IMG/VR virus record: IMGVR_UViG_3300027759_000003
Span: 1 to 64,000 of that record
Length of the DNA: 64,000 bases
Origin: a virus
Reading direction: 5' to 3' (one strand)
Shown here: in pieces, positions 1 to 64,000 of the stretch
Layout: each line of letters starts with the position of its first letter
Position numbering within the stretch: the first letter of the stretch is position 1
Notes under the pieces: model-generated
What the model saw: the letters and a program-made list of their open reading frames with translations, nothing else
What the model was told of the DNA's origin: nothing
Database searches by the model: none
Program-made: the position numbers and the translations under genes

Positions 1-1
1 A

Positions 2-1081
2 GGATCTTTATATGTTAACGGACAAAAAGTTCTTCAAACTGTCTCAGGTGACGTTATTATTACTGCCGATGCTAATGAAAACTTAGCATTAAGAACAAGC
101 GGAAGTGGTAATCTTGAACTAGATCCAACAGGAAGTGGTGTTGTAAGCATAAAAGGTGCACTTTCTATGGAAGCAGGCTCTAATATATCAAGTGCTGATG
201 GTAATGCAGTTACATTTGGCGGTGCAATTAATACCGACACAATTAGCAGCAAAACAACAAATACAGATTTATCTATAACTGCAAATGGAACAGGAAAAGT
301 TTATCTTAATGATAACGCAGAAGTAAGCGGAAACCTTGTAATCGGTGGAAACTTAACAGTAAGCGGAACAAGCACAACTGTTAACACTGAAACTATTAGT
401 TTGGCTGATAACATTATTGATTTAAACAGCAATTTTACTACTGGAACTCCAACAGAAAATGCAGGTCTAAGAATTATGCGTGGAGATTCTGCAAATGTAC
501 AAATTCGATGGAATGAATCCAGCGATGTGTGGGATTTTACAAATGATGGAACAAACTACTCTACTTTGTTATCAGCATCATCAACAGACACATTTACTAA
601 CAAATCAATTTCTCTTGCTACAAACACAATTACATCAACTCTTGCTCAGTTAAATACTGCAGTTAGTGATGCTGATGTAGCCTCTCTTGCTGGCACAGAA
701 ACTTTAACAAACAAGACAATCTCACTTGGTTCAAACACTGTTACATCAACTCTTGCTCAGTTAAATACTGCAGTTAGTGATGCTGACCTTGCGTCTTTAG
801 CGGGTAGTGAAACACTTACAAACAAAACACTTTCTAGCGCAGTAGCAACAACAGCACTTACTCTTAATGCTACAGCAGAACTTAGATTAGCAGATACAGA
901 CTCAACTCATTATGTTGGATTTAAGTCTCCAGGTACTGTTACTACAAATAAAATTTGGACACTTCCATCAGCAGACGGAACTGCTAATCAAGTTTTGTCA
1001 ACAAATGGATCTGCAACCCTATCATGGTCAACACCATCACAAGGTGCAGCATTTAGCGAATTCATGTTGATTGGTGCATAG
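2..1081 (+). CDS. Tail fibre / receptor-binding protein, 3' part (5' end cut by window)
   Basis: The reading frame is open from the left edge with no stop, so the first in-frame ATG (position 167) is probably internal and the gene begins outside the window. The visible 359 residues are rich in Thr, Ser, Asn and Ala with low-complexity beta-strand repeats such as TLTNKTISLGSNTVTS, which is typical of trimeric phage tail fibres. Two near-identical repeat units are encoded around 600-830 (see the repeat entry). The C-terminus holds a short beta-rich domain (HYVGFKSPGTVTTNKIWTLP) of a kind common near the ends of aquatic phage fibres. The likely role is contact with the host surface. The gene ends at a strong terminator, so it closes a transcription unit. 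Structural class is fairly sure; the receptor is unknown. Confidence 0.75.
   Translation, partial: GSLYVNGQKVLQTVSGDVIITADANENLALRTSGSGNLELDPTGSGVVSIKGALSMEAGSNISSADGNAVTFGGAINTDTISSKTTNTDLSITANGTGKVYLNDNAEVSGNLVIGGNLTVSGTSTTVNTETISLADNIIDLNSNFTTGTPTENAGLRIMRGDSANVQIRWNESSDVWDFTNDGTNYSTLLSASSTDTFTNKSISLATNTITSTLAQLNTAVSDADVASLAGTETLTNKTISLGSNTVTSTLAQLNTAVSDADLASLAGSETLTNKTLSSAVATTALTLNATAELRLADTDSTHYVGFKSPGTVTTNKIWTLPSADGTANQVLSTNGSATLSWSTPSQGAAFSEFMLIGA
630..786 (+). repeat. 46-bp exact direct repeat inside the tail-fibre gene
   Basis: Positions 630-675 and 741-786 are identical over 46 bases. They are offset by 111 bp (37 codons) and so stay in frame. Each copy encodes TSTLAQLNTAVSDAD and is flanked by diverged copies of an LAG(T/S)ETLTNKT motif. 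The exact identity points to recent duplication or gene conversion and could mediate in-frame gain or loss of fibre modules. Confidence 0.9.
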
Positions 1082-1122
1082 TACTTTATAAAATACAAAG
1101 CACTAACTCTTAACTAGAGATT

Positions 1123-1155
1123 AACACGCCCTAAACAAGCGTGTTTTTCTTTTTA
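1123..1155 (+). terminator. Intrinsic terminator after tail fibre
   Basis: A 7-bp perfect stem (AACACGC at 1123-1129 with GCGTGTT at 1139-1145) has a 9-nt loop and is followed by a T-rich run to about 1155. It separates the fibre gene from the reductase gene. Confidence 0.85.
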
Positions 1156-1161
1156 ATTCTA

Positions 1162-1170
1162 TGATATACT
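1162..1170 (+). promoter_or_regulatory. Extended -10 promoter candidate (TGATATACT) for the ribonucleotide reductase
   Basis: TGATATACT lies directly behind the fibre terminator and about 60 bp before the reductase ATG. It matches the TGnTATA(A/C)T element found before many genes in the window. A second weaker box (CCTATAAT, ending 1205) lies closer to the gene. No convincing -35 is visible. Confidence 0.5.
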
Positions 1171-1229
1171 TAACACTACTTTGGATTTTACAAAGTGCCT
1201 ATAATATTTAATAGAAAGTTGGAACATAA

Positions 1230-3260
1230 ATGTCAGATATCTTTTCTTTTCGTTTGTCAGATGAGTTTGTAAATAAATATACTAACGTACCAGCCCCATT
1301 TGGCTTTTCAGATGCTGGATCAAACTCTTTAGGTGAGATTACTTTTATACGCACTTATTCTCGTATGAAAGAAGACGGTACAAAAGAAAGATGGCATGAG
1401 GTTTGTAAGCGGGTAATTGAAGGAATGTATTCAGTACAAAAGAATCACGCTAAAGACAATCGTCTGCCTTGGAATGATAATAAGGCTCAAAAGTCTGCTC
1501 AAGAAGCATATGAGCGTATGTTTAATTTAAAGTGGACTCCACCAGGTAGAGGTCTTTGGGCATTTGGAACTCCAATGACTATGGAAAAACGTAACTCTGC
1601 TTCGCTTCAAAACTGTGCAATGGTTTCTACTCGTGATATTGATCGTAATGATCCAGGAGCATTATTTGCTTGGGTTATGGATGCACTAATGCTTGGTATA
1701 GGAGTTGGTTTTGATACCGTTGGTCAAGACAAAGAAATGTCTATTTATGCCCCAACAGAACCAGAAAATGTGTGGGATATTCCAGATACTCGTGAGGGCT
1801 GGGTAGATTCTGTAAGAATGCTCTTAAACTCATACCTACGCCCTAATCAGGCTATACAGAAGTTTAACTATGACCTTATCCGTCCTCTAGGTGCCCCTAT
1901 AAAAGGCTTTGGAGGGGTCGCTAGCGGTCCAGCACCACTCATTGCACTACATGACAAGATAGATAGAGTAATTGGCGGTAGATCAGGAGAAAAACTTGAC
2001 TCTCGTGCAATAGTAGACATTGTAAATCTTATTGGTACATGTGTTGTTTCTGGGAATGTTCGTCGTTCTGCTACCTTGGCTTTAGGGTTATCAGGAGATG
2101 ATGATTTTATTAATCTTAAGAATCCAGAGGTTTTTCCAGATCGTAATTCATTTGATCCAGCAAAACCAGGATGGGCATGGATGTCAAACAACTCAATCTC
2201 TGCAGAAGTAGGAACAAAGTATGAAGATTATGTTGATTTAATTTCAAATAATGGAGAGCCAGGATTTATTTGGTTAGATGTTGCTAGAGATTATGGAAGG
2301 TTAGCAGATGCTGCAGACTACAAAGATTCTCGTGTTATGGGATTTAACCCTTGCGCTGAACAGCCATTAGAGAGTTATGAATTATGCACTCTTGTAGAAG
2401 TTCACTTAAATAGACATGATGATAAAGAAGACTTTCTTCGTACATTAAAGTTTGCCTACCTATATGGTAAAACTGTAACGCTTATGCCAACACATTGGCA
2501 AACCACAAATGGAATCATGCAACGTAATCGTCGTATTGGAACATCTCTTACTGGTATTGCATCTTTTGCAGATACTAAAGGTATGCCAACAATGCGTCAA
2601 TGGATGGATGAAGGGTATCAAAAGATTCGTTCATACGATCATACCTATTCAGAATGGTTATGTGTACGTGAGTCAATTCGTGTAACTACCGTCAAACCTT
2701 CAGGATCTGTTTCACTATTATCTGGTGCAACACCAGGAGTTCATTGGGGTCCAGGAGGAGAATTCTATCTTCGTGCTATAAGGTTTGGTAATACAGATCC
2801 AATGATGCATTTATTTAAAGCGGCAGGGTATAAAATTGAAGATGACGTAGTATCAGCAAACACTTCAGTAGTATATTTCCCAGTAGCATCTGGACATCCT
2901 CGTTCTGAAAAAGATGTAAGTCTTTTTGAAAAGATTGGTTTGGCTGCTACTGCTCAAAAGTATTGGTCTGATAATGGAGTATCTGTAACTTTATCATTTG
3001 ACAAGGAATCTGAGACTAAGCATATTGCTCCAGCATTACACATGTATGAAGGTCAATTAAAAGCAGTTTCATTTCTGCCGATGGGTAATAAAACTTATCC
3101 TCAACAACCATATACAAATATTACAAGAGAAGAATATAATTCTTACGTTGGCAAAATTGGTAAAATTGATTGGTCGGCTATCTATGATGGCAAGGATAAT
3201 CTTGACGCAGAGTCTGAAAAGTATTGCTCAACAGACGCTTGCGAAATTAAATTATACTAG
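1230..3260 (+). CDS. nrdJ: Adenosylcobalamin-dependent ribonucleoside-triphosphate reductase (class II, monomeric)
   Basis: Reduces ribonucleotides to deoxyribonucleotides in the cytoplasm for phage DNA synthesis, using a B12-derived radical. The 676-residue protein has every residue expected of the Lactobacillus leichmannii RTPR type. The redox pair is C129 and C386, the thiyl-radical Cys is C375 in NPCAEQ with E377, and a C-terminal shuttle pair C666/C671 lies in CSTDACEIKLY. The spacing C375-C386 (11) and C666-C671 (5) equals C408-C419 and C731-C736 of the L. leichmannii enzyme. It is shorter than that enzyme (about 739 aa). It stands alone between fibre and tail genes, with its own upstream promoter-like box, as an auxiliary metabolic gene. 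Activity would depend on host cobalamin. No class I NrdA/NrdB genes are seen. Function is very likely. Confidence 0.93.
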   Translation: MSDIFSFRLSDEFVNKYTNVPAPFGFSDAGSNSLGEITFIRTYSRMKEDGTKERWHEVCKRVIEGMYSVQKNHAKDNRLPWNDNKAQKSAQEAYERMFNLKWTPPGRGLWAFGTPMTMEKRNSASLQNCAMVSTRDIDRNDPGALFAWVMDALMLGIGVGFDTVGQDKEMSIYAPTEPENVWDIPDTREGWVDSVRMLLNSYLRPNQAIQKFNYDLIRPLGAPIKGFGGVASGPAPLIALHDKIDRVIGGRSGEKLDSRAIVDIVNLIGTCVVSGNVRRSATLALGLSGDDDFINLKNPEVFPDRNSFDPAKPGWAWMSNNSISAEVGTKYEDYVDLISNNGEPGFIWLDVARDYGRLADAADYKDSRVMGFNPCAEQPLESYELCTLVEVHLNRHDDKEDFLRTLKFAYLYGKTVTLMPTHWQTTNGIMQRNRRIGTSLTGIASFADTKGMPTMRQWMDEGYQKIRSYDHTYSEWLCVRESIRVTTVKPSGSVSLLSGATPGVHWGPGGEFYLRAIRFGNTDPMMHLFKAAGYKIEDDVVSANTSVVYFPVASGHPRSEKDVSLFEKIGLAATAQKYWSDNGVSVTLSFDKESETKHIAPALHMYEGQLKAVSFLPMGNKTYPQQPYTNITREEYNSYVGKIGKIDWSAIYDGKDNLDAESEKYCSTDACEIKLY

Positions 3261-3269
3261 CCTTCATCC

Positions 3270-3278
3270 TGCTATAAT
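3270..3278 (+). promoter_or_regulatory. Extended -10 promoter candidate TGCTATAAT
   Basis: TGCTATAAT, 17 nt before the ATG at 3296. The predicted transcript starts near 3285 and has an 11-nt leader containing AGGAG. No -35 is seen. Confidence 0.65.
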
Positions 3279-3295
3279 AAGGGGATAGGAGAACT

Positions 3296-6200
3296 ATGGC
3301 CAACCCGTCTAACTTATATGCAGAAAAGATATTTTCTGAGCATCCTCTGGCGCTATGGGCTTTGGATCAAACTGTTGACTATATAAGTTTATTTGATTTA
3401 GATTATCAAGATATTCAAAATTTTTGGACGGTAAGTGGGGCAACCGCCTCTTTAGAAACATCAGATGTAGACGCACCATTTTCTACAGTAGAAGTAAATA
3501 AATTATTAGGAACTGTCCCTGCAGGAGCAACTGCAGATATTGTTTGCATCAGCCCAGAGTTAGTAAACTTTTCAGACTTAAATACAGATCTTGGTACATT
3601 TTGTGTAGGTGCTCACATATACGTTGACAGCGTACACATAAACTCTATATCTATTGGGTTTGAATACACAGACACAACAACAGCAAGTGTAGTTCAAAAA
3701 TTAAAAACTTATGAAAATCTTACAGAAAATTCTTGGGTTTTCGTTTCACAAACTTCAGAAATAGTCAGTGAGAATACAACACTTAGGGTTGTAATAAAAA
3801 TAACTTCTGAAACTGGTGGAGCAACATCTTCTGACTACTTGTACTATATAAATGGAATTAGTGTTGGTCAATGGTCTGAAGAATTTAACTATCAATCACT
3901 TGGGGTTGTCCCAATATCAATGCCAGCAACAATAGCATTAACTTCAGATCAAGTAATTCCTTCACCAGCCTACGGAGTGTCTGGAGAAAATGCCTATCAT
4001 ATAGTTTCAGACAATAGTCTTTTTGCAAAAAATACAAGCATACCTCTTGTTTATGGAGCATCAAATATAACAACTCTTAGAGCAAATCCTAGCGGAGAAC
4101 CATCTTTAATTGTTCCAGGAAAAGGTTTTTTAAATAAAGTTGGTCAATATAAAGACTATACCGTAGAGTTTTGGGCAAGAATAAACTCAGACTCTCCTAC
4201 ATCTAAAAAAATATTTGGTCCAATAGCATCAGAAGATGGGGTTTATGTTGATAACGGGTTTCTAACATTAGTAATAGGTAAAAACTTTTCATCTCATTTT
4301 GTTGGAGAGTGGTTTAGACCAATGCTTATTCAGATTAGATTAATTAGGAATGCTGCAAGTTTAATTTTAAATGGAGAAGAAATTATATCTTTAACAATTG
4401 AAACAGATAATCTTGAACTACCAGAAGAGTATAATCAATCAAATAAAAACCAGGACTGGCTAGGATTTTATGCATATGATGATATTACTCCAATTGATAT
4501 AGATTGTGTTGCTATTTATTCTTATCAGGTTCCTATAAATGTAGCAAAAAGAAGATGGGTTTATGGACAAGGAGTTATTTCTCCAGAGGGTATTAACTCT
4601 TCTTACGGAGGAACATCTGCATTTATTGATTATTCTTTTGCAGATTACACCGCCAACTACAGTTATCCAGATTTTGCTGAATGGCAACAAGGGTCTTTTG
4701 ATAATTTAACAACAACAGCAAAAGTTTTAAGAACTCCTGAATACGAACTTCCAGAAATTTTTTTATCAGATAAAACTTTAACCGAACTGTATGAAGATAA
4801 TAAATCAATTCAAAATAGTGTTTCTGGACCAATTGATGATGAAACCTTTATAACCTTTAGGCCTAATAGTTCTTGGAATACAAAAACTTGCTACCTTAAC
4901 TTTGATAATTTTAATATTCTAAATACTAAGGTCGATTGTTTTTACGGTGTATTTAGTAATCACAACCTTAACTCTAATCAAACTTTATTTAAAATTTATA
5001 ATTCTTTAAACAATAATTATTTTTCAATTCAGCAAAATCAAAATGTAATTACCTATAACCTATACTATAACGGTGTCAATCAAGTAATCTATACATCTGA
5101 AGTTATTGAATCCCATCAACTATTTTCTGCAGGTATTAATATAGAGTTATTAATAGAAACTTTTGGCGGAAATGTCTCTACGTTTTTTGGTAGTCGAAAT
5201 TCACTTAAAGTTTATATAGGTGGAGATGGTTCTTTAAGCAAAACCTTTTTAGGAAAAATGTATTCTGTTGGATTTGCTACAACAAAAAATACAACCCTTA
5301 TATCTGATTATTTTAATTCTGAAGGTATAGCAATTTTTGACGACATGTCTGTTTCTGGTATCACAGAAGAAGAGAATGCTATTGCATTATTCAATCATTT
5401 ATCAAGTTACACTCTACTACCTATAGAAAATTATGATTCTTACTTTTTAGATATAGGCGTCTCTGGATCTTGGCAAGACTATCTCCCGCTTTCTTATTTT
5501 GCTCAGTTTGTAACCAATGACGTTGGCAATCAATTTTATGATTTAGATTTTTTACAGTTTAACGTAGGCGTTCCGTCACCAACATCTTTAATAGAAAATG
5601 AAACTGTTTCAGCCTGGACTTACGCAGATTTATATCAAAATTATTTTCAACCAACTCAACAAACATACTATCAGTTTGACAATCAACTGCTAACTGGATG
5701 GAATAATTACGAAGATGCCAATCAAGAGGCTGTAAAAACTTATGAATATGACACCACAGACTCTGCAGTTAGATGTTATTTAACTTTTCAATATATTGAA
5801 GATGGTGCTAACTTATTAGATAGTGATTTTACCATTACTCAACCAGTTTTACGTGACTCCATTATTGATGTAAATGAATATGAAAATTGGGAAACAACAA
5901 AGTTTGAAGTTGTAAATAATGCAATAGTTTATCCAAGTAAAACTGTAGATTTTAATGATCTAGCAATTGTTTATCATTTAGAATTTAAAGTACGAGGAAT
6001 ATTACATAAACCAATTCTATTAAATAGACTTCAACTTGCTTCTCAAGCATTTAATGATAACTCGTTTAATCCTGTTGGAACAAGATTTGGGGTTGACTTA
6101 TTTCCTTACAAGCGTTCAGGAATCTATTATGACTATAAATCTAAAAATCCTTTTACTATTTATAAAGGCACTACGCCATATCTTTATTTAACAAAAGACT

Positions 6201-6931
6201 CTGGAATTCAAGTTCGTGGAGATATTCTTTCTTTAGAAGATCGTGGTATTTCTTTACCAATAAATCAGGCATTGTCTTCAGATTATCTTGTTAGTGCAGT
6301 ACAACTTTGGCTTAGATATTCAGAAGATGAATTTCCACCAGTTCCAACAGAATTGTTTGAGATTATTTACAAGGAAGATACCTTTAAATTTTACATAGTA
6401 GCAGATAGTGACACTGGATCAAGAGCAAGAGTTTTTGCAAAAAGTCTTTCAACTGGTCAAATAGTTGATGATTTTCAATATTATTGGAATGGTTTAGAAG
6501 TTAGAGAGCCAGTCTTTACTTCTAAAGAGTGGGGAGTCCTTGGAATATTTTTTTCTACCGCACTTAATTTTGATGAATTTTTAGGATCAATTAATATTAA
6601 TGGTCCCGTGCTGTTTAATAATGTGGCATACTATCAAGCAAATAATTTACAACAAATTCAGGGAACAGTTACAAGACCTTGGCTTAGGGTAAAAACAGAG
6701 GATGCCATTAACTTTACATGGTCTTATTGGCAAACAAATAAGACTTGGTATGAAACATTGGTCATAGGGTCATCAAACCTGTATGGAGTAAGTCCAGGAG
6801 ACATCTATCGAGCATACCTAGGCACTAATAAAATAATATTTGATGATGAAAGTGGTTTAAGTGTAGACTCAGACAAAATGCAAATATATCAAGATGTAAC
6901 TTGGTCAACGACTGTCGCTTCAGCCCTATAA
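3296..6931 (+). CDS. Large virion-associated protein with LamG-like domains
   Basis: 1211 residues, no signal peptide. Around residues 280-415 there is a concanavalin/LamG-like jelly-roll signature (YTVEFWARIN, then FLTLVIGK, then a WLGFYAYDD stretch ending in a DCVAIYSYQVP strand). Weaker similar patterns recur towards residues 500-690 and 1000-1190, so the protein may carry several beta-sandwich modules. Such proteins in phages usually sit on the tail tip, fibres or capsid and bind glycans. It lies between the reductase and the portal rather than in the main tail block. It has a close RBS (AGGAGAAC) and a TGCTATAAT box just upstream. The virion location and ligand are inferences. Confidence 0.65.
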   Translation: MANPSNLYAEKIFSEHPLALWALDQTVDYISLFDLDYQDIQNFWTVSGATASLETSDVDAPFSTVEVNKLLGTVPAGATADIVCISPELVNFSDLNTDLGTFCVGAHIYVDSVHINSISIGFEYTDTTTASVVQKLKTYENLTENSWVFVSQTSEIVSENTTLRVVIKITSETGGATSSDYLYYINGISVGQWSEEFNYQSLGVVPISMPATIALTSDQVIPSPAYGVSGENAYHIVSDNSLFAKNTSIPLVYGASNITTLRANPSGEPSLIVPGKGFLNKVGQYKDYTVEFWARINSDSPTSKKIFGPIASEDGVYVDNGFLTLVIGKNFSSHFVGEWFRPMLIQIRLIRNAASLILNGEEIISLTIETDNLELPEEYNQSNKNQDWLGFYAYDDITPIDIDCVAIYSYQVPINVAKRRWVYGQGVISPEGINSSYGGTSAFIDYSFADYTANYSYPDFAEWQQGSFDNLTTTAKVLRTPEYELPEIFLSDKTLTELYEDNKSIQNSVSGPIDDETFITFRPNSSWNTKTCYLNFDNFNILNTKVDCFYGVFSNHNLNSNQTLFKIYNSLNNNYFSIQQNQNVITYNLYYNGVNQVIYTSEVIESHQLFSAGINIELLIETFGGNVSTFFGSRNSLKVYIGGDGSLSKTFLGKMYSVGFATTKNTTLISDYFNSEGIAIFDDMSVSGITEEENAIALFNHLSSYTLLPIENYDSYFLDIGVSGSWQDYLPLSYFAQFVTNDVGNQFYDLDFLQFNVGVPSPTSLIENETVSAWTYADLYQNYFQPTQQTYYQFDNQLLTGWNNYEDANQEAVKTYEYDTTDSAVRCYLTFQYIEDGANLLDSDFTITQPVLRDSIIDVNEYENWETTKFEVVNNAIVYPSKTVDFNDLAIVYHLEFKVRGILHKPILLNRLQLASQAFNDNSFNPVGTRFGVDLFPYKRSGIYYDYKSKNPFTIYKGTTPYLYLTKDSGIQVRGDILSLEDRGISLPINQALSSDYLVSAVQLWLRYSEDEFPPVPTELFEIIYKEDTFKFYIVADSDTGSRARVFAKSLSTGQIVDDFQYYWNGLEVREPVFTSKEWGVLGIFFSTALNFDEFLGSININGPVLFNNVAYYQANNLQQIQGTVTRPWLRVKTEDAINFTWSYWQTNKTWYETLVIGSSNLYGVSPGDIYRAYLGTNKIIFDDESGLSVDSDKMQIYQDVTWSTTVASAL

Positions 6932-6933
6932 TA

Positions 6934-6942
6934 TGCTATACT
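6934..6942 (+). promoter_or_regulatory. Extended -10 promoter TGCTATACT giving a near-leaderless mRNA
   Basis: TGCTATACT ends 8 nt before the ATG at 6950, so +1 would fall at about 6949. There is no room for a Shine-Dalgarno sequence. An upstream in-frame ATG at 6944 would lie between the -10 box and +1 and is therefore rejected as the start. Confidence 0.6.
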
Positions 6943-6949
6943 GATGGTT

Positions 6950-7321
6950 ATGAATAACGATATTCTTAAAAAAGTTGGTAATGTCCGACGCAAAGTAATA
7001 GAAAAAGACTACAATTGGGGTCTTTACGTGTACAAAAAGTCAGATGGTTCATGGTTTACAGATGGCTCTGGCAGCATATTAAACATACCAGCAGAACGTG
7101 GTGATATTACAAAAATTTCAGAATTAAAAAAAGTTGCCATTCATTACGGTGATGACGGTGAAGGAAGTGCAGTATTTGTTCCTGGACTTACAAGAATTAG
7201 CGAGGAAGAGCATTCTGAACAACTAGATAGAATGAAGAATGGCTTAATTCCTTCCATGAATGATCATGGTGCTTGGGTAGCAGCACGACAAACCTATGAT
7301 AAGTATGGTAGCAATGAGTGA
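6950..7321 (+). CDS. Conserved-looking small protein upstream of portal
   Basis: 123 residues, soluble and acidic. I do not recognise a catalytic motif. The sequence has a compact beta-rich middle (WGLYVYKKSDGSWFTDGSG) and an amphipathic C-terminal part. The start at 6950 was chosen because the -10 box just upstream would put transcription start there. Its stop overlaps the portal start (7314) by 8 nt, which suggests translational coupling and a role in packaging or head assembly. That role is inferred from context only. Confidence 0.6.
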   Translation: MNNDILKKVGNVRRKVIEKDYNWGLYVYKKSDGSWFTDGSGSILNIPAERGDITKISELKKVAIHYGDDGEGSAVFVPGLTRISEEEHSEQLDRMKNGLIPSMNDHGAWVAARQTYDKYGSNE

Positions 7322-8909
7322 AGAATTCGTAAGAGTTGGATTAAACACACAAGAAAAAGATGGCAATCCATTTTCACAACAAGATCCATTTAATAAAACT
7401 TGGGATGCATTAAAAGATTTTACAGGATTAGAACAAAATTTCCGTAGGAAAACCGCAAGGAATGTTACAAAGGCAATGACCTATGCAACAAATGAATATT
7501 TAGATTCTGCTAACTCTACACCATCTGGAGTAGATGCAGGATCAAAGGCTATTAATCCTGGCACGGTATATAGAAATGGTTACGGACTATTTGACGTAAT
7601 TACTCCTCCATATAACATGTATGAGTTAGCCAACTTCTATGACACATCATTTGCTAATCATGCTGCTATTGATGCTAAGGTAGAAAACGTAGTTGGTCTT
7701 GGATATCGTTTTGATATTGCAGATAGAACAATGCTTAGGTTTGAAATGAGTGAAGATCAGGCAGCAGTTGATCGTGCTCGTAACAGAATTGAAAGAATGA
7801 AACTTGAGTTAAAGGATTGGCTAGAAAACCTTAACGATGATGATTCATTTACTAAGACTATGGAAAAATTTTATACAGATGTTCAGGCAACTGGTAATGG
7901 GTTTATTGAAATTGGTAGAACTGTAACTGGTGAAATTGGCTACGTTGGTCATATACCTGCAACCACTGTTCGTGTTCGTCGTTTACATGATGGCTTTGTT
8001 CAGATTATTGGAAACTCAGTAGTTTATTTTAGAAACTTTGGTGCTAAAAATCCAAACCCAATGACTAATGATGCACGTCCAAATGAGATTATTCACTATA
8101 AAGAATACTCTCCATTAAATACATTTTATGGTATTCCAGACATTGTTGCTGCTATGCCATCACTTATTGGTGATCAATTAGCCTCACAATACAACATTGA
8201 CTATTTTGAAAACAAGGCAGTTCCTAGATACATCGTAACCTTAAAGGGTGCAAAATTATCATCTGATGGTGAAGATAAGATGTTTAGATTTTTACAAACA
8301 GGCCTGAAATCTCAATCACATAGAACTCTTTATATCCCACTTCCTGGAGATACCGAAAGTAACAAGGTTGAGTTTAAAATGGAGCCAATTGAGAATGGTA
8401 TACAAGAGGGGTCATTTAAAGAGTATCGCAAGCAAAATCGTGATGATATTCTAATTGCACATCAAGTTCCAATTTCTAAACTTGGTGGGGCAGATTCTGG
8501 AATTGCAGCAGCCTTATCACAGGATCGTACCTTTAAAGAGCAGGTATCTCGTCCAGCACAAAAGCATCTTGAAAAGGTTGTTAATAAGATTGTTCGTGAA
8601 AAGACAGATATTCTTGAACTTAAATTTAACGAACTAACCCTTACAGATGAGATTGCTCAATCTCAAATTATTGAGCGCTATGTAAAAACACAGGTTATGA
8701 CTCCAAACGAGGCTCGTGAAAAGTTAGATCTTCCACAAAGAGCCGATGGAGATGAGCCATTTGTTATGTCTGCAAGACAGGCAACTGACACAAGGGCTAA
8801 TTTGGCAGGGAATCGTCAAAGAGATGCAGAACGAACAAATAACAATTCTGACTCTACTACAACCATCTCTGGTCGTAATGCACAGGGTGAAGGTCGCTCA
8901 TCTCAATAA
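7314..8909 (+). CDS. Portal protein
   Basis: Forms the dodecameric ring at the capsid vertex through which DNA is packaged and ejected. The 531-residue protein has the usual portal layout: an N-terminal segment, a wing/stem core with PPYNMYELANFYDTS (about 90-110) and a GNGFIEIGR strand, then IIHYKEYSPLNTFYGIPDI (about 260-285), typical of HK97/phage_portal-type proteins. The C-terminal 70 residues are polar and disordered (Asn/Ser/Thr-rich). The ATG at 7314 follows a coupled stop. The next genes are the protease and capsid protein, the canonical order. Confidence is high from the motif pattern and neighbours. Confidence 0.88.
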   Translation: MSEEFVRVGLNTQEKDGNPFSQQDPFNKTWDALKDFTGLEQNFRRKTARNVTKAMTYATNEYLDSANSTPSGVDAGSKAINPGTVYRNGYGLFDVITPPYNMYELANFYDTSFANHAAIDAKVENVVGLGYRFDIADRTMLRFEMSEDQAAVDRARNRIERMKLELKDWLENLNDDDSFTKTMEKFYTDVQATGNGFIEIGRTVTGEIGYVGHIPATTVRVRRLHDGFVQIIGNSVVYFRNFGAKNPNPMTNDARPNEIIHYKEYSPLNTFYGIPDIVAAMPSLIGDQLASQYNIDYFENKAVPRYIVTLKGAKLSSDGEDKMFRFLQTGLKSQSHRTLYIPLPGDTESNKVEFKMEPIENGIQEGSFKEYRKQNRDDILIAHQVPISKLGGADSGIAAALSQDRTFKEQVSRPAQKHLEKVVNKIVREKTDILELKFNELTLTDEIAQSQIIERYVKTQVMTPNEAREKLDLPQRADGDEPFVMSARQATDTRANLAGNRQRDAERTNNNSDSTTTISGRNAQGEGRSSQ

Positions 8910-8931
8910 TTGAGATAAGTGTAATAATATT

Positions 8932-8940
8932 TGGTATAAT
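8932..8940 (+). promoter_or_regulatory. Extended -10 promoter TGGTATAAT for protease gene
   Basis: TGGTATAAT ends 11 nt before the ATG at 8951, so +1 is about 8947 and the leader is about 4 nt. An ATG at 8939 lies inside the box itself. A short inverted repeat (ATCTCAA/TTGAGAT, 8900-8916) around the portal stop codon precedes it. Confidence 0.65.
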
Positions 8941-8950
8941 GGATAACGAT

Positions 8951-10270
8951 ATGTTAATAAATAAGGCTCATTGGGAAACTACTGGCGACAGCGTTCGCCT
9001 ATCAATGCCTATTGGTAAAATAGACATAGAGCGTCGTATGGTTTCTGGTTTTGCTACTTTAGATAATATTGATAAGCAAGGCGACATCGTAACAACAGAG
9101 TCAAGCGTTGAAGCATTCAAAAATTTTAGAGGAAACTTGCGTGAGATGCACCAACCATCCGCAGTTGGAAAAATTGTATCATTTAAAGAAGATCGTTATT
9201 TTGATCCATCAGTTAAGAAGTTTTATAGTGGAGTATACGTTTCAGCATATGTTTCAAAAGGTGCACAAGATGCATGGGAAAAGGTTTTAGACGGAACATA
9301 CAAAGGTTTTTCTATTGGCGGTAACATTAAAAATTGGGACGATGCATACAACGAAGAACTAAGCAAAACTATACGTGTAATTAAAGAATATGATTTATTT
9401 GAGTTGTCGTTGGTTGATAATCCTGCAAACCAATTTGCAAACATTGTATCTATTGAAAAAGTAGATGGTAAAAATGTTGTTGGTGGATATCTTTCAAAGG
9501 CAGAAATTGAAAATGTGTTTTGGGATTCAGAAACTGGAATTGTTATGGTATCAGAGTCTGAAAACGAAACAAGCCCTACATCAGGAAAGGCAATGCAAAA
9601 CATTGGCTTTATTGAAAAGGGAGACAAGAATAATACAGAAACAATAAAGTTCTTAGTTGATAGTGCTAAAGGCATTAGTACAATTAAGATTACAAAGGAG
9701 GTTAGTCCTATGACTGAAACAACAGAAGCAGTGGTTGACACTGCAGTTGAAGAAGTACAGGTCGCTCCAGAGGCACAGCCAGTAGCAGTTGAAGAAACTG
9801 TTGCAGTTGCTGAGGAGGCACCAGCAGTTGAAGAACTTGCTCTTGCTAAATCTAGCGATGGTAGTGCAGATTCTTCTGTTGAAAAAACAGAAGAGGGAGA
9901 AGTTGTTGCAACTGAAACTGTTGTAGCAAAGTCTGATGAAGTAATTGTTGAGGCAGTTACAGAAATCAAAAATTCTCTTACAAATGCCTTTGGCGATTTA
10001 GCAACAACCGTTAAGTCTCTTCACGAGCAAATTGTTGCATTGAGTAAGTCTCTTGACACCGTATCAGGTGAGGTTAAGACCGTATCTGATGAAGTAAAAA
10101 ATGTAAAGGGAGTTTTTAATGAGTTTGGTAAGCGAGTAGATCTTGTAGAACAAGACACCGCTTTCCGCAAGTCTGGCGATCTAGGCGAGATCGTGCAGTT
10201 TGAACCGTCAAAAGTTCAGAAATCCCTATGGGGCGGTCGTTTCCTCACATCAACCGACCTATTTAACTAA
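8951..10270 (+). CDS. Prohead maturation protease with C-terminal scaffold-like region
   Basis: Processes capsid precursors during head maturation. The N-terminal about 170 residues match the HK97-type (S78-like) prohead protease: candidate catalytic His67 in NLREMHQPS, Ser121 in GFSIGG and Asp156 in SLVDNPAN. Next comes an acidic, Glu/Val/Ala-rich linker (about 250-325). A predicted coiled coil follows (about 345-410, SLDTVSGEVKTVSDEVKNVK), which resembles a scaffolding or delta domain. At 439 residues it is about twice the size of a bare protease, in keeping with a fused scaffold. The start at 8951 was chosen over 8939 because the latter overlaps the -10 box. Confidence 0.85.
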   Translation: MLINKAHWETTGDSVRLSMPIGKIDIERRMVSGFATLDNIDKQGDIVTTESSVEAFKNFRGNLREMHQPSAVGKIVSFKEDRYFDPSVKKFYSGVYVSAYVSKGAQDAWEKVLDGTYKGFSIGGNIKNWDDAYNEELSKTIRVIKEYDLFELSLVDNPANQFANIVSIEKVDGKNVVGGYLSKAEIENVFWDSETGIVMVSESENETSPTSGKAMQNIGFIEKGDKNNTETIKFLVDSAKGISTIKITKEVSPMTETTEAVVDTAVEEVQVAPEAQPVAVEETVAVAEEAPAVEELALAKSSDGSADSSVEKTEEGEVVATETVVAKSDEVIVEAVTEIKNSLTNAFGDLATTVKSLHEQIVALSKSLDTVSGEVKTVSDEVKNVKGVFNEFGKRVDLVEQDTAFRKSGDLGEIVQFEPSKVQKSLWGGRFLTSTDLFN

Positions 10271-10298
10271 AGTAAAAAATCACTAGGAGGTGAAAATA

Positions 10299-11450
10299 AT
10301 GTCGGAACAAAATAAAGACCTAGAAAAGAACTACCCAGGATCAGGCGGAGCAGGCAATGAGATTAACTCTCAAGGCGGATTCGTATCTGGTGGCGTAGGT
10401 AGTGCTACTGGTTTAAACTCTGCAGCAGCGTCTGTAGGATCACAACTTGGTAACACTGCAACTGCAGCATTCGGATCAACATCTGGAGACAATGCAGTAA
10501 ACCCAACAGGCGTCGCAGGTGGTATTCTAGCACCAGAACAAGCACGTCGCTTCATCGACTATGTGTGGGATGCAACAGTTCTCGCTAAAGATGGTCGTAG
10601 AGTTACAATGCGTGCCAATACAATGGAGATCGAAAAGGTCAACGTTGGAGAGCGTGTTATCCGTGCAGCCGCACAAGGCGCACCAGATTACACAAACATT
10701 GGTGCAACATTCTCAAAGGTTGAATTAACTACCAAAAAGATTCGTCTTGATTGGGAAGTATCAACTGAAGCACTAGAAGACAATATTGAAGGTGGAGCAC
10801 TTGAAGATCATTTAGTTCGCTTAATGACCAATGCATTCGCTAACGATATTGAAGACCTTGCAATTAATGGTCTAGGAACAGGCGCAGATGCCTTCCTTTC
10901 CATCATGCCTGGCTTTGTTAAGCAAACTCGTTTGACAGCAGGAAATGCTGCTCACGAATATGCTGCAACAGTTGCAGACAACAACTACACCACATCAGTA
11001 ATGCAAGGCTTGCTATTAGCAATGCCTCGTAAGTACCGTGCACTTAAGAGCAATCTTAAGTTCTATGCAGGTACTGATGCTTTTGCTGGTATTGTTCGCA
11101 ACAACGGTACACTAGCAGATGCTATTTCATCAGCGTTCTCAGATCGCACTGGTAGCACTCAAGCAAATCGTCAAGATTATCTTGATGGCACAGCACAAAC
11201 ACTAGGTAATACACGTACAACTCGTGTACTTGGTGTAGATGTTCTAGAAGTTCCTTACTACCCTGCAGGTTATGTTGATTTAACATTCCCTCAGAACCGT
11301 GTATGGGGTTTCCAAAGAGACATCACTGTAAACCGTGAATACAAGCCAAAGAAAGATACAATTGAGTACACAGTATTTGTACGCTTTGGTATCCAATGGG
11401 AAGAACTAGATGCAGTCGCTTATGTTGACTCAGATAGCGCTGATTCCTAA
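10299..11450 (+). CDS. Major capsid protein (HK97 fold)
   Basis: 383 residues. The first about 70 are Gly/Ser/Ala-rich and may be removed at maturation. The core begins near PEQARRFIDYVWDATVLAKDG, followed by the E-loop-like MRANTMEIEKVNVGERVIRAA and the long spine-helix region GALEDHLVRLMTNAFANDIEDLAINGLG, features of HK97-fold capsid proteins. The C-terminus has the P-domain strand VFVRFGIQWEELDAVAYV. A strong RBS (AGGAGGTG) lies 8 nt before the ATG at 10299, and an upstream in-frame GTG at 10290 overlaps that RBS. The gene is followed at once by an intrinsic terminator, which fits a high-level single product. Codon use looks more optimised (more GC at third positions) than in its neighbours. 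Confidence 0.93.
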   Translation: MSEQNKDLEKNYPGSGGAGNEINSQGGFVSGGVGSATGLNSAAASVGSQLGNTATAAFGSTSGDNAVNPTGVAGGILAPEQARRFIDYVWDATVLAKDGRRVTMRANTMEIEKVNVGERVIRAAAQGAPDYTNIGATFSKVELTTKKIRLDWEVSTEALEDNIEGGALEDHLVRLMTNAFANDIEDLAINGLGTGADAFLSIMPGFVKQTRLTAGNAAHEYAATVADNNYTTSVMQGLLLAMPRKYRALKSNLKFYAGTDAFAGIVRNNGTLADAISSAFSDRTGSTQANRQDYLDGTAQTLGNTRTTRVLGVDVLEVPYYPAGYVDLTFPQNRVWGFQRDITVNREYKPKKDTIEYTVFVRFGIQWEELDAVAYVDSDSADS

Positions 11451-11472
11451 GATCTAAAAGATCAAATATTAG

Positions 11473-11506
11473 GGCGGGTAGCGTAAAAACTACCCGCCTT
11501 ATTCTT
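11473..11506 (+). terminator. Intrinsic terminator after major capsid gene
   Basis: A 9-bp perfect GC-rich stem (GGCGGGTAG at 11473-11481 with CTACCCGCC at 11490-11498) has an 8-nt loop and a T-rich tail. Confidence 0.92.
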
Positions 11507-11510
11507 ATTC

Positions 11511-11519
11511 TGGTATAAT
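11511..11519 (+). promoter_or_regulatory. Extended -10 promoter TGGTATAAT restarting transcription after the capsid terminator
   Basis: TGGTATAAT lies 5-13 nt past the terminator. The -35 position would fall inside the hairpin arm, so the extended -10 must carry recognition. +1 is about 11526; the ATG at 11542 has an AGGAGA RBS. Confidence 0.75.
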
Positions 11520-11541
11520 TACAAATAAGCATAGGAGAATT

Positions 11542-11895
11542 ATGAATTTAACAATAGAAGAATTATCTACTAAAACTGTAATGGCACTTAAAGCATATGC
11601 AAAGAAAAATAAAATAGAATTATTTGAAGCAAACACTAAACTTGAAATTTTAGAAATTTTGGCTAGTTGGATTCCACCAGAAAAAACAGAAGAGCAAGTG
11701 CAAGAAGCAGATAAAGCGAAAAGTATGATAAATAAAATAGCGTTATACTCAGAAAGAAACCTACACATGGATAACCTAGGTGCTCTTAAGGTAGGATACA
11801 ACATAGTCTCAAAGGAGGCATCGGAAAAGTGGCTAACCCACAGGTTGGTAAGAGTTGCACCACCTGAAGAGGTAGCCGCATACTACGGTAAATAA
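11542..11895 (+). CDS. Small protein with SAP/HeH-like N-terminal domain
   Basis: 117 residues. The N-terminal 35 residues (LSTKTVMALKAYAKKNKIEL, then a TKLEILEILASW helix) resemble the helix-extension-helix SAP/Rho-N fold used to touch nucleic acid. The rest is helical with a KWLTHRLVRVAPPEEVAAYYG tail. Phage genes of this type are common between the capsid and neck genes. It may be a head-associated or head-tail linker protein, but that is inference from position. It starts a new transcription unit. Confidence 0.6.
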   Translation: MNLTIEELSTKTVMALKAYAKKNKIELFEANTKLEILEILASWIPPEKTEEQVQEADKAKSMINKIALYSERNLHMDNLGALKVGYNIVSKEASEKWLTHRLVRVAPPEEVAAYYGK

Positions 11896-11897
11896 AA

Positions 11898-12884
11898 ATG
11901 CAGATATTACGTCTTCCCCCATACCCACTTTCTGTTACTTACACAGTTCCAGATGCTAATGCTGACTATATTATTGTTATTGAAAACGTTGCAGAATTAA
12001 CAGAAATTGAAGAGACCATTGAGTCTAATGCTACTAAAAAAATAACTTATTCTTTAGATGATGACTTTGTTAAATACGATAAATCATATGCTTTAACAAT
12101 TTATGAAGATGGCGGATCCTCTGGAGCAAACATTGTACGTGGTGATGTTGTAGTACAAGATAATCTAGAAATTATGAGACCATACGTAGATCCAACATCT
12201 TTGGCTACATCTGGTACAGCAACTGACATAGCACTTTATACAGGTTATGAAAATTTAGCAAGAGCAATTATTGATGCTGCTGTCGGTGGATTTTATTATG
12301 ATAGAACATACTTAGAAGTTGTTGGACAAGGAAATGATTATTTACCACTTTGGAAAAAAACTCACAAAATTTTAAAGGTATATGAAAATGCACAACTAGT
12401 TTATGATATAAACAACGCAGACGGACCAGAACTGTTGGACTATACTTTTTTAATTACTAAAGATAAAACAGCAATTACTAAAGATCCATTAGAAGAAATT
12501 GACTCTATTAATCGGGCAGAACGAAGATATGCACGTATTCCACTAGGATACTCAGATTCTATTAGCATGTTTGATACAGAAGATAGTGGACACACCCAAA
12601 CTGTTGTTCCTGGAGTTGCATTTCCAGAAGGAGCAGATTATATTATGTTGCTAGAAACTGGGTATAAGGTTGTTCCTTATGACATCCAAGATGCAACATT
12701 AATGTTAATTGATGACATTAAGTGTGGAAAATTAGATTACTATAAGAGATATATTAAAAACTATAGCACCGATCAATTTAAAATTCAATACGATAAACGT
12801 TTAATTGATGGTACTGGAAACATCCTAGTAGATAAAATTTTAGAAAAATATAAAGAGAATATCATCCGTCCAGGAGTATTATAA
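11898..12884 (+). CDS. Head-tail adaptor / neck protein (putative)
   Basis: 328 residues, lying 3 nt after the preceding gene. The N-terminal about 90 residues look like a small beta domain (PLSVTYTVPDANADYIIVIE). The remainder contains an alpha-helical segment (YTGYENLARAIIDAAVGGFYYDR) followed by a beta-rich stretch (DYLPLWKKTHKILKVYENAQ) of the type seen in connector (gp6-like) proteins of siphoviruses. It lies exactly where the adaptor gene is expected. Family membership is inferred from position and pattern. Confidence 0.55.
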   Translation: MQILRLPPYPLSVTYTVPDANADYIIVIENVAELTEIEETIESNATKKITYSLDDDFVKYDKSYALTIYEDGGSSGANIVRGDVVVQDNLEIMRPYVDPTSLATSGTATDIALYTGYENLARAIIDAAVGGFYYDRTYLEVVGQGNDYLPLWKKTHKILKVYENAQLVYDINNADGPELLDYTFLITKDKTAITKDPLEEIDSINRAERRYARIPLGYSDSISMFDTEDSGHTQTVVPGVAFPEGADYIMLLETGYKVVPYDIQDATLMLIDDIKCGKLDYYKRYIKNYSTDQFKIQYDKRLIDGTGNILVDKILEKYKENIIRPGVL

Positions 12885-13333
12885 TGGAAGACTGTACAAC
12901 AACAGACTTTCTTTATCCAATGAAGGCTGACCTATATTATCCAGTAATAAACCAAACACAATACGGACAAGCAAGTAGAACCTGGTTTTATGATAGAACA
13001 ATTATATGCAATGCTACCTCTATAGGAGGAGCGGGTACTGAACAAATTAAACCAGAAGCATTTTTACAACATGAAAACAAACTAATAGCAAGAGTAAAAG
13101 CAGATCCTAGAATGTCTTCAACTGAAACAGAAAATGCAATTAACAATATTTTAATTACAAATATCCGTAATGCCAACGACCAACTCATTTATAGAGAAAC
13201 AGGAGGCTCAAGGTCTGGACGTGGAACAATCTATGAGGTAGCAACTGTAGACCCTTTTACTGGACCATTTGGATCAATTGAGTATTTTAAAATATTATTA
13301 CGCAGAACAGAAAATCAAACAATAACAGACTAA
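12884..13333 (+). CDS. Head closure / stopper-like protein (putative)
   Basis: 149 residues, overlapping the previous stop (TAATG). The pattern DLYYPVINQTQYGQASRTW then a strand-rich middle with LLRRTENQ at the end fits small beta-barrel head-closure proteins (gp16/FII-like). No catalytic motif is visible. The assignment rests mainly on size, order and coupling to the adaptor and tail-completion genes. Confidence 0.5.
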   Translation: MEDCTTTDFLYPMKADLYYPVINQTQYGQASRTWFYDRTIICNATSIGGAGTEQIKPEAFLQHENKLIARVKADPRMSSTETENAINNILITNIRNANDQLIYRETGGSRSGRGTIYEVATVDPFTGPFGSIEYFKILLRRTENQTITD

Positions 13334-14010
13334 TGATAATTACAACAAATACTAAAAGTTTTGACAAACAGATGAACAACATTGTCCAATATGCTTTTGG
13401 ATTTTTAGATGGTGCTCAAAAAGGTAAAACTGTTTTTTTAAAAAACTTAGGTGCAGGAACAATAGATGCAATGGCTAGATATGTAGATGTTTCTGCAAGG
13501 GGAAATCCCGCAGCACTTCAACATGTATATGAGTGGTATCAAACGGGTAGTCCAAGTTCAAGACTATTTAACATTACATATACTGTTAGTAACTTAGGGT
13601 TAAGCATTAATTCAACATTTACTCAATCAAGAGGTATAAAAAAAGAATCAAATATCCCATTTTACAATAAGGCTAAAATTATGGAAGAAGGAATTCCAGT
13701 TGTAATTAAACCAATAAAGTCTCCAGTTCTTGTTTTTAATGAAGGCGGTCAAACCATCTTTACTAAAAATCCTGTAACAGTTAGAAACCCTGGAGGAAGT
13801 CAGGCTCAAGGATCTTTTGAAAAAACTATGGATGAATTTATTTTAAGATATTTTAAACAATCATTTTTACGTGCTAGTGGTATATATAATTACATTAAAA
13901 AACCAATAATATTTAAAAAAGAAATAAAAACTGGAGCAAGAATGGGCAGATCAAAAGGTATCAATACTGGCTTTAAATGGATTGCTAATGCAAAGATTAG
14001 TGTAGAATAG
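13333..14010 (+). CDS. Tail-completion / neck protein (HK97 gp10-like, putative)
   Basis: 225 residues, starting on the base after the previous stop. It is basic (Lys-rich), with GTIDAMARYVDVSARGNPAALQHVYEWYQ in its N-terminal part, a pattern of head-tail joining proteins. The C-terminus is rich in Lys, Gly and Ile. The likely role is bridging the head connector and the tail tube. This is inferred mainly from gene order. Confidence 0.5.
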   Translation: MIITTNTKSFDKQMNNIVQYAFGFLDGAQKGKTVFLKNLGAGTIDAMARYVDVSARGNPAALQHVYEWYQTGSPSSRLFNITYTVSNLGLSINSTFTQSRGIKKESNIPFYNKAKIMEEGIPVVIKPIKSPVLVFNEGGQTIFTKNPVTVRNPGGSQAQGSFEKTMDEFILRYFKQSFLRASGIYNYIKKPIIFKKEIKTGARMGRSKGINTGFKWIANAKISVE

Positions 14011-14014
14011 TATT

Positions 14015-14593
14015 ATGGTATCAATAGTATCAGCAGAAACTGGATTCCCGCCACTCTTTGTTAATGCCTTTGTTAACAGCGAACTTAAAGAGTTTGAGTT
14101 AATGCCAACTGGACCAGAACCGTTTCAACCATTTTTTCCTGCCCAAGTGCCCGATAGCGTAGAGGGTATTTATAATGACATTCCCTTTATTAGAAATAAT
14201 CCTGATACTACCGTAATTATATTTGACAGACTTATGAGGTTTAGACCTACCCCATTTTATAAGCATAAAAGAGAACAATTAATATATTTTATTTACAGCC
14301 CCAACCTTTCTAAATTATTTGACACTACCAGAGTAATAATAGAATGTCTTGATCGAGAAGATGTTGCAGCGCAGGCTTTAAACTCTTGGATAGCAGAAAA
14401 TGATATAGAAGATGAAAATGGTAACGTAATCCCTAAAAATGTATTTTTTCACAATTTAAAAGTATATCAAGCAGATGAAAGTAGAGATATAATAGAGTTA
14501 GCCTCAGCCAGAACTTTGGGGCTAAACAAGTTAGTCATAGAGTATGACTATCACACGGTAAGCGTAGAAGGCTCAAATCAAAGGTACTCCTAA
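14015..14593 (+). CDS. Tail terminator protein (putative)
   Basis: 192 residues. The order neck, then this gene, then major tail protein is the canonical place for the tail terminator that caps the tube. The sequence has the alpha/beta character of that family (REQLIYFIYSPNLSKLFDTT, then VIIECLDREDVAAQALNSWI), with a C-terminal strand LVIEYDYHTV. No enzymatic motif is seen. Confidence 0.55.
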   Translation: MVSIVSAETGFPPLFVNAFVNSELKEFELMPTGPEPFQPFFPAQVPDSVEGIYNDIPFIRNNPDTTVIIFDRLMRFRPTPFYKHKREQLIYFIYSPNLSKLFDTTRVIIECLDREDVAAQALNSWIAENDIEDENGNVIPKNVFFHNLKVYQADESRDIIELASARTLGLNKLVIEYDYHTVSVEGSNQRYS

Positions 14594-14598
14594 AACGG

Positions 14599-14607
14599 TG
14601 ATATAAT
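14599..14607 (+). promoter_or_regulatory. Extended -10 promoter TGATATAAT for major tail protein
   Basis: TGATATAAT is followed by a leader of about 55 nt (14614-14668) to the major tail protein ATG, the longest leader seen in the structural block. Such a leader may help mRNA stability. RBS: AAGAGGT at about 14654. Confidence 0.65.
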
Positions 14608-14668
14608 TATATCGAGGAAACAACGCCATACAACTTAATATCTACTATTATGAAAAGAGGTAAAATAC

Positions 14669-15301
14669 ATGCCATATAGCCGTGGTACGTCGAACAACAT
14701 TATCGTTGGTGCAGCAGCACTTTTTGTTTGCGACACAACTTTAACTCCAGCAACCCTGGAAGCATTTGATGCAAGTGAGTCTTTTAAAGATACACTTACA
14801 GCAGACGCTGCATACGACAACGTAGGTTATACAATGAACGGTCTTGAATTACAGTTCCAACCAGATTTCGGTGAAGTCCAGGTAGATCAGGTTCTTGACG
14901 TTGCTAGACTATTTAAGCAAGGCATGCAAGTAAATCTTGCAACAGCCTTTGCCGAAGCAACTTTAGAAAACTTGCTTCTTGCTCTAGCGTATACTAGCGA
15001 CAAAATCTCAGGAAACAAAGCAGCATCTACAGGAAGAACATTAAACCTTTCTGCAGGCGATATTGGAGAAGTTCCAGTAGAGCGTGGATTAGTTGCTGTT
15101 GGCCCAGGAACTGGAAACCCAGTAACTGCAGCCGATGTTGAAAGAGTTTACACAGCATACCGTGCTTTGTCAATTGAAAACGTAACTGTATCAGCAAAGC
15201 GTGATGAGGCTTCAATGTTTGAAGTATCATTCCGTTTATTGCCAGAAGATACATCAGGATCTTACGGTAAAATCGTAGATCGCACATACGGTCAATCATA
15301 A
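14669..15301 (+). CDS. Major tail (tube) protein
   Basis: 210 residues, between the tail terminator gene and the chaperones, with its own promoter and a strong terminator. The sequence fits a tube protein: an N-terminal strand NNIIVGAAALFVCDTTLTPA, a GLELQFQPDFGEVQVDQVLD strand-loop typical of tail tube subunits, and a C-terminal beta segment MFEVSFRLLPEDTSGSYGKI. Hundreds of copies are needed per virion, in line with the isolated high-expression unit. Codon use resembles the capsid gene. Confidence 0.82.
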   Translation: MPYSRGTSNNIIVGAAALFVCDTTLTPATLEAFDASESFKDTLTADAAYDNVGYTMNGLELQFQPDFGEVQVDQVLDVARLFKQGMQVNLATAFAEATLENLLLALAYTSDKISGNKAASTGRTLNLSAGDIGEVPVERGLVAVGPGTGNPVTAADVERVYTAYRALSIENVTVSAKRDEASMFEVSFRLLPEDTSGSYGKIVDRTYGQS

Positions 15302-15324
15302 TCTAAATTCAGATTAAACAAATA

Positions 15325-15350
15325 CCCACTTCTTCGGAGGTGGGTTTTTT
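15325..15350 (+). terminator. Intrinsic terminator after major tail protein
   Basis: An 8-bp stem (CCCACTTC at 15325-15332 with GAGGTGGG at 15337-15344, one G-U pair) closes on a TTCG tetraloop and is followed by six T. A textbook terminator. Confidence 0.95.
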
Positions 15351-15360
15351 GTTGTGTCTG

Positions 15361-15369
15361 TGATAGAAT
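15361..15369 (+). promoter_or_regulatory. Extended -10 promoter candidate TGATAGAAT (near-leaderless) for the long tail chaperone
   Basis: TGATAGAAT has one mismatch to the shared element. +1 would be about 15376, two bases before the ATG at 15378. No Shine-Dalgarno fits. Confidence 0.5.
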
Positions 15370-15377
15370 AGAATTCT

Positions 15378-16073
15378 ATGGCAACTACAATATATAAAAG
15401 TGATATAGTCTATTTATTTGATGGGACAGAACTAGAAATAATACCATTAAAAATAAAGTATCTTCGTGAGTTTATGTTGACATTTAATAATATTAAAAAC
15501 ACAAAAAATGATGATGACGCAATTGGTATATTAATAGAATGTGTTAGAATCTGTATGAAACAATACTATCCTAAAATTTCAGGTACTGTTAAGAATGTTG
15601 AGGACAGTGTAGATATGCCCACTGTCTATAAAATACTAGATGCCGCCGCTGGCATTAAGATTAACAAAAAGTCAGAAGAACCAGTAAAGGATCAAGCAGT
15701 TGGTAGTGGTCAAACCTGGGAAACCCTAGACCTTGCAAAACTAGAAGCAGAGGTATTTTTGCTCGGTATTTGGAAAGACTACCAAGAGTTAGAAACTTCC
15801 TTATCAATGCCAGAGTTAATGGCAACCTTAGAGGTAATTAGAGAATTAGATTATACAGAAAAAAAATTCTTGGCAGCAATTCAAGGGGTGGACCTAGACA
15901 AAGAATCAAATAAAGATAAAGGTCAAAAGGAGTGGGAAGATATGAAAGCAAGAGTTTTTAGCAAAGGAAAAACTGTTGACGGCAACGATATTTTAGCATT
16001 ACAAGGACCTAATGCACAGAAAGCAGGGTTTGGTATAGGTATGGGTTTGGATTACGAAGATCTAACAAAATAA
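15378..16073 (+). CDS. Tail assembly chaperone, long form (G-T like), in a single frame
   Basis: 231 residues. The N-terminal about 95 residues are homologous to the whole of the next gene: both begin MATT, share a DGT strand, an LIECV helix and a (M/L)PTVYKI segment. The C-terminal about 135 residues (ETLDLAKLEAEVFLLGIWKDY onwards) correspond to the extension normally added by ribosomal frameshifting (the T part). Here it is read in the same frame, so no slippage is needed. Such chaperones bind the tape measure protein during tube assembly. The gene lies just before the short form and the tape measure gene. It is probably weakly expressed (imperfect -10, no RBS), which fits the small amount of G-T that tails need. 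Confidence 0.75.
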   Translation: MATTIYKSDIVYLFDGTELEIIPLKIKYLREFMLTFNNIKNTKNDDDAIGILIECVRICMKQYYPKISGTVKNVEDSVDMPTVYKILDAAAGIKINKKSEEPVKDQAVGSGQTWETLDLAKLEAEVFLLGIWKDYQELETSLSMPELMATLEVIRELDYTEKKFLAAIQGVDLDKESNKDKGQKEWEDMKARVFSKGKTVDGNDILALQGPNAQKAGFGIGMGLDYEDLTK

Positions 16074-16081
16074 CTTCCCTA

Positions 16082-16090
16082 TGCTATAAT
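16082..16090 (+). promoter_or_regulatory. Extended -10 promoter TGCTATAAT for the short tail chaperone
   Basis: A perfect TGCTATAAT; +1 is about 16097. The ATG at 16120 has a strong AGGAGG RBS. Expression should be stronger than that of the long form upstream. Confidence 0.7.
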
Positions 16091-16119
16091 TGACATAGCC
16101 TATATAGGAGGATACACAA

Positions 16120-16452
16120 ATGGCAACAACAGTACACGAGGGTGAAGAACTTGTTCTCATGGACGGCACAAAAATTAAGGTACGCTCACTTAAGATTTCT
16201 TTGCTTCGTCCATTTATGAAAAAGTTTGAGCAGGTAGCAGGGGTAGCAGAAGATAACGATAAGTCAATGACTCTTCTTATTGAGTGCGTACAAATTGCTA
16301 TGGAGCAGTACAATCCAGACCTGTCTAAAGATATTAGTAAACTAGAAGAGGTCTTAGACCTTCCAACAGTTTATAAAATTATTGAAGCCGCTTCTGGAGT
16401 TAAGTTAGCAGATGCAAACGCTCTTTTAAATACAGTGCTTGCAAACAACTAA
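16120..16452 (+). CDS. Tail assembly chaperone, short form (G like)
   Basis: 110 residues, a paralogue of the N-terminal domain of the upstream long chaperone. It ends 14 residues after the shared core (LADANALLNTVLANN) and lacks the T extension. I see no slippery heptamer near its end leading into a longer frame; the tape measure ATG follows 22 nt after the stop. It has a perfect -10 box and an AGGAGG RBS, so it is probably made in excess over the long form. The pair appears to replace the frameshift system of most siphoviruses by gene duplication. Confidence 0.75.
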   Translation: MATTVHEGEELVLMDGTKIKVRSLKISLLRPFMKKFEQVAGVAEDNDKSMTLLIECVQIAMEQYNPDLSKDISKLEEVLDLPTVYKIIEAASGVKLADANALLNTVLANN

Positions 16453-16474
16453 ATAATAAAAGAGGTGTAAATGA

Positions 16475-19400
16475 ATGGCTGATGTAAATGCTAATATTGG
16501 CGTACATATTGATACGTCGGCGGCACTGGCAGAACTTAAAAATCTCCAACGTCAATTAGCAACCTTCCATTCATCTGTAGCAAAAAGTAGCGCTGCCGCA
16601 GCAGCCGCTCAAAAAGGCTTACAGACCAATCTTTTAAATTCAATAAATGCAACGGGTAAATTCCGTGCACAAATGGGGTTAGTAAGAACCTCAACAGAAT
16701 CATTTACTCACGCACTGGAGACTAATAAACTCTCTATGCGTGAGTATTTCCGTTATGCAGGCGGATCTACAAAAACATTTGGCAGATTATTTAAACAAGA
16801 ATTTAACACAATTGGCAAAGTAGCCGAAGAGCGTGTTAAGAAAATGCAGACCCAGTATATAAAGATGGGTCGTGATGCTTCTGGAGCAATGAAAGCAATT
16901 TCAATAACTCCAAATACAGTTAACATGAAAGACTACTCTACAAAATTAGCGGTAGCAGCACAAAAACAAGCACTATTAAATCAACTATTAAAGCAAGGAT
17001 CTACCAACCTTTTAAATTTTGGTAAAAATACACAATGGGCAGGACGCCAACTTATGGTTGGTTTTACAATTCCTCTTGCTTATTTTGGTACCGCCGCTGC
17101 TAAAACATTTATGGATCTTGAAAAACAAGCCATTAGATTTAAACGTGTTTATGGAGACATGTTTACTACCAGTGATCAAACAAATAAAGCATTGGCTGAA
17201 GTACAATTACTTGCCGAAGAATTTACAAAGTATGGTGTTGCGGTTGCTAAAACAATGGAGATGGCAGCATCTGCTGCAGCAATGGGTAAAACAGGAGCAG
17301 ACCTTACAGCCCAAGTAGCACAAGCAACTCGACTTGCAGTGCTTGGTGGGGTAGAACAAGAACAAGCATTAGAAACAACAATATCAGTAACAAATGCTTT
17401 TGGTATAGCAGCAGAAGATTTAGCAAGCAAAATAAACTTCCTTAACGCAGTTGAAAACCAAACTGTAGTATCTATTGAAGACTTAACAGAGGCTATTCCT
17501 AAAGCAGGTCCAGTTGTTAAACAATTAGGCGGTACAGTAGAAGACTTAGCCTTCTTCTTAACAGCAATGAAAGAAGGCGGAATTAATGCATCAGAAGGTG
17601 CAAACGCCCTTAAGTCAGGTCTTGCCTCTTTAATTAATCCAAGTGAAAAAGCAAGCAAAATGCTTGCTAGCATGGGCATTAATATTAAAGCAATTGTTGA
17701 GGGTAATGCTGGAAACATTAAAGAAACAGTTATAGATTTTGCCCAAGCCCTAGACACTTTAGATCCCCTTAATCGTGCTCGTGCAATTGAGCAATTGTTT
17801 GGTAAGTTTCAATTTTCACGTCTATCAACACTATTTCAAAACGTAACAAAAGACGGAACACAGGCTGCCAGAGTATTAGAACTTGCAGGGGCTTCAATTG
17901 AAGAACTTGCAATATTATCTGAGCGAGAATTAGGCGTATTAGAAGATGCAATTGGCACAGACTTTAAAGAATCTATAGAAAAACTTAAACTTGCAATAGC
18001 CCCAATAGGTAAAGAATTTTTAAAAGCAGTTACACCAATTGCAAAAGCCCTTGGAGGATTTTTAGAAAAATTTAATAATCTTGGAGACGGCACTAAAAAG
18101 TTTATTGTTGTAGCAACAACTCTTGTTGGTGTAATTGGACCAGTGTTATTGATGACCTTTGGTTTGCTTGCCAACGGTGTTGCAAACATAATAAAACTAT
18201 TTATAACAATGCGCTCTGGATTTTTAAGGGCTGGAACAAATAGTAATCTTCTTGCACAGCAAACCCAATATTTAAATAGCGAACAACTAGAAGCAGCCAC
18301 AGTAGCGGCATCTTTAAATCAGGCTCATACACGTCTAACGCAATCATTTGCAGTAGAAACAACGGCAGTTAGATTATTACGTCAAGCCTATATTGATGCA
18401 ACCGTAGCAGCAACAAGATTTGCTATGGCAAATCCAGGTATGATGATGCCAGGTGGAAAGTTTACTCCTAAAAAGTTTGCAAGTGGTGTAGCCGAAGTTC
18501 CAGGAACTGGAAATAAAGATACTGTTCCTGCTTTATTGATGCCAGGCGAAGCGGTAATTCCAAAGAAAATTGCACAAGACAATAAATATGCACCAATTAT
18601 TAATGCAATGGTTAATGGAACAATACAAGCATTTGGTGATGGAACTACTGGGGCTGAAAGGTTTAGATCCTTACCCGCAGGCACCAACCTAGATGAAGCA
18701 ATCAACAGAATAAGAGAAAAAACAGCAGGTACTGGTGGCGGTGCAAACATGGTTGCTGGAGTAAGAGCAGGACAACAAGCACAATATAATAGAGAAGACT
18801 CTTCTGTTTTACAAGCACTAAGTGGAAAAACTTCAGGAACACCAAATCAAACATTGCAAAAAGAAATAGAGTTAAAGTATGGCCGCAACTTAGGAGTAGA
18901 TACTGAAGCACAACAAGCATACAAAAAGAACAGAAAAGGATTCCAAGAAATTCTTTCAAGAATTACTTATGATGAAAAATCTGGAAAATATATTTACAGT
19001 GATAAAAAAGGTATTATACAATCTACTTTTACTAAAGAACAACTTGACCGTCAAATAAAATATGCCTTTAAAGAAGCACCTAGCCAAAATGGAACGATGT
19101 CTAAGAGAAAAACTATTCCAGAGACACTTAATAGATATATTGGTAGACTTGGAAAAGCAGGAAGTGGTGCTCCACGAGAAGTAAGAGAATTAAGACAAAA
19201 ATACAATCAAAAAACTGCTGGACTTGGTTTAGATAGAGAAAACCTTGCTCTTACTAAAGAACTAAGAAAACAGGGTTTGACAACAAATGAAATTAACAAA
19301 TTTATGGGAAAGAAATCAGAATCCCATATATTTAAACCATTAGATCCAAAAACTAAATGGCAAAGTGGGCTTACAATTTCTGATCATGAAGGCATTGGTC

Positions 19401-22400
19401 AATATTTAAACCGTGCTGGTAAAAAATCTGTTGGAAAACTTATTAATGATCCTAGAATATTAAAAGAACTAGGATATACAGATAGAGATATTTCAAAATT
19501 AAAACAAAGTTATGCTTTTGCACAACAAGAAAGACAACCAACAAATGCAAAACAATTAGGACATCTTGCAAGAATAGCAGATCTTGAGGTTAGAGCCCAC
19601 AATTCAGGTAAGGTAAATATTCCAAATATTTATCAGGCAAAAGGTATTCTTGGTGTATCAGCAGTAAGAACTCCACAAATTTGGAAAGAACTTTCACAAT
19701 CAATTATTAGACTTGGAAACAATCCAAATTTTGTAAATAAAAAAGCATATGCCGTTATGCAAAACAAAGAAGGAATTCTTAATAATAAAGGCTTTACTCA
19801 ATTTAGTTCTCAAAACACAGAACCAAGAAGTAGCAAAACGCCAACTAAAAATCCATCTCTTGACAACAGAGTTACAAATCTTAATCCAGCACAAGTAGCA
19901 AGTGTTCGTAAATTTGGAAAATTTGGACCAACACCAAAGGTTGCAGGGCTATCAGATGCTCCAAAAATTGATGCTAGAACATCACCAGGAATGGCTATTT
20001 CAGCAATAGAGAAACAATTCCGTTCTGAACAAAAATCATTAAGACGTCAAATTGAAAAGGTAGAGCAAAGAAGACTTGTTGCATTAAAACAAGAATTAAA
20101 AATAGTTGAAGACAAAAACAAACTTGCTACACAGGCAGCCCCATTAACAAAAGAAGACCTAAAAAATCAAAAACGTGAAGCAAGAGCACAAAGAGCACAA
20201 AGAGTTGGATCGGTTGCAGGTCCTGTTGCTGGAATTGCGGGTATTGGAGCAATGGCAGGATTTATGACTGGCAATACTGGAGTTGGCACTGCAATGATGG
20301 GTGTTTCTGCTCTTGCAACAATTGCCCCTATGCTTACTAATCCACTTGGAATAGCAGTTGCAGCAGCAGCCACACTTGCTGGAGGATTTTTCTTATTAAA
20401 TAAACGAATGGCTGATGCAAGGAAAAAACAAATAGAGTATATTGACTCTGTAACATCAGGAACTAAACAAATGCAAAAGGTTGGTGAATTAACTGGCAAG
20501 GTTGGAGCATCACAAATTGCACAAAAACAAAGAGAAACTGGTGCAAGAGTAAATGAATTTAGAACTGGATATGATCGGGGTGGAAATCAATTTGGCACTA
20601 ACTTCTTGGCATCTGATATTGGCAAACAAATATTTAAAGGATTTAATGATACTGTAGCAAAAGATGGACCAAAGGCTGCTAAATTATTAGCAACACAACT
20701 TTCAACTTATATTTCTGATGGAGTCATGTCGGCAGAACAAGCAAACAGTGTAGCAAGAGTAATTGGTATTAATCTTGGAGATATGTCTATAACTTCACAA
20801 ATAAATGGTACATTAAGAGAACTTGTTGGTCCAGACGGGCAAGACTTATTAAAAGATCCACTTAAGGTAAGAGTAAATATTATTACTCAACAAAATGAAA
20901 ATACTCAAGATATAGTAAATGCAGCAAAGATAGATGGCGGGGATAATCGAGACAATTTAATTGCTGCTGCTGCAGTCTCGGCAACAAGAAATTTACAAAT
21001 AACCCAGGCACAAAGAGATGCCCAATATCAAACCAACCAAGCGATTATTGATGGTTTAGAAAAACAAAAAGCAGCAACCACAGACAAAACAAAACAATTA
21101 CAATTAGAGAATCAAATTGTTGCTGCAAAAACAAAACAAAAATCAGAAGATGCACTTCTTGCAGAAAAAAATAAACAAAACCTTAAAAATGCAGGAACCG
21201 ATGCTAAATCAATTGGACCTGAAACTTATATAAAAACTTTACGTGATAGTATTAAAATAAGTCAAAAGGATAATCCATTTAAACAAACATTCCTTGACGC
21301 AATGTCAGATCTGAAAGATGAATCACTAGAACTTAAAATAACAACAGCAGTAGAGGGTGGACTATTAGGTCCAAAAACAGCAATAGACTTGGTAAAAATA
21401 TTTGCGGGGGAAAAAGATTCCGAAGCAAAAATTAATAAAATTATAGATACAACATTAACATCACAAGATCCAGGAGTTTTTGCTACGTTTGTGAGTATTA
21501 TAACTGGCAAAGATATAACACCTAAAATAAAATTAGATATTTTAACAGATCAAGAAAATTTTGAAGACATTACTAATGTATTAAATAAATTAAAAGATTT
21601 TGATGGAGATGCCTTAAACCTTGAAGTTTTAGTAAACAAAGAGGGAGCAAATGGATTAGCGACACTTGCAAAACAATTTAAGACAATAGAAAAAATTAAA
21701 AGTCCAATAACCTTAAAGACTGTAAATGAAATAGCAACAATTACCAGCGACCCTAATTTAGATATGTCTGGCTTAGTTTCTATTTGGGAGAAATATGCAA
21801 ATTCAACTAATGAAATAAAGAAAACCGTAATACAAGAATATATTGCTGTTTATAAAAGTATTGGTGATAAAGAAGCAAAAGATTTAATAAATAGTCAACT
21901 TTCAGCAAGTGGATCACCAGACAATATGGATCGAAAAAGAGCAGCACTAGAGGCAAAATATTTTAATAAAGATGGCACAGTAAATGCTCCAGCGGTAGCA
22001 GCCGCATTAGTTTCACAACGTGCTGCTGTAGGACCAAATACAATTCCAGAAGGTGGGCTTGGCGGTAAGGGCGGTAGTGGATCAAGAGACACCACACTTG
22101 ATGATCTTTTAAGACAACTAAAATTAACAAGAGATGCAAGCATTGATGCACAAGGTGGATTAAAAGAACTTAAAAGAGTGTTTAATGATGCAGGTGGGGA
22201 TGTGGTAAAATTTTCGGGAGTTATAGAACAACTCAACGCTATGGGTGCTGACACAGGGTTTATTGACTTTGTTTCTGGCTTAGATAATAAAACTCAGGCA
22301 ACATACCTTAATGTTGACCTTCTTAAAAAAGGAATTGTAGAACTTACCGATGAAGGTAAAAAAGCAATGGCCTTATATAAAGAAGCAGCGCTAGGTGCTT

Positions 22401-23950
22401 TTTATGCTAGTTCAGATTCAGAAATTGCAGATTTAAATGCACAAATTGATGGTTTTAAGAGATTGACTAAGGCTGGAGTTGGTGTTGCAGATAGTTTAAA
22501 GTTAATTGCAAATGCAGAACAAATGAGAGCGCTTGCTCAAGCAAAAACTCCTACTGAACTTAATAATTTAATTAAAAAATATAAAGATTTAACAACAGCA
22601 CAACTTGCTTATTTAATTCAAACTGATCCAGCACAAGCGTTTAAAAATAGAATGGAAGAAACCTTAAAGTATTATGATTTTCTTGAAAGAGAAGCAAGGG
22701 CTTCTGTTAAATTAGAAATTGATAGAATCAATGATCTTATTGATGCAAATGATAGATTAATTGAAACACAAGAAAGGGCTATTGAAGAAAGTATTAATAG
22801 ACCAATTGATAAATTTAATCAAGACTTGGCTGTAATTGACAGGTCTATTGCAAAAATTAATGACAAATATGATGCACAGGAAAAGGCTCTTCAAACAATA
22901 TCAGATATTAATGATGATATTGCTAATAGAGAATCATCAAGAATTACAATTGCCGATGCCTTAACTAGGGGAGATATCTCTGCTGCAGCAAAAGCAATAC
23001 AAGAGCGAAGAGCAGAAGAAGCAAGAAAGGCAAAAGAAAAAAGTTCAAACTTATTACAAATTGCAAAAGAAAAAGAAATTGCTAAACTAACAAATTCCAA
23101 CGGTTTAACAAAAGTACAGATTGAAGAAAAAATATATTCTCTTGAACAACAAAGAATACCTCTTGTTGCCGCAATTGTAGCACTACAAGATAAAAATTAC
23201 ACACTTCAAAATGTTACATTACGTGCACAGGAAGACTCTTTAAAGGCAACACTTAAAGGTATTGATGCTGCAAGGTTTGCATATGAGCAACAGTCAATTG
23301 CTATAGAGGGGGCAAACTGGAAAGCAAAAGGCTTTAATGATATTTTATTAGTTGCTGAAGCCACTCTTTTAAGAATGAAAGCCATTTGGGATTCAATGAA
23401 CCAAGCAAATGCAAAACAAATTGAAAAAAGTACATTTGACAATATTGGTACTACGGTTAAAGCCCCAAACTCTGTTAGCGGAGTAAGCAATATAGCAACT
23501 GAAATTTCTAAGTATGTTAGTGAACTGTCTGCAGAAACTATTAGTAAAAAATATATTAACGCAGCACAAGCCGAACAATATATTATTGATCAAAAGATAA
23601 ACTCTTTGGGTCTTGGTCCAAAATATGCAGGAATGCTAAAAGGATCTTTTGGTATGTCTGTAGGAGGAATGGTTCCAAAATATTTTGCTTCAGGTGGTTA
23701 TTCTAAAGGTACCGACACAATTCCAACAATGCTTACTCCTGGAGAATTTATTGTTCGTAAAAATGCTGTTGATTCTTTTGGGGTAAATAATCTCAATAAA
23801 ATAAATGACGGCTCTTACGGTGGATCTTCAGTGTATAATTATAGTCTAAACGTTAATGTTAAGTCTGACTCAAGTCCCGACGATATTGCAAGGACCGTTA
23901 TGACACAAATTAGACGAATAGACAATCAAAGAATTAAGGGGCAAAAATAA
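16475..23950 (+). CDS. Tape measure protein
   Basis: 2491 residues, the longest gene in the window, directly after the tail chaperones. It sets tail length and is ejected ahead of the DNA. The N-terminal region (about 170-540) has the TP901-type tape measure core (FNTIGKVAEERVKKMQ, then NFGKNTQWAGRQLMVGFTIP). Hydrophobic segments lie at about 540-575 (FIVVATTLVGVIGPVLLMTF) and 1240-1310 (Gly/Ala-rich helices). Long Lys/Gln-rich coiled coils fill much of the rest, including about 2090-2220. A PG-E-motif strand occurs twice: DTVPALLMPGEAVIPKKI at about 690 and DTIPTMLTPGEFIVRKNAV at about 2415. With about 1.5 angstrom rise per residue, the tail would be roughly 350-370 nm long (inference). Confidence 0.92.
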   Translation: MADVNANIGVHIDTSAALAELKNLQRQLATFHSSVAKSSAAAAAAQKGLQTNLLNSINATGKFRAQMGLVRTSTESFTHALETNKLSMREYFRYAGGSTKTFGRLFKQEFNTIGKVAEERVKKMQTQYIKMGRDASGAMKAISITPNTVNMKDYSTKLAVAAQKQALLNQLLKQGSTNLLNFGKNTQWAGRQLMVGFTIPLAYFGTAAAKTFMDLEKQAIRFKRVYGDMFTTSDQTNKALAEVQLLAEEFTKYGVAVAKTMEMAASAAAMGKTGADLTAQVAQATRLAVLGGVEQEQALETTISVTNAFGIAAEDLASKINFLNAVENQTVVSIEDLTEAIPKAGPVVKQLGGTVEDLAFFLTAMKEGGINASEGANALKSGLASLINPSEKASKMLASMGINIKAIVEGNAGNIKETVIDFAQALDTLDPLNRARAIEQLFGKFQFSRLSTLFQNVTKDGTQAARVLELAGASIEELAILSERELGVLEDAIGTDFKESIEKLKLAIAPIGKEFLKAVTPIAKALGGFLEKFNNLGDGTKKFIVVATTLVGVIGPVLLMTFGLLANGVANIIKLFITMRSGFLRAGTNSNLLAQQTQYLNSEQLEAATVAASLNQAHTRLTQSFAVETTAVRLLRQAYIDATVAATRFAMANPGMMMPGGKFTPKKFASGVAEVPGTGNKDTVPALLMPGEAVIPKKIAQDNKYAPIINAMVNGTIQAFGDGTTGAERFRSLPAGTNLDEAINRIREKTAGTGGGANMVAGVRAGQQAQYNREDSSVLQALSGKTSGTPNQTLQKEIELKYGRNLGVDTEAQQAYKKNRKGFQEILSRITYDEKSGKYIYSDKKGIIQSTFTKEQLDRQIKYAFKEAPSQNGTMSKRKTIPETLNRYIGRLGKAGSGAPREVRELRQKYNQKTAGLGLDRENLALTKELRKQGLTTNEINKFMGKKSESHIFKPLDPKTKWQSGLTISDHEGIGQYLNRAGKKSVGKLINDPRILKELGYTDRDISKLKQSYAFAQQERQPTNAKQLGHLARIADLEVRAHNSGKVNIPNIYQAKGILGVSAVRTPQIWKELSQSIIRLGNNPNFVNKKAYAVMQNKEGILNNKGFTQFSSQNTEPRSSKTPTKNPSLDNRVTNLNPAQVASVRKFGKFGPTPKVAGLSDAPKIDARTSPGMAISAIEKQFRSEQKSLRRQIEKVEQRRLVALKQELKIVEDKNKLATQAAPLTKEDLKNQKREARAQRAQRVGSVAGPVAGIAGIGAMAGFMTGNTGVGTAMMGVSALATIAPMLTNPLGIAVAAAATLAGGFFLLNKRMADARKKQIEYIDSVTSGTKQMQKVGELTGKVGASQIAQKQRETGARVNEFRTGYDRGGNQFGTNFLASDIGKQIFKGFNDTVAKDGPKAAKLLATQLSTYISDGVMSAEQANSVARVIGINLGDMSITSQINGTLRELVGPDGQDLLKDPLKVRVNIITQQNENTQDIVNAAKIDGGDNRDNLIAAAAVSATRNLQITQAQRDAQYQTNQAIIDGLEKQKAATTDKTKQLQLENQIVAAKTKQKSEDALLAEKNKQNLKNAGTDAKSIGPETYIKTLRDSIKISQKDNPFKQTFLDAMSDLKDESLELKITTAVEGGLLGPKTAIDLVKIFAGEKDSEAKINKIIDTTLTSQDPGVFATFVSIITGKDITPKIKLDILTDQENFEDITNVLNKLKDFDGDALNLEVLVNKEGANGLATLAKQFKTIEKIKSPITLKTVNEIATITSDPNLDMSGLVSIWEKYANSTNEIKKTVIQEYIAVYKSIGDKEAKDLINSQLSASGSPDNMDRKRAALEAKYFNKDGTVNAPAVAAALVSQRAAVGPNTIPEGGLGGKGGSGSRDTTLDDLLRQLKLTRDASIDAQGGLKELKRVFNDAGGDVVKFSGVIEQLNAMGADTGFIDFVSGLDNKTQATYLNVDLLKKGIVELTDEGKKAMALYKEAALGAFYASSDSEIADLNAQIDGFKRLTKAGVGVADSLKLIANAEQMRALAQAKTPTELNNLIKKYKDLTTAQLAYLIQTDPAQAFKNRMEETLKYYDFLEREARASVKLEIDRINDLIDANDRLIETQERAIEESINRPIDKFNQDLAVIDRSIAKINDKYDAQEKALQTISDINDDIANRESSRITIADALTRGDISAAAKAIQERRAEEARKAKEKSSNLLQIAKEKEIAKLTNSNGLTKVQIEEKIYSLEQQRIPLVAAIVALQDKNYTLQNVTLRAQEDSLKATLKGIDAARFAYEQQSIAIEGANWKAKGFNDILLVAEATLLRMKAIWDSMNQANAKQIEKSTFDNIGTTVKAPNSVSGVSNIATEISKYVSELSAETISKKYINAAQAEQYIIDQKINSLGLGPKYAGMLKGSFGMSVGGMVPKYFASGGYSKGTDTIPTMLTPGEFIVRKNAVDSFGVNNLNKINDGSYGGSSVYNYSLNVNVKSDSSPDDIARTVMTQIRRIDNQRIKGQK

Positions 23951-24591
23951 TGGCAACCTCAGCGTATATTTCGGGTAGAAAGAGGTATCAAAGACCACAA
24001 TCAATTCTATGGTCAGAGAATGCGGGAACCCTGAGTAATGGCCTTTACGTGCCAACTGGACAAGAAATAGGGGCTAATTCAAGCCTTACCACAGGCGGTA
24101 TTAATCAATTTTTAATATTATCAGATCACAACAGAGAAGACATGTCCTTTAACTCAGAAAGAATTGAAAAACGAGAAAGAACTATCAATGGTAGGATGAG
24201 GTCTTATCATATTGCAGATAAACTTACCATGAATGTATCTTGGAATAATTTGCCATCCCGTGCATATTCTGACAAAGCAGATTTTGCTTCAACTGGATTA
24301 TCTCCTAATAAAGGAACAAGTTCGGAGTTTACTGCAGATGGTGGAGCAGGAGGAGTTGAGGTTTTAGATTGGTATGAGAATCATCAAGGTCCTTTTTGGA
24401 TGTATTTAGCATATGATAAATATACTAATTTTCCAGTTAATGGAGAAACCACAGATGCATCTTTTGGACACCTAGGTAAATACAATCAAATTGTAGAAGT
24501 TTATTTTTCTGATTTTAACTACAGCGTTGTCAAACGTGGCGGAACAAATCACGACCTTTGGAATATTTCGGTATCTCTGGAAGAGGTTTAA
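23950..24591 (+). CDS. Distal tail-type / minor tail protein
   Basis: 213 residues, starting at the last base of the tape measure stop. It is polar, with beta strands and no signal peptide. The position after the tape measure gene is that of the distal tail protein (Dit) in siphoviruses. The central region (KLTMNVSWNNLPSRAY) and the C-terminal strand pair (NQIVEVYFSDFNYSVVKRGG) would fit a Dit-like ring protein. Assignment is by position and general pattern only. Confidence 0.55.
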   Translation: MATSAYISGRKRYQRPQSILWSENAGTLSNGLYVPTGQEIGANSSLTTGGINQFLILSDHNREDMSFNSERIEKRERTINGRMRSYHIADKLTMNVSWNNLPSRAYSDKADFASTGLSPNKGTSSEFTADGGAGGVEVLDWYENHQGPFWMYLAYDKYTNFPVNGETTDASFGHLGKYNQIVEVYFSDFNYSVVKRGGTNHDLWNISVSLEEV

Positions 24592-24592
24592 A

Positions 24593-27500
24593 TTGTTTGT
24601 AAGTCAAGAATTAAAAACTCATTTTGAAACATCTCCAACAATTCAAACAAGATCTTTAGTTCTTGCTGAATGGAACATGAACATGCCAGATAATATTTTT
24701 TATGTTGGAAACTATAGATATAGACCTACTGGGGATGAGATTAAATTTCAAACACTACCGTCATCTTTTGACTCACTAGATGCTGGAGATTACTACACAG
24801 ATGCTACAGATTCTGAAATATCTATAAATGGTGGGGTAGATGATCAAGACCTTCCACAACTATTTACATCAATAGAGCAAAAAAGAAAACTATTGTACTC
24901 ATTAGAAGATTGTTTAAAACCATTTAGACCAAGGTCTGGAATTAACAAGCCTTTGTTTTTTGATAGAAGCAATCAATATCTTTCAAACTCTGGAGTGTTT
25001 ATGGCACAAAGACCTAGATACTACATGTCCTCTAGGTATGATGAATTTAAATATTGGAACTCTTACAGAAAAGAAAACAATGTAGAACGTGGTATTGCAA
25101 AAAATATTTTAAATGGTTTTTATTACATTGATGATGCTGTGCCGTTTGTGGTCTATAAAGAGCAAGTACCAACAAATAGAATTGTAATTAAAATGCAAAC
25201 AAACATTGGCAATGTAGACTTACAAGATTTTATTAATTTTTCTTCAGTAAATGCAGATCCTTTTTTTGGAGAATTAAACAAGACTACTCCTAAAAGATGG
25301 AAAGTTCAATATTTAAAAAATAATAATTGGGTAGATGCATATTCATTTAATGAAAACTCTACAAGGTCAGACGGTAGCCCTATAATTGGATCAGACGGAT
25401 ATGTAGAACTAGAGTATGGGTTAATAATTCCAAGTGAGTATGCCGATACTTTTGTTTTTGCAGAGACGTATTCTTCAACTACCCTGCTTCCTGAATCTTC
25501 AATAAACGGCTACGCTTATCTTGTTTTAGAAACAAGCAACGGTATAGGAACATATCATGTCTGGAATAGTACAAGTCAGGCCTATGAAACATTTACTCCT
25601 ACCTACGGATGGACAATTGGATCTGAGTCCATAAATCCAAAAACTAATTTTGTAAAAGATCTTGTATCGCCAGGACTTTTTGTAGATCCAACAAGTGGAG
25701 AGTCTAGATACAGGGAGTTTGCATACATTCGTGGTATTAGAATTGTTGCAGAAATAATGAATAAAAAAGATTCAACCTTTGATTTAATTGAGATGTCTCC
25801 AAGACTAGTTGTTGATGTTTCTGATGAAGTTATAAGTTACAACATAAAAAAATCTCTTTCAGATCTTGGAAACACCGCTTTGCCAGTTGGACAACTTTTA
25901 GCATCTACTGGATCTATTTCTATTTTTGATGCAGAGCAAGCGTTTAATCCAATTAACACAAATAGTATTATTAGCGACTATTTAAGAAAAAATATTAAGT
26001 TTACTTTTTATGAAAAAATTCTTAATGTAGAAAACTATGATTATTGCGTACCCATAAAAACCTTGTACTCAGAAGGCATGCCCCAGTCTGATGTAACTGG
26101 AGGTAGTTTATCTTTAGAGTTAAGAGATTTTTATTTCTTTTTAGAGTCTATGCCAGCACCAAGAATGCTTGTTACAAATGTATCACTTAGTTATGCTATT
26201 TGTTTATTGCTAGATTATATTGGATTTGCTAATTATTCTTTTAAGAGAGTTATCGACGAACAAGACCCCATAATTCCTTATTTATTTATAGCACCAGATC
26301 AAAATGTTGCTGAAGTTTTAAACCAACTTGCAGTAGCAACACAAACATCAATGTTTTTTGATGAATATAATAATTTTATTGTAATGAGCAAAGACTATTT
26401 AATGCCAACAGAATCTCAAAGAAGTACAAATATCCAGTTGCTTGGAAACAATAATCAGTCAGTTTCTGGCATTATTGAAAATCAAACAACATCAAATATA
26501 CCAAACATTATTGCAATAACTGCTGAAGATAAAACAATATTTAATGATGGCAAAATAAATTATACAACAAGATATATTCAAAGATCTTATGGATCTATTA
26601 ATCAAGCAAATGTTCTTGATCAAGACAAAACTTGGGTCTATAAACCGTCTTTGCTTTGGGAAGTTTCTGGAACTAATGAAACAAAAACAATAAATGAATC
26701 AGTATCTAAATCAGATAATTATATTTTAGCAGCAATGCCATTAAATTCAAATTTATCTAGCGCATTGCCAACTGTTTTTGGTAATTCAGTTATTAATAAC
26801 ACAATTGATATTGGAGAAAATGTATACTTTTTAACAAGAAATCAGGGGTATTTTTATTCAAATGGAGAAATTATAAGATATGATGCCGTGCAATACAGCA
26901 TTACTGGAGTTGGAAACGTATACATTTCTAATAACCAAGAGTATCAAAAATATTTTGCAACCCTTCCTTTTAACGGTAAAATATATCCAACTGGCCTTAT
27001 TCGTATTTTTTCAACACCATATTACGAGTCAATTGGTTCTTTAACAAGGTTGCAAGCAGGAGAAGTTTATGAACACGGTCGTGGTCAATTTGGAACTCAA
27101 ATAACTTCTCATTTTGCAGGAATAAATCCTTATTGGTCTGATAAAGACAACGTTCGTGGAATAGAGATGCAGTCTCAATATTTATTTACAACAGAACTTA
27201 ATCCTACAATACCCGCAACATCTGTAGGTGCTGCAGGAATTAGTAATGACTTAGCAAAACAAGCATCTAGAAATGGAATTATTAAAAATTCAAATGCTAC
27301 AAATTTTTTAACAGAAACAGAAGTAAATCAATTATCATCAACTAAGGCTGGAGTTGTTCAGGCTTCTGCTTTAATTATTAATGGCCCATCATTTAAAACC
27401 ACAGAAACCCCTATTAATTTTGTTTCTTATGTTTATAAGAACTTAAATAGTGCTTTTAAAGCATTTGGAACTAGGGTTAGAATTGTTGGTAAAATAGAAA

Positions 27501-28909
27501 ACAATGAAGTAAGAGGGCAAACCCCAATTGGAAGCATGCCCTACTATCAACTTGGTGCAATACAGCCAAATCAAAACATCAGCATTGGTGGAGGTTCTGG
27601 AGGTCTAGGTGTGCTAGTTAATCCTGAAACAAACAATGGCTATTATTTTGAAATTATTGCATTAACAGAAAACAATGTTGAATCATATTTAAATTTAAAT
27701 GAACGAGGTCAATCAAACATTTCTATTAACAATGTTGTATTTTACAAAATTAAAAAAGAAACCGCATCAGATAAAGCAATTCCAATTAAGTTATACGGTG
27801 GACTCACTCAAATAAATATTGATAGCGGAACTTTTGCGGGGTATCAAAGAGCATCAGCAGAAGAAGACACAACGGTATATGATCTAACGGTAGAATATCA
27901 AGACATTGGTAATACTAGAAGGTTTTTCCTATATATTAATAATCAGTTAATTCAAGTTGTTGACGATACCGACCCACTTCCAATATACAACAACATGGCA
28001 TTATTTTCTCGTGGTTCTTCAAGATGCATGTTTGAACACGTCTACGCTTTATCTGGAAATTATTCTGAAAGTTTTGACTCTTCCGCAACAGAAACATTAT
28101 CTTCTGCATTTAAAAATAAAGAGGTTGGTACTAATGAATCATTTAGAAAATACGCAATGAGTGGGGTTGTTCAATCAACTTACCTCTCTGGAATAAGTGC
28201 ACAACAGCCACCAAAATATAACATATACTTTGAAGAGTTTGGATCTATAATGCGTGAGTGCGCCTATTTTAATATTAGATATGATCGTGCATATCCAGCC
28301 TTGTATTCTAAACTAGCCCCTCCAATTAACAAAAACCTTGCATATACAGTTTCTGGGTTTTACTCAGACTCGTATGGTGCTGAGTTTTTAATATTTAATT
28401 CAACGGATAATTTTTTAGTATTAGATGAAACAAGTGGAAACTATTTAAGAATTCAAGGTATTGCTTTTACACAAAACACAACTCACGAACTAACAGTAGA
28501 CGAATATTTCAAGAAAAAAGGAAATCTTTCAGACCCACCATTTAAAGGAAATACCTTAACTTATTCTCCATTAGTTCAAAAAAACAAATATGATGAAATT
28601 AAATTAAGCAGGTTAATTTATGGCAAAAATGAATTTTCCATAAGCACTGATTATATTCAAACACAAGATGATGCAGAAGCCCTAATGGGATGGATTATTA
28701 GTAAAATTATGACTCCTAAAAAATCAGTAGGCGTAAAGATATTTGCTACACCAACAATACAACTAGGAGATATTGTAACAATTGATTATAAAAATCCTAA
28801 TGATTTAGATTTAGTTGCTACAGAAAATGATAGGTTTGTAGTATACAATATAGAGTATTCAAGAAATGTAGATGGTCCAGATATGACTATCTATTTAAGT
28901 GAGGTATAA
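24593..28909 (+). CDS. Large tail-tip / baseplate protein
   Basis: 1438 residues from a TTG at 24593. That start was chosen because a GAAGAGG RBS lies just upstream and the previous gene stops at 24591; an extension would overlap the previous gene. The N-terminal half has gp27-like hub features (YCVPIKTLYSEGMPQSDVTG, then FFLESMPAPRMLVTN). A jelly-roll-like sugar-binding pattern lies at about 1050-1190 (FFLYINNQLIQVVDDTDPLP). The C-terminal 100 residues (RLIYGKNEFSISTDYIQTQDDAEALMGWI, then a GDIVTIDYK strand) match the end of tail-associated hub proteins. It probably joins the tube tip to the fibres. Confidence 0.7.
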   Translation: MFVSQELKTHFETSPTIQTRSLVLAEWNMNMPDNIFYVGNYRYRPTGDEIKFQTLPSSFDSLDAGDYYTDATDSEISINGGVDDQDLPQLFTSIEQKRKLLYSLEDCLKPFRPRSGINKPLFFDRSNQYLSNSGVFMAQRPRYYMSSRYDEFKYWNSYRKENNVERGIAKNILNGFYYIDDAVPFVVYKEQVPTNRIVIKMQTNIGNVDLQDFINFSSVNADPFFGELNKTTPKRWKVQYLKNNNWVDAYSFNENSTRSDGSPIIGSDGYVELEYGLIIPSEYADTFVFAETYSSTTLLPESSINGYAYLVLETSNGIGTYHVWNSTSQAYETFTPTYGWTIGSESINPKTNFVKDLVSPGLFVDPTSGESRYREFAYIRGIRIVAEIMNKKDSTFDLIEMSPRLVVDVSDEVISYNIKKSLSDLGNTALPVGQLLASTGSISIFDAEQAFNPINTNSIISDYLRKNIKFTFYEKILNVENYDYCVPIKTLYSEGMPQSDVTGGSLSLELRDFYFFLESMPAPRMLVTNVSLSYAICLLLDYIGFANYSFKRVIDEQDPIIPYLFIAPDQNVAEVLNQLAVATQTSMFFDEYNNFIVMSKDYLMPTESQRSTNIQLLGNNNQSVSGIIENQTTSNIPNIIAITAEDKTIFNDGKINYTTRYIQRSYGSINQANVLDQDKTWVYKPSLLWEVSGTNETKTINESVSKSDNYILAAMPLNSNLSSALPTVFGNSVINNTIDIGENVYFLTRNQGYFYSNGEIIRYDAVQYSITGVGNVYISNNQEYQKYFATLPFNGKIYPTGLIRIFSTPYYESIGSLTRLQAGEVYEHGRGQFGTQITSHFAGINPYWSDKDNVRGIEMQSQYLFTTELNPTIPATSVGAAGISNDLAKQASRNGIIKNSNATNFLTETEVNQLSSTKAGVVQASALIINGPSFKTTETPINFVSYVYKNLNSAFKAFGTRVRIVGKIENNEVRGQTPIGSMPYYQLGAIQPNQNISIGGGSGGLGVLVNPETNNGYYFEIIALTENNVESYLNLNERGQSNISINNVVFYKIKKETASDKAIPIKLYGGLTQINIDSGTFAGYQRASAEEDTTVYDLTVEYQDIGNTRRFFLYINNQLIQVVDDTDPLPIYNNMALFSRGSSRCMFEHVYALSGNYSESFDSSATETLSSAFKNKEVGTNESFRKYAMSGVVQSTYLSGISAQQPPKYNIYFEEFGSIMRECAYFNIRYDRAYPALYSKLAPPINKNLAYTVSGFYSDSYGAEFLIFNSTDNFLVLDETSGNYLRIQGIAFTQNTTHELTVDEYFKKKGNLSDPPFKGNTLTYSPLVQKNKYDEIKLSRLIYGKNEFSISTDYIQTQDDAEALMGWIISKIMTPKKSVGVKIFATPTIQLGDIVTIDYKNPNDLDLVATENDRFVVYNIEYSRNVDGPDMTIYLSEV

Positions 28910-28910
28910 A

Positions 28911-29420
28911 ATGTCAATTAGTTTATCTGCAACACCGCAAACCCCTACAACTTTAAATCAAATACTATCAGCCTCAAATGTTAATCAAATAAAGGCAGCC
29001 ACACCAGATATTATTTTGTTTGAAGATGATTATGTTTCAATAAGTGAAATGTCAACTTTATATTTTGAAGACATTGGCGCTCAAGAATTAATAAGCATAT
29101 CAAGAAATGACACAATTAATGGACAAAACATATCTTATCAACCAATAAAAAATATTAAATCTTTACAACAATCATATAATCCAAACAATATTCTTGGTTT
29201 GCAAAAAACATCAGATAAATATTTTGCTGGATTTTCTATTAGATTTGATCAAAAATTTCCAAACGTTGGTAACGGGTTAGATGGAGAGAATATTTATGTT
29301 GATGAAGAGGGCAATCTAGTTATAGAAGCAATAGGCTTAAACAATGATGAGCAAATTGAGGTTGAACTAAGCACTAGTGGTACAATATATAATATACAAT
29401 TTGACGGGAACGAATCGTGA
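28911..29420 (+). CDS. Minor tail / baseplate protein
   Basis: 169 residues; the ATG at 28911 directly follows the previous stop (TAAAATG). It is acidic and Ser/Asn/Ile-rich, with no recognisable enzymatic motif. A middle strand LYFEDIGAQELISISRNDTI and a C-terminal hairpin EGNLVIEAIGLNNDEQIEVE are visible. It is coupled to the next gene (GTG overlapping its TGA). A structural role in the tail tip is likely from context. Confidence 0.55.
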   Translation: MSISLSATPQTPTTLNQILSASNVNQIKAATPDIILFEDDYVSISEMSTLYFEDIGAQELISISRNDTINGQNISYQPIKNIKSLQQSYNPNNILGLQKTSDKYFAGFSIRFDQKFPNVGNGLDGENIYVDEEGNLVIEAIGLNNDEQIEVELSTSGTIYNIQFDGNES

Positions 29421-30580
29421 TAACTAATACTGGAAAAGGTATTATTGGCAAATACCTGCTTGGACAGGCCCCAGCCTATGCATCATATATTGCAATTGGG
29501 TGTGGCCCAACACCACTAAATACCAATGATACTTCTGAAGATTTTTCTTCAAAAAAGAATTTAGACTTTGAAATGTTTAGGGTACCAATTTCTTCTAGAG
29601 GATTTGTAAACGAAAACGGTACAGATAAAATTGTTCTTACTGCAGAATTACCAACAGAAGAAAGATATGAAATATCAGAAATAGGGCTATACTCTGCTGG
29701 ATCAAATCCTTCTGCTGGAGTTTATGATAGTAAAACAATCTTTGCATTTACAGCAACAGAAAGTTGGCAGTATACCACTAGCGCTGCAACAACAGCAATT
29801 CAAACTTTTCCCGAACCGCTTGATAATGGCAATGGCAATATTATTCTTGTTGCAGATCCAGTGTTTAAAACAAATGCTGATAATACTATTTTCTTTAATC
29901 CATCTCGTGCAAACAGGTATGAAAGGTGTAGGTTTTTAAATAACATAATTTTAATTAGGGGTGATCAGGCAGACTTAACCCTTAGTTCTGAAAGCGATGA
30001 AACCCTTGATCATTTTGTAATTGAATCAGGATCAAATCATATAAAATTAACAGGTGCTAACATTGATCTATCAAGAAACTCTCCAAAAGATGAATTAAAA
30101 TTAGCGTTTTCTTTAGTAAGCAGAGATGGAAACTCAGCCTCAATACCTGAAACAATTAGAATTCTTGTTGAATTTTCTTCTCCTGACGGAACACAGTATG
30201 CAAGGTTTGAAGCAGAACTAGACCAAGGGAGTTCTGGAAATTTAGAAAATTCAATTGCAGATTTTGAGACTAATAGATATTTTGTAATATCAAAAGAATT
30301 GCAGGACTTGTACAAAACAGAAAATTTTAGTTGGGAAATAGCAACTATAGTAAAAATTTATGCCTGTGTTATTACAGATGAAAGTGGAGAATTTAATGTT
30401 CCTTCTAATAACTATTATATTGCATTAGACGCTTTAAGATTAGAAAATACTCAAACAGTTAATCCACTTTATGGACTAACGGGGTATTCTATTGTAAAAA
30501 ATGAAAATGAAGAAACTGTTATAAAGTCTCCTAATACTAGCAACTATGTTGAATTTAGATTTTCTGTTGGTGTGTCGTAA
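29417..30580 (+). CDS. Baseplate/fibre-attachment-like structural protein
   Basis: 387 residues, starting at a GTG that overlaps the previous stop. The N-terminal about 120 residues (YASYIAIGCGPTPL, then FVNENGTDKIVLTAELP, then ISEIGLYSAGSN) match the beta-rich N-terminal domain of phage fibre or tail-collar proteins that dock on the baseplate. The C-terminal about 200 residues resemble a lectin-like sandwich (SPDGTQYARFEAELDQGSSG). No signal peptide. It is read as part of the tail-tip operon. Confidence 0.6.
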   Translation: MITNTGKGIIGKYLLGQAPAYASYIAIGCGPTPLNTNDTSEDFSSKKNLDFEMFRVPISSRGFVNENGTDKIVLTAELPTEERYEISEIGLYSAGSNPSAGVYDSKTIFAFTATESWQYTTSAATTAIQTFPEPLDNGNGNIILVADPVFKTNADNTIFFNPSRANRYERCRFLNNIILIRGDQADLTLSSESDETLDHFVIESGSNHIKLTGANIDLSRNSPKDELKLAFSLVSRDGNSASIPETIRILVEFSSPDGTQYARFEAELDQGSSGNLENSIADFETNRYFVISKELQDLYKTENFSWEIATIVKIYACVITDESGEFNVPSNNYYIALDALRLENTQTVNPLYGLTGYSIVKNENEETVIKSPNTSNYVEFRFSVGVS

Positions 30581-31005
30581 TGGCTGATGCAGGGATTAAA
30601 AAATTAGTTATTCCAAAGAGTCAATTGCCACCAGTAAATGACGACAATGAGTATGTTTTAAGATACAGGATTGTATCTGATGATAAAAACAGAACTTCTC
30701 ACTATTCTCCAATCTTTACAGCAGTAGCAAATACCATTGAGCCTGTAAGCGGAAACCTTTCGAGAAACGGAAATAGTTTAGTTGCAGTCTGGGGCGATGA
30801 AAATAATAGACCTAAATATGATATTTTTGTAAAATTTGATAATGGGACCTATGAATATCACGGAACATCGCCAATACATACATATGGGTTTCTTAAAGGA
30901 AATGCTACAATAAATGTTAGAGTTGCAGTCCAGGTTGAAGGAATTAACAAAGAAAGAAATGCTGGATTAACTATATTTGAATCAAGCATAGTTTCTTTGG
31001 TATAA
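30580..31005 (+). CDS. Small tail protein with fibronectin-like strands
   Basis: 141 residues, overlapping the previous stop (TAATG). Strands such as EYVLRYRIVSDDKNRTSHYS and a C-terminal NVRVAVQVEGINKERNAGL give a fibronectin type III-like pattern, common as linkers in tail-tip proteins. No catalytic residues are seen. Confidence 0.55.
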   Translation: MADAGIKKLVIPKSQLPPVNDDNEYVLRYRIVSDDKNRTSHYSPIFTAVANTIEPVSGNLSRNGNSLVAVWGDENNRPKYDIFVKFDNGTYEYHGTSPIHTYGFLKGNATINVRVAVQVEGINKERNAGLTIFESSIVSLV

Positions 31006-31006
31006 T
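30977..31006 (+). promoter_or_regulatory. Promoter TTGAAT-18-TATAAT with extended -10
   Basis: TTGAAT at 30977-30982, an 18-bp spacer ending in TGG, then TATAAT at 31001-31006. It overlaps the end of the previous gene. AGGAGG (31012-31017) precedes the ATG at 31022. Confidence 0.65.
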
Positions 31007-31021
31007 TAAATAGGAGGATAA

Positions 31022-31465
31022 ATGTCAAAAATACCACTACCAGAACGTGGGCAACCATTAGATGTTACTTACATTTATGAATTAGCCAAAGCAATAAACG
31101 ACCTGTCTACGCAGATCTCTTCTGCAAGTTATAATTTTACAACTATTGATAACGGATCGTCAAACAAAGAAACAATAAAAACTTCAAATGCAAAAATAGC
31201 AGGCGGATACATACCAGTTTTCACAAATAGCACAGTTAGTGCTGGCAACGAAAGAGCATTTACTTATTCTTTTCAAAGTGAATTTAAGTTTCCACCAATA
31301 GTTACAGCAACGCCATTAAATATTGGAAACACAGAGGCAGGACAAAATGTTACAGTTGTTTTACAAACAATAACAACATCTAAAGTAGACGGCTTTGTAA
31401 GGTTTGGAGCATCTGGTAATTTATCTTTGGCTGTTAACTTAATTGCCGTTGGCATACCAAACTAA
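31022..31465 (+). CDS. Short tail-fibre-like protein
   Basis: 147 residues. The N-terminal helix (TYIYELAKAINDLSTQISS) looks like a trimerising coil. The C-terminal about 85 residues (FTYSFQSEFKFPPIVTATPL, then FVRFGASGNLSLAVNLIAVG) match the beta pattern of H-type-lectin-like fibre tips. The gene has its own promoter and strong RBS, the last in the tail block. It may be a receptor-binding tip; this is inference. Confidence 0.6.
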   Translation: MSKIPLPERGQPLDVTYIYELAKAINDLSTQISSASYNFTTIDNGSSNKETIKTSNAKIAGGYIPVFTNSTVSAGNERAFTYSFQSEFKFPPIVTATPLNIGNTEAGQNVTVVLQTITTSKVDGFVRFGASGNLSLAVNLIAVGIPN

Positions 31466-31479
31466 AAGATAGCAGCATA

Positions 31480-31671
31480 ATGATTTTTTGTAATAAATGT
31501 AATGGTCGTTTGTTTATTGATAGACAATATACAAGCGTACAGCATATGGAAACGTATTGTATTCGGTGTGGATCAAGAAGGTTTTATCATCCACCAACTG
31601 AAAGCGGAGAGGGCAGATGGTTACTGGCAAAGGAATTATCGAGAGCCAAACTTACAATAACGAATCTATAA
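31480..31671 (+). CDS. Small zinc-ribbon protein
   Basis: 63 residues with two CxxC pairs (CNKC at the N-terminus and CIRC at about 30-33), a treble-clef or zinc-ribbon arrangement. It overlaps the next gene by 55 bp. Function unknown; small zinc ribbons often modulate transcription or replication. Confidence 0.6.
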   Translation: MIFCNKCNGRLFIDRQYTSVQHMETYCIRCGSRRFYHPPTESGEGRWLLAKELSRAKLTITNL

Positions 31672-32159
31672 TAAAAGGAAGTAAGAAAATTTGGTTTCTT
31701 AATGGAGACCTTGTAAGGCTTTACCATAGTTCAAGATCTACTGGTTTGGTGTCTGTATACAACATTAATAAAGATAGAGTTGAAACTTGCCTAAGAACTG
31801 ATTTTAGAAAAAATAGAGAAAAGGCTTATACGGTTGCTGAGACTGCTAGATTAATTAATCGTCATAGAAAGTATATGCCAACATTAATTAAAAAAGGAGT
31901 TATTCCGCCACCAGTAGGATCTACCATTAATGGAAGGACTGGATGGCAAATAAGATCATACTATTCAGAAAGCGCAGTTAAGGTGATTCGTGATATACTG
32001 GCATCTATACATATGGGGCAACCAAGAAAAGACGGGTTAATAACAAATAATATGACGCCTACGAACCAAGAGTTGACACGACGAATGGGAAAAGGTATAC
32101 TTACATATACAAAGACAGATGACGGAAGGTATATTCCAATCTGGTCTGAAAACATTTAA
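31617..32159 (+). CDS. HTH DNA-binding protein (MerR-like helix-turn-helix)
   Basis: 180 residues. Residues about 70-120 contain a MerR/excisionase-type motif (AYTVAETARLINRHRKYMPT followed by IKKGVIPPP). The N-terminus has a short beta domain (KKIWFLNGDLVRLYHSSRST). The start lies inside the zinc-ribbon gene. It may control the early/replication block that follows or bind phage DNA otherwise; no operator can be identified. Confidence 0.6.
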   Translation: MVTGKGIIESQTYNNESIIKGSKKIWFLNGDLVRLYHSSRSTGLVSVYNINKDRVETCLRTDFRKNREKAYTVAETARLINRHRKYMPTLIKKGVIPPPVGSTINGRTGWQIRSYYSESAVKVIRDILASIHMGQPRKDGLITNNMTPTNQELTRRMGKGILTYTKTDDGRYIPIWSENI

Positions 32160-32178
32160 AATAGAGAAAAGGTGGGGT

Positions 32179-32391
32179 ATGGAAAACGATAATACAAAAG
32201 TATCAGTAACTCTAGGATATACACTTAATCTGGGTAACTTCCAGTCTTTAAGAATTGATCTAGGGGTTGTTGACTCTAAGCGTGATGGTGAAAACTCAGA
32301 TCAGGCTTTTGATAGAGTCTATAAGTTTGTTGAAGACAAACTAACTGAAAAAATTCAAGAGGCACAATTAGAGGCTGATAGCAAAGACTAA
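32179..32391 (+). CDS. Small conserved-looking protein upstream of helicase
   Basis: 70 residues from the ATG at 32179 (RBS AAAGGTGGGG). The pattern VSVTLGYTLNLGNFQSLRID plus an acidic helix is like small proteins found beside replication genes in actinophages. Function unknown. Confidence 0.55.
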   Translation: MENDNTKVSVTLGYTLNLGNFQSLRIDLGVVDSKRDGENSDQAFDRVYKFVEDKLTEKIQEAQLEADSKD

Positions 32392-32699
32392 TGGCTGAAC
32401 GCAAAGACCGCATGGCTTTGCTTAGTAGGTACAGCAAGTTACATACAGCAAAGTATGAGCAAAAGCCATCTTTAAATTTAAATGTAGAGCAATGGTCTGC
32501 TGATGCCTTAGTAGAGTCCTATGGTATTTCTGGTTGTTATGATTTGCTAGAATATTATTTTAGTATTGCACAAGAACCAAGTTGGAATTACTTTGCATAT
32601 AATGCAGAAAAGATTATTAACGGTAAACTAGATTTTGAAAAAGATACATTAGAACGAATAGAGCGAAGAAAGTTAGCAAGGAGGTGGCTCAGTGAATAA
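32391..32699 (+). CDS. Small helical protein before helicase
   Basis: 102 residues, starting on the last base of the previous stop and overlapping the helicase start by 8 nt. Helical and charged, with no known motif. Operon position directly before a DnaB-like helicase makes a helicase-loading or adaptor role possible, but this is inference only. Confidence 0.5.
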   Translation: MAERKDRMALLSRYSKLHTAKYEQKPSLNLNVEQWSADALVESYGISGCYDLLEYYFSIAQEPSWNYFAYNAEKIINGKLDFEKDTLERIERRKLARRWLSE

Positions 32700-33915
32700 T
32701 ACAGAAGCAAGAGTTATCTCAGCATTATTACAAGACAAACAAATGCACGTACTTCTACAGGCTAATGTTGAAAACCTTCTTAGGACTCATAATGATGTTT
32801 GGAATTTTATAAGGTTGTATTTTGAAAATAATAGTGTAGTTCCTCCAACCTCTTTGGTTGTAGAAAAGTTTAGAGACTTCCAGCCAGTAGAGAATGTTGG
32901 TGCAACTAAACACCATCTTGAAGAGTTACAGACTGAATACTTAAACGATAGCCTAAAGGATATTTTAAGATCTGCAGCAGGAGAAGTTCAAACTGGTAAT
33001 GGCACAGAAGCCCTTAATGGTCTTATTACAAAAACATCTGAACTAAAAAAGAATGCATCTGCCATACGTGATATTGATGCAACAGACCTAGAGTCTGCCG
33101 TTGCATATTTTGAAAAGATTAAAGAACAAAAAGAGACTGGTCAAATTGGAATTAAAACAGGTTTACCAGGATTTGATAACTACCTACCTTCTGGAATTAT
33201 GCCAGGACAACTAGGTGTCTTTTTGGCTTATCCTGGAATTGGTAAATCATGGCTAGCACTTTACTTTGCAGTCCAAGCATGGAAACAAGGTAAGTCTCCA
33301 TTAGTTATTTCTTTAGAAATGTCTGAGACAGAAGTTCGTAATCGTGTGTTTGCTATTATGGGTGAAGGTCTTTGGTCTCATCGCAAACTTAGCAATGGTG
33401 AAGTTGAAATTGATATGTTAAAGAATTGGCATAAAAATAAAATAGAAGGCAAACCAGAGTTTCATATTATATCTAATGATAGTGGTGGAGAAGTAAGCCC
33501 ATCTGTTATTCGTGGAAAGATTGATCAGTATAAACCAGACTTTATAATTGTAGACTATTTACAACTTATGGCTCCAAACCAAAAATCTGAGAATGAGACA
33601 GTTAGAATGAAAAACCTTTCTCGTGAATTAAAGTTAATGGCTATATCAGAAGAGGTTCCAATTATTGCTATTTCATCTGCTACGCCTGACGATGTAAAAG
33701 ATTTAAGCAGCGCACCAACACTTGGTCAGACTGCATGGTCTAGACAAATTGCTTACGATGCTGACTGGGTTATGGCATTAGGTCGTGCTACAAACAGTGA
33801 TATTATTGAATGTGTATTTAGAAAAAATCGTAACGGTTTTATGGGAGACTTTTTAGTACAAGTAGATTTTGACAAAGGTTATTACAGATATAAGGATTAC
33901 GAAGATGGTAAATAA
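32692..33915 (+). CDS. DnaB-like replicative helicase
   Basis: 407 residues from a GTG start with an AAGGAGGT RBS. The C-terminal RecA-like domain has Walker A (YPGIGKSWLALYF, about 180-192), a SLEMSETEVRNR motif like that of DnaB, and Walker B with DFIIVDYLQLM (about 280-290). The N-terminal about 150 residues form a short helical domain. It is followed in overlap by the primase gene. The pair would unwind and prime the fork. Confidence 0.9.
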   Translation: MNNTEARVISALLQDKQMHVLLQANVENLLRTHNDVWNFIRLYFENNSVVPPTSLVVEKFRDFQPVENVGATKHHLEELQTEYLNDSLKDILRSAAGEVQTGNGTEALNGLITKTSELKKNASAIRDIDATDLESAVAYFEKIKEQKETGQIGIKTGLPGFDNYLPSGIMPGQLGVFLAYPGIGKSWLALYFAVQAWKQGKSPLVISLEMSETEVRNRVFAIMGEGLWSHRKLSNGEVEIDMLKNWHKNKIEGKPEFHIISNDSGGEVSPSVIRGKIDQYKPDFIIVDYLQLMAPNQKSENETVRMKNLSRELKLMAISEEVPIIAISSATPDDVKDLSSAPTLGQTAWSRQIAYDADWVMALGRATNSDIIECVFRKNRNGFMGDFLVQVDFDKGYYRYKDYEDGK

Positions 33916-34828
33916 CATTTATAGTAAAGAACAAATACAAAGAGTGCTTAGTGGTGCAGGTATTGATGTTGAAGCAGAGTTTGGCAATGATTACATAATC
34001 TATTGTCCATATCATAATAACACTAGAACTCCTGCTGCCGAAGTTGCAAAAGATAGTGGATTGTTTTTTTGTTTTGGATGTCAAACAACTAAAAACCTTG
34101 AAGAATTTATCATGTTTGTAACTGGTAGAACTTATTTTGAAGCAGCACGGTATATAAAAAGCAAACAAACAGAAACTAATATTGAGAGTGTAATTAATAA
34201 AGCAATGTATGCTCCACCAGATTTTGTTCAGTATGACGAGGTGTTAATTAAAAGATTAAATAATCAGGCTCTAGAGTCTCCAAGAGCAATGAGATATTAT
34301 GCTGGAAGATACATAACAGAAGATTCAGTTAAAAAATTTGGACTTGGCTATTCAGAAAAACAAGATATGTTGACTATACCAGTTCACTCTCCAGATGGAT
34401 TAACACTTGGCTTTGTTGGTCGATCTGTAGAAGGTAAAGAGTTTAAAAATACTCCAGGACTTCCAAAAGGTAAAATATTGTTTAACTTACACAGGATTAA
34501 AGCATCCAGTATTGTGTATGTAGTTGAATCATCTTTTGATGCTATAAGGCTAGACCAAGTAGGATTCCCAGCAGTGGCAACTCTGGGGGCTAACGTATCT
34601 GCATCACAGATCAAACTGTTAGCAAAATACTTCAACAATGTTGTTCTTGTTGCAGACAATGACGAGGCTGGTTCAATAATGAAAGATAAGTTAATTGAAA
34701 AACTTGGCTCATTAGTGACCGTAATAAACATAGATAAAAAATATAAAGATATAGGCGATATGGATGATGAGGCAATTCGAAGCATAGAGTTTCAATTTGA
34801 CAAATCTATATCAACTATGTTAAACTAA
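33905..34828 (+). CDS. DNA primase (CHC2 zinc finger + Toprim)
   Basis: 307 residues from the ATG at 33905, overlapping the helicase stop by 11 nt. The N-terminal CHC2-type zinc finger has CPYH and, about 25 residues on, CFGC. The Toprim domain has the acidic residue in VYVVESSFDAIRL and the DxD of VVLVADNDEAG. It is much shorter than bacterial DnaG (about 600 aa) and lacks the helicase-binding C-terminal domain, which is usual for phage primases. It lays down RNA primers at the phage fork. Confidence 0.88.
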   Translation: MVNNIYSKEQIQRVLSGAGIDVEAEFGNDYIIYCPYHNNTRTPAAEVAKDSGLFFCFGCQTTKNLEEFIMFVTGRTYFEAARYIKSKQTETNIESVINKAMYAPPDFVQYDEVLIKRLNNQALESPRAMRYYAGRYITEDSVKKFGLGYSEKQDMLTIPVHSPDGLTLGFVGRSVEGKEFKNTPGLPKGKILFNLHRIKASSIVYVVESSFDAIRLDQVGFPAVATLGANVSASQIKLLAKYFNNVVLVADNDEAGSIMKDKLIEKLGSLVTVINIDKKYKDIGDMDDEAIRSIEFQFDKSISTMLN

Positions 34829-34850
34829 TATAACAAACGAAGGAGAATAT

Positions 34851-35507
34851 ATGAGCGTAGTAAAGGGACTAAAAAATATAAATGCCCTGCTCGAAAAACC
34901 AAAATATGATGAAAACTCTCCAAAGGTAAGATGGTTAAAAATTGCCGATGGACAAGCAGTAAAAATCCGTTTCATTGAAGAACTAGATGAAGACTCTGCA
35001 AATTATAATGCAGACCGTGGTCTTGCTCTAGTCGTTAAGGAACATACAAATCCAAAAGACTACAAGCGCAAGGCTGTAGACACAATGGAATCAGAAGGTC
35101 GTGACTGGGCAGAAGAAATGCATCGCAAAGATGTAAAGGCTGGCTGGAGAGCACGTCTTCGTTTCTATTGCAATGTTTTAGTCGACGATGGCATTGAAGC
35201 ACCGTATGTGGCTATTTGGTCAATGGGTGTTAGCAAGCAATCAGCATTTAATACAATTCGTGAGTATGCACTTGAAACAGGTAGCATCTCAAACGTAGTC
35301 TGGAAAGTAAAGCGAAATGGTCAGGGTACTGAAACAAGTTACACAACCATTCCAGGTGCACCAGATACAGAACCATTTGACTGGTCAGCATTTAAGCCTT
35401 ATCCTCTTGAGTTAGCATTAAAGAAAATTCCTTATGCTGAACAAGAAGCATTCTACTTAGGCTTTGACGGTCCAACAACTTCATCTGCTACCAACGTAGA
35501 CTGGTAA
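34851..35507 (+). CDS. Putative single-stranded DNA-binding protein
   Basis: 218 residues with RBS AAGGAGAA. It lies between primase and polymerase, the usual place for a phage SSB. The sequence has OB-fold-like strands (VRWLKIADGQAVKIRFIEEL, then RARLRFYCNVLVDDGIEAPY) and a polar C-terminal tail ending TNVDW. It looks like the gp32/actinophage SSB-like group, but the family is not certain from sequence alone. Confidence 0.6.
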   Translation: MSVVKGLKNINALLEKPKYDENSPKVRWLKIADGQAVKIRFIEELDEDSANYNADRGLALVVKEHTNPKDYKRKAVDTMESEGRDWAEEMHRKDVKAGWRARLRFYCNVLVDDGIEAPYVAIWSMGVSKQSAFNTIREYALETGSISNVVWKVKRNGQGTETSYTTIPGAPDTEPFDWSAFKPYPLELALKKIPYAEQEAFYLGFDGPTTSSATNVDW

Positions 35508-35510
35508 TAG

Positions 35511-38500
35511 ATGAACTATGTAGGCTTACATGTTCATACTCACTACTCCCTATTTGACGGCATAGCAACTCCACAAGAGTATGTAGACCGTGCTAGCAAG
35601 TTGGGTATGAACGCTCTTGCAATTACAGATCACGGTACACTTTCTGGTCACAGAGAGTTGTATCGTGCTGCAAAAGAAAAGGGTATTAAGCCAATCCTTG
35701 GTTTAGAAGGATACATGTGTGCAGATATATCTGATAAAAGAGATAAGTCTGAAAGAGAAGGTCAACAAGATCTTGTCTATAACCACATTGTCCTTCTAGC
35801 CAAGAACCAAAAAGGTTTGGAAAACCTTAACAAGATTAGTGAAATTGCATGGACAGATGGGTTTTTTAAAAAACCAAGGTTTGACTTTGAGATTCTTAAA
35901 AAGTATAAAGAAGGAATTATTGTAACCTCTGCTTGTCCTAGTAGCGTTATTGTTAAAGCACTGGAAGAGCAAGAGTTTGCAATTGCTAAAAAGAACATTA
36001 ACTGGTTTAAAGATAACTTTGGTAGCGATTACTATATTGAGGTTATGCCACACAACACACCAGAAATAAATAAATATCTTATTGAACTTGCTGATGAGTT
36101 TGATATAAAGGTTGTTGTTACACCAGACTGTCATCATTCAGATACATTGCAAAAAGAAATACAAGAATTTAAGTTAATTTTAAATACACATGGAAAAATA
36201 AACAAAGAAGCAACATACGAAAAGTCTAAAAAGAAAACAGATATGATGGAAAGACTTGACTATTTATACGGAGAAGACCGCCAAATAACATTTAATAAAT
36301 TTGATATCCATCTATTATCTTATGAAGAAATTAAGGCAGCAATGGAACTGCAGGGTATTGATCGACCAGACATATACTCAAACACAATACTTTTAGCAGA
36401 TACAGTAGAAGACTATGACATTAAAGATGGGCTAAATCTTTTACCAGTTCAATATAAAAACCCAGATCAAGAGTTAGCAAACTTAGCGTTTGCAGGACTT
36501 GAAAAATATCGGCTTACCGACAACTGGCTTGGAAATGATATTTATGAACAAAGACTTGACGAAGAGTTAGAAATTATTCGTAATAAAAAATTTGCACCAT
36601 ATTTTCTTGTAGTAAGCAATATGATTAATTGGGCTAAGAAAGAAGGTGTTTTAGTTGGTCCAGGTCGTGGATCATCTGCTGGTTCTTTAGTTTGTTATTT
36701 ACTTGGTATTACAACAATTGATCCAATAGAACATGGTCTTTTGTTTTTCCGTTTTATTAATCCAGAACGTAACGACTTTCCTGATATCGATACGGACATT
36801 CAAGATACTCGTCGTGATGAAGTAAAAGATTATTTAGTTAGACAGTATAGACACGTAGCATCTATTGCTACATTCCTTGAGTTTAAAGATAAAGGTGTTG
36901 TAAGAGATGTTGCACGAGTTTTAGATATACCATTAACAGATGTTAACAAAGTATTAAAGTTAGTCGATACTTGGGATGAATATTGTACCTCTAAAACTAC
37001 ACTGTGGTTTAGAGAAAAATATCCAGAGGTGGAGATTTATGGAGAACAATTACGTGGTCGTATTAGAGGTACTGGCATTCATGCTGCTGGTGTGGTTACT
37101 AGTAAGGATCCAATATTTAGGTATGCGCCATTGGAAACTCGCTCTTCTCCTGGATCCGATGATCGCATTCCTGTGGTTGGTGTTGATATGGAAGAGGCTG
37201 AAAAGATTGGTCTTATTAAAATTGACGCATTAGGTCTTAAAACTTTAAGCGTAGTAAAAGATGCTATTGATATGATTAAACAAAATCACTACAAAGACAT
37301 CGATCTTTTATCAATTGATATGGCAGATCCCAAAGTATATGAGATGCTTTCAGACGGGTATACAAAAGGTGTATTCCAGTGTGAAGCAACACCATATACA
37401 AACCTCTTAGTAAAAATGGGAGTAAAGAACTTTAATGAGTTGGCAGCATCAAATGCTTTAGTTCGTCCAGGTGCTATGAATACTATTGGTAAAGACTATA
37501 TTGCTCGTAAGCATGGTAAGCAGAATGTTTCCTATACCCACCAAATTATGAAAGAATTCACAGATGATACATATGGGTGTATCCTGTATCAAGAGCAAGT
37601 TATGCAGGCTTGTGTTCACCTAGGTGGAATGTCAATGTCTGATGCTGACAAGGTACGTAAAATTATTGGAAAGAAGAAAGATGCAAAAGAGTTCGATATT
37701 TATAAAGAACGTTTTATTACTGGCGCTTCTGCCTATATTGCTCCCAATCAGGCTCGTGATCTATGGCATGACTTTGAGGCGCATGCGGGATACTCGTTCA
37801 ACAAGTCTCATGCGGTTGCTTACTCTACGCTCTCGTATTGGACGGCGTGGTTAAAATACTACTATCCACTTGAGTTTATGTTTGCCCTTCTTAAAAATGA
37901 GAAGGATAAAGACGGTAGAACAGAATATCTAATTGAAGCAAAACGTATGGGCATATCAGTTAAACTACCTCATATAAATGATTCAGATCTTGATTTTAAA
38001 ATTGAAGGTAAGGGCATAAGGTTTGGGCTAACAGGAATTAAGTTTATTTCTAATAACATTGCTGAAAAATATATTGCTGCTCGTCCATTTAAAACATACA
38101 AAGAACTTGAAGAATTTACCTTTACAAAAGGTAATGGCGTAAACAGTAGAGCGCTTAACGCTCTTAGACTTATTGGTGCAGCAACCTTTGCCGATAATGA
38201 AAGAAACGATAGTGAGATTAAAGAAAATATTTATGAATACTTAAATTTACCAGAGTTTAACATAACAATTCCCTCACACTATTATGCATTTATTCAAGAC
38301 GTTGATTCATTTGAAGAAAAGGGATCATACATTTTAATGGGTATGGTTAAAACAATTAAACGAGGAAAGGGATGGTCACGAATTGAAATTCTTGACAAAA
38401 CTGGGAGTGTTGGTATATTTGATGAAGAAGCAACGACTATTGAGACGGGTCGTACTTATTTGGTTCTTGCTAATGATAATCGGATTGTCTCTGCAATTCC

Positions 38501-38798
38501 TGTTGATGAAATAAAAGAATCTTCAAATGCACTTGTTAAGTTTTTAGGTTACAAACAATTACCATATAGTGAAGAAGAAATGTTTGTAGTTTCTTTTAAA
38601 CCAAGAATTACAAAGGCTGGAAAGAAAATGGCTTCTTTAACTTTAGCAGATACGGCTAGAGACTTACACTCTGTTACAGTATTTCCTACTGCATTTCCTA
38701 AAGCATATATGCATATTGAAGAAGGTAAATCGTATAAATTTAGTTTTGGTAAAACCAAAGATGGAACCGTTATAATGGAGGATGTAAATGTCAGTTAG
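35511..38798 (+). CDS. dnaE: DNA polymerase III alpha subunit (DnaE family)
   Basis: 1095 residues; makes the phage DNA. The N-terminal PHP domain has all nine metal-ligand positions of a working exonuclease site: H7, H9, D16, H41, E66, H92, C142, D206, H208. The catalytic palm has PDIDTDI (paired aspartates), and the third catalytic Asp lies in LIKIDALGLKTL. Then come the fingers/thumb, a helix-hairpin-helix region and a C-terminal OB-fold (about 940-1090). No separate DnaQ proofreader is seen in the window, so the PHP domain probably proofreads (inference). The gene overlaps recA by 11 nt. Slightly shorter than bacterial DnaE (about 1160). Confidence 0.95.
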   Translation: MNYVGLHVHTHYSLFDGIATPQEYVDRASKLGMNALAITDHGTLSGHRELYRAAKEKGIKPILGLEGYMCADISDKRDKSEREGQQDLVYNHIVLLAKNQKGLENLNKISEIAWTDGFFKKPRFDFEILKKYKEGIIVTSACPSSVIVKALEEQEFAIAKKNINWFKDNFGSDYYIEVMPHNTPEINKYLIELADEFDIKVVVTPDCHHSDTLQKEIQEFKLILNTHGKINKEATYEKSKKKTDMMERLDYLYGEDRQITFNKFDIHLLSYEEIKAAMELQGIDRPDIYSNTILLADTVEDYDIKDGLNLLPVQYKNPDQELANLAFAGLEKYRLTDNWLGNDIYEQRLDEELEIIRNKKFAPYFLVVSNMINWAKKEGVLVGPGRGSSAGSLVCYLLGITTIDPIEHGLLFFRFINPERNDFPDIDTDIQDTRRDEVKDYLVRQYRHVASIATFLEFKDKGVVRDVARVLDIPLTDVNKVLKLVDTWDEYCTSKTTLWFREKYPEVEIYGEQLRGRIRGTGIHAAGVVTSKDPIFRYAPLETRSSPGSDDRIPVVGVDMEEAEKIGLIKIDALGLKTLSVVKDAIDMIKQNHYKDIDLLSIDMADPKVYEMLSDGYTKGVFQCEATPYTNLLVKMGVKNFNELAASNALVRPGAMNTIGKDYIARKHGKQNVSYTHQIMKEFTDDTYGCILYQEQVMQACVHLGGMSMSDADKVRKIIGKKKDAKEFDIYKERFITGASAYIAPNQARDLWHDFEAHAGYSFNKSHAVAYSTLSYWTAWLKYYYPLEFMFALLKNEKDKDGRTEYLIEAKRMGISVKLPHINDSDLDFKIEGKGIRFGLTGIKFISNNIAEKYIAARPFKTYKELEEFTFTKGNGVNSRALNALRLIGAATFADNERNDSEIKENIYEYLNLPEFNITIPSHYYAFIQDVDSFEEKGSYILMGMVKTIKRGKGWSRIEILDKTGSVGIFDEEATTIETGRTYLVLANDNRIVSAIPVDEIKESSNALVKFLGYKQLPYSEEEMFVVSFKPRITKAGKKMASLTLADTARDLHSVTVFPTAFPKAYMHIEEGKSYKFSFGKTKDGTVIMEDVNVS

Positions 38799-39801
38799 TG
38801 TAGAAGATGTATTATCTCAATTAGATCCAAGACTTAGAAAACGACTTGGAACTGGCGAAGGTATTAGTTTTGATTATCAACCAACACCAAGTTTTGGATT
38901 AAACCGTGCCCTAGGCGGTGGACTACCATACGGTAGACAAGTCCTGGTATGGGGAAGTAAGTCATCGGCTAAGTCATCTATGTGTTTACAGATGATTGCT
39001 TTGGCGCAAGCAGAAGGCAAAGTTTGTGCATGGATTGATTCTGAAATGTCATACTCTGAGGATTGGGCAAAGAAATTAGGGGTTGATCCAACAAAATTAA
39101 TTTACTCTCAAGCAAGAACTATTAGCGATATGGTAGATGTTGGTGTTGGACTTATAAATGCTGGAGTGGATTTAATTGTCATTGACTCTATTACTTCTAT
39201 GCTTCCTGCTATATATTTTGAAAAAGATACAGATGAAATGAAGGCTTTAGAAAATACAAAACAGATTGGAGCGGAGTCTCGTGATTTTAGTAACGCTTGG
39301 AAAATGCTTAATTATGCAAATAATAAAGTTAAGCCAACTCTTTTGGTTCTTATTAGTCAAAGCCGTAACAATATTAGTGCTATGTATACTAGCCAGCAGC
39401 CTTCTGGTGGGCAGGCTACTAAATTCTATTCATCTTGTGTTATCAAGTTATTTTCCTCTGAGTCCGACAATCAGGCTATCAAAGGTAAGATTAAGGTTGG
39501 CGATAAACTCATTGAAGAAAAGATTGGTAGAAAGATTCGTTGGGAGTTACAATTTTCTAAAACGTCTCCTGGATTCCAATCTGGGGAATACGATTTCTAT
39601 TTCCGTGGAGATAATATTGGCATTGACGCTATTGGTGATCTTGTTGATACGGCTGAGTCAGTTGGTCTATTAAAAAGAACTGGAGCCTGGTATCAATTAG
39701 ATGACGGTACAAAGGTACAAGGAAGAGAAGGAATTATTAATAGAATAAAAGAAGATTTAGACTTACAACAACAATTAAGGACTAAACTAAGTAATGTCTA
39801 A
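38788..39801 (+). CDS. RecA-like recombinase
   Basis: 337 residues; RBS GGAGG inside the end of dnaE. A strand-exchange ATPase for recombination-dependent replication and repair. The core pattern is intact: Walker B LIVIDSITSMLP and the L2-like region SGGQATKFYSS. Walker A is unusual: G56-S-K-S-S-A61-K62-S63 has Ala where the family has Gly. The C-terminus is short and ends LSNV. RecA/UvsX family placement is firm; the P-loop change deserves a check. Confidence 0.88.
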   Translation: MSVSVEDVLSQLDPRLRKRLGTGEGISFDYQPTPSFGLNRALGGGLPYGRQVLVWGSKSSAKSSMCLQMIALAQAEGKVCAWIDSEMSYSEDWAKKLGVDPTKLIYSQARTISDMVDVGVGLINAGVDLIVIDSITSMLPAIYFEKDTDEMKALENTKQIGAESRDFSNAWKMLNYANNKVKPTLLVLISQSRNNISAMYTSQQPSGGQATKFYSSCVIKLFSSESDNQAIKGKIKVGDKLIEEKIGRKIRWELQFSKTSPGFQSGEYDFYFRGDNIGIDAIGDLVDTAESVGLLKRTGAWYQLDDGTKVQGREGIINRIKEDLDLQQQLRTKLSNV

Positions 39802-39976
39802 CAATTTTACAATATATCCAGGCAAGTTTCCATGCAAAACTTGTCAAGAAGAAGTTAATTCTTTAAGGTATTGGAGAGAAACTGGTGATGCAACCTGGAT
39901 GTGTTCTAAAAAACATATATCTAAAGTTGGGTTAATTCCACCAAAAAGAAAAAAGAAAGACTTTGCTAATGAGTGA
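39794..39976 (+). CDS. Small zinc-binding protein
   Basis: 60 residues, overlapping the end of the recombinase gene. It has CKTC near the N-terminus and a second Cys/His set (MCSKKH) that could complete one zinc site, and a basic tail (PPKRKKKD). It is in the recombination operon; function unknown. Confidence 0.5.
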   Translation: MSNNFTIYPGKFPCKTCQEEVNSLRYWRETGDATWMCSKKHISKVGLIPPKRKKKDFANE

Positions 39977-40259
39977 AAAAAGCGAGTCTAAAAGAATTGG
40001 GGCTAAACAACATAAAAACTCTGGTCGTAATAATAAAAAAGGCGATGCAACTTGGAGAAATTTTATAGTTGATTTTAAAGAAGTTGGAAAATCTTTTACA
40101 TTAAATAAAGATGTATGGGCTAAGGCTGTTACTGATTCAATAAAGTCGGGGATTGATAAGTCTCCAGCAATTGTTGTAATACTTGGAGAAGGTAATACAA
40201 AGGTAAGGCTTGCTATAATTGAAATGGATCTTTTAGAACAACTAACGGAGGGTAAGTAA
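39969..40259 (+). CDS. Hjc-like PD-(D/E)XK nuclease / Holliday junction resolvase (putative)
   Basis: 96 residues from the ATG at 39969. The basic N-terminus (RIGAKQHKNSGRNNKKGD) leads to a D26...VD35-F-K37 pattern, then KSFTLNKDVW and a strand PAIVVILGEG. This arrangement (GD, D-x-K, then a helix carrying K and a strand) is that of phage Hjc-type resolvases. It is next to recA and other nucleases, as expected. Confidence 0.65.
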   Translation: MSEKSESKRIGAKQHKNSGRNNKKGDATWRNFIVDFKEVGKSFTLNKDVWAKAVTDSIKSGIDKSPAIVVILGEGNTKVRLAIIEMDLLEQLTEGK

Positions 40260-40260
40260 A

Positions 40261-40578
40261 ATGATAGAGCAAGTTAAACAAACAGGAACAACTATAGATA
40301 TGGTCAATGGTTTGACTGAGATTGCTGACTATATGAATGACGAAGAGTTAACAACCGCCTTAACAATGATTGCTAAATTAATCATTAAACCAGATGTTCC
40401 GTTTAATGTTGCTACTGTTGAAATTGTAAGACTTCAGGCAATTGCAGCAAAGATGTCATTCAAGGCAACCTGGATGGCTAATGTAGATAAAGGCGATAGG
40501 GCAAAGAAAAACATATATTTCACGGCAGCAGAATCAATTAACAACTTAGTGTCAGCACTTAAATACATAATACGCTAA
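40261..40578 (+). CDS. Small helical protein of unknown function
   Basis: 105 residues, all-alpha, with no cofactor motif. It starts 1 nt after the previous stop. The helical pattern (DEELTTALTMIAKLIIKPDV) suggests a small oligomer, perhaps an accessory factor for the adjacent nucleases. I do not recognise the family. Confidence 0.5.
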   Translation: MIEQVKQTGTTIDMVNGLTEIADYMNDEELTTALTMIAKLIIKPDVPFNVATVEIVRLQAIAAKMSFKATWMANVDKGDRAKKNIYFTAAESINNLVSALKYIIR

Positions 40579-40580
40579 CC

Positions 40581-40589
40581 TGGTATACT
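40581..40589 (+). promoter_or_regulatory. Extended -10 promoter TGGTATACT
   Basis: TGGTATACT with +1 about 40596 and an AAAGGA RBS before the ATG at 40610. It begins the unit with the Cas4-like nuclease. Confidence 0.65.
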
Positions 40590-40609
40590 TATATAAACAA
40601 AGGATAAAA

Positions 40610-41455
40610 ATGAGTAAAAACTTACTAAAACAAATTATGATTAAAACAGATGAACCAAAACATAACGAAGATATTGGGTATACAGAAGGATTAGTAGACG
40701 CTATTCAACAAGGATATGTAGCAGATATTAAACCAAAGTTTACTAAGAAATATTCTTTTTCTCCATCAACACTTACTTATGGTGCTGGAGAGTGTGCAAG
40801 GTTTTGGTATCTTGCTTTTGATGGCGCAGTGTTTTATGATAATGCTGACCCATATGGTGTAGCAAATAGGACAAGTGGTTCTTTAAGCCATGATCGAATT
40901 CAAGATGCAATGATTAAAGCAGATATCTTAGATAAAAATATGGAGTTTGAAACAGAGCGTAAATATGGCAAACAAAAACATCCAGCATTAGAGTTTACAG
41001 TTAAGGTAGATGATCCTCCTATCTTTGGCTATGGAGATGTAATGCTTGACTATAAAGGTGAATCAATTCTTGGTGAAATTAAAACAATGCCAAACGATGG
41101 ATTTGAATATAAAAAAGCAAATAGAAAAGCAAAAGGCAAACACCTTATGCAATTACTAATGTATATGAAGGTATTAAAAAAAGATAAAGGTGTTTTAATT
41201 TATGAAAATAAAAATAATCATGAATTATTAACTTTGCCAGTATTAGTAAATGATGAATATCGTAACTGGGTTAATTACGCTTTTGACTGGATGAAACAAG
41301 TTCGCAAGGCTTGGACAGATAGAGATATTCCAGTAAAAACATATAGAGCAAACTCAAAAATTTGTAAAGTTTGTCCTATCCAAAAAGCCTGTGCAGAGGC
41401 AGAAGTAGGGGTTTTAAAAATTAAACCTCTTGAGGAATTAAGTGAAACTATGTGA
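40610..41455 (+). CDS. Cas4-like RecB-family exonuclease with Fe-S cluster
   Basis: 281 residues. RecB nuclease motifs are clear: H94, D143 in GYGDVMLDYKG, E156-x-K158 in GEIKTMP and Q181...Y185 in QLLMYMKV. Four cysteines, C62 in GECARFW and C252/C255/C261 in CKVCPIQKAC, are laid out as in Cas4/AddB-type 4Fe-4S nucleases. No cas1/cas2 or CRISPR array lies nearby, so the likely role is DNA end processing in phage recombination rather than spacer acquisition. Confidence 0.85.
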   Translation: MSKNLLKQIMIKTDEPKHNEDIGYTEGLVDAIQQGYVADIKPKFTKKYSFSPSTLTYGAGECARFWYLAFDGAVFYDNADPYGVANRTSGSLSHDRIQDAMIKADILDKNMEFETERKYGKQKHPALEFTVKVDDPPIFGYGDVMLDYKGESILGEIKTMPNDGFEYKKANRKAKGKHLMQLLMYMKVLKKDKGVLIYENKNNHELLTLPVLVNDEYRNWVNYAFDWMKQVRKAWTDRDIPVKTYRANSKICKVCPIQKACAEAEVGVLKIKPLEELSETM

Positions 41456-41732
41456 TCGATGTGATAAGGCATTTAATCCCAAAGTAAGTTATCAAATTTA
41501 CTGCGGGATTGAGTGTAGAGACATTGCAACAAAAGATAAAATTGTGCAACGCTACCACATAACTCGTAGACAAAAAAGAATTGGCAAGGTAAGAAGATGC
41601 CTTGGTGGTTGTGGCGTAGACCTATCAATTTATAACGACTCTGGATTTTGTTCAAATTGTAATGTAAGTAAAAAAAATGTTGATAAAATGTTAAAACAAA
41701 TAAAGGGATTTTTTGATTATGAACAAGACTAA
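41442..41732 (+). CDS. Zinc-finger protein with several CxxC motifs
   Basis: 96 residues from a GTG that overlaps the nuclease stop. Cysteine pairs CDRC, a YCGIEC pair, and near the C-terminus CLGGC followed by CSNC suggest two zinc modules. It is basic in the middle (HITRRQKRIGKVRR) and may bind DNA or RNA. It sits between two nucleases; function unknown. Confidence 0.55.
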   Translation: MKLCDRCDKAFNPKVSYQIYCGIECRDIATKDKIVQRYHITRRQKRIGKVRRCLGGCGVDLSIYNDSGFCSNCNVSKKNVDKMLKQIKGFFDYEQD

Positions 41733-42309
41733 ATGGGGTGCAGCAGTGGAACCAAATAAAATATGTGCCATTGATGCTAGTACTAACAGTCTTGCTTTTG
41801 CGTTATTTGAAAATAAAAAACTTGGGACTATTGGAAAAATAAAATTTGAAGGTAATACTAATTATGAAAAAGTAATGGACGCTTGTGCTAAAACAAAAGC
41901 ATTTTTTGAATACTCTGGTGGATTTGAAGCAATAGTAATTGAACACACAGTCTTTATGAATAGTCCTAAGACTGCTGCAGATCTTGCATTGGTTCAAGGT
42001 GCACTGCTTGGTGCAGCAGGGCTAACTGGAACAAAACAAATAGGAACCGTAGCCCCAATTACCTGGCAAAACTATTTAGGAAATAAAAAATTAAGTAAAG
42101 AAGAACAACTAGAAATTAGATTAAAAAATCCTGGAAAATCAATCTCTTGGTATAAAACATTTGAACGGCAGATAAGAAAAGAAAGGACAATGAAATTAAT
42201 TGAAATCAACTATGATAAAATCATTAACGATAATGACGTTGCTGACGCTTGTGGTATCGGTCACTGGGCTATTAATAATTGGAATAAAGCAGTAGGAGGA
42301 ATAGAATAA
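41719..42309 (+). CDS. RuvC-like Holliday junction resolvase
   Basis: 196 residues from the ATG at 41719. RNase H-fold catalytic acids are visible: D19 in CAIDASTNS, Glu in AIVIEHTVF and the C-terminal Asp in NDNDVADACG. The alanine-rich helix AADLALVQGALLGAAG also matches RuvC. Phage RuvC-like enzymes resolve branched DNA before packaging. With the Hjc-like protein, the phage carries two resolvase candidates. Confidence 0.8.
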   Translation: MNKTKWGAAVEPNKICAIDASTNSLAFALFENKKLGTIGKIKFEGNTNYEKVMDACAKTKAFFEYSGGFEAIVIEHTVFMNSPKTAADLALVQGALLGAAGLTGTKQIGTVAPITWQNYLGNKKLSKEEQLEIRLKNPGKSISWYKTFERQIRKERTMKLIEINYDKIINDNDVADACGIGHWAINNWNKAVGGIE

Positions 42310-42953
42310 TGCCAGAGTTAAATGCAAACATACCTCCCATAGAATGTTATGTGCGTGGAAACTATTTAAGGAATCAGTTAGATAGTCATGATAAGTATTT
42401 TCCATGTGTTATATTTGGTGTTGCTAGTATAAAAAGCAGAAGCCCTTTATTTCACATAATGATGGAAGATGGTGGGTTGTGGTGGAGATTACCAATTAGT
42501 GCATTTTGTACAAAACCTGGAGTTCCTGAAATAGACTTACACAATTTAGTTTTATGGAACGCTTTTAGTCATCACATATCTGTGACTAAATTTGAAAACC
42601 TTACAAACCTTAGAATGTCATACATCGATAGAACAAAAACAATGCATAAAGGTACTTACTTGTTTACTCTTGATTGGCATAACCCAGATAACAACGTAAT
42701 AGATGATGGATACTCTGAGAGTCCTTCTGAACATAAATGTGGACATGTAATACAAAGAGATGATGGAAACTTTGCTATTCAACCTAACAACAGAGTTCGC
42801 ATATACGAACCTTCTTTTACTTTAAAAAAGGACTATGTCATAGATAGAATAATTAATGATTATAAGTGGGACGTAGAAAATCAAGACAAGTGGACCTTAG
42901 AAGACAGTGATAGGTTTAATTATGATATTAATGAGACTGAGGTTGACAAATAA
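42309..42953 (+). CDS. Hypothetical protein between resolvase and terminase region
   Basis: 214 residues, overlapping the previous stop (TAATG). It begins with PPIECYVRGNYLRNQ and has a Trp-rich strand GGLWWRLPISAFCTKPG and His-rich stretch AFSHHISVTKFENL; the C-terminus is acidic. Nothing identifies an enzyme. Similar size and context suggest a phage protein widely kept near replication genes. Function unknown. Confidence 0.5.
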   Translation: MPELNANIPPIECYVRGNYLRNQLDSHDKYFPCVIFGVASIKSRSPLFHIMMEDGGLWWRLPISAFCTKPGVPEIDLHNLVLWNAFSHHISVTKFENLTNLRMSYIDRTKTMHKGTYLFTLDWHNPDNNVIDDGYSESPSEHKCGHVIQRDDGNFAIQPNNRVRIYEPSFTLKKDYVIDRIINDYKWDVENQDKWTLEDSDRFNYDINETEVDK

Positions 42954-42971
42954 TCTTATGACTGGTAAACT
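42943..42971 (+). promoter_or_regulatory. Promoter TTGACA-17-TAAACT with extended -10
   Basis: A consensus -35 TTGACA at 42943-42948, 17 bp, then TGGTAAACT (TAAACT at 42966-42971). +1 would be about 42978, inside the next small gene, so the promoter probably serves the DUF3310 and terminase genes. It is one of the few full -35/-10 sites here. Confidence 0.6.
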
Positions 42972-43113
42972 ATATACAAGCGAGGTTTGGCTTCGTAAGA
43001 GATATCTTATAGATAAAAAATCTCCACAAGACATTGCCAAGGAGTGTGGGGCAAGCATAGAAACAATCTATGTATACCTTGCAAAATTTGGATTAAGGAA
43101 ATCAAAACGATGA
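42958..43113 (+). CDS. Small helix-turn-helix protein
   Basis: 51 residues from the ATG at 42958. It has a helix-turn-helix core (DKKSPQDIAKECGASIETIY) like the N-terminal part of a Hin-type recombinase or phage HTH regulator, with a basic end KFGLRKSKR. It sits just before the DUF3310 and terminase genes. The start lies upstream of the predicted transcript start of the promoter within it, so it may be read from an upstream promoter. It may be a regulator. Confidence 0.5.
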   Translation: MTGKLYTSEVWLRKRYLIDKKSPQDIAKECGASIETIYVYLAKFGLRKSKR

Positions 43114-43355
43114 GTAATAATTTAAACATTACGGTTGATCAAGTCAACCATCCTTTACACTACACGACTGATCCTAGTGGGGTTGAGTGTATACAAATTA
43201 CACGTCACCGCAATTTTAATATTGGAAATGCCTTTAAGTATTTGTGGAGAGCAGGACTTAAAGATGAACAAAAAACAATCCAAGATTTAGAAAAAGCAAT
43301 TTTTTATATTAAAGATGAGATTAATCGTTTAGAAGGAAAATATCATGTCAACTGA
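43110..43355 (+). CDS. DUF3310-family protein
   Basis: 81 residues from the ATG at 43110. It carries the DUF3310 pattern: VNHPLHYTTDPSGVECIQIT, then NIGNAFKYLWRAGLK, then DLEKAIFYIKDEINR. Found in many phages as a short nucleotide-metabolism-associated protein; its reaction is not established. It overlaps the small terminase gene by 11 nt. Confidence 0.8.
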   Translation: MSNNLNITVDQVNHPLHYTTDPSGVECIQITRHRNFNIGNAFKYLWRAGLKDEQKTIQDLEKAIFYIKDEINRLEGKYHVN

Positions 43356-43878
43356 AACAGAATTGGTTCAACATTTAGATGAAGTAAACAAAGTAGTTAC
43401 AGAATATTTAAAGGGTCAAGACCCAACAAAAATATCTAAAGAACTAGACATGCCTAGAACTCGTGTTGTTGCATTAATTAATGAGTGGAAAGTTATGGCA
43501 TCTGCTAATGATGCAATTCGTGCACGGGCTAAAGAAGCCCTTGCTGGAGCAGACACACACTATAGCAAACTTATTACAAAGGCTTATGAGGTTATTGATG
43601 AATCAAGTATGACAAATAACCTTAGTGCAAAGACTCAGGCTATCAAACTTGTTATGGATATTGAAAAATCTAGAATTGAAATGCTTCAAAAGGCTGGTTT
43701 GTTAGAAAATAAAGAACTTGCCGAAGAGATGGTTCAAATTGAAAGACGACAAGAAGTCCTTGTTGAAATACTTAGAGAGATTGCTTCTACGCATCCAGAA
43801 GTTCGTGATTTAATTATGCACAGACTTTCACAAATTGCAAAAGAAGGCGAAGTGATTACGATTGTCCAAGATGTTTAA
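43345..43878 (+). CDS. Small terminase subunit (putative)
   Basis: 177 residues directly before the large terminase. The N-terminal HTH (KGQDPTKISKELDMPRTRVV) would recognise the packaging site. A helical oligomerisation segment follows (TQAIKLVMDIEKSRIEMLQK). Size, fold and position fit TerS; the sequence family is inferred. Confidence 0.7.
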   Translation: MSTETELVQHLDEVNKVVTEYLKGQDPTKISKELDMPRTRVVALINEWKVMASANDAIRARAKEALAGADTHYSKLITKAYEVIDESSMTNNLSAKTQAIKLVMDIEKSRIEMLQKAGLLENKELAEEMVQIERRQEVLVEILREIASTHPEVRDLIMHRLSQIAKEGEVITIVQDV

Positions 43879-45646
43879 TGATTTTTTAGATGTACTAAAA
43901 GAAAATCAGTTTGATGAAAAACCAGTAGATGTTAAAACATTTGTTGAGTCATCTGACTATCTTGGTCAACCAACCTTGTCAGCAATCCAGTATGACATAG
44001 TTGAAGCAATGAGTCAGATATACAAGAAAGAAGATTTACAAGAACTTTATGGGTCTGTAGAAGGGGCTAGATACTATGACAAATATACAAAAAACGAAAT
44101 CATATTACAGTTGGGGAAGGGTAGCGGTAAAGATTTTACTTCCACTGTTGCTTGTGCTTACATTGTTTATAAGTTACTTTGTCTCAAAGACCCCGCAAGA
44201 TACTTCGGAAAACCAAGCGGGGATGCGATAGATTTAATTAACGTTGCCATTAACGCACAACAGGCTAAGAACGTTTTCTTTAAAGGTTTTAAAACAAAAA
44301 TTGAAAAATCTCCTTGGTTTGCAGGTAAGTATAATGCTAAGGCTGATAGTGTTGAGTTTGATAAATCAATCACTGTCTACTCTGGGCACTCAGAAAGAGA
44401 ATCTCATGAAGGTTTAAACTTGTTGCTTGCAGTACTTGATGAAATTTCTGGATTTGCTTCTGAGGTTGGAACTGGTAATGAACAAGGTAAGACTGCAGAA
44501 AATATTTATAAAGCATTTCGTGGATCGGTAGACTCTCGTTTTCCAGATCTTGGTAAGGTTGTTCTTCTTTCATTCCCTCGTTATCAAGGTGACTTTATTT
44601 CAAAACGGTATGAAGATGTAATTATGGAAAAAGAATCAATAGAAAAAAAACATACTTTTATTATGAATGAAGACTTACCACATAATGACCCAAACAATCA
44701 ATTTGAAATTACATGGGAAGAAGATCAAATTATTTCCTACAAAGTTCCAAGGGTATTAGCATTTAAAAGACCTACATGGGAAGTAAATCCAACAAGAAAG
44801 ATAGATGATTTTAAACTAGCATTTTATACAGACCTTGGTGATGCTATGATGCGTTTTGCATGTGTCCCAACGTATGCCTCAGATGCCTTCTTTAAACAAA
44901 AAGAAAAGTTAGAAAAATGTATGAATACAAGAAATCCAATAGATTCGTTTAAAAGGTTTGAAGAAACATTTAAACCAGATCCAGAAAAAATGTATTATAT
45001 CCATGCTGACCTTGCACAAAAACATGACAAGTGTGCTGTTGCTATTGCACATGTTGATAAATGGGTTAACATTCAAGTTATTAAAGATTATGAGCAGGTA
45101 GCCCCTATAGTTGTTGTTGACGCTGTTGTGTGGTGGGAACCAAGATCAGAAGGTCCAGTTAATTTATCTGAAGTAAAACAATGGATAATTAATTTACGCA
45201 GAGAAGGATTTAATATTGGCATGGTTTCTTTTGACCGCTGGCAATCATTTGATATTCAAAATGAACTACAGGCTGTTGGTATTAGAACAGAAACTGTTTC
45301 AGTTGCCAAAAAACATTATGAAGATTTAGCAATGATGATTTATGAAGAGCGAGTAGCAATTCCTATGATTCCATTATTGTTGGAAGAAATGTCAGAATTA
45401 AAAATTATGAAGGGCAACAAAGTAGATCACCCTCGTAAAAAATCCAAGGACTTAGCGGATGCGGTCTGCGGAGCGGTATTTGGGGCAATATCTCATACCC
45501 CAAAGAATAATAATACAGAAATTGAGGTCCATACCTGGAGTTCTGCAACTCGACTTGCAGAAAAACAGCAACGTATGGTAGAATTAGATAATCGGGAAAT
45601 GCCTAACGATGTTAAGGATTTTCTAGATAATTTAAACTTAATATAA
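43871..45646 (+). CDS. Large terminase subunit
   Basis: 591 residues (ATG at 43871, overlapping TerS; a TTG 9 nt upstream is possible). The packaging ATPase has Walker A LGKGSGKDFTS and Walker B LLAVLDEIS. The nuclease domain has catalytic-looking aspartates in YIHADLAQKHDKCAV, VSFDRWQSF and KDLADAVCGA. It cuts and pumps DNA into the head through the portal. It lies about 36 kb from the portal gene, after the replication module, which is an unusual order. Confidence 0.92.
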   Translation: MFNDFLDVLKENQFDEKPVDVKTFVESSDYLGQPTLSAIQYDIVEAMSQIYKKEDLQELYGSVEGARYYDKYTKNEIILQLGKGSGKDFTSTVACAYIVYKLLCLKDPARYFGKPSGDAIDLINVAINAQQAKNVFFKGFKTKIEKSPWFAGKYNAKADSVEFDKSITVYSGHSERESHEGLNLLLAVLDEISGFASEVGTGNEQGKTAENIYKAFRGSVDSRFPDLGKVVLLSFPRYQGDFISKRYEDVIMEKESIEKKHTFIMNEDLPHNDPNNQFEITWEEDQIISYKVPRVLAFKRPTWEVNPTRKIDDFKLAFYTDLGDAMMRFACVPTYASDAFFKQKEKLEKCMNTRNPIDSFKRFEETFKPDPEKMYYIHADLAQKHDKCAVAIAHVDKWVNIQVIKDYEQVAPIVVVDAVVWWEPRSEGPVNLSEVKQWIINLRREGFNIGMVSFDRWQSFDIQNELQAVGIRTETVSVAKKHYEDLAMMIYEERVAIPMIPLLLEEMSELKIMKGNKVDHPRKKSKDLADAVCGAVFGAISHTPKNNNTEIEVHTWSSATRLAEKQQRMVELDNREMPNDVKDFLDNLNLI

Positions 45647-45662
45647 ACTAACAAGGAGAATA

Positions 45663-47261
45663 ATGAATTCATTTAAGAAACTTGCCACAGTCTTGGCTGC
45701 AGCCTTGACACTTGGCGTGATGTCGGCACTTCCGACACAGGCTACAGTATATGCTGACGTTGTCACCATTGATGCCGTAGCAGATACAATTAATCCTGGT
45801 GAGACTGCAACAGCAGTAGTATCAGTATCATTTTTGGGAACAAGTATTGGAGATACCGTTTCGGTAATATCTGCAGTACTATCTGCCCCATCTACTGCTA
45901 GCGTTCCACAGTTTGCCGTTACAGAAACATCTAGCGCAACAGTGGCACTATCAGCAGACACAAAAACAGCAGCAGTATCTCCAGCAACTAATACTTCTGG
46001 TTATGTTACTGCAAAGTTGACATCATCATTTTATGTGCCTACCGTCGCTGGATCATATGTAGTTAGATTTATTCCTACATTGACTAGCGCATCTGGTTCA
46101 GTTACATCTGCTGCCATTACATGGACAGTTACTGTTACCGCTCCAGACCTTAAGGCATCAACTGCTTATACAACATCTTTTATTAATACTGGAGAAACAA
46201 TTTCAGCAACAACAGATGCTACTGTATATGCTTCAAAGACAGTCTCATCTGATGCAGCAGCAGTTATTGTTTTAACTCAAAAGAATGCTGTTAATGCTTC
46301 TGCTTCAGAATCTGTTACAGCAACAATTTCAGGAGCGGGTATGTTGGGGTATGGTACAAACCATACAACAATTAACGGTCTTGGTAGATCATTAGTTGTA
46401 CCTGCAGGAAACTACATTGGAGTATTCTCTGATGGAACATCTGGAGTAGGAACAATTACACTTACTTCACAGTCTGGAGCATTATTAGCAACAGAGAAAG
46501 TAACATTTTATGGTGACATTGCCAAAGTTGTTACAACTGTAAAGAAGCCAGCAATTGCTGTAGGTTCTAACGCAGACGCAATTTCTGCCGTAGCATATGA
46601 TGCTGCTGGCGTAGTTGTAGGAGCAGGAACACTAACAGTTACTTCAAATGATCTTACAGTAATCAGCAACTCAGCAACAACTGCTTCTATCTCTAATGGT
46701 GCAGCGTTGTTTTCTTTGGCTGGTGTTAAGACTGGTTCAGTAGGTGTAGTAGTAAAGAGTGGAACAATCTCTGCAGACACAGTTACTGTGCGTGTAGAGG
46801 CTGCCGTTGCTTCTATTAAGTTGGCTTTTGATAAAGCAAACTATGTAGCAGGAGAGCAAGCCACAATTACTCTTTCACCAGTTGATGCAACAGGTGCCGT
46901 ATTGTCTGGAAAGACATATGCTAGCCTACTTGCTTCTACAGGAATTACTACAAGTTATTCCTTTGGTGGATCAAGCGATACCATTACTGCAACATCTATT
47001 ACAACTGACGCAAATGGTGTAAAAACTTACAAAGTTTATATGCCATTATCTGCAGGAGCAGTTACTATCAGCGCAACTGGTGGAACTGATTTACCAGCAG
47101 CAGGTCAAGTAAAGGTGTCAGCATCTGCAACAGTAACTGATTCAGCATCACAAGCACTTGCTGCTGTGGCTGCATTAACTGTAACCGTTGCACAACTTAA
47201 GACATTAATCACAACCTTGACTAATCTTGTATTAAAGATTCAGAAAAAGGTTAAGGCTTAA
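45663..47261 (+). CDS. Secreted Thr/Ala/Ser-rich surface protein
   Basis: 532 residues. A clear Sec signal peptide (MNSFKKLATVLAAALTLGVM, then LPTQATVYA, likely cleaved after about residue 25-31) precedes a long mature chain of beta-sandwich repeats. Ig-like or invasin-like strands recur (GETATAVVSVSF, TVTVTAPDLKASTAYTTSF, VRVEAAVASIKLAF). The C-terminal 35 residues form a Leu/Thr-rich helix ending KIQKKVKA. There is no LPxTG or membrane anchor. It looks like an S-layer or host surface protein. The base composition looks more GC-rich than its neighbours, as if host-derived. It has a strong RBS (AAGGAG) and its own terminator, so high expression is expected. The export signal argues against an ordinary virion protein; superinfection exclusion or envelope modification are guesses. 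Confidence 0.7.
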   Translation: MNSFKKLATVLAAALTLGVMSALPTQATVYADVVTIDAVADTINPGETATAVVSVSFLGTSIGDTVSVISAVLSAPSTASVPQFAVTETSSATVALSADTKTAAVSPATNTSGYVTAKLTSSFYVPTVAGSYVVRFIPTLTSASGSVTSAAITWTVTVTAPDLKASTAYTTSFINTGETISATTDATVYASKTVSSDAAAVIVLTQKNAVNASASESVTATISGAGMLGYGTNHTTINGLGRSLVVPAGNYIGVFSDGTSGVGTITLTSQSGALLATEKVTFYGDIAKVVTTVKKPAIAVGSNADAISAVAYDAAGVVVGAGTLTVTSNDLTVISNSATTASISNGAALFSLAGVKTGSVGVVVKSGTISADTVTVRVEAAVASIKLAFDKANYVAGEQATITLSPVDATGAVLSGKTYASLLASTGITTSYSFGGSSDTITATSITTDANGVKTYKVYMPLSAGAVTISATGGTDLPAAGQVKVSASATVTDSASQALAAVAALTVTVAQLKTLITTLTNLVLKIQKKVKA

Positions 47262-47279
47262 CAACTCCTTATAAAAATT

Positions 47280-47309
47280 GAGGGTAGATTAATTTCTACC
47301 CTCTTTTTT
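47280..47309 (+). terminator. Intrinsic terminator after secreted protein gene
   Basis: A 9-bp perfect stem (GAGGGTAGA at 47280-47288, TCTACCCTC at 47295-47303), 6-nt loop and six T at 47304-47309. Confidence 0.95.
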
Positions 47310-47321
47310 ATTGCATAAAAA

Positions 47322-47330
47322 TGGTATAAT
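47322..47330 (+). promoter_or_regulatory. Extended -10 promoter TGGTATAAT after the terminator
   Basis: TGGTATAAT 13 nt past the terminator; +1 about 47337. The downstream gene starts at TTG 47365 with a GGAGAG RBS 8 nt before it. Confidence 0.7.
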
Positions 47331-47364
47331 TACTAATATAATTACACATTGGAGAGCCTTATAA

Positions 47365-49971
47365 TTGACTAACCTTAAACGAAGACTAGTATTAGCCTTT
47401 GGGGTAGGGTTGTGTTTAACAATTTTTGGGATAATGGCTCCTGATCGTGCCCATGCTACAGAAAATCAAGAACAAGTTGTTGTAAGTCCCGCTCAACAAG
47501 CAGTTAATACAGCCCTTGCAACAGCCACTACAGAGGTTCAACAGGCTATTACAGCCACAGATACTGCCACTGCCACCATAGCCGTAGCAGTTTCTGAAAG
47601 AGTAGAGGCTCAGGCAGCGGTAGATACAGTAACAGCCACAATAGCAGTAGCACAATCAAATGTAGCCTTAGTAGACACAGCAACAGCCACAATTAGTTCT
47701 GTAGATTTATCTGTTACACCAATAGATCAAAGTTCTCAAATAGTTATAGATGCAAAAAATACAATTACAACAGCACAAACCTCCATAAATAATATTGACA
47801 CATTAACTGCACAGGTACAAATATCTGAAGCCGTTGCAGCAAAAACAACAGCAACAACAGCACAAGCCACCGCACAAACCGAACTAACTCAAGCCAACAT
47901 TGCAATTGATAATGCTCAAACAGCAGTAAATAATTTACAAGCCACCATTGGAACTAGCACTAATGTTCTTGCTGGCGTAGACGATGCTGGCGTTAAAATG
48001 AATCTTCCATTCGGAATGCAAATGGGTGGAACTTTATATAACAATGTATTTGTTGGGTCTAATGCAACCATAACATTTGGTGTTAACGAAGGTCCTAATT
48101 ATTATTCTACTCCAAGTGCACCATCCGTATCTATTGCTGGCTGGGACTGGACAACTTGGAGCACAGGAACTGGAATTACATATGCAACTACTGGAACAAG
48201 TTTAGATATTGCATGGGACCTTCGCCCTTATCCACAACAAGATGCTTCAACACAAATGGTTCAAGTAAGATTTAATGCTGATGTGAATCCCAATGATGGT
48301 GCTTGGATGGCAACTGTTAGTGCTAATGGACCAATACCTAATGGAGCAAGATTTAATTATAGAGAAACTACAAATGGAAATGTAAATAATATTGAGGATA
48401 TAAATTCTGGGTCAGGATTCAACGGACAAATAAGTCAAGGTGCAGCATTTACTCCATATGTAGACCCAAATACTTCAACAATTCAAGCAGCAGTAGATTC
48501 TGCAAATGCTACAATTGCACAGTTAAACTCAAGTCTTACTCCAGTAGTTGCTCAAAATACTACAAACACATCAGCAATAAATGCTATTAATACAACATCT
48601 TTAACTAATGCCGTAAACTCAGCGGTATCTAGTAAAACAAACTTACAAACACAATTAAATACAAATGCTCAAGAGTTAATTACAGCAATTAATACTCATA
48701 TTCCTACTCCAGCCCCAGTGTTATCAGAACCAGTAATTGAAGGAACGACAGTTGTTATTACGCCTGAATTGCCAGAAGGATACACAGCCAATACTTGGTT
48801 TTATCAAGTAATAACGAATGATCCAGATGCAGAAAACCCATATGAAGGTGGAACATATAATACAACTGGTGCTCCAGAATCTATTGAATTAACTGGTTTG
48901 ACAGAAGGCTCTACCTATACTGTTAGAGTTGCTAACTGGTCTGGACCTGTAAGTGAGTATACAGAGGTTGTTATTTCTATACCCGCACCAGAAGAAATTA
49001 TTATAGCCCCAGCCCCAGAGCCAGTTTTTATTTATGCGCCTGAACAAACCTTACCAGACGAGACCATTCCAACTGAAGAGGAGAATACAGAAACAGAAGA
49101 GATTCCTGTAGAGGAAATTCCTGTGGAAGAAATCCCTGTTGAAGAAGTGCCTTCTGAAGAAACTGAATCTCCCGAAACGGATACACCTGAATTTGATGAA
49201 TCTTCATCCAACGATGAACTAGAAAATATTCTTGAAGAAAATCAGGATTTTTTTGAAGAAATAGCACAAGATAATGATACCTTATCTGTAGAACAAATAC
49301 AAGACATAGTTAGTGATTTAGTTGCAGATAGTGGTTTAAATGCATCTGAAGTTGCAGAAGTATTAGAGGCAATTGCTCAGGGCGGAGAGGTATCTGAAGA
49401 AGTTGCTGCAGAAGTTTCATCTGTATTATCAGAGGGCGGACTAACAGAATCAGAAGCAGATTTTATTACAGAAATGCTTTCTGCAGATGGAGAAATAACA
49501 ACTGCAGAAGTTGTTAATTTGTCAGAGGCATTAAACGAAGACGGTAAGTTTACTTTAGTAGAAAAAGATTTAGTTGCAGACGTATTAGTATCATCAGCAG
49601 AGGGAGCACCAGTAACTGCTGCAAACATAGAATCGGCGGGACTTGAATATCGTGATCTTCCTCCTACAATTCCAGTAGAAGTAAGAGAAGATGCTAGCGG
49701 TAACCCTGTGGTTATTACTGCAGAGGTGGCTTCAGCATTGCTTGTATTAGAAAGTCCAGCAGCATTATTAGATGCGGTTGCTACTTGTTTTAATCCAGAT
49801 GAAGCAATTGAAGGTTTGACAGAAGAGCAAAAATGTGAGTTAGGTAAAGCCTTACTCAGCATGGGTGCTGACATGTCTATACCAGAACGTGAAAAAGCAG
49901 AAGATATTGTAGTTGTAACAATTATTGCTGGTCAATTAATTGTTGCTACTGCACCTAGAAGAAGGAGATAA
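47365..49971 (+). CDS. Large secreted, C-terminally anchored surface protein
   Basis: 868 residues from a TTG start (RBS GGAGAG, 8-nt spacing). Signal peptide: RRLVLAFGVGLCLTIFGIM then DRAHA, with cleavage after AHA. Residues 35-200 are Ala/Thr-rich heptad-like repeats, probably a coiled stalk. About 200-370 is a beta domain with Trp motifs (IAGWDWTTWSTG). About 450-540 is a fibronectin III-like module ending in EYTEVVISIP. About 560-630 is an acidic Pro/Glu linker with EIPVE repeats. A helical EF-hand-like or dockerin-like region follows, with NEDGKFT. The C-terminus is a hydrophobic helix (IVVVTIIAGQLIVATAP) and RRRR, a plausible membrane anchor. The virus would place this protein on the host envelope. 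Role unknown. Confidence 0.7.
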   Translation: MTNLKRRLVLAFGVGLCLTIFGIMAPDRAHATENQEQVVVSPAQQAVNTALATATTEVQQAITATDTATATIAVAVSERVEAQAAVDTVTATIAVAQSNVALVDTATATISSVDLSVTPIDQSSQIVIDAKNTITTAQTSINNIDTLTAQVQISEAVAAKTTATTAQATAQTELTQANIAIDNAQTAVNNLQATIGTSTNVLAGVDDAGVKMNLPFGMQMGGTLYNNVFVGSNATITFGVNEGPNYYSTPSAPSVSIAGWDWTTWSTGTGITYATTGTSLDIAWDLRPYPQQDASTQMVQVRFNADVNPNDGAWMATVSANGPIPNGARFNYRETTNGNVNNIEDINSGSGFNGQISQGAAFTPYVDPNTSTIQAAVDSANATIAQLNSSLTPVVAQNTTNTSAINAINTTSLTNAVNSAVSSKTNLQTQLNTNAQELITAINTHIPTPAPVLSEPVIEGTTVVITPELPEGYTANTWFYQVITNDPDAENPYEGGTYNTTGAPESIELTGLTEGSTYTVRVANWSGPVSEYTEVVISIPAPEEIIIAPAPEPVFIYAPEQTLPDETIPTEEENTETEEIPVEEIPVEEIPVEEVPSEETESPETDTPEFDESSSNDELENILEENQDFFEEIAQDNDTLSVEQIQDIVSDLVADSGLNASEVAEVLEAIAQGGEVSEEVAAEVSSVLSEGGLTESEADFITEMLSADGEITTAEVVNLSEALNEDGKFTLVEKDLVADVLVSSAEGAPVTAANIESAGLEYRDLPPTIPVEVREDASGNPVVITAEVASALLVLESPAALLDAVATCFNPDEAIEGLTEEQKCELGKALLSMGADMSIPEREKAEDIVVVTIIAGQLIVATAPRRRR

Positions 49972-49972
49972 A

Positions 49973-50149
49973 ATGAAAAAGTTAAAACAATGGGGTATGG
50001 CAGCCCTAAATGAGAACTTTACATTCCTGGGCTTCTTTGTAGCATGGGTGGTTTTAGAGGGCAGCGCAAAGACGGTAGTAGGGTATGTAACCCTAGCATC
50101 GGTAGCCATATGGTTTGCAACCATAGGAATTCGTAAAGAAGACGAATAA
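49973..50149 (+). CDS. Small membrane protein (holin-like)
   Basis: 58 residues from the ATG at 49973 (RBS AAGGAGA). Two hydrophobic segments (FTFLGFFVAWVVLEG and VVGYVTLASVAIWFATIGI) with charged ends (MKKLKQ and RKEDE) fit a two-helix holin. It begins the lysis block ahead of the lipoprotein and endolysin genes. Confidence 0.6.
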   Translation: MKKLKQWGMAALNENFTFLGFFVAWVVLEGSAKTVVGYVTLASVAIWFATIGIRKEDE

Positions 50150-50152
50150 GTT

Positions 50153-50161
50153 TGATATAAT
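50153..50161 (+). promoter_or_regulatory. Extended -10 promoter TGATATAAT giving a leaderless mRNA
   Basis: TGATATAAT ends 7 nt before the ATG at 50168. +1 coincides with the A of the start codon. No RBS is possible. Confidence 0.7.
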
Positions 50162-50167
50162 GGGAGT

Positions 50168-50374
50168 ATGTTAAAATTACGCATACTCCTACTATCAAGC
50201 ATCCTAGCATTAGGATTGTCTGGTTGTGGATATGATGGTCACTATAGATACCCATGCCAAAACCCAACAAACTGGGAATCAGCAGAATGCAAACCACCAA
50301 TTTGTACTGCTAACGGAGCATGTCCAGAAGACTTAACACAACTAGAAAAGGTGGAGGGAACACAGAATGGCTAA
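50168..50374 (+). CDS. Small predicted lipoprotein in the lysis block
   Basis: 68 residues. The N-terminus has a lipoprotein signal with lipobox LSGC (Cys at about 20), preceded by a hydrophobic stretch. The mature part has more cysteines (CQNP, CKPPIC, CPED), perhaps disulfide bonded. It lies between a holin-like gene and the endolysin, where spanin-type or lysis-regulator lipoproteins occur. The host type (probably monoderm) makes a true spanin less likely. Confidence 0.65.
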   Translation: MLKLRILLLSSILALGLSGCGYDGHYRYPCQNPTNWESAECKPPICTANGACPEDLTQLEKVEGTQNG

Positions 50375-50774
50375 AGAAAGATTAACTCCTCAAGAGTTAG
50401 ATGCAAGATTAAAGTTTATCCTAGGAATTACTTTAGGATCAATTTTATTTATAACTGCAACAGGAATTATGTATGCTCTTATATTTGTTACACAACCGAT
50501 TACAGGACAATCAGAAAACGATAAAATGTTTTTTAACGTTCTTGGTAGCGTAGCAACATTTATTACAGGAACACTTGCTGGTCTTCTTATAGGATCATCT
50601 GGCGCTAAAGATGTTATGGCAGCACAGATTGCAAACAAAGAGGTTGATGCCAAAAATACAATGGCAGATAAAAAACTTGAATCAGAAATTGATGATGCTA
50701 AAGCACGTAGACTAAACAAGCCTGATGGAGCAATGCCAGAGGAACAACCTGTTGACGCAAATTGGGATAAATAA
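50367..50774 (+). CDS. Membrane protein of the lysis block (holin/antiholin-like)
   Basis: 135 residues. Two membrane segments (FILGITLGSILFITATGIMY and NVLGSVATFITGTLAGLLIG) and a charged helical C-terminal tail (KKLESEIDDAKARR). It overlaps the lipoprotein stop by 8 nt and is followed 2 nt later by the endolysin. It may be holin or holin partner; a specific family is not recognised. Confidence 0.6.
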   Translation: MAKERLTPQELDARLKFILGITLGSILFITATGIMYALIFVTQPITGQSENDKMFFNVLGSVATFITGTLAGLLIGSSGAKDVMAAQIANKEVDAKNTMADKKLESEIDDAKARRLNKPDGAMPEEQPVDANWDK

Positions 50775-50776
50775 TA

Positions 50777-51352
50777 ATGGCGGAGCAAGGTACAGCAGCC
50801 CGTCTTATTGAAGTTGCTACTGCAGAAGTAGGAACTGTTGAAGGTCCTAAAGATAATGAAACCAAGTATGGTAAGTTTACTAAAGCAGACTTCCAACCAT
50901 GGTGCGGATCATTTGTTAATTGGTGTGGCAATGAGGCTGGAGTAAAAATTCCAAATACCGTCTATACTCCTGGTGGCGCACAAGCATTTAAAAAAGCAAA
51001 CTCATGGATTGACGGAGACTTAGCAGATCCAGAGCCAGGAGACATTGCATACTTTGATTTTCCATCTGACGGGGTAGATAGAATTAGTCACGTAGCAATA
51101 GTAGTAGCAGACAATGGGGATGGAACAGTTTGGTGTGTTGAAGGTAACACTTCTGGAGATCCTAAAGGTAGCCAACGTAATGGTGGAGAGGTTTGTAAAA
51201 AACTTCGTGCTTTTAAGAAAAATAAAAAAGGAATTATGGTTTCTATTGTAGGGTTTGGCAGACCTAAGTTTGGCTCTGCGCCTGCAGGTACTGCTAAAAA
51301 GGCTGCGGCTAAGCCTAAAACATGCTCAGCATGTGGTCAAATCATTAAATAA
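50777..51352 (+). CDS. CHAP-domain endolysin
   Basis: 191 residues, no signal peptide, so export needs the holin. The CHAP amidase/endopeptidase triad is visible: C43 in PWCGSFVNWC, H105 in RISHVAIVV and an E122/N124 pair in VEGNTSGD. It cuts peptidoglycan cross-links to release progeny. The C-terminus is a basic linker (AKKAAAKPK) with a CSAC pair, perhaps a wall-binding tag. Strong assignment. Confidence 0.9.
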   Translation: MAEQGTAARLIEVATAEVGTVEGPKDNETKYGKFTKADFQPWCGSFVNWCGNEAGVKIPNTVYTPGGAQAFKKANSWIDGDLADPEPGDIAYFDFPSDGVDRISHVAIVVADNGDGTVWCVEGNTSGDPKGSQRNGGEVCKKLRAFKKNKKGIMVSIVGFGRPKFGSAPAGTAKKAAAKPKTCSACGQIIK

Positions 51353-51358
51353 AGGTGT

Positions 51359-51387
51359 TTGACTAAGCAATAATCATTTGCTATACT
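51359..51387 (+). promoter_or_regulatory. Consensus-like promoter TTGACT-17-TATACT
   Basis: TTGACT at 51359-51364, a 17-bp spacer, TATACT at 51382-51387, +1 about 51394. A second box (GGGTATACT, ending 51400) sits just downstream. The leader to the ATG at 51418 holds GAGGGG. This is one of the best promoters in the window. Confidence 0.85.
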
Positions 51388-51417
51388 TAAAGGGTATACT
51401 CTGAGGGGATTTTCTAT

Positions 51418-51942
51418 ATGACAGTCTTGGCTGTAGTTCGTCATGAAAATAAAATCTACATGGCTGGTGATCGTGGTGCCTCAGACGATAACACCATCCT
51501 TTCATTAACCTCTCCAAAAGTTTGGAAACTTGGTCCATATTTAATTGGATATGCTGGAGCGCTAGATGGTGAACGTATTCGTTATAATTTTAATCCATAT
51601 GTTCCAGATATAAAAGATTTAGATAAGTTTATGCAAACTAAGTTTATTAAACAACTTAGAGATTTTTATAATAACTGGTGGGTAGATACTACTAAAGAAG
51701 GTGATTTAGGTCTTATTATTTGTGTTAAAGGTCAAATATATGAACACAATGCTATTGATATGTCTTTATCTAAATATAATTTAGATTATTTAGCAATGGG
51801 TTCAGGTGCAGAATACGCTTACGGATATTTAAATGCTACAGAAAAATCTAAGGATCCTCGCAAAAGAGTTGTTGGAGCGGTAAATGCAGCAATAAAATTT
51901 AGTCCATCTTGCATGGGTCCAGTTGACGTGGTAAACATTTAA
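51418..51942 (+). CDS. HslV/proteasome beta-like N-terminal-threonine peptidase
   Basis: 174 residues, the size of HslV (about 175). After removal of Met1 the mature protein begins with Thr1. Asp17 (in YMAGDRGAS) and Lys33 (in TSPKVWKLG) then fall exactly on the catalytic positions of proteasome beta and HslV. A G-Y-A-G turn at 43-46 and Ser128 in LAMGSGAEYAYG match the other active-site loops (Ser129 region). Only four or so bases of leader AU-rich sequence separate an RBS from ATG. It is driven by a consensus promoter and lies after the endolysin. No HslU/Clp-type ATPase is seen. It may make a ring peptidase that works with a host unfoldase, or use the fold for another Ntn-hydrolase reaction. 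The catalytic register is observed; the substrate is unknown. Confidence 0.78.
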   Translation: MTVLAVVRHENKIYMAGDRGASDDNTILSLTSPKVWKLGPYLIGYAGALDGERIRYNFNPYVPDIKDLDKFMQTKFIKQLRDFYNNWWVDTTKEGDLGLIICVKGQIYEHNAIDMSLSKYNLDYLAMGSGAEYAYGYLNATEKSKDPRKRVVGAVNAAIKFSPSCMGPVDVVNI

Positions 51943-51951
51943 GGGTATAAT
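51923..51951 (+). promoter_or_regulatory. Promoter TTGACG-17-TATAAT giving a leaderless mRNA
   Basis: TTGACG at 51923-51928, 17 bp, TATAAT at 51946-51951. It overlaps the end of the peptidase gene. +1 is the A of the ATG at 51958. Confidence 0.8.
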
Positions 51952-51957
51952 TTATAT

Positions 51958-52176
51958 ATGGCAAACTTTGACGATATATTAAAAGATTTACAAGATGAGT
52001 CATCAAGTCTTGATGAGTTTGAGATTTGGTTAACTAACGGAATTGAGCGGGGCTGGGTAACAGAACCGTTTTGCAACACTCATGAAGGAGATCCTTATAT
52101 GAGTGATGAAGAAGCACAAGAATGGGAAGAGGGCGGAGACCCTTGTCAAGTAGTAATTAAAATAAATAACAACTAA
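51958..52176 (+). CDS. Small acidic protein
   Basis: 72 residues, very acidic (EDEEAQEWEEGGD). The C-terminal part resembles short DNA-mimic or regulator-type phage proteins, but no family is recognised. Leaderless start predicted from the promoter directly upstream. Function unknown. Confidence 0.6.
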   Translation: MANFDDILKDLQDESSSLDEFEIWLTNGIERGWVTEPFCNTHEGDPYMSDEEAQEWEEGGDPCQVVIKINNN

Positions 52177-52189
52177 TAAAAGGGGTAAA

Positions 52190-53191
52190 ATGAAAAAAAT
52201 AGTGGTGGGAATTATAACTGTATTAGGTTTAACATTAATTCAATCACCTGCACATGCAGAGGTTTGTTCTACTGGAACTATTACCGTTTCTGGTATTAAT
52301 ACTTTTGGTCAACTTCCATGTACAGATCCTGGAACTGAGATTAATGTAACCGTTCGTGGTTTACATGATTATGGAGTTTCTGGTGGATTAACTGCCTATT
52401 GCTCATTTAATTACGTAAGGAGAAATTTAGGTACAGTTGAAAAACCTAATTGGTCAGCATCTACAAATACTGTTTGTGATCCAAAACCAACTCCTCCTGC
52501 ACCAACTCCTACGCCAGTGCCTACGCCAACTCCTACGCCAGTGCCTACGCCAACTCCTACGCCAGTGCCTACGCCAGTGCCAAGTGTTGAAACTAGGACG
52601 GTATCAACAGGTACATCGTCAACTTCATCAACAACTACAACTAATAACAATACAACAACCAATCAATTAAATGGTTATGCAGTAGTACATCCTACTGGAT
52701 ATGTATGTGGAGTTATTGTTGGTGGCTCATACTTTGCAGGAAATGATAAAACTATGACATCAGAGTATATGGGTTGTCCAGTAGGTAGTAAAATAATTTC
52801 ACAAACAAACGCATCTCCAGAAGGAAATGTTGCTGGATGGCATGGTCAAAATGTAACATATAATCAAAATCAATTTGCAATCAAAAATGATTCTGGAACT
52901 GTTACAACTACTATTCAAAATGGAGTAGCAACAGATTTGAACGGTAGAACTTGGGATACTGGTTCAGGTGCTTGTATTAGTCAATGTACTACAACAAGTA
53001 TTTCTGATACAACTACTGCAACTACTGATACTTCAACTGCTCAGTTAAGATCTTTTAATGCGGGTGAAGTTATTACTACAGAAAGTAAAGTTTTAGCACT
53101 TATTAAAAGTTATTTAGCAAATAATTCTTATAGTTCTGTATTAAATAGGCTTGGTAGAATTACAAGACAAATAGGTAATTTGTTCTTGTAA
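52190..53191 (+). CDS. Secreted protein with Pro-Thr linker
   Basis: 333 residues, RBS AAAGGGG. The Sec signal peptide is MKKIVVGIITVLGLTLIQSP ending AHA, cleaved before EVCSTG. A short Cys-containing N-domain is followed by a PTPVPTP repeat linker at about 100-130, a Ser/Thr-rich stretch, then a domain with Trp/Gly motifs (GYVCGVIVGGSYFAGNDKTM) and several cysteines (CISQC). The C-terminus is a helix (KVLALIKSYLANNSY) with basic residues. The Pro/Thr linker is typical of secreted actinobacterial wall proteins. With the two other exported proteins it suggests remodelling of the host surface; role unknown. Confidence 0.65.
   Translation: MKKIVVGIITVLGLTLIQSPAHAEVCSTGTITVSGINTFGQLPCTDPGTEINVTVRGLHDYGVSGGLTAYCSFNYVRRNLGTVEKPNWSASTNTVCDPKPTPPAPTPTPVPTPTPTPVPTPTPTPVPTPVPSVETRTVSTGTSSTSSTTTTNNNTTTNQLNGYAVVHPTGYVCGVIVGGSYFAGNDKTMTSEYMGCPVGSKIISQTNASPEGNVAGWHGQNVTYNQNQFAIKNDSGTVTTTIQNGVATDLNGRTWDTGSGACISQCTTTSISDTTTATTDTSTAQLRSFNAGEVITTESKVLALIKSYLANNSYSSVLNRLGRITRQIGNLFL
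52502..52573 (+). repeat. 24-bp tandem repeat (three units) encoding the Pro-Thr linker
   Basis: Three exact 24-bp units (52502-52525, 52526-52549, 52550-52573) plus a partial copy. Each encodes PTPTPVPT (8 codons), so gain or loss of units keeps the frame. Confidence 0.9.
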
Positions 53192-53198
53192 TAGGCTT

Positions 53199-53274
53199 TG
53201 GGTTGTAACTCAGTTGGCAGAGTGAGGAACTGTTAATTCCTAAGTCGTAGGTTCGAATCCTACCAACCCAGCCA
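53199..53274 (+). tRNA. tRNA-Asn(GTT), CCA encoded
   Basis: Acceptor TGGGTTG pairs with CAACCCA, discriminator G, CCA encoded. The D arm, anticodon loop CTGTTAA (anticodon GTT) and T arm GTAGG/TTCGAAT/CCTAC fold well. First of four tRNAs packed with 1-4 nt gaps. Confidence 0.93.
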
Positions 53275-53275
53275 A

Positions 53276-53346
53276 GCGAATATTGCATAGTGGTAGTGCG
53301 TAACCTTGCCAAGGTTAATGTGCGAGTTCGATTCTCGCTATTCGCT
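53276..53346 (+). tRNA. tRNA-Gly(GCC)
   Basis: Acceptor GCGAATA/TATTCGC, discriminator T. The anticodon loop TTGCCAA gives GCC. T arm GCGAG/TTCGATT/CTCGC. No encoded CCA, unlike its Asn neighbour. Starts 1 nt after the Asn gene. Confidence 0.92.
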
Positions 53347-53350
53347 CTCT

Positions 53351-53422
53351 GTCCCTATCGTCTAGTGGTTAGGACAACACCCTTTCACGGTGTAAACGAG
53401 AGTTCAATTCTCTCTAGGGATA
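53351..53422 (+). tRNA. tRNA-Glu(TTC)
   Basis: Acceptor GTCCCTA/TAGGGAT (G-U at 1-72), discriminator A. The anticodon loop CTTTCAC gives TTC. T arm GAGAG/TTCAATT/CTCTC. No encoded CCA. Confidence 0.92.
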
Positions 53423-53423
53423 C

Positions 53424-53495
53424 GCCTCCTTAACTCAGGGGTAGAGTACCCGCCTTGTAAGCGGGTTGTCGTAGGTTCAAATCCTACAGGAGGCT
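53424..53495 (+). tRNA. tRNA-Thr(TGT)
   Basis: Acceptor GCCTCCT/AGGAGGC, discriminator T. The anticodon loop CTTGTAA gives TGT. T arm GTAGG/TTCAAAT/CCTAC. No encoded CCA. Starts 1 nt after the Glu gene. Confidence 0.92.
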
Positions 53496-53502
53496 CAATA
53501 AA

Positions 53503-53511
53503 TGGTATAAT
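53503..53511 (+). promoter_or_regulatory. Extended -10 promoter TGGTATAAT for the Hsp20 gene
   Basis: TGGTATAAT 8 nt past the last tRNA; +1 about 53518. A leader of about 50 nt ends in AAGGAG before the ATG at 53568. Confidence 0.65.
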
Positions 53512-53567
53512 AGGATTGTATCTGCCTACGGGGGATACATAAACTAACTCGCTGAAAAGGAGAAAAA

Positions 53568-53987
53568 ATGGTAAGTTCGTTTGCATTGGATCTTTTTAAG
53601 GATCCATTTTTTATTGGTTTCAATCGTGAATTGGACCGTTTAAGTACAGTACACAATCTAGCAACTCGTCAGGCATATCCGCCATACGATATCTTAAAAT
53701 TAGACGAAGATACATACAGATTATCTTTGGCTGTTGCTGGATTTTCAAAAACAGATATTAATGTTTCAGTAGATAATGGAACATTAATAATTAAAGGTGA
53801 AATAGTAGAAGTAACAGATGCTGAAGTTGTTCATAAGGGAATCGCTGCTCGTAAATTTACTCGCACATTTGCTCTTGGTGAATACATGGAAGTATCTAGT
53901 GCTGAACTTAAGGATGGCATGCTTACAGTTAATATTGTTCGTATTGTTCCTGAAGACAAGAAACCTAAAGTAATTAAAATAAAATAA
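53568..53987 (+). CDS. Small heat-shock protein (Hsp20 / alpha-crystallin)
   Basis: 139 residues. The alpha-crystallin domain spans about 40-135: YPPYDILKLDEDTYRLSLAV, GFSKTDINVSVDNGTLIIKG and the ending LKDGMLTVNIVRIVPEDKK, a classic Hsp20 signature. An ATP-independent holdase for unfolded proteins. Phage copies may help folding or stabilise virion parts; this is inferred. Strong family call. Confidence 0.9.
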   Translation: MVSSFALDLFKDPFFIGFNRELDRLSTVHNLATRQAYPPYDILKLDEDTYRLSLAVAGFSKTDINVSVDNGTLIIKGEIVEVTDAEVVHKGIAARKFTRTFALGEYMEVSSAELKDGMLTVNIVRIVPEDKKPKVIKIK

Positions 53988-54005
53988 ATAAACAACCTAG
54001 GCATG

Positions 54006-54034
54006 TTGTAAAACTGCCTATTATTTGATATACT
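54006..54034 (+). promoter_or_regulatory. Promoter TTGTAA-17-TATACT with extended -10
   Basis: TTGTAA at 54006-54011, 17-bp spacer, TGATATACT (ending 54034). +1 about 54041; AGGAGA RBS before the ATG at 54058. Confidence 0.65.
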
Positions 54035-54057
54035 TAGATATAACTATAGGAGAATTA

Positions 54058-54231
54058 ATGCCAAGATATGATTACAAATGCTCTGTTTGTTCTTCACAAA
54101 TTGAGTTTGAAAAAAAATTTGATGAAGAAAAATATCCAGTATGCTGTAATCAATCTATGCAAAGACTTTGGAGTGCTCCTACTGCAATTTTTAACGGTAG
54201 TGGATTTTATTCAACAGACAATAGAAAGTAG
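54058..54231 (+). CDS. FmdB-like zinc-ribbon protein
   Basis: 57 residues; start chosen at the ATG with a good RBS. The pattern MPRYDYKCSVCSSQIEFEKK, then CC, then a FNGSGFYSTD end matches the FmdB/CxxC_CxxC regulator family, in shortened form. Likely metal binding and regulatory. Confidence 0.8.
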   Translation: MPRYDYKCSVCSSQIEFEKKFDEEKYPVCCNQSMQRLWSAPTAIFNGSGFYSTDNRK

Positions 54232-54240
54232 CGATATAAT
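54232..54240 (+). promoter_or_regulatory. -10 box CGATATAAT giving a leaderless mRNA
   Basis: TATAAT at 54235-54240 lies 7 nt before the ATG at 54247, so +1 equals the start codon. No -35 is seen. Confidence 0.6.
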
Positions 54241-54246
54241 AGTACT

Positions 54247-54504
54247 ATGACAAACATATTAAAAGATCATCCAAGCGTAAAGCCAAAACAATGGGTTTTA
54301 GATGCAAAAGATCGTTGTGATACATGCCAAGCACAAGCCTTAGTCAAAGTCAAAGGGGCTTCTGGAGAATTAATGTTTTGTAGTCATCACTACGATAAGA
54401 TAATGAATAACTCTGAGTCATATGCAAAGATGATGTCTTTCATGTTAGAGGTTCTTGATGAGCGTGAAAAGTTAGTTGAAAATAGAGCGATTGGGGCAGT
54501 GTAA
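54247..54504 (+). CDS. DUF7455-type zinc protein
   Basis: 85 residues. RCDTCQAQALVKVKGASGEL followed by FCSHHYDK matches a short zinc-binding family common in Actinobacteria and their phages (DUF7455-like). Function unknown; the C-terminal helix may oligomerise. A leaderless start is predicted, and the stop is coupled to the next gene. Confidence 0.7.
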   Translation: MTNILKDHPSVKPKQWVLDAKDRCDTCQAQALVKVKGASGELMFCSHHYDKIMNNSESYAKMMSFMLEVLDEREKLVENRAIGAV

Positions 54505-54911
54505 TGTATGAGTATTTTGTTAGAGAAGTAAAAAGTGTTGTTGATGGAGATACCATTGACGTAATTATTGATTTAGGGTTTGATATTTTATTTTCATCCC
54601 GTGTTCGTTTGGCTGGCATCGATACGCCAGAGTCACGTACAACAGACAAGGCTGAAAAGGCTCTTGGTCTTGAGGCTAAAGAATATTTAAAGAAACAGTT
54701 AAAGGATGCTAAGTCAGTTGTTATTCGTACAGAAAAAATGAATTCTTCTGAAAAATATGGACGTATTCTTGGTTGGATATATATTAATGGAGAATCAGAG
54801 TCTATTAATAATAAAATGATTAATGATGGATATGCTTGGGGATACCTTGGCGAAACCAAAATTAAAGATTTTGAAGTATTAAAAAAGGCTAGAGTAAAGT
54901 CTGGCAAATGA
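54504..54911 (+). CDS. SNase-like (thermonuclease) nuclease
   Basis: 135 residues. The OB-fold nuclease motif is clear: VVDGDTIDVIID, then R35 and E43 in VRLAGIDTPESR, then R87 in KYGRILG. These three residues are the catalytic R35/E43/R87 of staphylococcal nuclease (same numbering). It has no signal peptide, so it would act inside the cell, perhaps on host nucleic acid. The start is coupled to the previous gene. Confidence 0.88.
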   Translation: MYEYFVREVKSVVDGDTIDVIIDLGFDILFSSRVRLAGIDTPESRTTDKAEKALGLEAKEYLKKQLKDAKSVVIRTEKMNSSEKYGRILGWIYINGESESINNKMINDGYAWGYLGETKIKDFEVLKKARVKSGK

Positions 54912-55165
54912 AATCAATACTTTACTTTACGGCAGACTGGTGTCAGCCTTGTAAGAAAGTAAAGCCAATTGTTGAAGAATTAAATAGAGAATATTTTCCT
55001 GGTATTTTTCAAATAGTTGATGTAGATATAGAAAGTGAAATGGCTAAAACTTTTGAAATTCGTTCTGTGCCAACATTTATTTTATTTAAAGACGGTAAAG
55101 AAATTAATAAAATAATTGGATCACAGACCAAACAATCATTATTGGAGTTTATTGGAAATGAATAA
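54908..55165 (+). CDS. Thioredoxin-like protein
   Basis: 85 residues, shorter than cellular thioredoxin (about 105). The active site is WCQPC (C12, C15) and the cis-proline lies in RSVPTFILF. It could reduce phage or host enzymes, including a ribonucleotide reductase. The start overlaps the nuclease stop by 4 nt. Confidence 0.9.
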   Translation: MKSILYFTADWCQPCKKVKPIVEELNREYFPGIFQIVDVDIESEMAKTFEIRSVPTFILFKDGKEINKIIGSQTKQSLLEFIGNE

Positions 55166-55493
55166 CGAAGAAGAAAAAATAATTGAAAAACTTATTCTTG
55201 ATGGTGGATTAGAAACTGTAGGGGTTGACCAAGAAACTGGAGAACTTTTATACTCTTTTACTCCTAAGATTAAAAATCTTATGCCTAATTTATATAATGA
55301 GCACATAACAGATGTTAATTCTTGTGTTATGAAATTATGGGAAAAGGGGTTTTTAGAAATAGATTTCTTTGCTTCAGAACCCATTATTACCCTATCTGAA
55401 AAAGCCTTTGATCGTGATGCAGTAGAGGGTTTATCTAAAAAAGACAGGTGGAATCTTTTTGAAATCATACGGCTTTTGAATCCTAAAACCTGA
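55158..55493 (+). CDS. Small winged-helix-like protein, unknown
   Basis: 111 residues from the ATG at 55158 overlapping the thioredoxin stop. Helical, with LETVGVDQETGELLYSFTPK and a C-terminal KKDRWNLFEIIRLLNPK. I do not recognise the family. Its place next to thioredoxin may point to a regulator, but this is weak. Confidence 0.5.
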   Translation: MNNEEEKIIEKLILDGGLETVGVDQETGELLYSFTPKIKNLMPNLYNEHITDVNSCVMKLWEKGFLEIDFFASEPIITLSEKAFDRDAVEGLSKKDRWNLFEIIRLLNPKT

Positions 55494-55499
55494 TATAAT
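55491..55499 (+). promoter_or_regulatory. Extended -10 promoter TGATATAAT
   Basis: TGATATAAT overlaps the stop of the previous gene; +1 about 55506. AGGAGG precedes the ATG at 55523. Confidence 0.7.
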
Positions 55500-55522
55500 C
55501 TATATATAGCCTAGGAGGTTTT

Positions 55523-56326
55523 ATGTCAGTAAACGAAGATAAAAATGTGCCAATCTCAAAATCAATGGTAGCAGAGGGTGACTTTGTTATGTTTGTTCAT
55601 GAGGATGATGGCATTATGGCTGGTCGTATTGAATATGTTATGACTAATCCTGGTTTACTTGGTCTTCCTGGTTCTGAATACTCAATGGAATATGCTGAAG
55701 ATGACAAACCAGTTATTGTTCGTGCTTATAAAGAAGAAGATGGCGCATGGGAAGAACAGGCATATGTTTTTTATCATCGCATGTCAGAAGTTATAAAAAT
55801 TGAATCACTATCTGTTTCAGTTGACATGGTTGTAGAAATGGGATCAAATGGAACTGGTATTCCAACAATCCCATCGCAATCTGATATGGAAAACATGTAT
55901 GCTGTTCAGGTAAGCAAATCCTACAACTCAGATAATGAAGATGAAGACAAGTGGGACAATATGACAAAAGCATGTTGGGTTGGATATGAACAACGTGGCA
56001 TGAAAGAAAAAGGTGGACGCATGGTTCCTAATTGTGTTCCTGTTAACAAACTAAAAGAAATGGAAAATGAAATGGCAAAAGCAAAACCTAATTATGGAGA
56101 TTTTATTAAACCACGTAGGGGTGGATCAACACCATCAGATCCTAAACTATATGCAAGAGTTGTGCAAGCAGCAAAAGATAAGTTTGACGTTTATCCGTCT
56201 GCAGTAGCAAATTCTTGGGTAGTACAAGAATATAAGCGTCGTGGCGGTACATACAAATCAGAGTCACAATCTACAACAAAAAGTATTTGGGATGGATCTT
56301 TTAATCCTTTAAGGTTTGAAAAATAA
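55523..56326 (+). CDS. Phage protein with DUF5872-like C-terminal domain
   Basis: 267 residues. The N-terminal half is beta-rich and acidic (VAEGDFVMFVHEDDGIMAGR). A middle motif (MTKACWVGYEQRGMKEKGGR then MVPNCVPV) has two cysteines. The C-terminal stretch (DPKLYARVVQAAKDKFDVYP, then ANSWVVQEYKRRGG) matches the DUF5872 pattern. It begins a tightly coupled run of small genes (TAATG overlap). Enzymatic role unknown. Confidence 0.6.
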   Translation: MSVNEDKNVPISKSMVAEGDFVMFVHEDDGIMAGRIEYVMTNPGLLGLPGSEYSMEYAEDDKPVIVRAYKEEDGAWEEQAYVFYHRMSEVIKIESLSVSVDMVVEMGSNGTGIPTIPSQSDMENMYAVQVSKSYNSDNEDEDKWDNMTKACWVGYEQRGMKEKGGRMVPNCVPVNKLKEMENEMAKAKPNYGDFIKPRRGGSTPSDPKLYARVVQAAKDKFDVYPSAVANSWVVQEYKRRGGTYKSESQSTTKSIWDGSFNPLRFEK

Positions 56327-56466
56327 TGACAAAGAAAAAAACAACAGCATTCAATCCTACACAAATAAAAAATGGTAGGATTGTTCGTTTAAGAAAAGAC
56401 GGTACCATAAAAACAGATCTTGGTCCGTATCCAAAAACAAAGGCAGGGGTAACTAATGGCAAATAA
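56326..56466 (+). CDS. Small basic protein (46 aa)
   Basis: 46 residues, starting on the last base of the previous stop and overlapping the next start. Very basic (MTKKKTTAFNPTQIKNG and GRIVRLRKDGTIKTD). It may bind nucleic acid or neutralise DNA. No family recognised; the coupled start and overlap support a real gene. Confidence 0.5.
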   Translation: MTKKKTTAFNPTQIKNGRIVRLRKDGTIKTDLGPYPKTKAGVTNGK

Positions 56467-56566
56467 AGAACAAAAAGGTAATGCTAATACAAAAAAAGAG
56501 CCTAAGATGACTCTTAAAGAAAAACGTGTTGCTAAACAACAAAAACGGGATAAGAAAAATGGCTGA
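56456..56566 (+). CDS. Small lysine-rich protein (36 aa)
   Basis: 36 residues, overlapping both neighbours (ATGGCTGA overlap with the next gene). About one-third of residues are Lys or Arg (EKRVAKQQKRDKKNG at the end). Coding support comes mainly from overlapping starts and stops; function unknown. Confidence 0.45.
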   Translation: MANKEQKGNANTKKEPKMTLKEKRVAKQQKRDKKNG

Positions 56567-56930
56567 TACATACACTCCTACTTCTGGTATGAAGGCTGCT
56601 GCTCGTCGTGCATTGAAGTGGAAAGAAGATGGTAAGGCAACTGGCGCAGGAACTCCAGTAGGCTGGGGTCGTGCAACTGATATTGTAAATGGATCAGCAA
56701 TGTCTCTTAGTACTGTTAAAAGAATGTTTTCTTTCTTTTCCCGTCACGAAGTAGATAAAAAAGGCAAAGGTTTTTATGATGGTCCAGAGTTCCCTTCTAA
56801 CGGCAGAATTATGTGGGATGCTTGGGGTGGTGATGCAGGATTTTCATGGAGCCGTGCAATTGTGGAAAGAGAAAAAAAACAAGTAGAAAAGGTTTGGGCA
56901 GATAGCCCATTTAATTTAAGGAAGGGGTAA
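56559..56930 (+). CDS. Phage protein with a protease-associated-type domain of unknown function
   Basis: 123 residues from the ATG at 56559. It contains AARRALKWKEDGKATGAGTPVGWG, read as two parts, then MSLSTVKRMFSFFSRHEVDK and IMWDAWGGDAGFSWSRAIVE. This pattern occurs in many phages, either alone or joined to head-maturation or DUF5872-type proteins. Function is not known; the nearby DUF5872-like gene supports a link. Confidence 0.65.
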   Translation: MADTYTPTSGMKAAARRALKWKEDGKATGAGTPVGWGRATDIVNGSAMSLSTVKRMFSFFSRHEVDKKGKGFYDGPEFPSNGRIMWDAWGGDAGFSWSRAIVEREKKQVEKVWADSPFNLRKG

Positions 56931-56933
56931 AAA

Positions 56934-57092
56934 GTGGAGGACTTAACCATTGAAGAAGTAAAACAATTAGTTGTATTTTATAAACAAAAATCTTCAGATC
57001 TTGAGTTTAATTTATTGCAAATGCAAATAAAGTTAAATAGGACTATGTCTGTTGAAAATTCAGTAGAAGCAAAACCAGTAATTAAAAAGTAG
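56934..57092 (+). CDS. Small protein (52 aa), GTG start
   Basis: 52 residues from a GTG with a strong AAGGAAGGGG RBS 6 nt upstream. Helical (IEEVKQLVVFYKQKSSDLEF), charged, coiled-coil-like. Function unknown. Real-gene evidence is the RBS and the tight spacing. Confidence 0.5.
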   Translation: MEDLTIEEVKQLVVFYKQKSSDLEFNLLQMQIKLNRTMSVENSVEAKPVIKK

Positions 57093-57105
57093 ATTGGTCT
57101 GAATA

Positions 57106-57525
57106 ATGCAAGAGTTAATAGTCTTAGGCTTGACATTGGCTCTTGCTTGGTTTATACTTAGAGTAGGTAAAAGAAATAAAGAAAAACCTTTTTCTAGAAC
57201 TTTGCATAAACAAAGTGATACGCATAGGTTAATGAAATTATTTTTTTCCATGCCTATATCAAATAACCAGCAAAACCTTTCTCAATTGACAAAACATAAA
57301 GAAAAGGGTATGATTAAGGTTATTGTTTTAGGCAACGAAGCATATTGGATATCTAATCATATTTTTTATGTTGCAGAGGCTGTAGACGGTGAGGTACAAC
57401 GCCACACCGCTAAACCAATAGATACTAGTACTTTATCAAAAGGTGACTTAGATAAAATGCTTTTTATATTAGATAGTTTAAGGGATGGAAAAAGAGATGA
57501 TCGTGGCAGTTCAGGGCACAAGTGA
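57106..57525 (+). CDS. Membrane-anchored protein of unknown function
   Basis: 139 residues. One N-terminal membrane helix (ELIVLGLTLALAWFILRV) followed by a basic soluble part. The C-terminal half contains a strand-rich region (KVIVLGNEAYWISNHIFYVA). Overlaps the next gene by 29 nt. No known motif. Confidence 0.5.
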   Translation: MQELIVLGLTLALAWFILRVGKRNKEKPFSRTLHKQSDTHRLMKLFFSMPISNNQQNLSQLTKHKEKGMIKVIVLGNEAYWISNHIFYVAEAVDGEVQRHTAKPIDTSTLSKGDLDKMLFILDSLRDGKRDDRGSSGHK

Positions 57526-57847
57526 GTTTAATGATTACAACGTATTCATTCGCTCTATGGGTGTTGCCATGTCAAACATGCATAAAGACGATACAGAGTT
57601 TGTAATTTACTCTGCTGGTCCTGCTAAAATAAATTCTTTTGTTTCTGAGTTTTCTAATTTATCTGAAAGAGGAATGAAAGCAAGAGGAAAAAAGATTAAA
57701 TTTTATAAAGTTGCTCCAGTTTGGATGCAAGAAAATTTAGATCAAATTAACTACTTTGCTTTCTTAAGTAAGCCTAATGAAAAAACTTCAAAATTAGTTT
57801 CAGAGGCACAGTTAAAAAATGTAGAAGTTGGTATATTTAAATACTAG
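57497..57847 (+). CDS. SLOG-like (Rossmann-type nucleotide-binding) protein, putative
   Basis: 116 residues from the ATG at 57497 (an in-frame ATG 12 nt upstream is possible). MIVAVQGTSEFNDYNVFIRS, then EFVIYSAGPAKINSFVSEF looks like a small SLOG/YspA-type Rossmann protein, in which the usual SGGARG motif is degenerate (SAGPAK). SLOG proteins bind nucleotide-like ligands, often in defence or phage systems. The family is a guess. Confidence 0.45.
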   Translation: MIVAVQGTSEFNDYNVFIRSMGVAMSNMHKDDTEFVIYSAGPAKINSFVSEFSNLSERGMKARGKKIKFYKVAPVWMQENLDQINYFAFLSKPNEKTSKLVSEAQLKNVEVGIFKY

Positions 57848-57856
57848 GGGGTATTT

Positions 57857-58066
57857 ATGTTTATTAGAAGTTTGAATACTATGGAAAAAATTATTTCCAA
57901 AAATAATAATTTACTTTGGAATGGTTGGGATGTTATTGATTTAAAAGAATCTGACATTGCAAAAACATCTCCAATGGGTATTAGAGTTAAAGATAAGTGG
58001 TACATCCACAAAGTTTATTCTCCTGGTCGTAATGGGTGGGATATACCAAACAAGTATCGAGAGTAA
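57857..58066 (+). CDS. Small hypothetical protein
   Basis: 69 residues (RBS AGGGGG). Polar, with Trp-rich strands (WNGWDVIDLKESDIA, then KWYIHKVYSPGRNGW). No family recognised. It lies 2 nt before the WhiB gene. Confidence 0.5.
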   Translation: MFIRSLNTMEKIISKNNNLLWNGWDVIDLKESDIAKTSPMGIRVKDKWYIHKVYSPGRNGWDIPNKYRE

Positions 58067-58068
58067 TT

Positions 58069-58353
58069 ATGAAACAGCATTTATGGAAAGATGACGCAAT
58101 TTGTTTAGGTCTTGATACAAATATTTATTTTGATAAATATGAAGACAACGAATCTGGTAGGGCAATTGTTGATTCAATGTGCCAGCAATGTCCAGTAGCA
58201 AAAACATGCTTTGCAGTAGGCATCTCTGGTAAAGAGTGGGGTGTTTGGGGTGGAGTATATCTAGAAGGTGGAGAAGTATCTAGAGAGTTTAACAAGCATA
58301 AGACTAAAGAAGATTGGTCCAATACCTGGCAATCTTTAACAATGGAAAAATAA
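58069..58353 (+). CDS. WhiB-family iron-sulfur transcription factor
   Basis: 94 residues from the ATG at 58069. The four cluster cysteines are C12, C38, C41 and C47 (C-x2-C-x5-C), followed by the WhiB turn GVWGGVYLEGG. WhiB proteins are essentially confined to Actinobacteria and their phages, bind a 4Fe-4S cluster and act with the major sigma factor. A phage copy may alter host transcription. The best taxonomic marker in the window. Confidence 0.92.
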   Translation: MKQHLWKDDAICLGLDTNIYFDKYEDNESGRAIVDSMCQQCPVAKTCFAVGISGKEWGVWGGVYLEGGEVSREFNKHKTKEDWSNTWQSLTMEK

Positions 58354-58586
58354 TGTATACAGATAAAATGAAAATGGCATTTCATTCTATTCCAGCCCCT
58401 AAAAATTTCAAGGTAGAAATTATTGATAACGAACATTTTATAACCATTAAGGCTAATGAGGATATGTTTATGCGTCTATTTGACACAGAGAAGCGACATG
58501 CTGTAGAATATATGGTAAGAGTAAAAAAGGCTTTAGAGGATAATGGGGCAATTGTAATGATTACTAGGGAGGCTATTAAAAAATGA
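58353..58586 (+). CDS. Small hypothetical protein
   Basis: 77 residues, starting on the last base of the WhiB stop and overlapping the next gene. Beta strand KVEIIDNEHFITIKANEDMF then a helix of KRHAVEYMVRVKKALED. No family recognised. Coupling to WhiB may mean a joint function; this is inference. Confidence 0.5.
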   Translation: MYTDKMKMAFHSIPAPKNFKVEIIDNEHFITIKANEDMFMRLFDTEKRHAVEYMVRVKKALEDNGAIVMITREAIKK

Positions 58587-59005
58587 AAGATGCTATTTTA
58601 ATATTTTCTATAGTGCTATCAGTGTCATTTGCTATATCCTATATGGCGGTTTTGCATCAATTAAGAAACCTTAAACTATCATTTGCTAAATTATTCTTAG
58701 AGAATATAACGCTAATTGATAATGCTGAAAAGTTACAATCTTCAAGAGAGTTATCTGAAAATGATATACATAGAGAAAATTTTATAAAGTTTTTATCTGA
58801 TTCTAGAGACTGGGCTTTTACTTATATAGAAGATGTTCAAAATGGTTTAACTAAGTTTGTTGAAGAAATTGATCCAAGCATTAACTATTTCTCAGATTTT
58901 AGTACAATGTCAGAAGGCAATCCATTACATAATGAGATGAAAATAATATCTAATGCCTATAAAGATTTAAAAAAGTTTTTACCAGAAAATGTAGAAGATA
59001 AATGA
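58583..59005 (+). CDS. Membrane-anchored protein
   Basis: 140 residues. An N-terminal membrane helix (ILIFSIVLSVSFAISYMAVL) is followed by a long helical part with acidic residues (SSRELSENDIHRENFIKFL). Overlaps both neighbours by 4 nt. Possibly a phage membrane factor; no family known. Confidence 0.5.
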   Translation: MKDAILIFSIVLSVSFAISYMAVLHQLRNLKLSFAKLFLENITLIDNAEKLQSSRELSENDIHRENFIKFLSDSRDWAFTYIEDVQNGLTKFVEEIDPSINYFSDFSTMSEGNPLHNEMKIISNAYKDLKKFLPENVEDK

Positions 59006-59160
59006 AAACTATACTTCTATCAACACTAACAGGTTTTGGGTGCGGTCTCGTGTTTGCTGCATTCAAATTGCCAGTACCAGCACCACCAGTTTTTGCGGGA
59101 GTCGCAGGAATTATTGGGATTTGGATTGGCTTTACAACAATGACACAAATTATATCCTAG
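59002..59160 (+). CDS. XapX-type small membrane protein
   Basis: 52 residues. The pattern GFGCGLVFAAFKLPVPAPPV, then FAGVAGIIGIWIG is the XapX domain (DUF1427): two Gly-rich membrane helices around a PxPAPP turn. Function of the family is not established. The start overlaps the upstream stop by 4 nt. Confidence 0.75.
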   Translation: MKTILLSTLTGFGCGLVFAAFKLPVPAPPVFAGVAGIIGIWIGFTTMTQIIS

Positions 59161-59168
59161 GAGGAATA

Positions 59169-59435
59169 ATGAATAACTTAATTAATGATAAGACAAAGGC
59201 AATGCTAGCGTCATATGGTCGCTCAGTTCTTGCATCAGGTCTTGCACTATACATGGCAGGCGTAACAGATCCAAAGGATCTATGGGCTGCACTAGTTGCT
59301 GCTATAGCACCCGTTGCATTGAGAGCGCTCAATCCAAATGATAAAGCGTTTGGTATTTTACCTGATGCTGCTGAGGTTGCAAAGGCTTTAAAGGCTGCAA
59401 AAGCACCTTTAAAAAAGGCTGCTAAAAAGAAGTAA
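59169..59435 (+). CDS. Holin-like small protein
   Basis: 88 residues from the ATG at 59169 (RBS AGGAGG). A hydrophobic segment (ALYMAGVTDPKDLWAALVAA, then IAPVALRAL) and a very Lys/Ala-rich C-terminus (KAAKAPLKKAAKKK) resemble actinophage holin-type proteins. The last plus-strand gene before a terminator. Holin function is possible, along with the small membrane proteins near the endolysin. Confidence 0.55.
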   Translation: MNNLINDKTKAMLASYGRSVLASGLALYMAGVTDPKDLWAALVAAIAPVALRALNPNDKAFGILPDAAEVAKALKAAKAPLKKAAKKK

Positions 59436-59452
59436 ACAATCTTCTATAAGAT

Positions 59453-59484
59453 AGCCAGTCTAGAAATAGGCTGGCTTTTCTTTT
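59453..59484 (+). terminator. Intrinsic terminator between convergent units
   Basis: An 8-bp stem (AGCCAGTC at 59453-59460 with GGCTGGCT at 59469-59476, one G-U), 8-nt loop, then a T-rich tract. It ends plus-strand transcription just before the stop of the first minus-strand gene. Confidence 0.88.
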
Positions 59485-60520
59485 ATTTGTTTATAATTTC
59501 TAAGTATTTTTGTTTTAATTTATCTATAGAAAAGTTTTCTAAACCAATTGATAATGCTTTTTCTTTAAATTCTTTTTTATTATTATTTTTAATATATCTA
59601 TCAACTATGTTTGCAAATTTATCTGGAACAATATTATAAATATCAACCATTGACTTTGTTCTAAATGATCCTATCTTTGTTGATTCTACTAACCAATCTT
59701 CAGGCAATATTGTATTATTTGGAGATACATTAGTCATAAAAACTGGCAGGGCACTCATAAGAGCCTCATTCATAGGTAAACAAAGACCAGCATACCTTCT
59801 AGGCAGAATCATTGCATCAAAGCCATCATACATGTCTTCCCTACTGGCTGGATTACCTATTTCAATCTTTACCCTAGAATCTTTACAGTTTGTATCAATT
59901 GGGGTTTGGGATTTAATTACTAATTCGTAATCTTCTTTAGAATGCTTGACCATCTCAAAAATACTTTCAGTTCCATTTCTATCTTTTGCAGCCTTTTTAC
60001 CAGCAATATGAAGTATACGGTTGTGATCTTTTGAAAGATTATTGTCTTTTGCTTTATTAAATAAAGACTCATTTGTTGGTGGTGGTAAATGAATTACATC
60101 ACATGCAGAGCCAAACCTTTCTTTTACTATGTCTATATTCCAAAGACTAGGAGATAGCAATACATCTGGTAATGACCAGTTAGGGTTTGTTAAGTTACCA
60201 AAAAGTTCGTAGTTGTATTGAAGAATAGTCTTTGTTCCTTGTTGCCTAGCAAGATCTACAAGGTCTAAATGATAAAAGGTTTCACAACTAATTACTACAT
60301 CAACATCTTTTAAAAACCAAATAATTTCTTTTGTTGTTGGCATACCTCCCCTAGTTGAGTAAAAATTATAACCTTCATACCATTCAGGATGCTGTTTATT
60401 TTTATTAAACGGGGCAGAGTCAATTAAAAGAATCTTATCAGGATTAAGCATATTAACTAACTCTCTAGTCTGATTGCCAAGACCAGTGTTGTCTGATCTT
60501 GCTATGATTCCTAGTCTCAT
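59483..60520 (-). CDS. Glycosyltransferase (GT4/GT-B-like)
   Basis: 345 residues. The N-terminus MRLGIIARSDNTGLGNQTRE and the C-terminal half with DAMILPRRYAGLCLPMNEAL fit a GT-B glycosyltransferase that takes a nucleotide sugar in the C-domain. No membrane helix. It is the last gene of the minus-strand glycan cluster and overlaps the next upstream gene by 4 nt. Likely it glycosylates virion or host surface glycans; the target is unknown. Confidence 0.75.
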   Translation of the reverse strand: MRLGIIARSDNTGLGNQTRELVNMLNPDKILLIDSAPFNKNKQHPEWYEGYNFYSTRGGMPTTKEIIWFLKDVDVVISCETFYHLDLVDLARQQGTKTILQYNYELFGNLTNPNWSLPDVLLSPSLWNIDIVKERFGSACDVIHLPPPTNESLFNKAKDNNLSKDHNRILHIAGKKAAKDRNGTESIFEMVKHSKEDYELVIKSQTPIDTNCKDSRVKIEIGNPASREDMYDGFDAMILPRRYAGLCLPMNEALMSALPVFMTNVSPNNTILPEDWLVESTKIGSFRTKSMVDIYNIVPDKFANIVDRYIKNNNKKEFKEKALSIGLENFSIDKLKQKYLEIINK

Positions 60521-61278
60521 TCTTTATACCCCCAAGTTTCATCGTCTACCGTAAATTTGCGGGTACCTTGACGACCATCTAAATGATAAGAACGTTTAAT
60601 GTTTTCTTCAGGATGATAAATCCAAAGTTTATGAGTCTCCCAACCTTCTTGATTAAACTCCCCATATGGAGATATATCATCTTGAATTGCTCCATGAAAT
60701 GTATCTTCTATAAAAAATTTATCTTTACATCTTGGAAGCACAATGTCTTTATAATATTGTTTTCTACTTAGATGTGGTCGTTGACTCCATTGTATAGTTT
60801 TCATAAACCCATCTTCTAAACCAAACATAAGGTGTTCGTGATCTTTTGGTATAAATGCTTCAAAATGAAAACGAATAGTATTTGCTTTATTGTATTCAAA
60901 CATGTCCAAACATTTATCCCAGTCTATAGGTGTGTCTGGAGTTAATGGAGCGTCTCCTTCAACATAAAGCAATAGTGGTGTTTTAATTTCATTAATTGTT
61001 TTACGCATCATGTTGGTTTGATGGCTATGCTCTTTAAATATAAAAGGTAATATGTTTTTATCTTCATGTAAACATTTCCACAAAATACGATTTTTGTATT
61101 CATCGTAATCTTTTTTACGATCTTGTTGTTCTTCCCTAAGACCATCTATTTGCATAATAATTTCGTTGTCTGGAAAATGAGCACGAACATCACTAATAGT
61201 TTGATCTATCATTTTTGTGCTTGGATGATCTGTAATTACAGAAGTAGCCATGACAATTGTTATATCTTTTTTATGCAT
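60517..61278 (-). CDS. Glycosyltransferase-like protein (GT-A type)
   Basis: 253 residues. The N-terminal Rossmann-like strand DITIVMATSVITDHPSTKMI and later LLLYVEGDAPLTPDTPIDW give a GT-A-type arrangement, with EGDAP in place of the classical DxD (a D-x-D-like acidic motif). C-terminal aromatic-rich part. It overlaps both neighbours, one operon. Substrate unknown. Confidence 0.65.
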   Translation of the reverse strand: MHKKDITIVMATSVITDHPSTKMIDQTISDVRAHFPDNEIIMQIDGLREEQQDRKKDYDEYKNRILWKCLHEDKNILPFIFKEHSHQTNMMRKTINEIKTPLLLYVEGDAPLTPDTPIDWDKCLDMFEYNKANTIRFHFEAFIPKDHEHLMFGLEDGFMKTIQWSQRPHLSRKQYYKDIVLPRCKDKFFIEDTFHGAIQDDISPYGEFNQEGWETHKLWIYHPEENIKRSYHLDGRQGTRKFTVDDETWGYKE

Positions 61279-62125
61279 TTACTTGCCTCATTAATTTAAT
61301 AAAAAGATCTCTTTTATATTTAATCCACCAACAAACAATCTGATGCATTTCAGATGTATAATTATTTAATAGTTCAGGTAACAAGTCAACCAAGTGATTC
61401 CAATTATCAACAGTTTTTACTGAATGATTATCTTCAAATACAAAATTAAAAAAATCTGTATTTTGCATTTTTGAGTCTAACTTATCTCCTATAGGCAAGC
61501 AAAGCATTTCAATTGCTTCATAAAATCTAAATGAATCAATAACCATCGCCCCGCTAGGGCAAGGAACAATCTTTGATAAAGACATTTTGTCATAGTATTG
61601 TTTTGGTTTTAGTCCTTCTGCAAAACCAGTAGTTGGATTATAAAAAGAATTAGGTATGTTAGGCATAACAGTTGCAAGTTCTTGTCTTCGTTGATGAGTT
61701 ATTTGTCCTGAAAAAAATACATCATATGATTTATCTTGATATTTTGGTAAATGTTTATGCAAATCTCTTGGCACACCCAACGCTAATTTATTATATTGCG
61801 AATGTTTTCTGTGCGGGTATTGAACCCAAATCTCAATATTTTTATGTTTTATTTTATCAACTTTAAATGTAGCACTTTCATCTCCAGTAATAAACAAAAT
61901 AACTCTATCTATCTTGTTTAACTCTTCAGATATTTGATCTTCATAGTCTACATTTTGTGGTCCAGGAATAACAACAAAGGCTCTATCTGTGTTAGGTAAG
62001 GTTGTTACCTTATCTGGTTTAATATTATTTTTATTAAAAAATTGTTTTAATAAACCGTAATCCCATTTATCAGCAGCACAGTCTTCTTGTTTAACTGAAT
62101 AAAGATATGCTTTAAGATCGCTCAT
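61271..62125 (-). CDS. Glycosyltransferase-like protein (GT-B, putative)
   Basis: 284 residues from the ATG at 62125 (an in-frame upstream start at 62176 would overlap the methyltransferase by 65 nt). It has a Rossmann-like segment DRVILFITGDESATFKVDKI, then KSYDVFFSGQITHQRRQELA, typical of exostosin/GT47-like glycosyltransferases, and a GAMVIDSFRFYEAIEMLCLP motif near 205. Part of the same operon. Confidence 0.65.
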   Translation of the reverse strand: MSDLKAYLYSVKQEDCAADKWDYGLLKQFFNKNNIKPDKVTTLPNTDRAFVVIPGPQNVDYEDQISEELNKIDRVILFITGDESATFKVDKIKHKNIEIWVQYPHRKHSQYNKLALGVPRDLHKHLPKYQDKSYDVFFSGQITHQRRQELATVMPNIPNSFYNPTTGFAEGLKPKQYYDKMSLSKIVPCPSGAMVIDSFRFYEAIEMLCLPIGDKLDSKMQNTDFFNFVFEDNHSVKTVDNWNHLVDLLPELLNNYTSEMHQIVCWWIKYKRDLFIKLMRQVNA

Positions 62126-62825
62126 AATATAAGTGTACTTCATGTTGATAGTCAAGCAATGTTTCTTTGTAGCCAATACCCTTAATAAACTGTCTTAAAT
62201 CATGCAAATATTCTTTCCAATACATCATCATAAATTCTGGGTGTCCAGATAGCCAAATCTTAGGTTTGTGCTCTCTAAGGACCCTTTCAGCCCCTCCTAG
62301 GACCCTCCATTCACTACCCTCAACATCAAGAGAAATTGCAGTAGGCGGCTTCATTCCTTTTTCATATACAAGCGTATCAATTTTTGTTTGACCATATTTA
62401 TCTGCTTCATACTGCAGTTCTTTAAATCCATGAGCAGCCTCAATAGGAGCATCTGCTTCTGGTGGAAACTCGCCATAATAAATACGTGCAAGTTTATTAT
62501 CTTTATCTGATGCAAACCCAGGAATACATGCAATTGGTTTTTCTAAATTATTAGCACTCCAAAGCAAAGGAAAGTGTGACCAAACCTTTGGATTAGGTTC
62601 AAATAAAACAACTTCTGCTCCCCACATTTGACATAGGGCAGGCATTTCTCCTTCTTCTGCTCCAACATAGTAAACAACATCGCCTTTACCAATATTTTCA
62701 TGCATTGATTTTAATCTAATTTTTTCCCAACCATGTGGTTGATACCATTCTGGTCTATCTGCACGATGCTTTGGTAACATTATTTCAAATTCCCCGTTAA
62801 CAGTAGCCTTAATCATTTCAGTCAT
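62112..62825 (-). CDS. FkbM-family methyltransferase
   Basis: 237 residues. SAM-binding strands GDVVYYVGAEEGEMPALCQM and AEVVLFEPNPKVW, and the typical FkbM end AISLDVEGSEWRVLGGAERV then LREHKPKIWLSGHPEF. Probably O-methylates a sugar of the glycan made by the cluster. Overlaps the epimerase gene by 8 nt. Confidence 0.85.
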   Translation of the reverse strand: MTEMIKATVNGEFEIMLPKHRADRPEWYQPHGWEKIRLKSMHENIGKGDVVYYVGAEEGEMPALCQMWGAEVVLFEPNPKVWSHFPLLWSANNLEKPIACIPGFASDKDNKLARIYYGEFPPEADAPIEAAHGFKELQYEADKYGQTKIDTLVYEKGMKPPTAISLDVEGSEWRVLGGAERVLREHKPKIWLSGHPEFMMMYWKEYLHDLRQFIKGIGYKETLLDYQHEVHLYYERS

Positions 62826-63705
62826 TTTGTATCCACTCTACTAATGATACCTTTGGTATCCATCCAGTTAGATCTTTAAACTTGGCGTTAGAGGCAAGAG
62901 TTTCTTGCACTTCACCAATTCTTGGCGGTATAAATTTAATATCATTTGAAATCATATTAGCAATATCAAGTATAGCGTAGTTACTTCCATACCCAATGTT
63001 ATATACTTCACCAAACCCACTTTTAACTTCAGATGCAAGTATGTTTGCTTGTACTACGTCTGATATATGGGTAAAATCTCTACGCTGAGAACCATCTCCA
63101 ACTACTGTTAGTGGCTTTGACTCATGATGTTGTTTAAAAAATAGTCCTATTACTGGTGCATACTGCCCCTTTAATGGTTGTCTATCTCCGTAAACATTAA
63201 AATATCTAAGCGATATAGTCTTTAATCCGTAAAGGTTGTGATAAACTCTTGCAAGGTTTTCACCAAAGACTTTAGCAGCAGAATATGGGGTTAATGGATC
63301 AGGTGATTGTGTTTCTTGGTTTGGAAGCAAAGCCTTTTTGCCATAAGAAGAGGATGTGCTTGAATAGATTAGTCTATCTACCTTGTTAACCCTGCAAAGT
63401 TCAAGAACATTGGCTGTTCCTACTGCGTTTGATTGAATAGATTTTTTTGGATTTAATATTGCTGGCTGTATTCTTGCATCAGATGCTACGTGAAATACGC
63501 AGTCAACATCTTTAAAGAGTGGTGCAATTAGGTCATAATCACAAATGTCATGCTTATAATTTTGTGCTTTATCATTCCAATAGAACTGCTCATGACATTC
63601 TGCAGACTCATCATCAATGCAAATAACATCGTGACCAAGACTAATTAACTTATCAACAAGGTTTGATCCAATAAAACCAGCACCACCAGTAACTAAATAT
63701 TTCAT
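62818..63705 (-). CDS. NAD-dependent sugar-nucleotide epimerase/dehydratase (SDR)
   Basis: 295 residues from the ATG at 63705, overlapping the stop of the upstream gene by 4 nt. Nucleotide-binding motif MKYLVTGGAGFIGSNLVDKL, active site with Ser in YSSTSSSYG and the Tyr-x3-Lys of PYSAAKVFGE, and RYFNVYGDRQP. A UDP-glucose 4-epimerase-like fold (extended SDR); it supplies or converts the donor sugar for the transferases. Exact substrate unknown. Confidence 0.9.
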   Translation of the reverse strand: MKYLVTGGAGFIGSNLVDKLISLGHDVICIDDESAECHEQFYWNDKAQNYKHDICDYDLIAPLFKDVDCVFHVASDARIQPAILNPKKSIQSNAVGTANVLELCRVNKVDRLIYSSTSSSYGKKALLPNQETQSPDPLTPYSAAKVFGENLARVYHNLYGLKTISLRYFNVYGDRQPLKGQYAPVIGLFFKQHHESKPLTVVGDGSQRRDFTHISDVVQANILASEVKSGFGEVYNIGYGSNYAILDIANMISNDIKFIPPRIGEVQETLASNAKFKDLTGWIPKVSLVEWIQND

Positions 63706-64000
63706 TTTATGTTTAGAGTTTCTAATATGCTTGCCCATCTATGAACATATGTATGTTCTTTTTTAGTCCGCTCATGACCAGCAATCCTTATTTCTTCTCT
63801 GGTTAATCCATCTAAGATGTAGTAATCTATTTTTTGTTTAAGGTCTTCAAGATTACCATGCTCATAAAATATAATTTCTTTACCATCTTCAAAATATTTA
63901 TCAAGTCCTTTGATGCGGGGATAGATAGTAAAACCACCACGACCAGTGCTTTCAAATAGTCTATCGCTTGTATAGTATGGATAGTTAAAGTTTATGTTTA
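63702..64000 (-). CDS. Glycosyltransferase, C-terminal part (5' end cut by window)
   Basis: The frame is open to the right edge, about 98 residues visible. It includes YYTSDRLFESTGRGGFTIYP, then EIIFYEHGNLEDLKQKIDYY and a C-terminal helix. This is the C-terminal motif of GT-B proteins with a Glyco_trans_1_2-type domain. It is the most upstream visible gene of the minus-strand glycan operon and overlaps the epimerase start by 4 nt. Not in frame with anything else. Confidence 0.7.
   Translation of the reverse strand, partial: NINFNYPYYTSDRLFESTGRGGFTIYPRIKGLDKYFEDGKEIIFYEHGNLEDLKQKIDYYILDGLTREEIRIAGHERTKKEHTYVHRWASILETLNIK

Follow-up and report, generated by a model that had tools for sequence, protein, structure and literature searches.

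What a virus does with a peptidase resembling the proteasome is the question raised by a gene at positions 51418–51942 of the DNA analysed here, a stretch of 64,000 nucleotides (the window) from a virus record of 109,757 bases, linear and possibly incomplete. The record encodes a portal protein (7296), a capsid protein (10290), a terminase, DnaB and a UvsX-like recombinase. The likely host is an actinobacterium, to judge by a WhiB-like gene at 58036; WhiB is an accepted actinophage marker (PMC10202952, PMC6802176). The initial annotation described the product as an HslV/proteasome-beta-like threonine peptidase, and proposed a profile search, a structure prediction and an alignment with HslV as checks. 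The features considered are as follows.

51359–51387, plus strand: sigma-70-type promoter of the peptidase gene, TTGACT-17-TATACT, conserved upstream of relatives
51403–51409, plus strand: likely ribosome-binding site, GAGGGGA, read from the sequence
51418–51942, plus strand: proteasome/HslV-like Ntn peptidase gene, 174 aa, starting Met-Thr
51421–51423, plus strand: codon of Thr1, the predicted nucleophile once Met is removed, invariant in all complete relatives
51469–51471, plus strand: codon of Asp17, the same residue in every one of the 29 aligned sequences, Glu in the close relative L064
51517–51519, plus strand: codon of Lys33, likewise unchanged in all 29 aligned sequences
51802–51804, plus strand: codon of Ser128, in a GSG loop, aligned with HslV and corresponding to its Ser124
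51958–52176: gene for an acidic protein of 72 aa, shared by 71 of 80 close loci

Predicted fold and catalytic residues

The coordinates and length first given for the ORF are correct; there is no in-frame start upstream of it, and a GGGGA-like sequence, the likely ribosome-binding site, precedes the gene in the majority of relatives. It is also true that the length equals that of HslV, but this is poor evidence, since the relatives span 171–327 aa. The PHROG 1040 profile ('peptidase HslV family') matches the protein over its whole length (residues 1–174, E = 1.4e-18). Pfam PF00227 (Proteasome) alone falls just under its curated cut-off (20.7 versus 22.4 bits), and a search of the 109,757-base record with this profile gave no match because the score lies below threshold; it is matched by 19 of 22 relatives at E ≤ 0.01, the best at 2.8e-9. 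Among solved structures, the family profile finds HslV (6.7e-12), BPH (2e-10) and proteasome beta (about 1e-8). The AlphaFold2 model (pLDDT 90.3, pTM 0.86) has predicted helices at 50–57 and 68–86, and its best Foldseek matches are HslV (E = 4.3e-11) and BPH, both with E near 4e-11 and TM-scores of about 0.7–0.79, the value for BPH (0.79) being the highest among the PDB matches listed. Profile, predicted fold and conservation together support an alpha-beta-beta-alpha Ntn fold with an intact catalytic register.

The alignment with HslV bears out the register that had been proposed. Mature residues 1–37 align without a gap, and Thr1, Asp17 and Lys33 coincide with the same residues of the E. coli and T. 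maritima enzymes. Ser128, which had been placed at or next to the catalytic serine, is the conserved serine of the GSG loop; among 25 relatives this position is mostly Ser, with Cys in eight and Thr in one. In an alignment of 29 sequences, which takes in HslV and BPH, all rows but one have the Thr, and the N-terminus of the exception is uncertain. In a set of 11 members that includes seven diverged ones, the residues that never vary (counting Met as 1) are Met1, Thr2, Asp18, Lys34, Gly44, Arg81, Gly128, Gly130 and Ala154. The active-site geometry is a predicted one, derived from alignment. One close relative, at 3295–3822 of L064, carries Glu in place of Asp17.

Relationship to known proteasome homologs

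Phage proteasome homologs, named PPH and AAH, were described by Fuchs, Alva and Lupas in 2021 (PMC8665760), and PHROG 1040 holds proteins of T5-like, Vibrio, Psychrobacter, Geobacillus, Moorella, Microbacterium, Arthrobacter and other phages that have the Met-Thr start, Asp17 and Lys33 in common with the peptidase. They are mostly 25–31% identical to it, and it lies in a well-supported clade of its own. The peptidase is a new branch of an already catalogued phage family, and the less surprising because both sources include phage members.

Of the initial description, the threonine Ntn fold with its register is supported, but the protein is not HslV itself. The two share catalytic register, fold and similar length, yet the peptidase scores 21.3 bits with the NCBIfam HslV model TIGR03692, far under the cut-off of 157.75, is separate from HslV in the tree, and comes from a record with no HslU. 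They also differ at positions 28 and 35, which we take to help HslV dock HslU: both HslVs have Lys and Arg there, whereas the peptidase has Ser and Trp. Literature searches for HslU docking residues or for phage expression data yielded nothing usable. BPH, the nearest in TM-score, is about 17% identical to the peptidase. The protein resembles PPH in being phage-encoded, group I-like and without a propeptide, but PPH are about 140 aa long and lack helix H2, whereas the peptidase has 174 aa and two helices there, which sets it apart from PPH. The Caulobacter phage CcrColossus, tried as a PPH reference, gave no match to PF00227. Rhizobium, Sinorhizobium and Streptomyces have relatives of the peptidase, as do phages of Firmicutes and Proteobacteria, in line with what was described for AAH, and this taxonomic spread suggests that the peptidase may belong to an AAH-like group. 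The 2021 survey contained no actinophage AAH (PMC8665760), whereas the virus carrying the peptidase has a WhiB-like gene.

The family is widely distributed. A tblastn search with the peptidase matched 146 phage records, 38 predicted viral structures matched at E < 0.001, and 422 IMG/VR stretches matched the window clade. Plasmids of Rhizobium, Sinorhizobium, Paraburkholderia and Streptomyces also carry relatives, and a Rhizobium plasmid protein is 56% identical to that of a Moorella phage. Stand-alone homologs on a Rhizobium and a Streptomyces plasmid (L104, 5001–5546, and L102, 5001–5543) have no obvious phage genes nearby. Two scans of genome contigs with exact peptide patterns found no bacterial relatives, a result limited by what such patterns can detect, while plasmid records yielded some. 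Members in two Vibrio phages (L087, 6001–6984; L090, 6001–6963) have C-terminal extensions of about 150 aa, which recall the RPC group of Fuchs et al.

The tree joins the window clade to the L095/L100 group (support 99/97), and the sister of the two combined is a clade of Rhizobium, Streptomyces, T5-like and Vibrio members (96/95). Both HslV and BPH fall outside the phage family, on long branches. Since a second set, from Arthrobacter and Microbacterium phages and DSL-LC01, is placed elsewhere, among weakly supported forks, the family is probably represented in phages of Actinobacteria by two or more lineages. It is possible, if rather doubtful, that the window clade forms an actinophage lineage of its own, acquired independently of the second one, that forms rings and degrades protein without an ATPase during takeover of the cell.

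Promoter, selection and gene neighbourhood

The gene lies, as had been noted, after an endolysin gene, which is of the CHAP type and directly adjoins it upstream. Downstream are the gene for the 72-aa protein and, farther on, genes for Hsp20 and thioredoxin. The Hsp20 small heat-shock gene (53568–53987; PHROG 432, 3e-38) is found near the peptidase gene in 63 of 80 close loci. A series of sugar-transfer-like genes, judged by sequence alone, occupies the minus strand at 59483–63738 and includes a nucleotide-sugar epimerase-like ORF (62818–63738). No AAA+ unfoldase, HslU or Clp-type ATPase was found by a P-loop scan of the 109,757-base, possibly incomplete record, in agreement with the initial annotation; the scan matched the DnaB helicase and two repetitive or Ig-like proteins, the latter matches being unlikely to be real.

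The consensus promoter claimed for the gene is present; of the 46 distinct upstream regions of relatives, 39 retain it, with spacers of 16–18 nt allowed, while the spacer sequence varies. The scan alone would be insufficient to establish it, because 14 promoter-like sites were observed against 11.8 expected by chance. The coding sequence is under strong purifying selection: compared with the window gene, dN/dS is 0.03–0.10 at dS of 0.24–1.1 across 46 distinct relatives.

The 72-aa protein has no match in Pfam, PHROG or PADLOC, the last of which gave no defence family. A promoter-like sequence, TTGACG-17-TATAAT (51923–51958), stops 6 nt before the ATG of its gene, the message of which would apparently be leaderless, and the -35 box lies within the final codons of the peptidase gene. 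Of 40 distinct relatives, 38 keep a -10-like box at the same distance, and these take in loci in which the neighbour has moved. The gene is also found in L095, L096 and L099, in none of them adjacent to the peptidase gene. That the 72-aa protein is an obligate partner of the peptidase was rejected, since the two genes are about 4 kb apart in distant loci and the smaller has its own promoter.

Elsewhere in the family, in several unrelated phages (L087, L089, L090, L106, L112 and L113), the peptidase gene lies near genes for ribonucleotide reductase, thymidylate synthase, DHFR, MazG or ThyX. Taken without a background rate, these neighbours lean towards a role in early or middle metabolism over one in morphogenesis.

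Proposed mechanism and alternative roles

The interpretation we favour, and hold to be reasonably probable, is a Thr1-dependent Ntn peptidase, likely ring-forming, that acts in host takeover either with no dedicated unfoldase or with one borrowed from the host. Transcription of the gene, in a virus infecting actinobacteria, would start at its own promoter, and host methionine aminopeptidase would remove Met1, exposing Thr1 to act as nucleophile alongside Lys33 and Asp17. The subunit would most likely assemble as a ring like that of HslV or BPH, because it is compact and has neither a propeptide nor large insertions, and the ring may then cut unfolded or flexible peptides as the host is taken over. 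The new homologs of Fuchs et al. likewise had no co-occurring AAA+ partner, and the same authors caution that some homologs may fail to form rings (PMC8665760).

Another possibility, rather unlikely in our view, is that the Thr1 fold serves as a specific processing enzyme or ligase, perhaps monomeric, acting on one or a few phage or host substrates in the manner of connectase instead of degrading protein in bulk. The superfamily does include connectase, a monomeric protein ligase, along with many homologs of unknown assembly (PMC8665760), and the record lacks an ATPase partner; yet the insertion between strands 3 and 4 that is the signature of connectase is missing from the peptidase, and its compact subunit has a fold nearest to the ring-forming HslV and BPH. 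Cleavage of structural proteins during virion maturation is improbable: this is a phage peptidase with the terminase and endolysin genes less than 8 kb away, but the portal and capsid genes are not adjacent, and the nucleotide-metabolism surroundings seen in several unrelated phages speak against it.

Two further readings appear very improbable. A true HslV, using host HslU or substituting for host HslV, would fit the rank of HslV as top match by profile and fold, but is opposed by the low NCBIfam score, the position outside HslV in the tree, Ser and Trp at positions 28 and 35, the missing HslU, and the 2021 table, in which HslV is unmarked for Actinobacteria (PMC8665760). A catalytically dead relative, kept as a binding or scaffold protein, has precedents in inactive superfamily members such as the proteasome alpha subunits (PMC8665760), and the Glu at position 17 of L064 would be in keeping with it, but Met-Thr, Asp17 and Lys33 are invariant across deep divergence and selection on the gene is strong. 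No genomic context picks out one of the roles initially suggested, which were host protein turnover, virion maturation and the use of a borrowed host unfoldase, and the evidence does not separate host takeover from specific processing or maturation.

For the ring-forming peptidase of host takeover that we favour, the wider significance lies in the family. Phage proteasome homologs are widespread, yet literature searches found no paper reporting activity for one. The peptidase brings viruses of Actinobacteria into a family for which the 2021 survey had no actinophage AAH. Strong selection, a conserved promoter of its own and a clean catalytic register make the window clade well suited to a first test of whether viruses use an ATPase-free compartmental protease.
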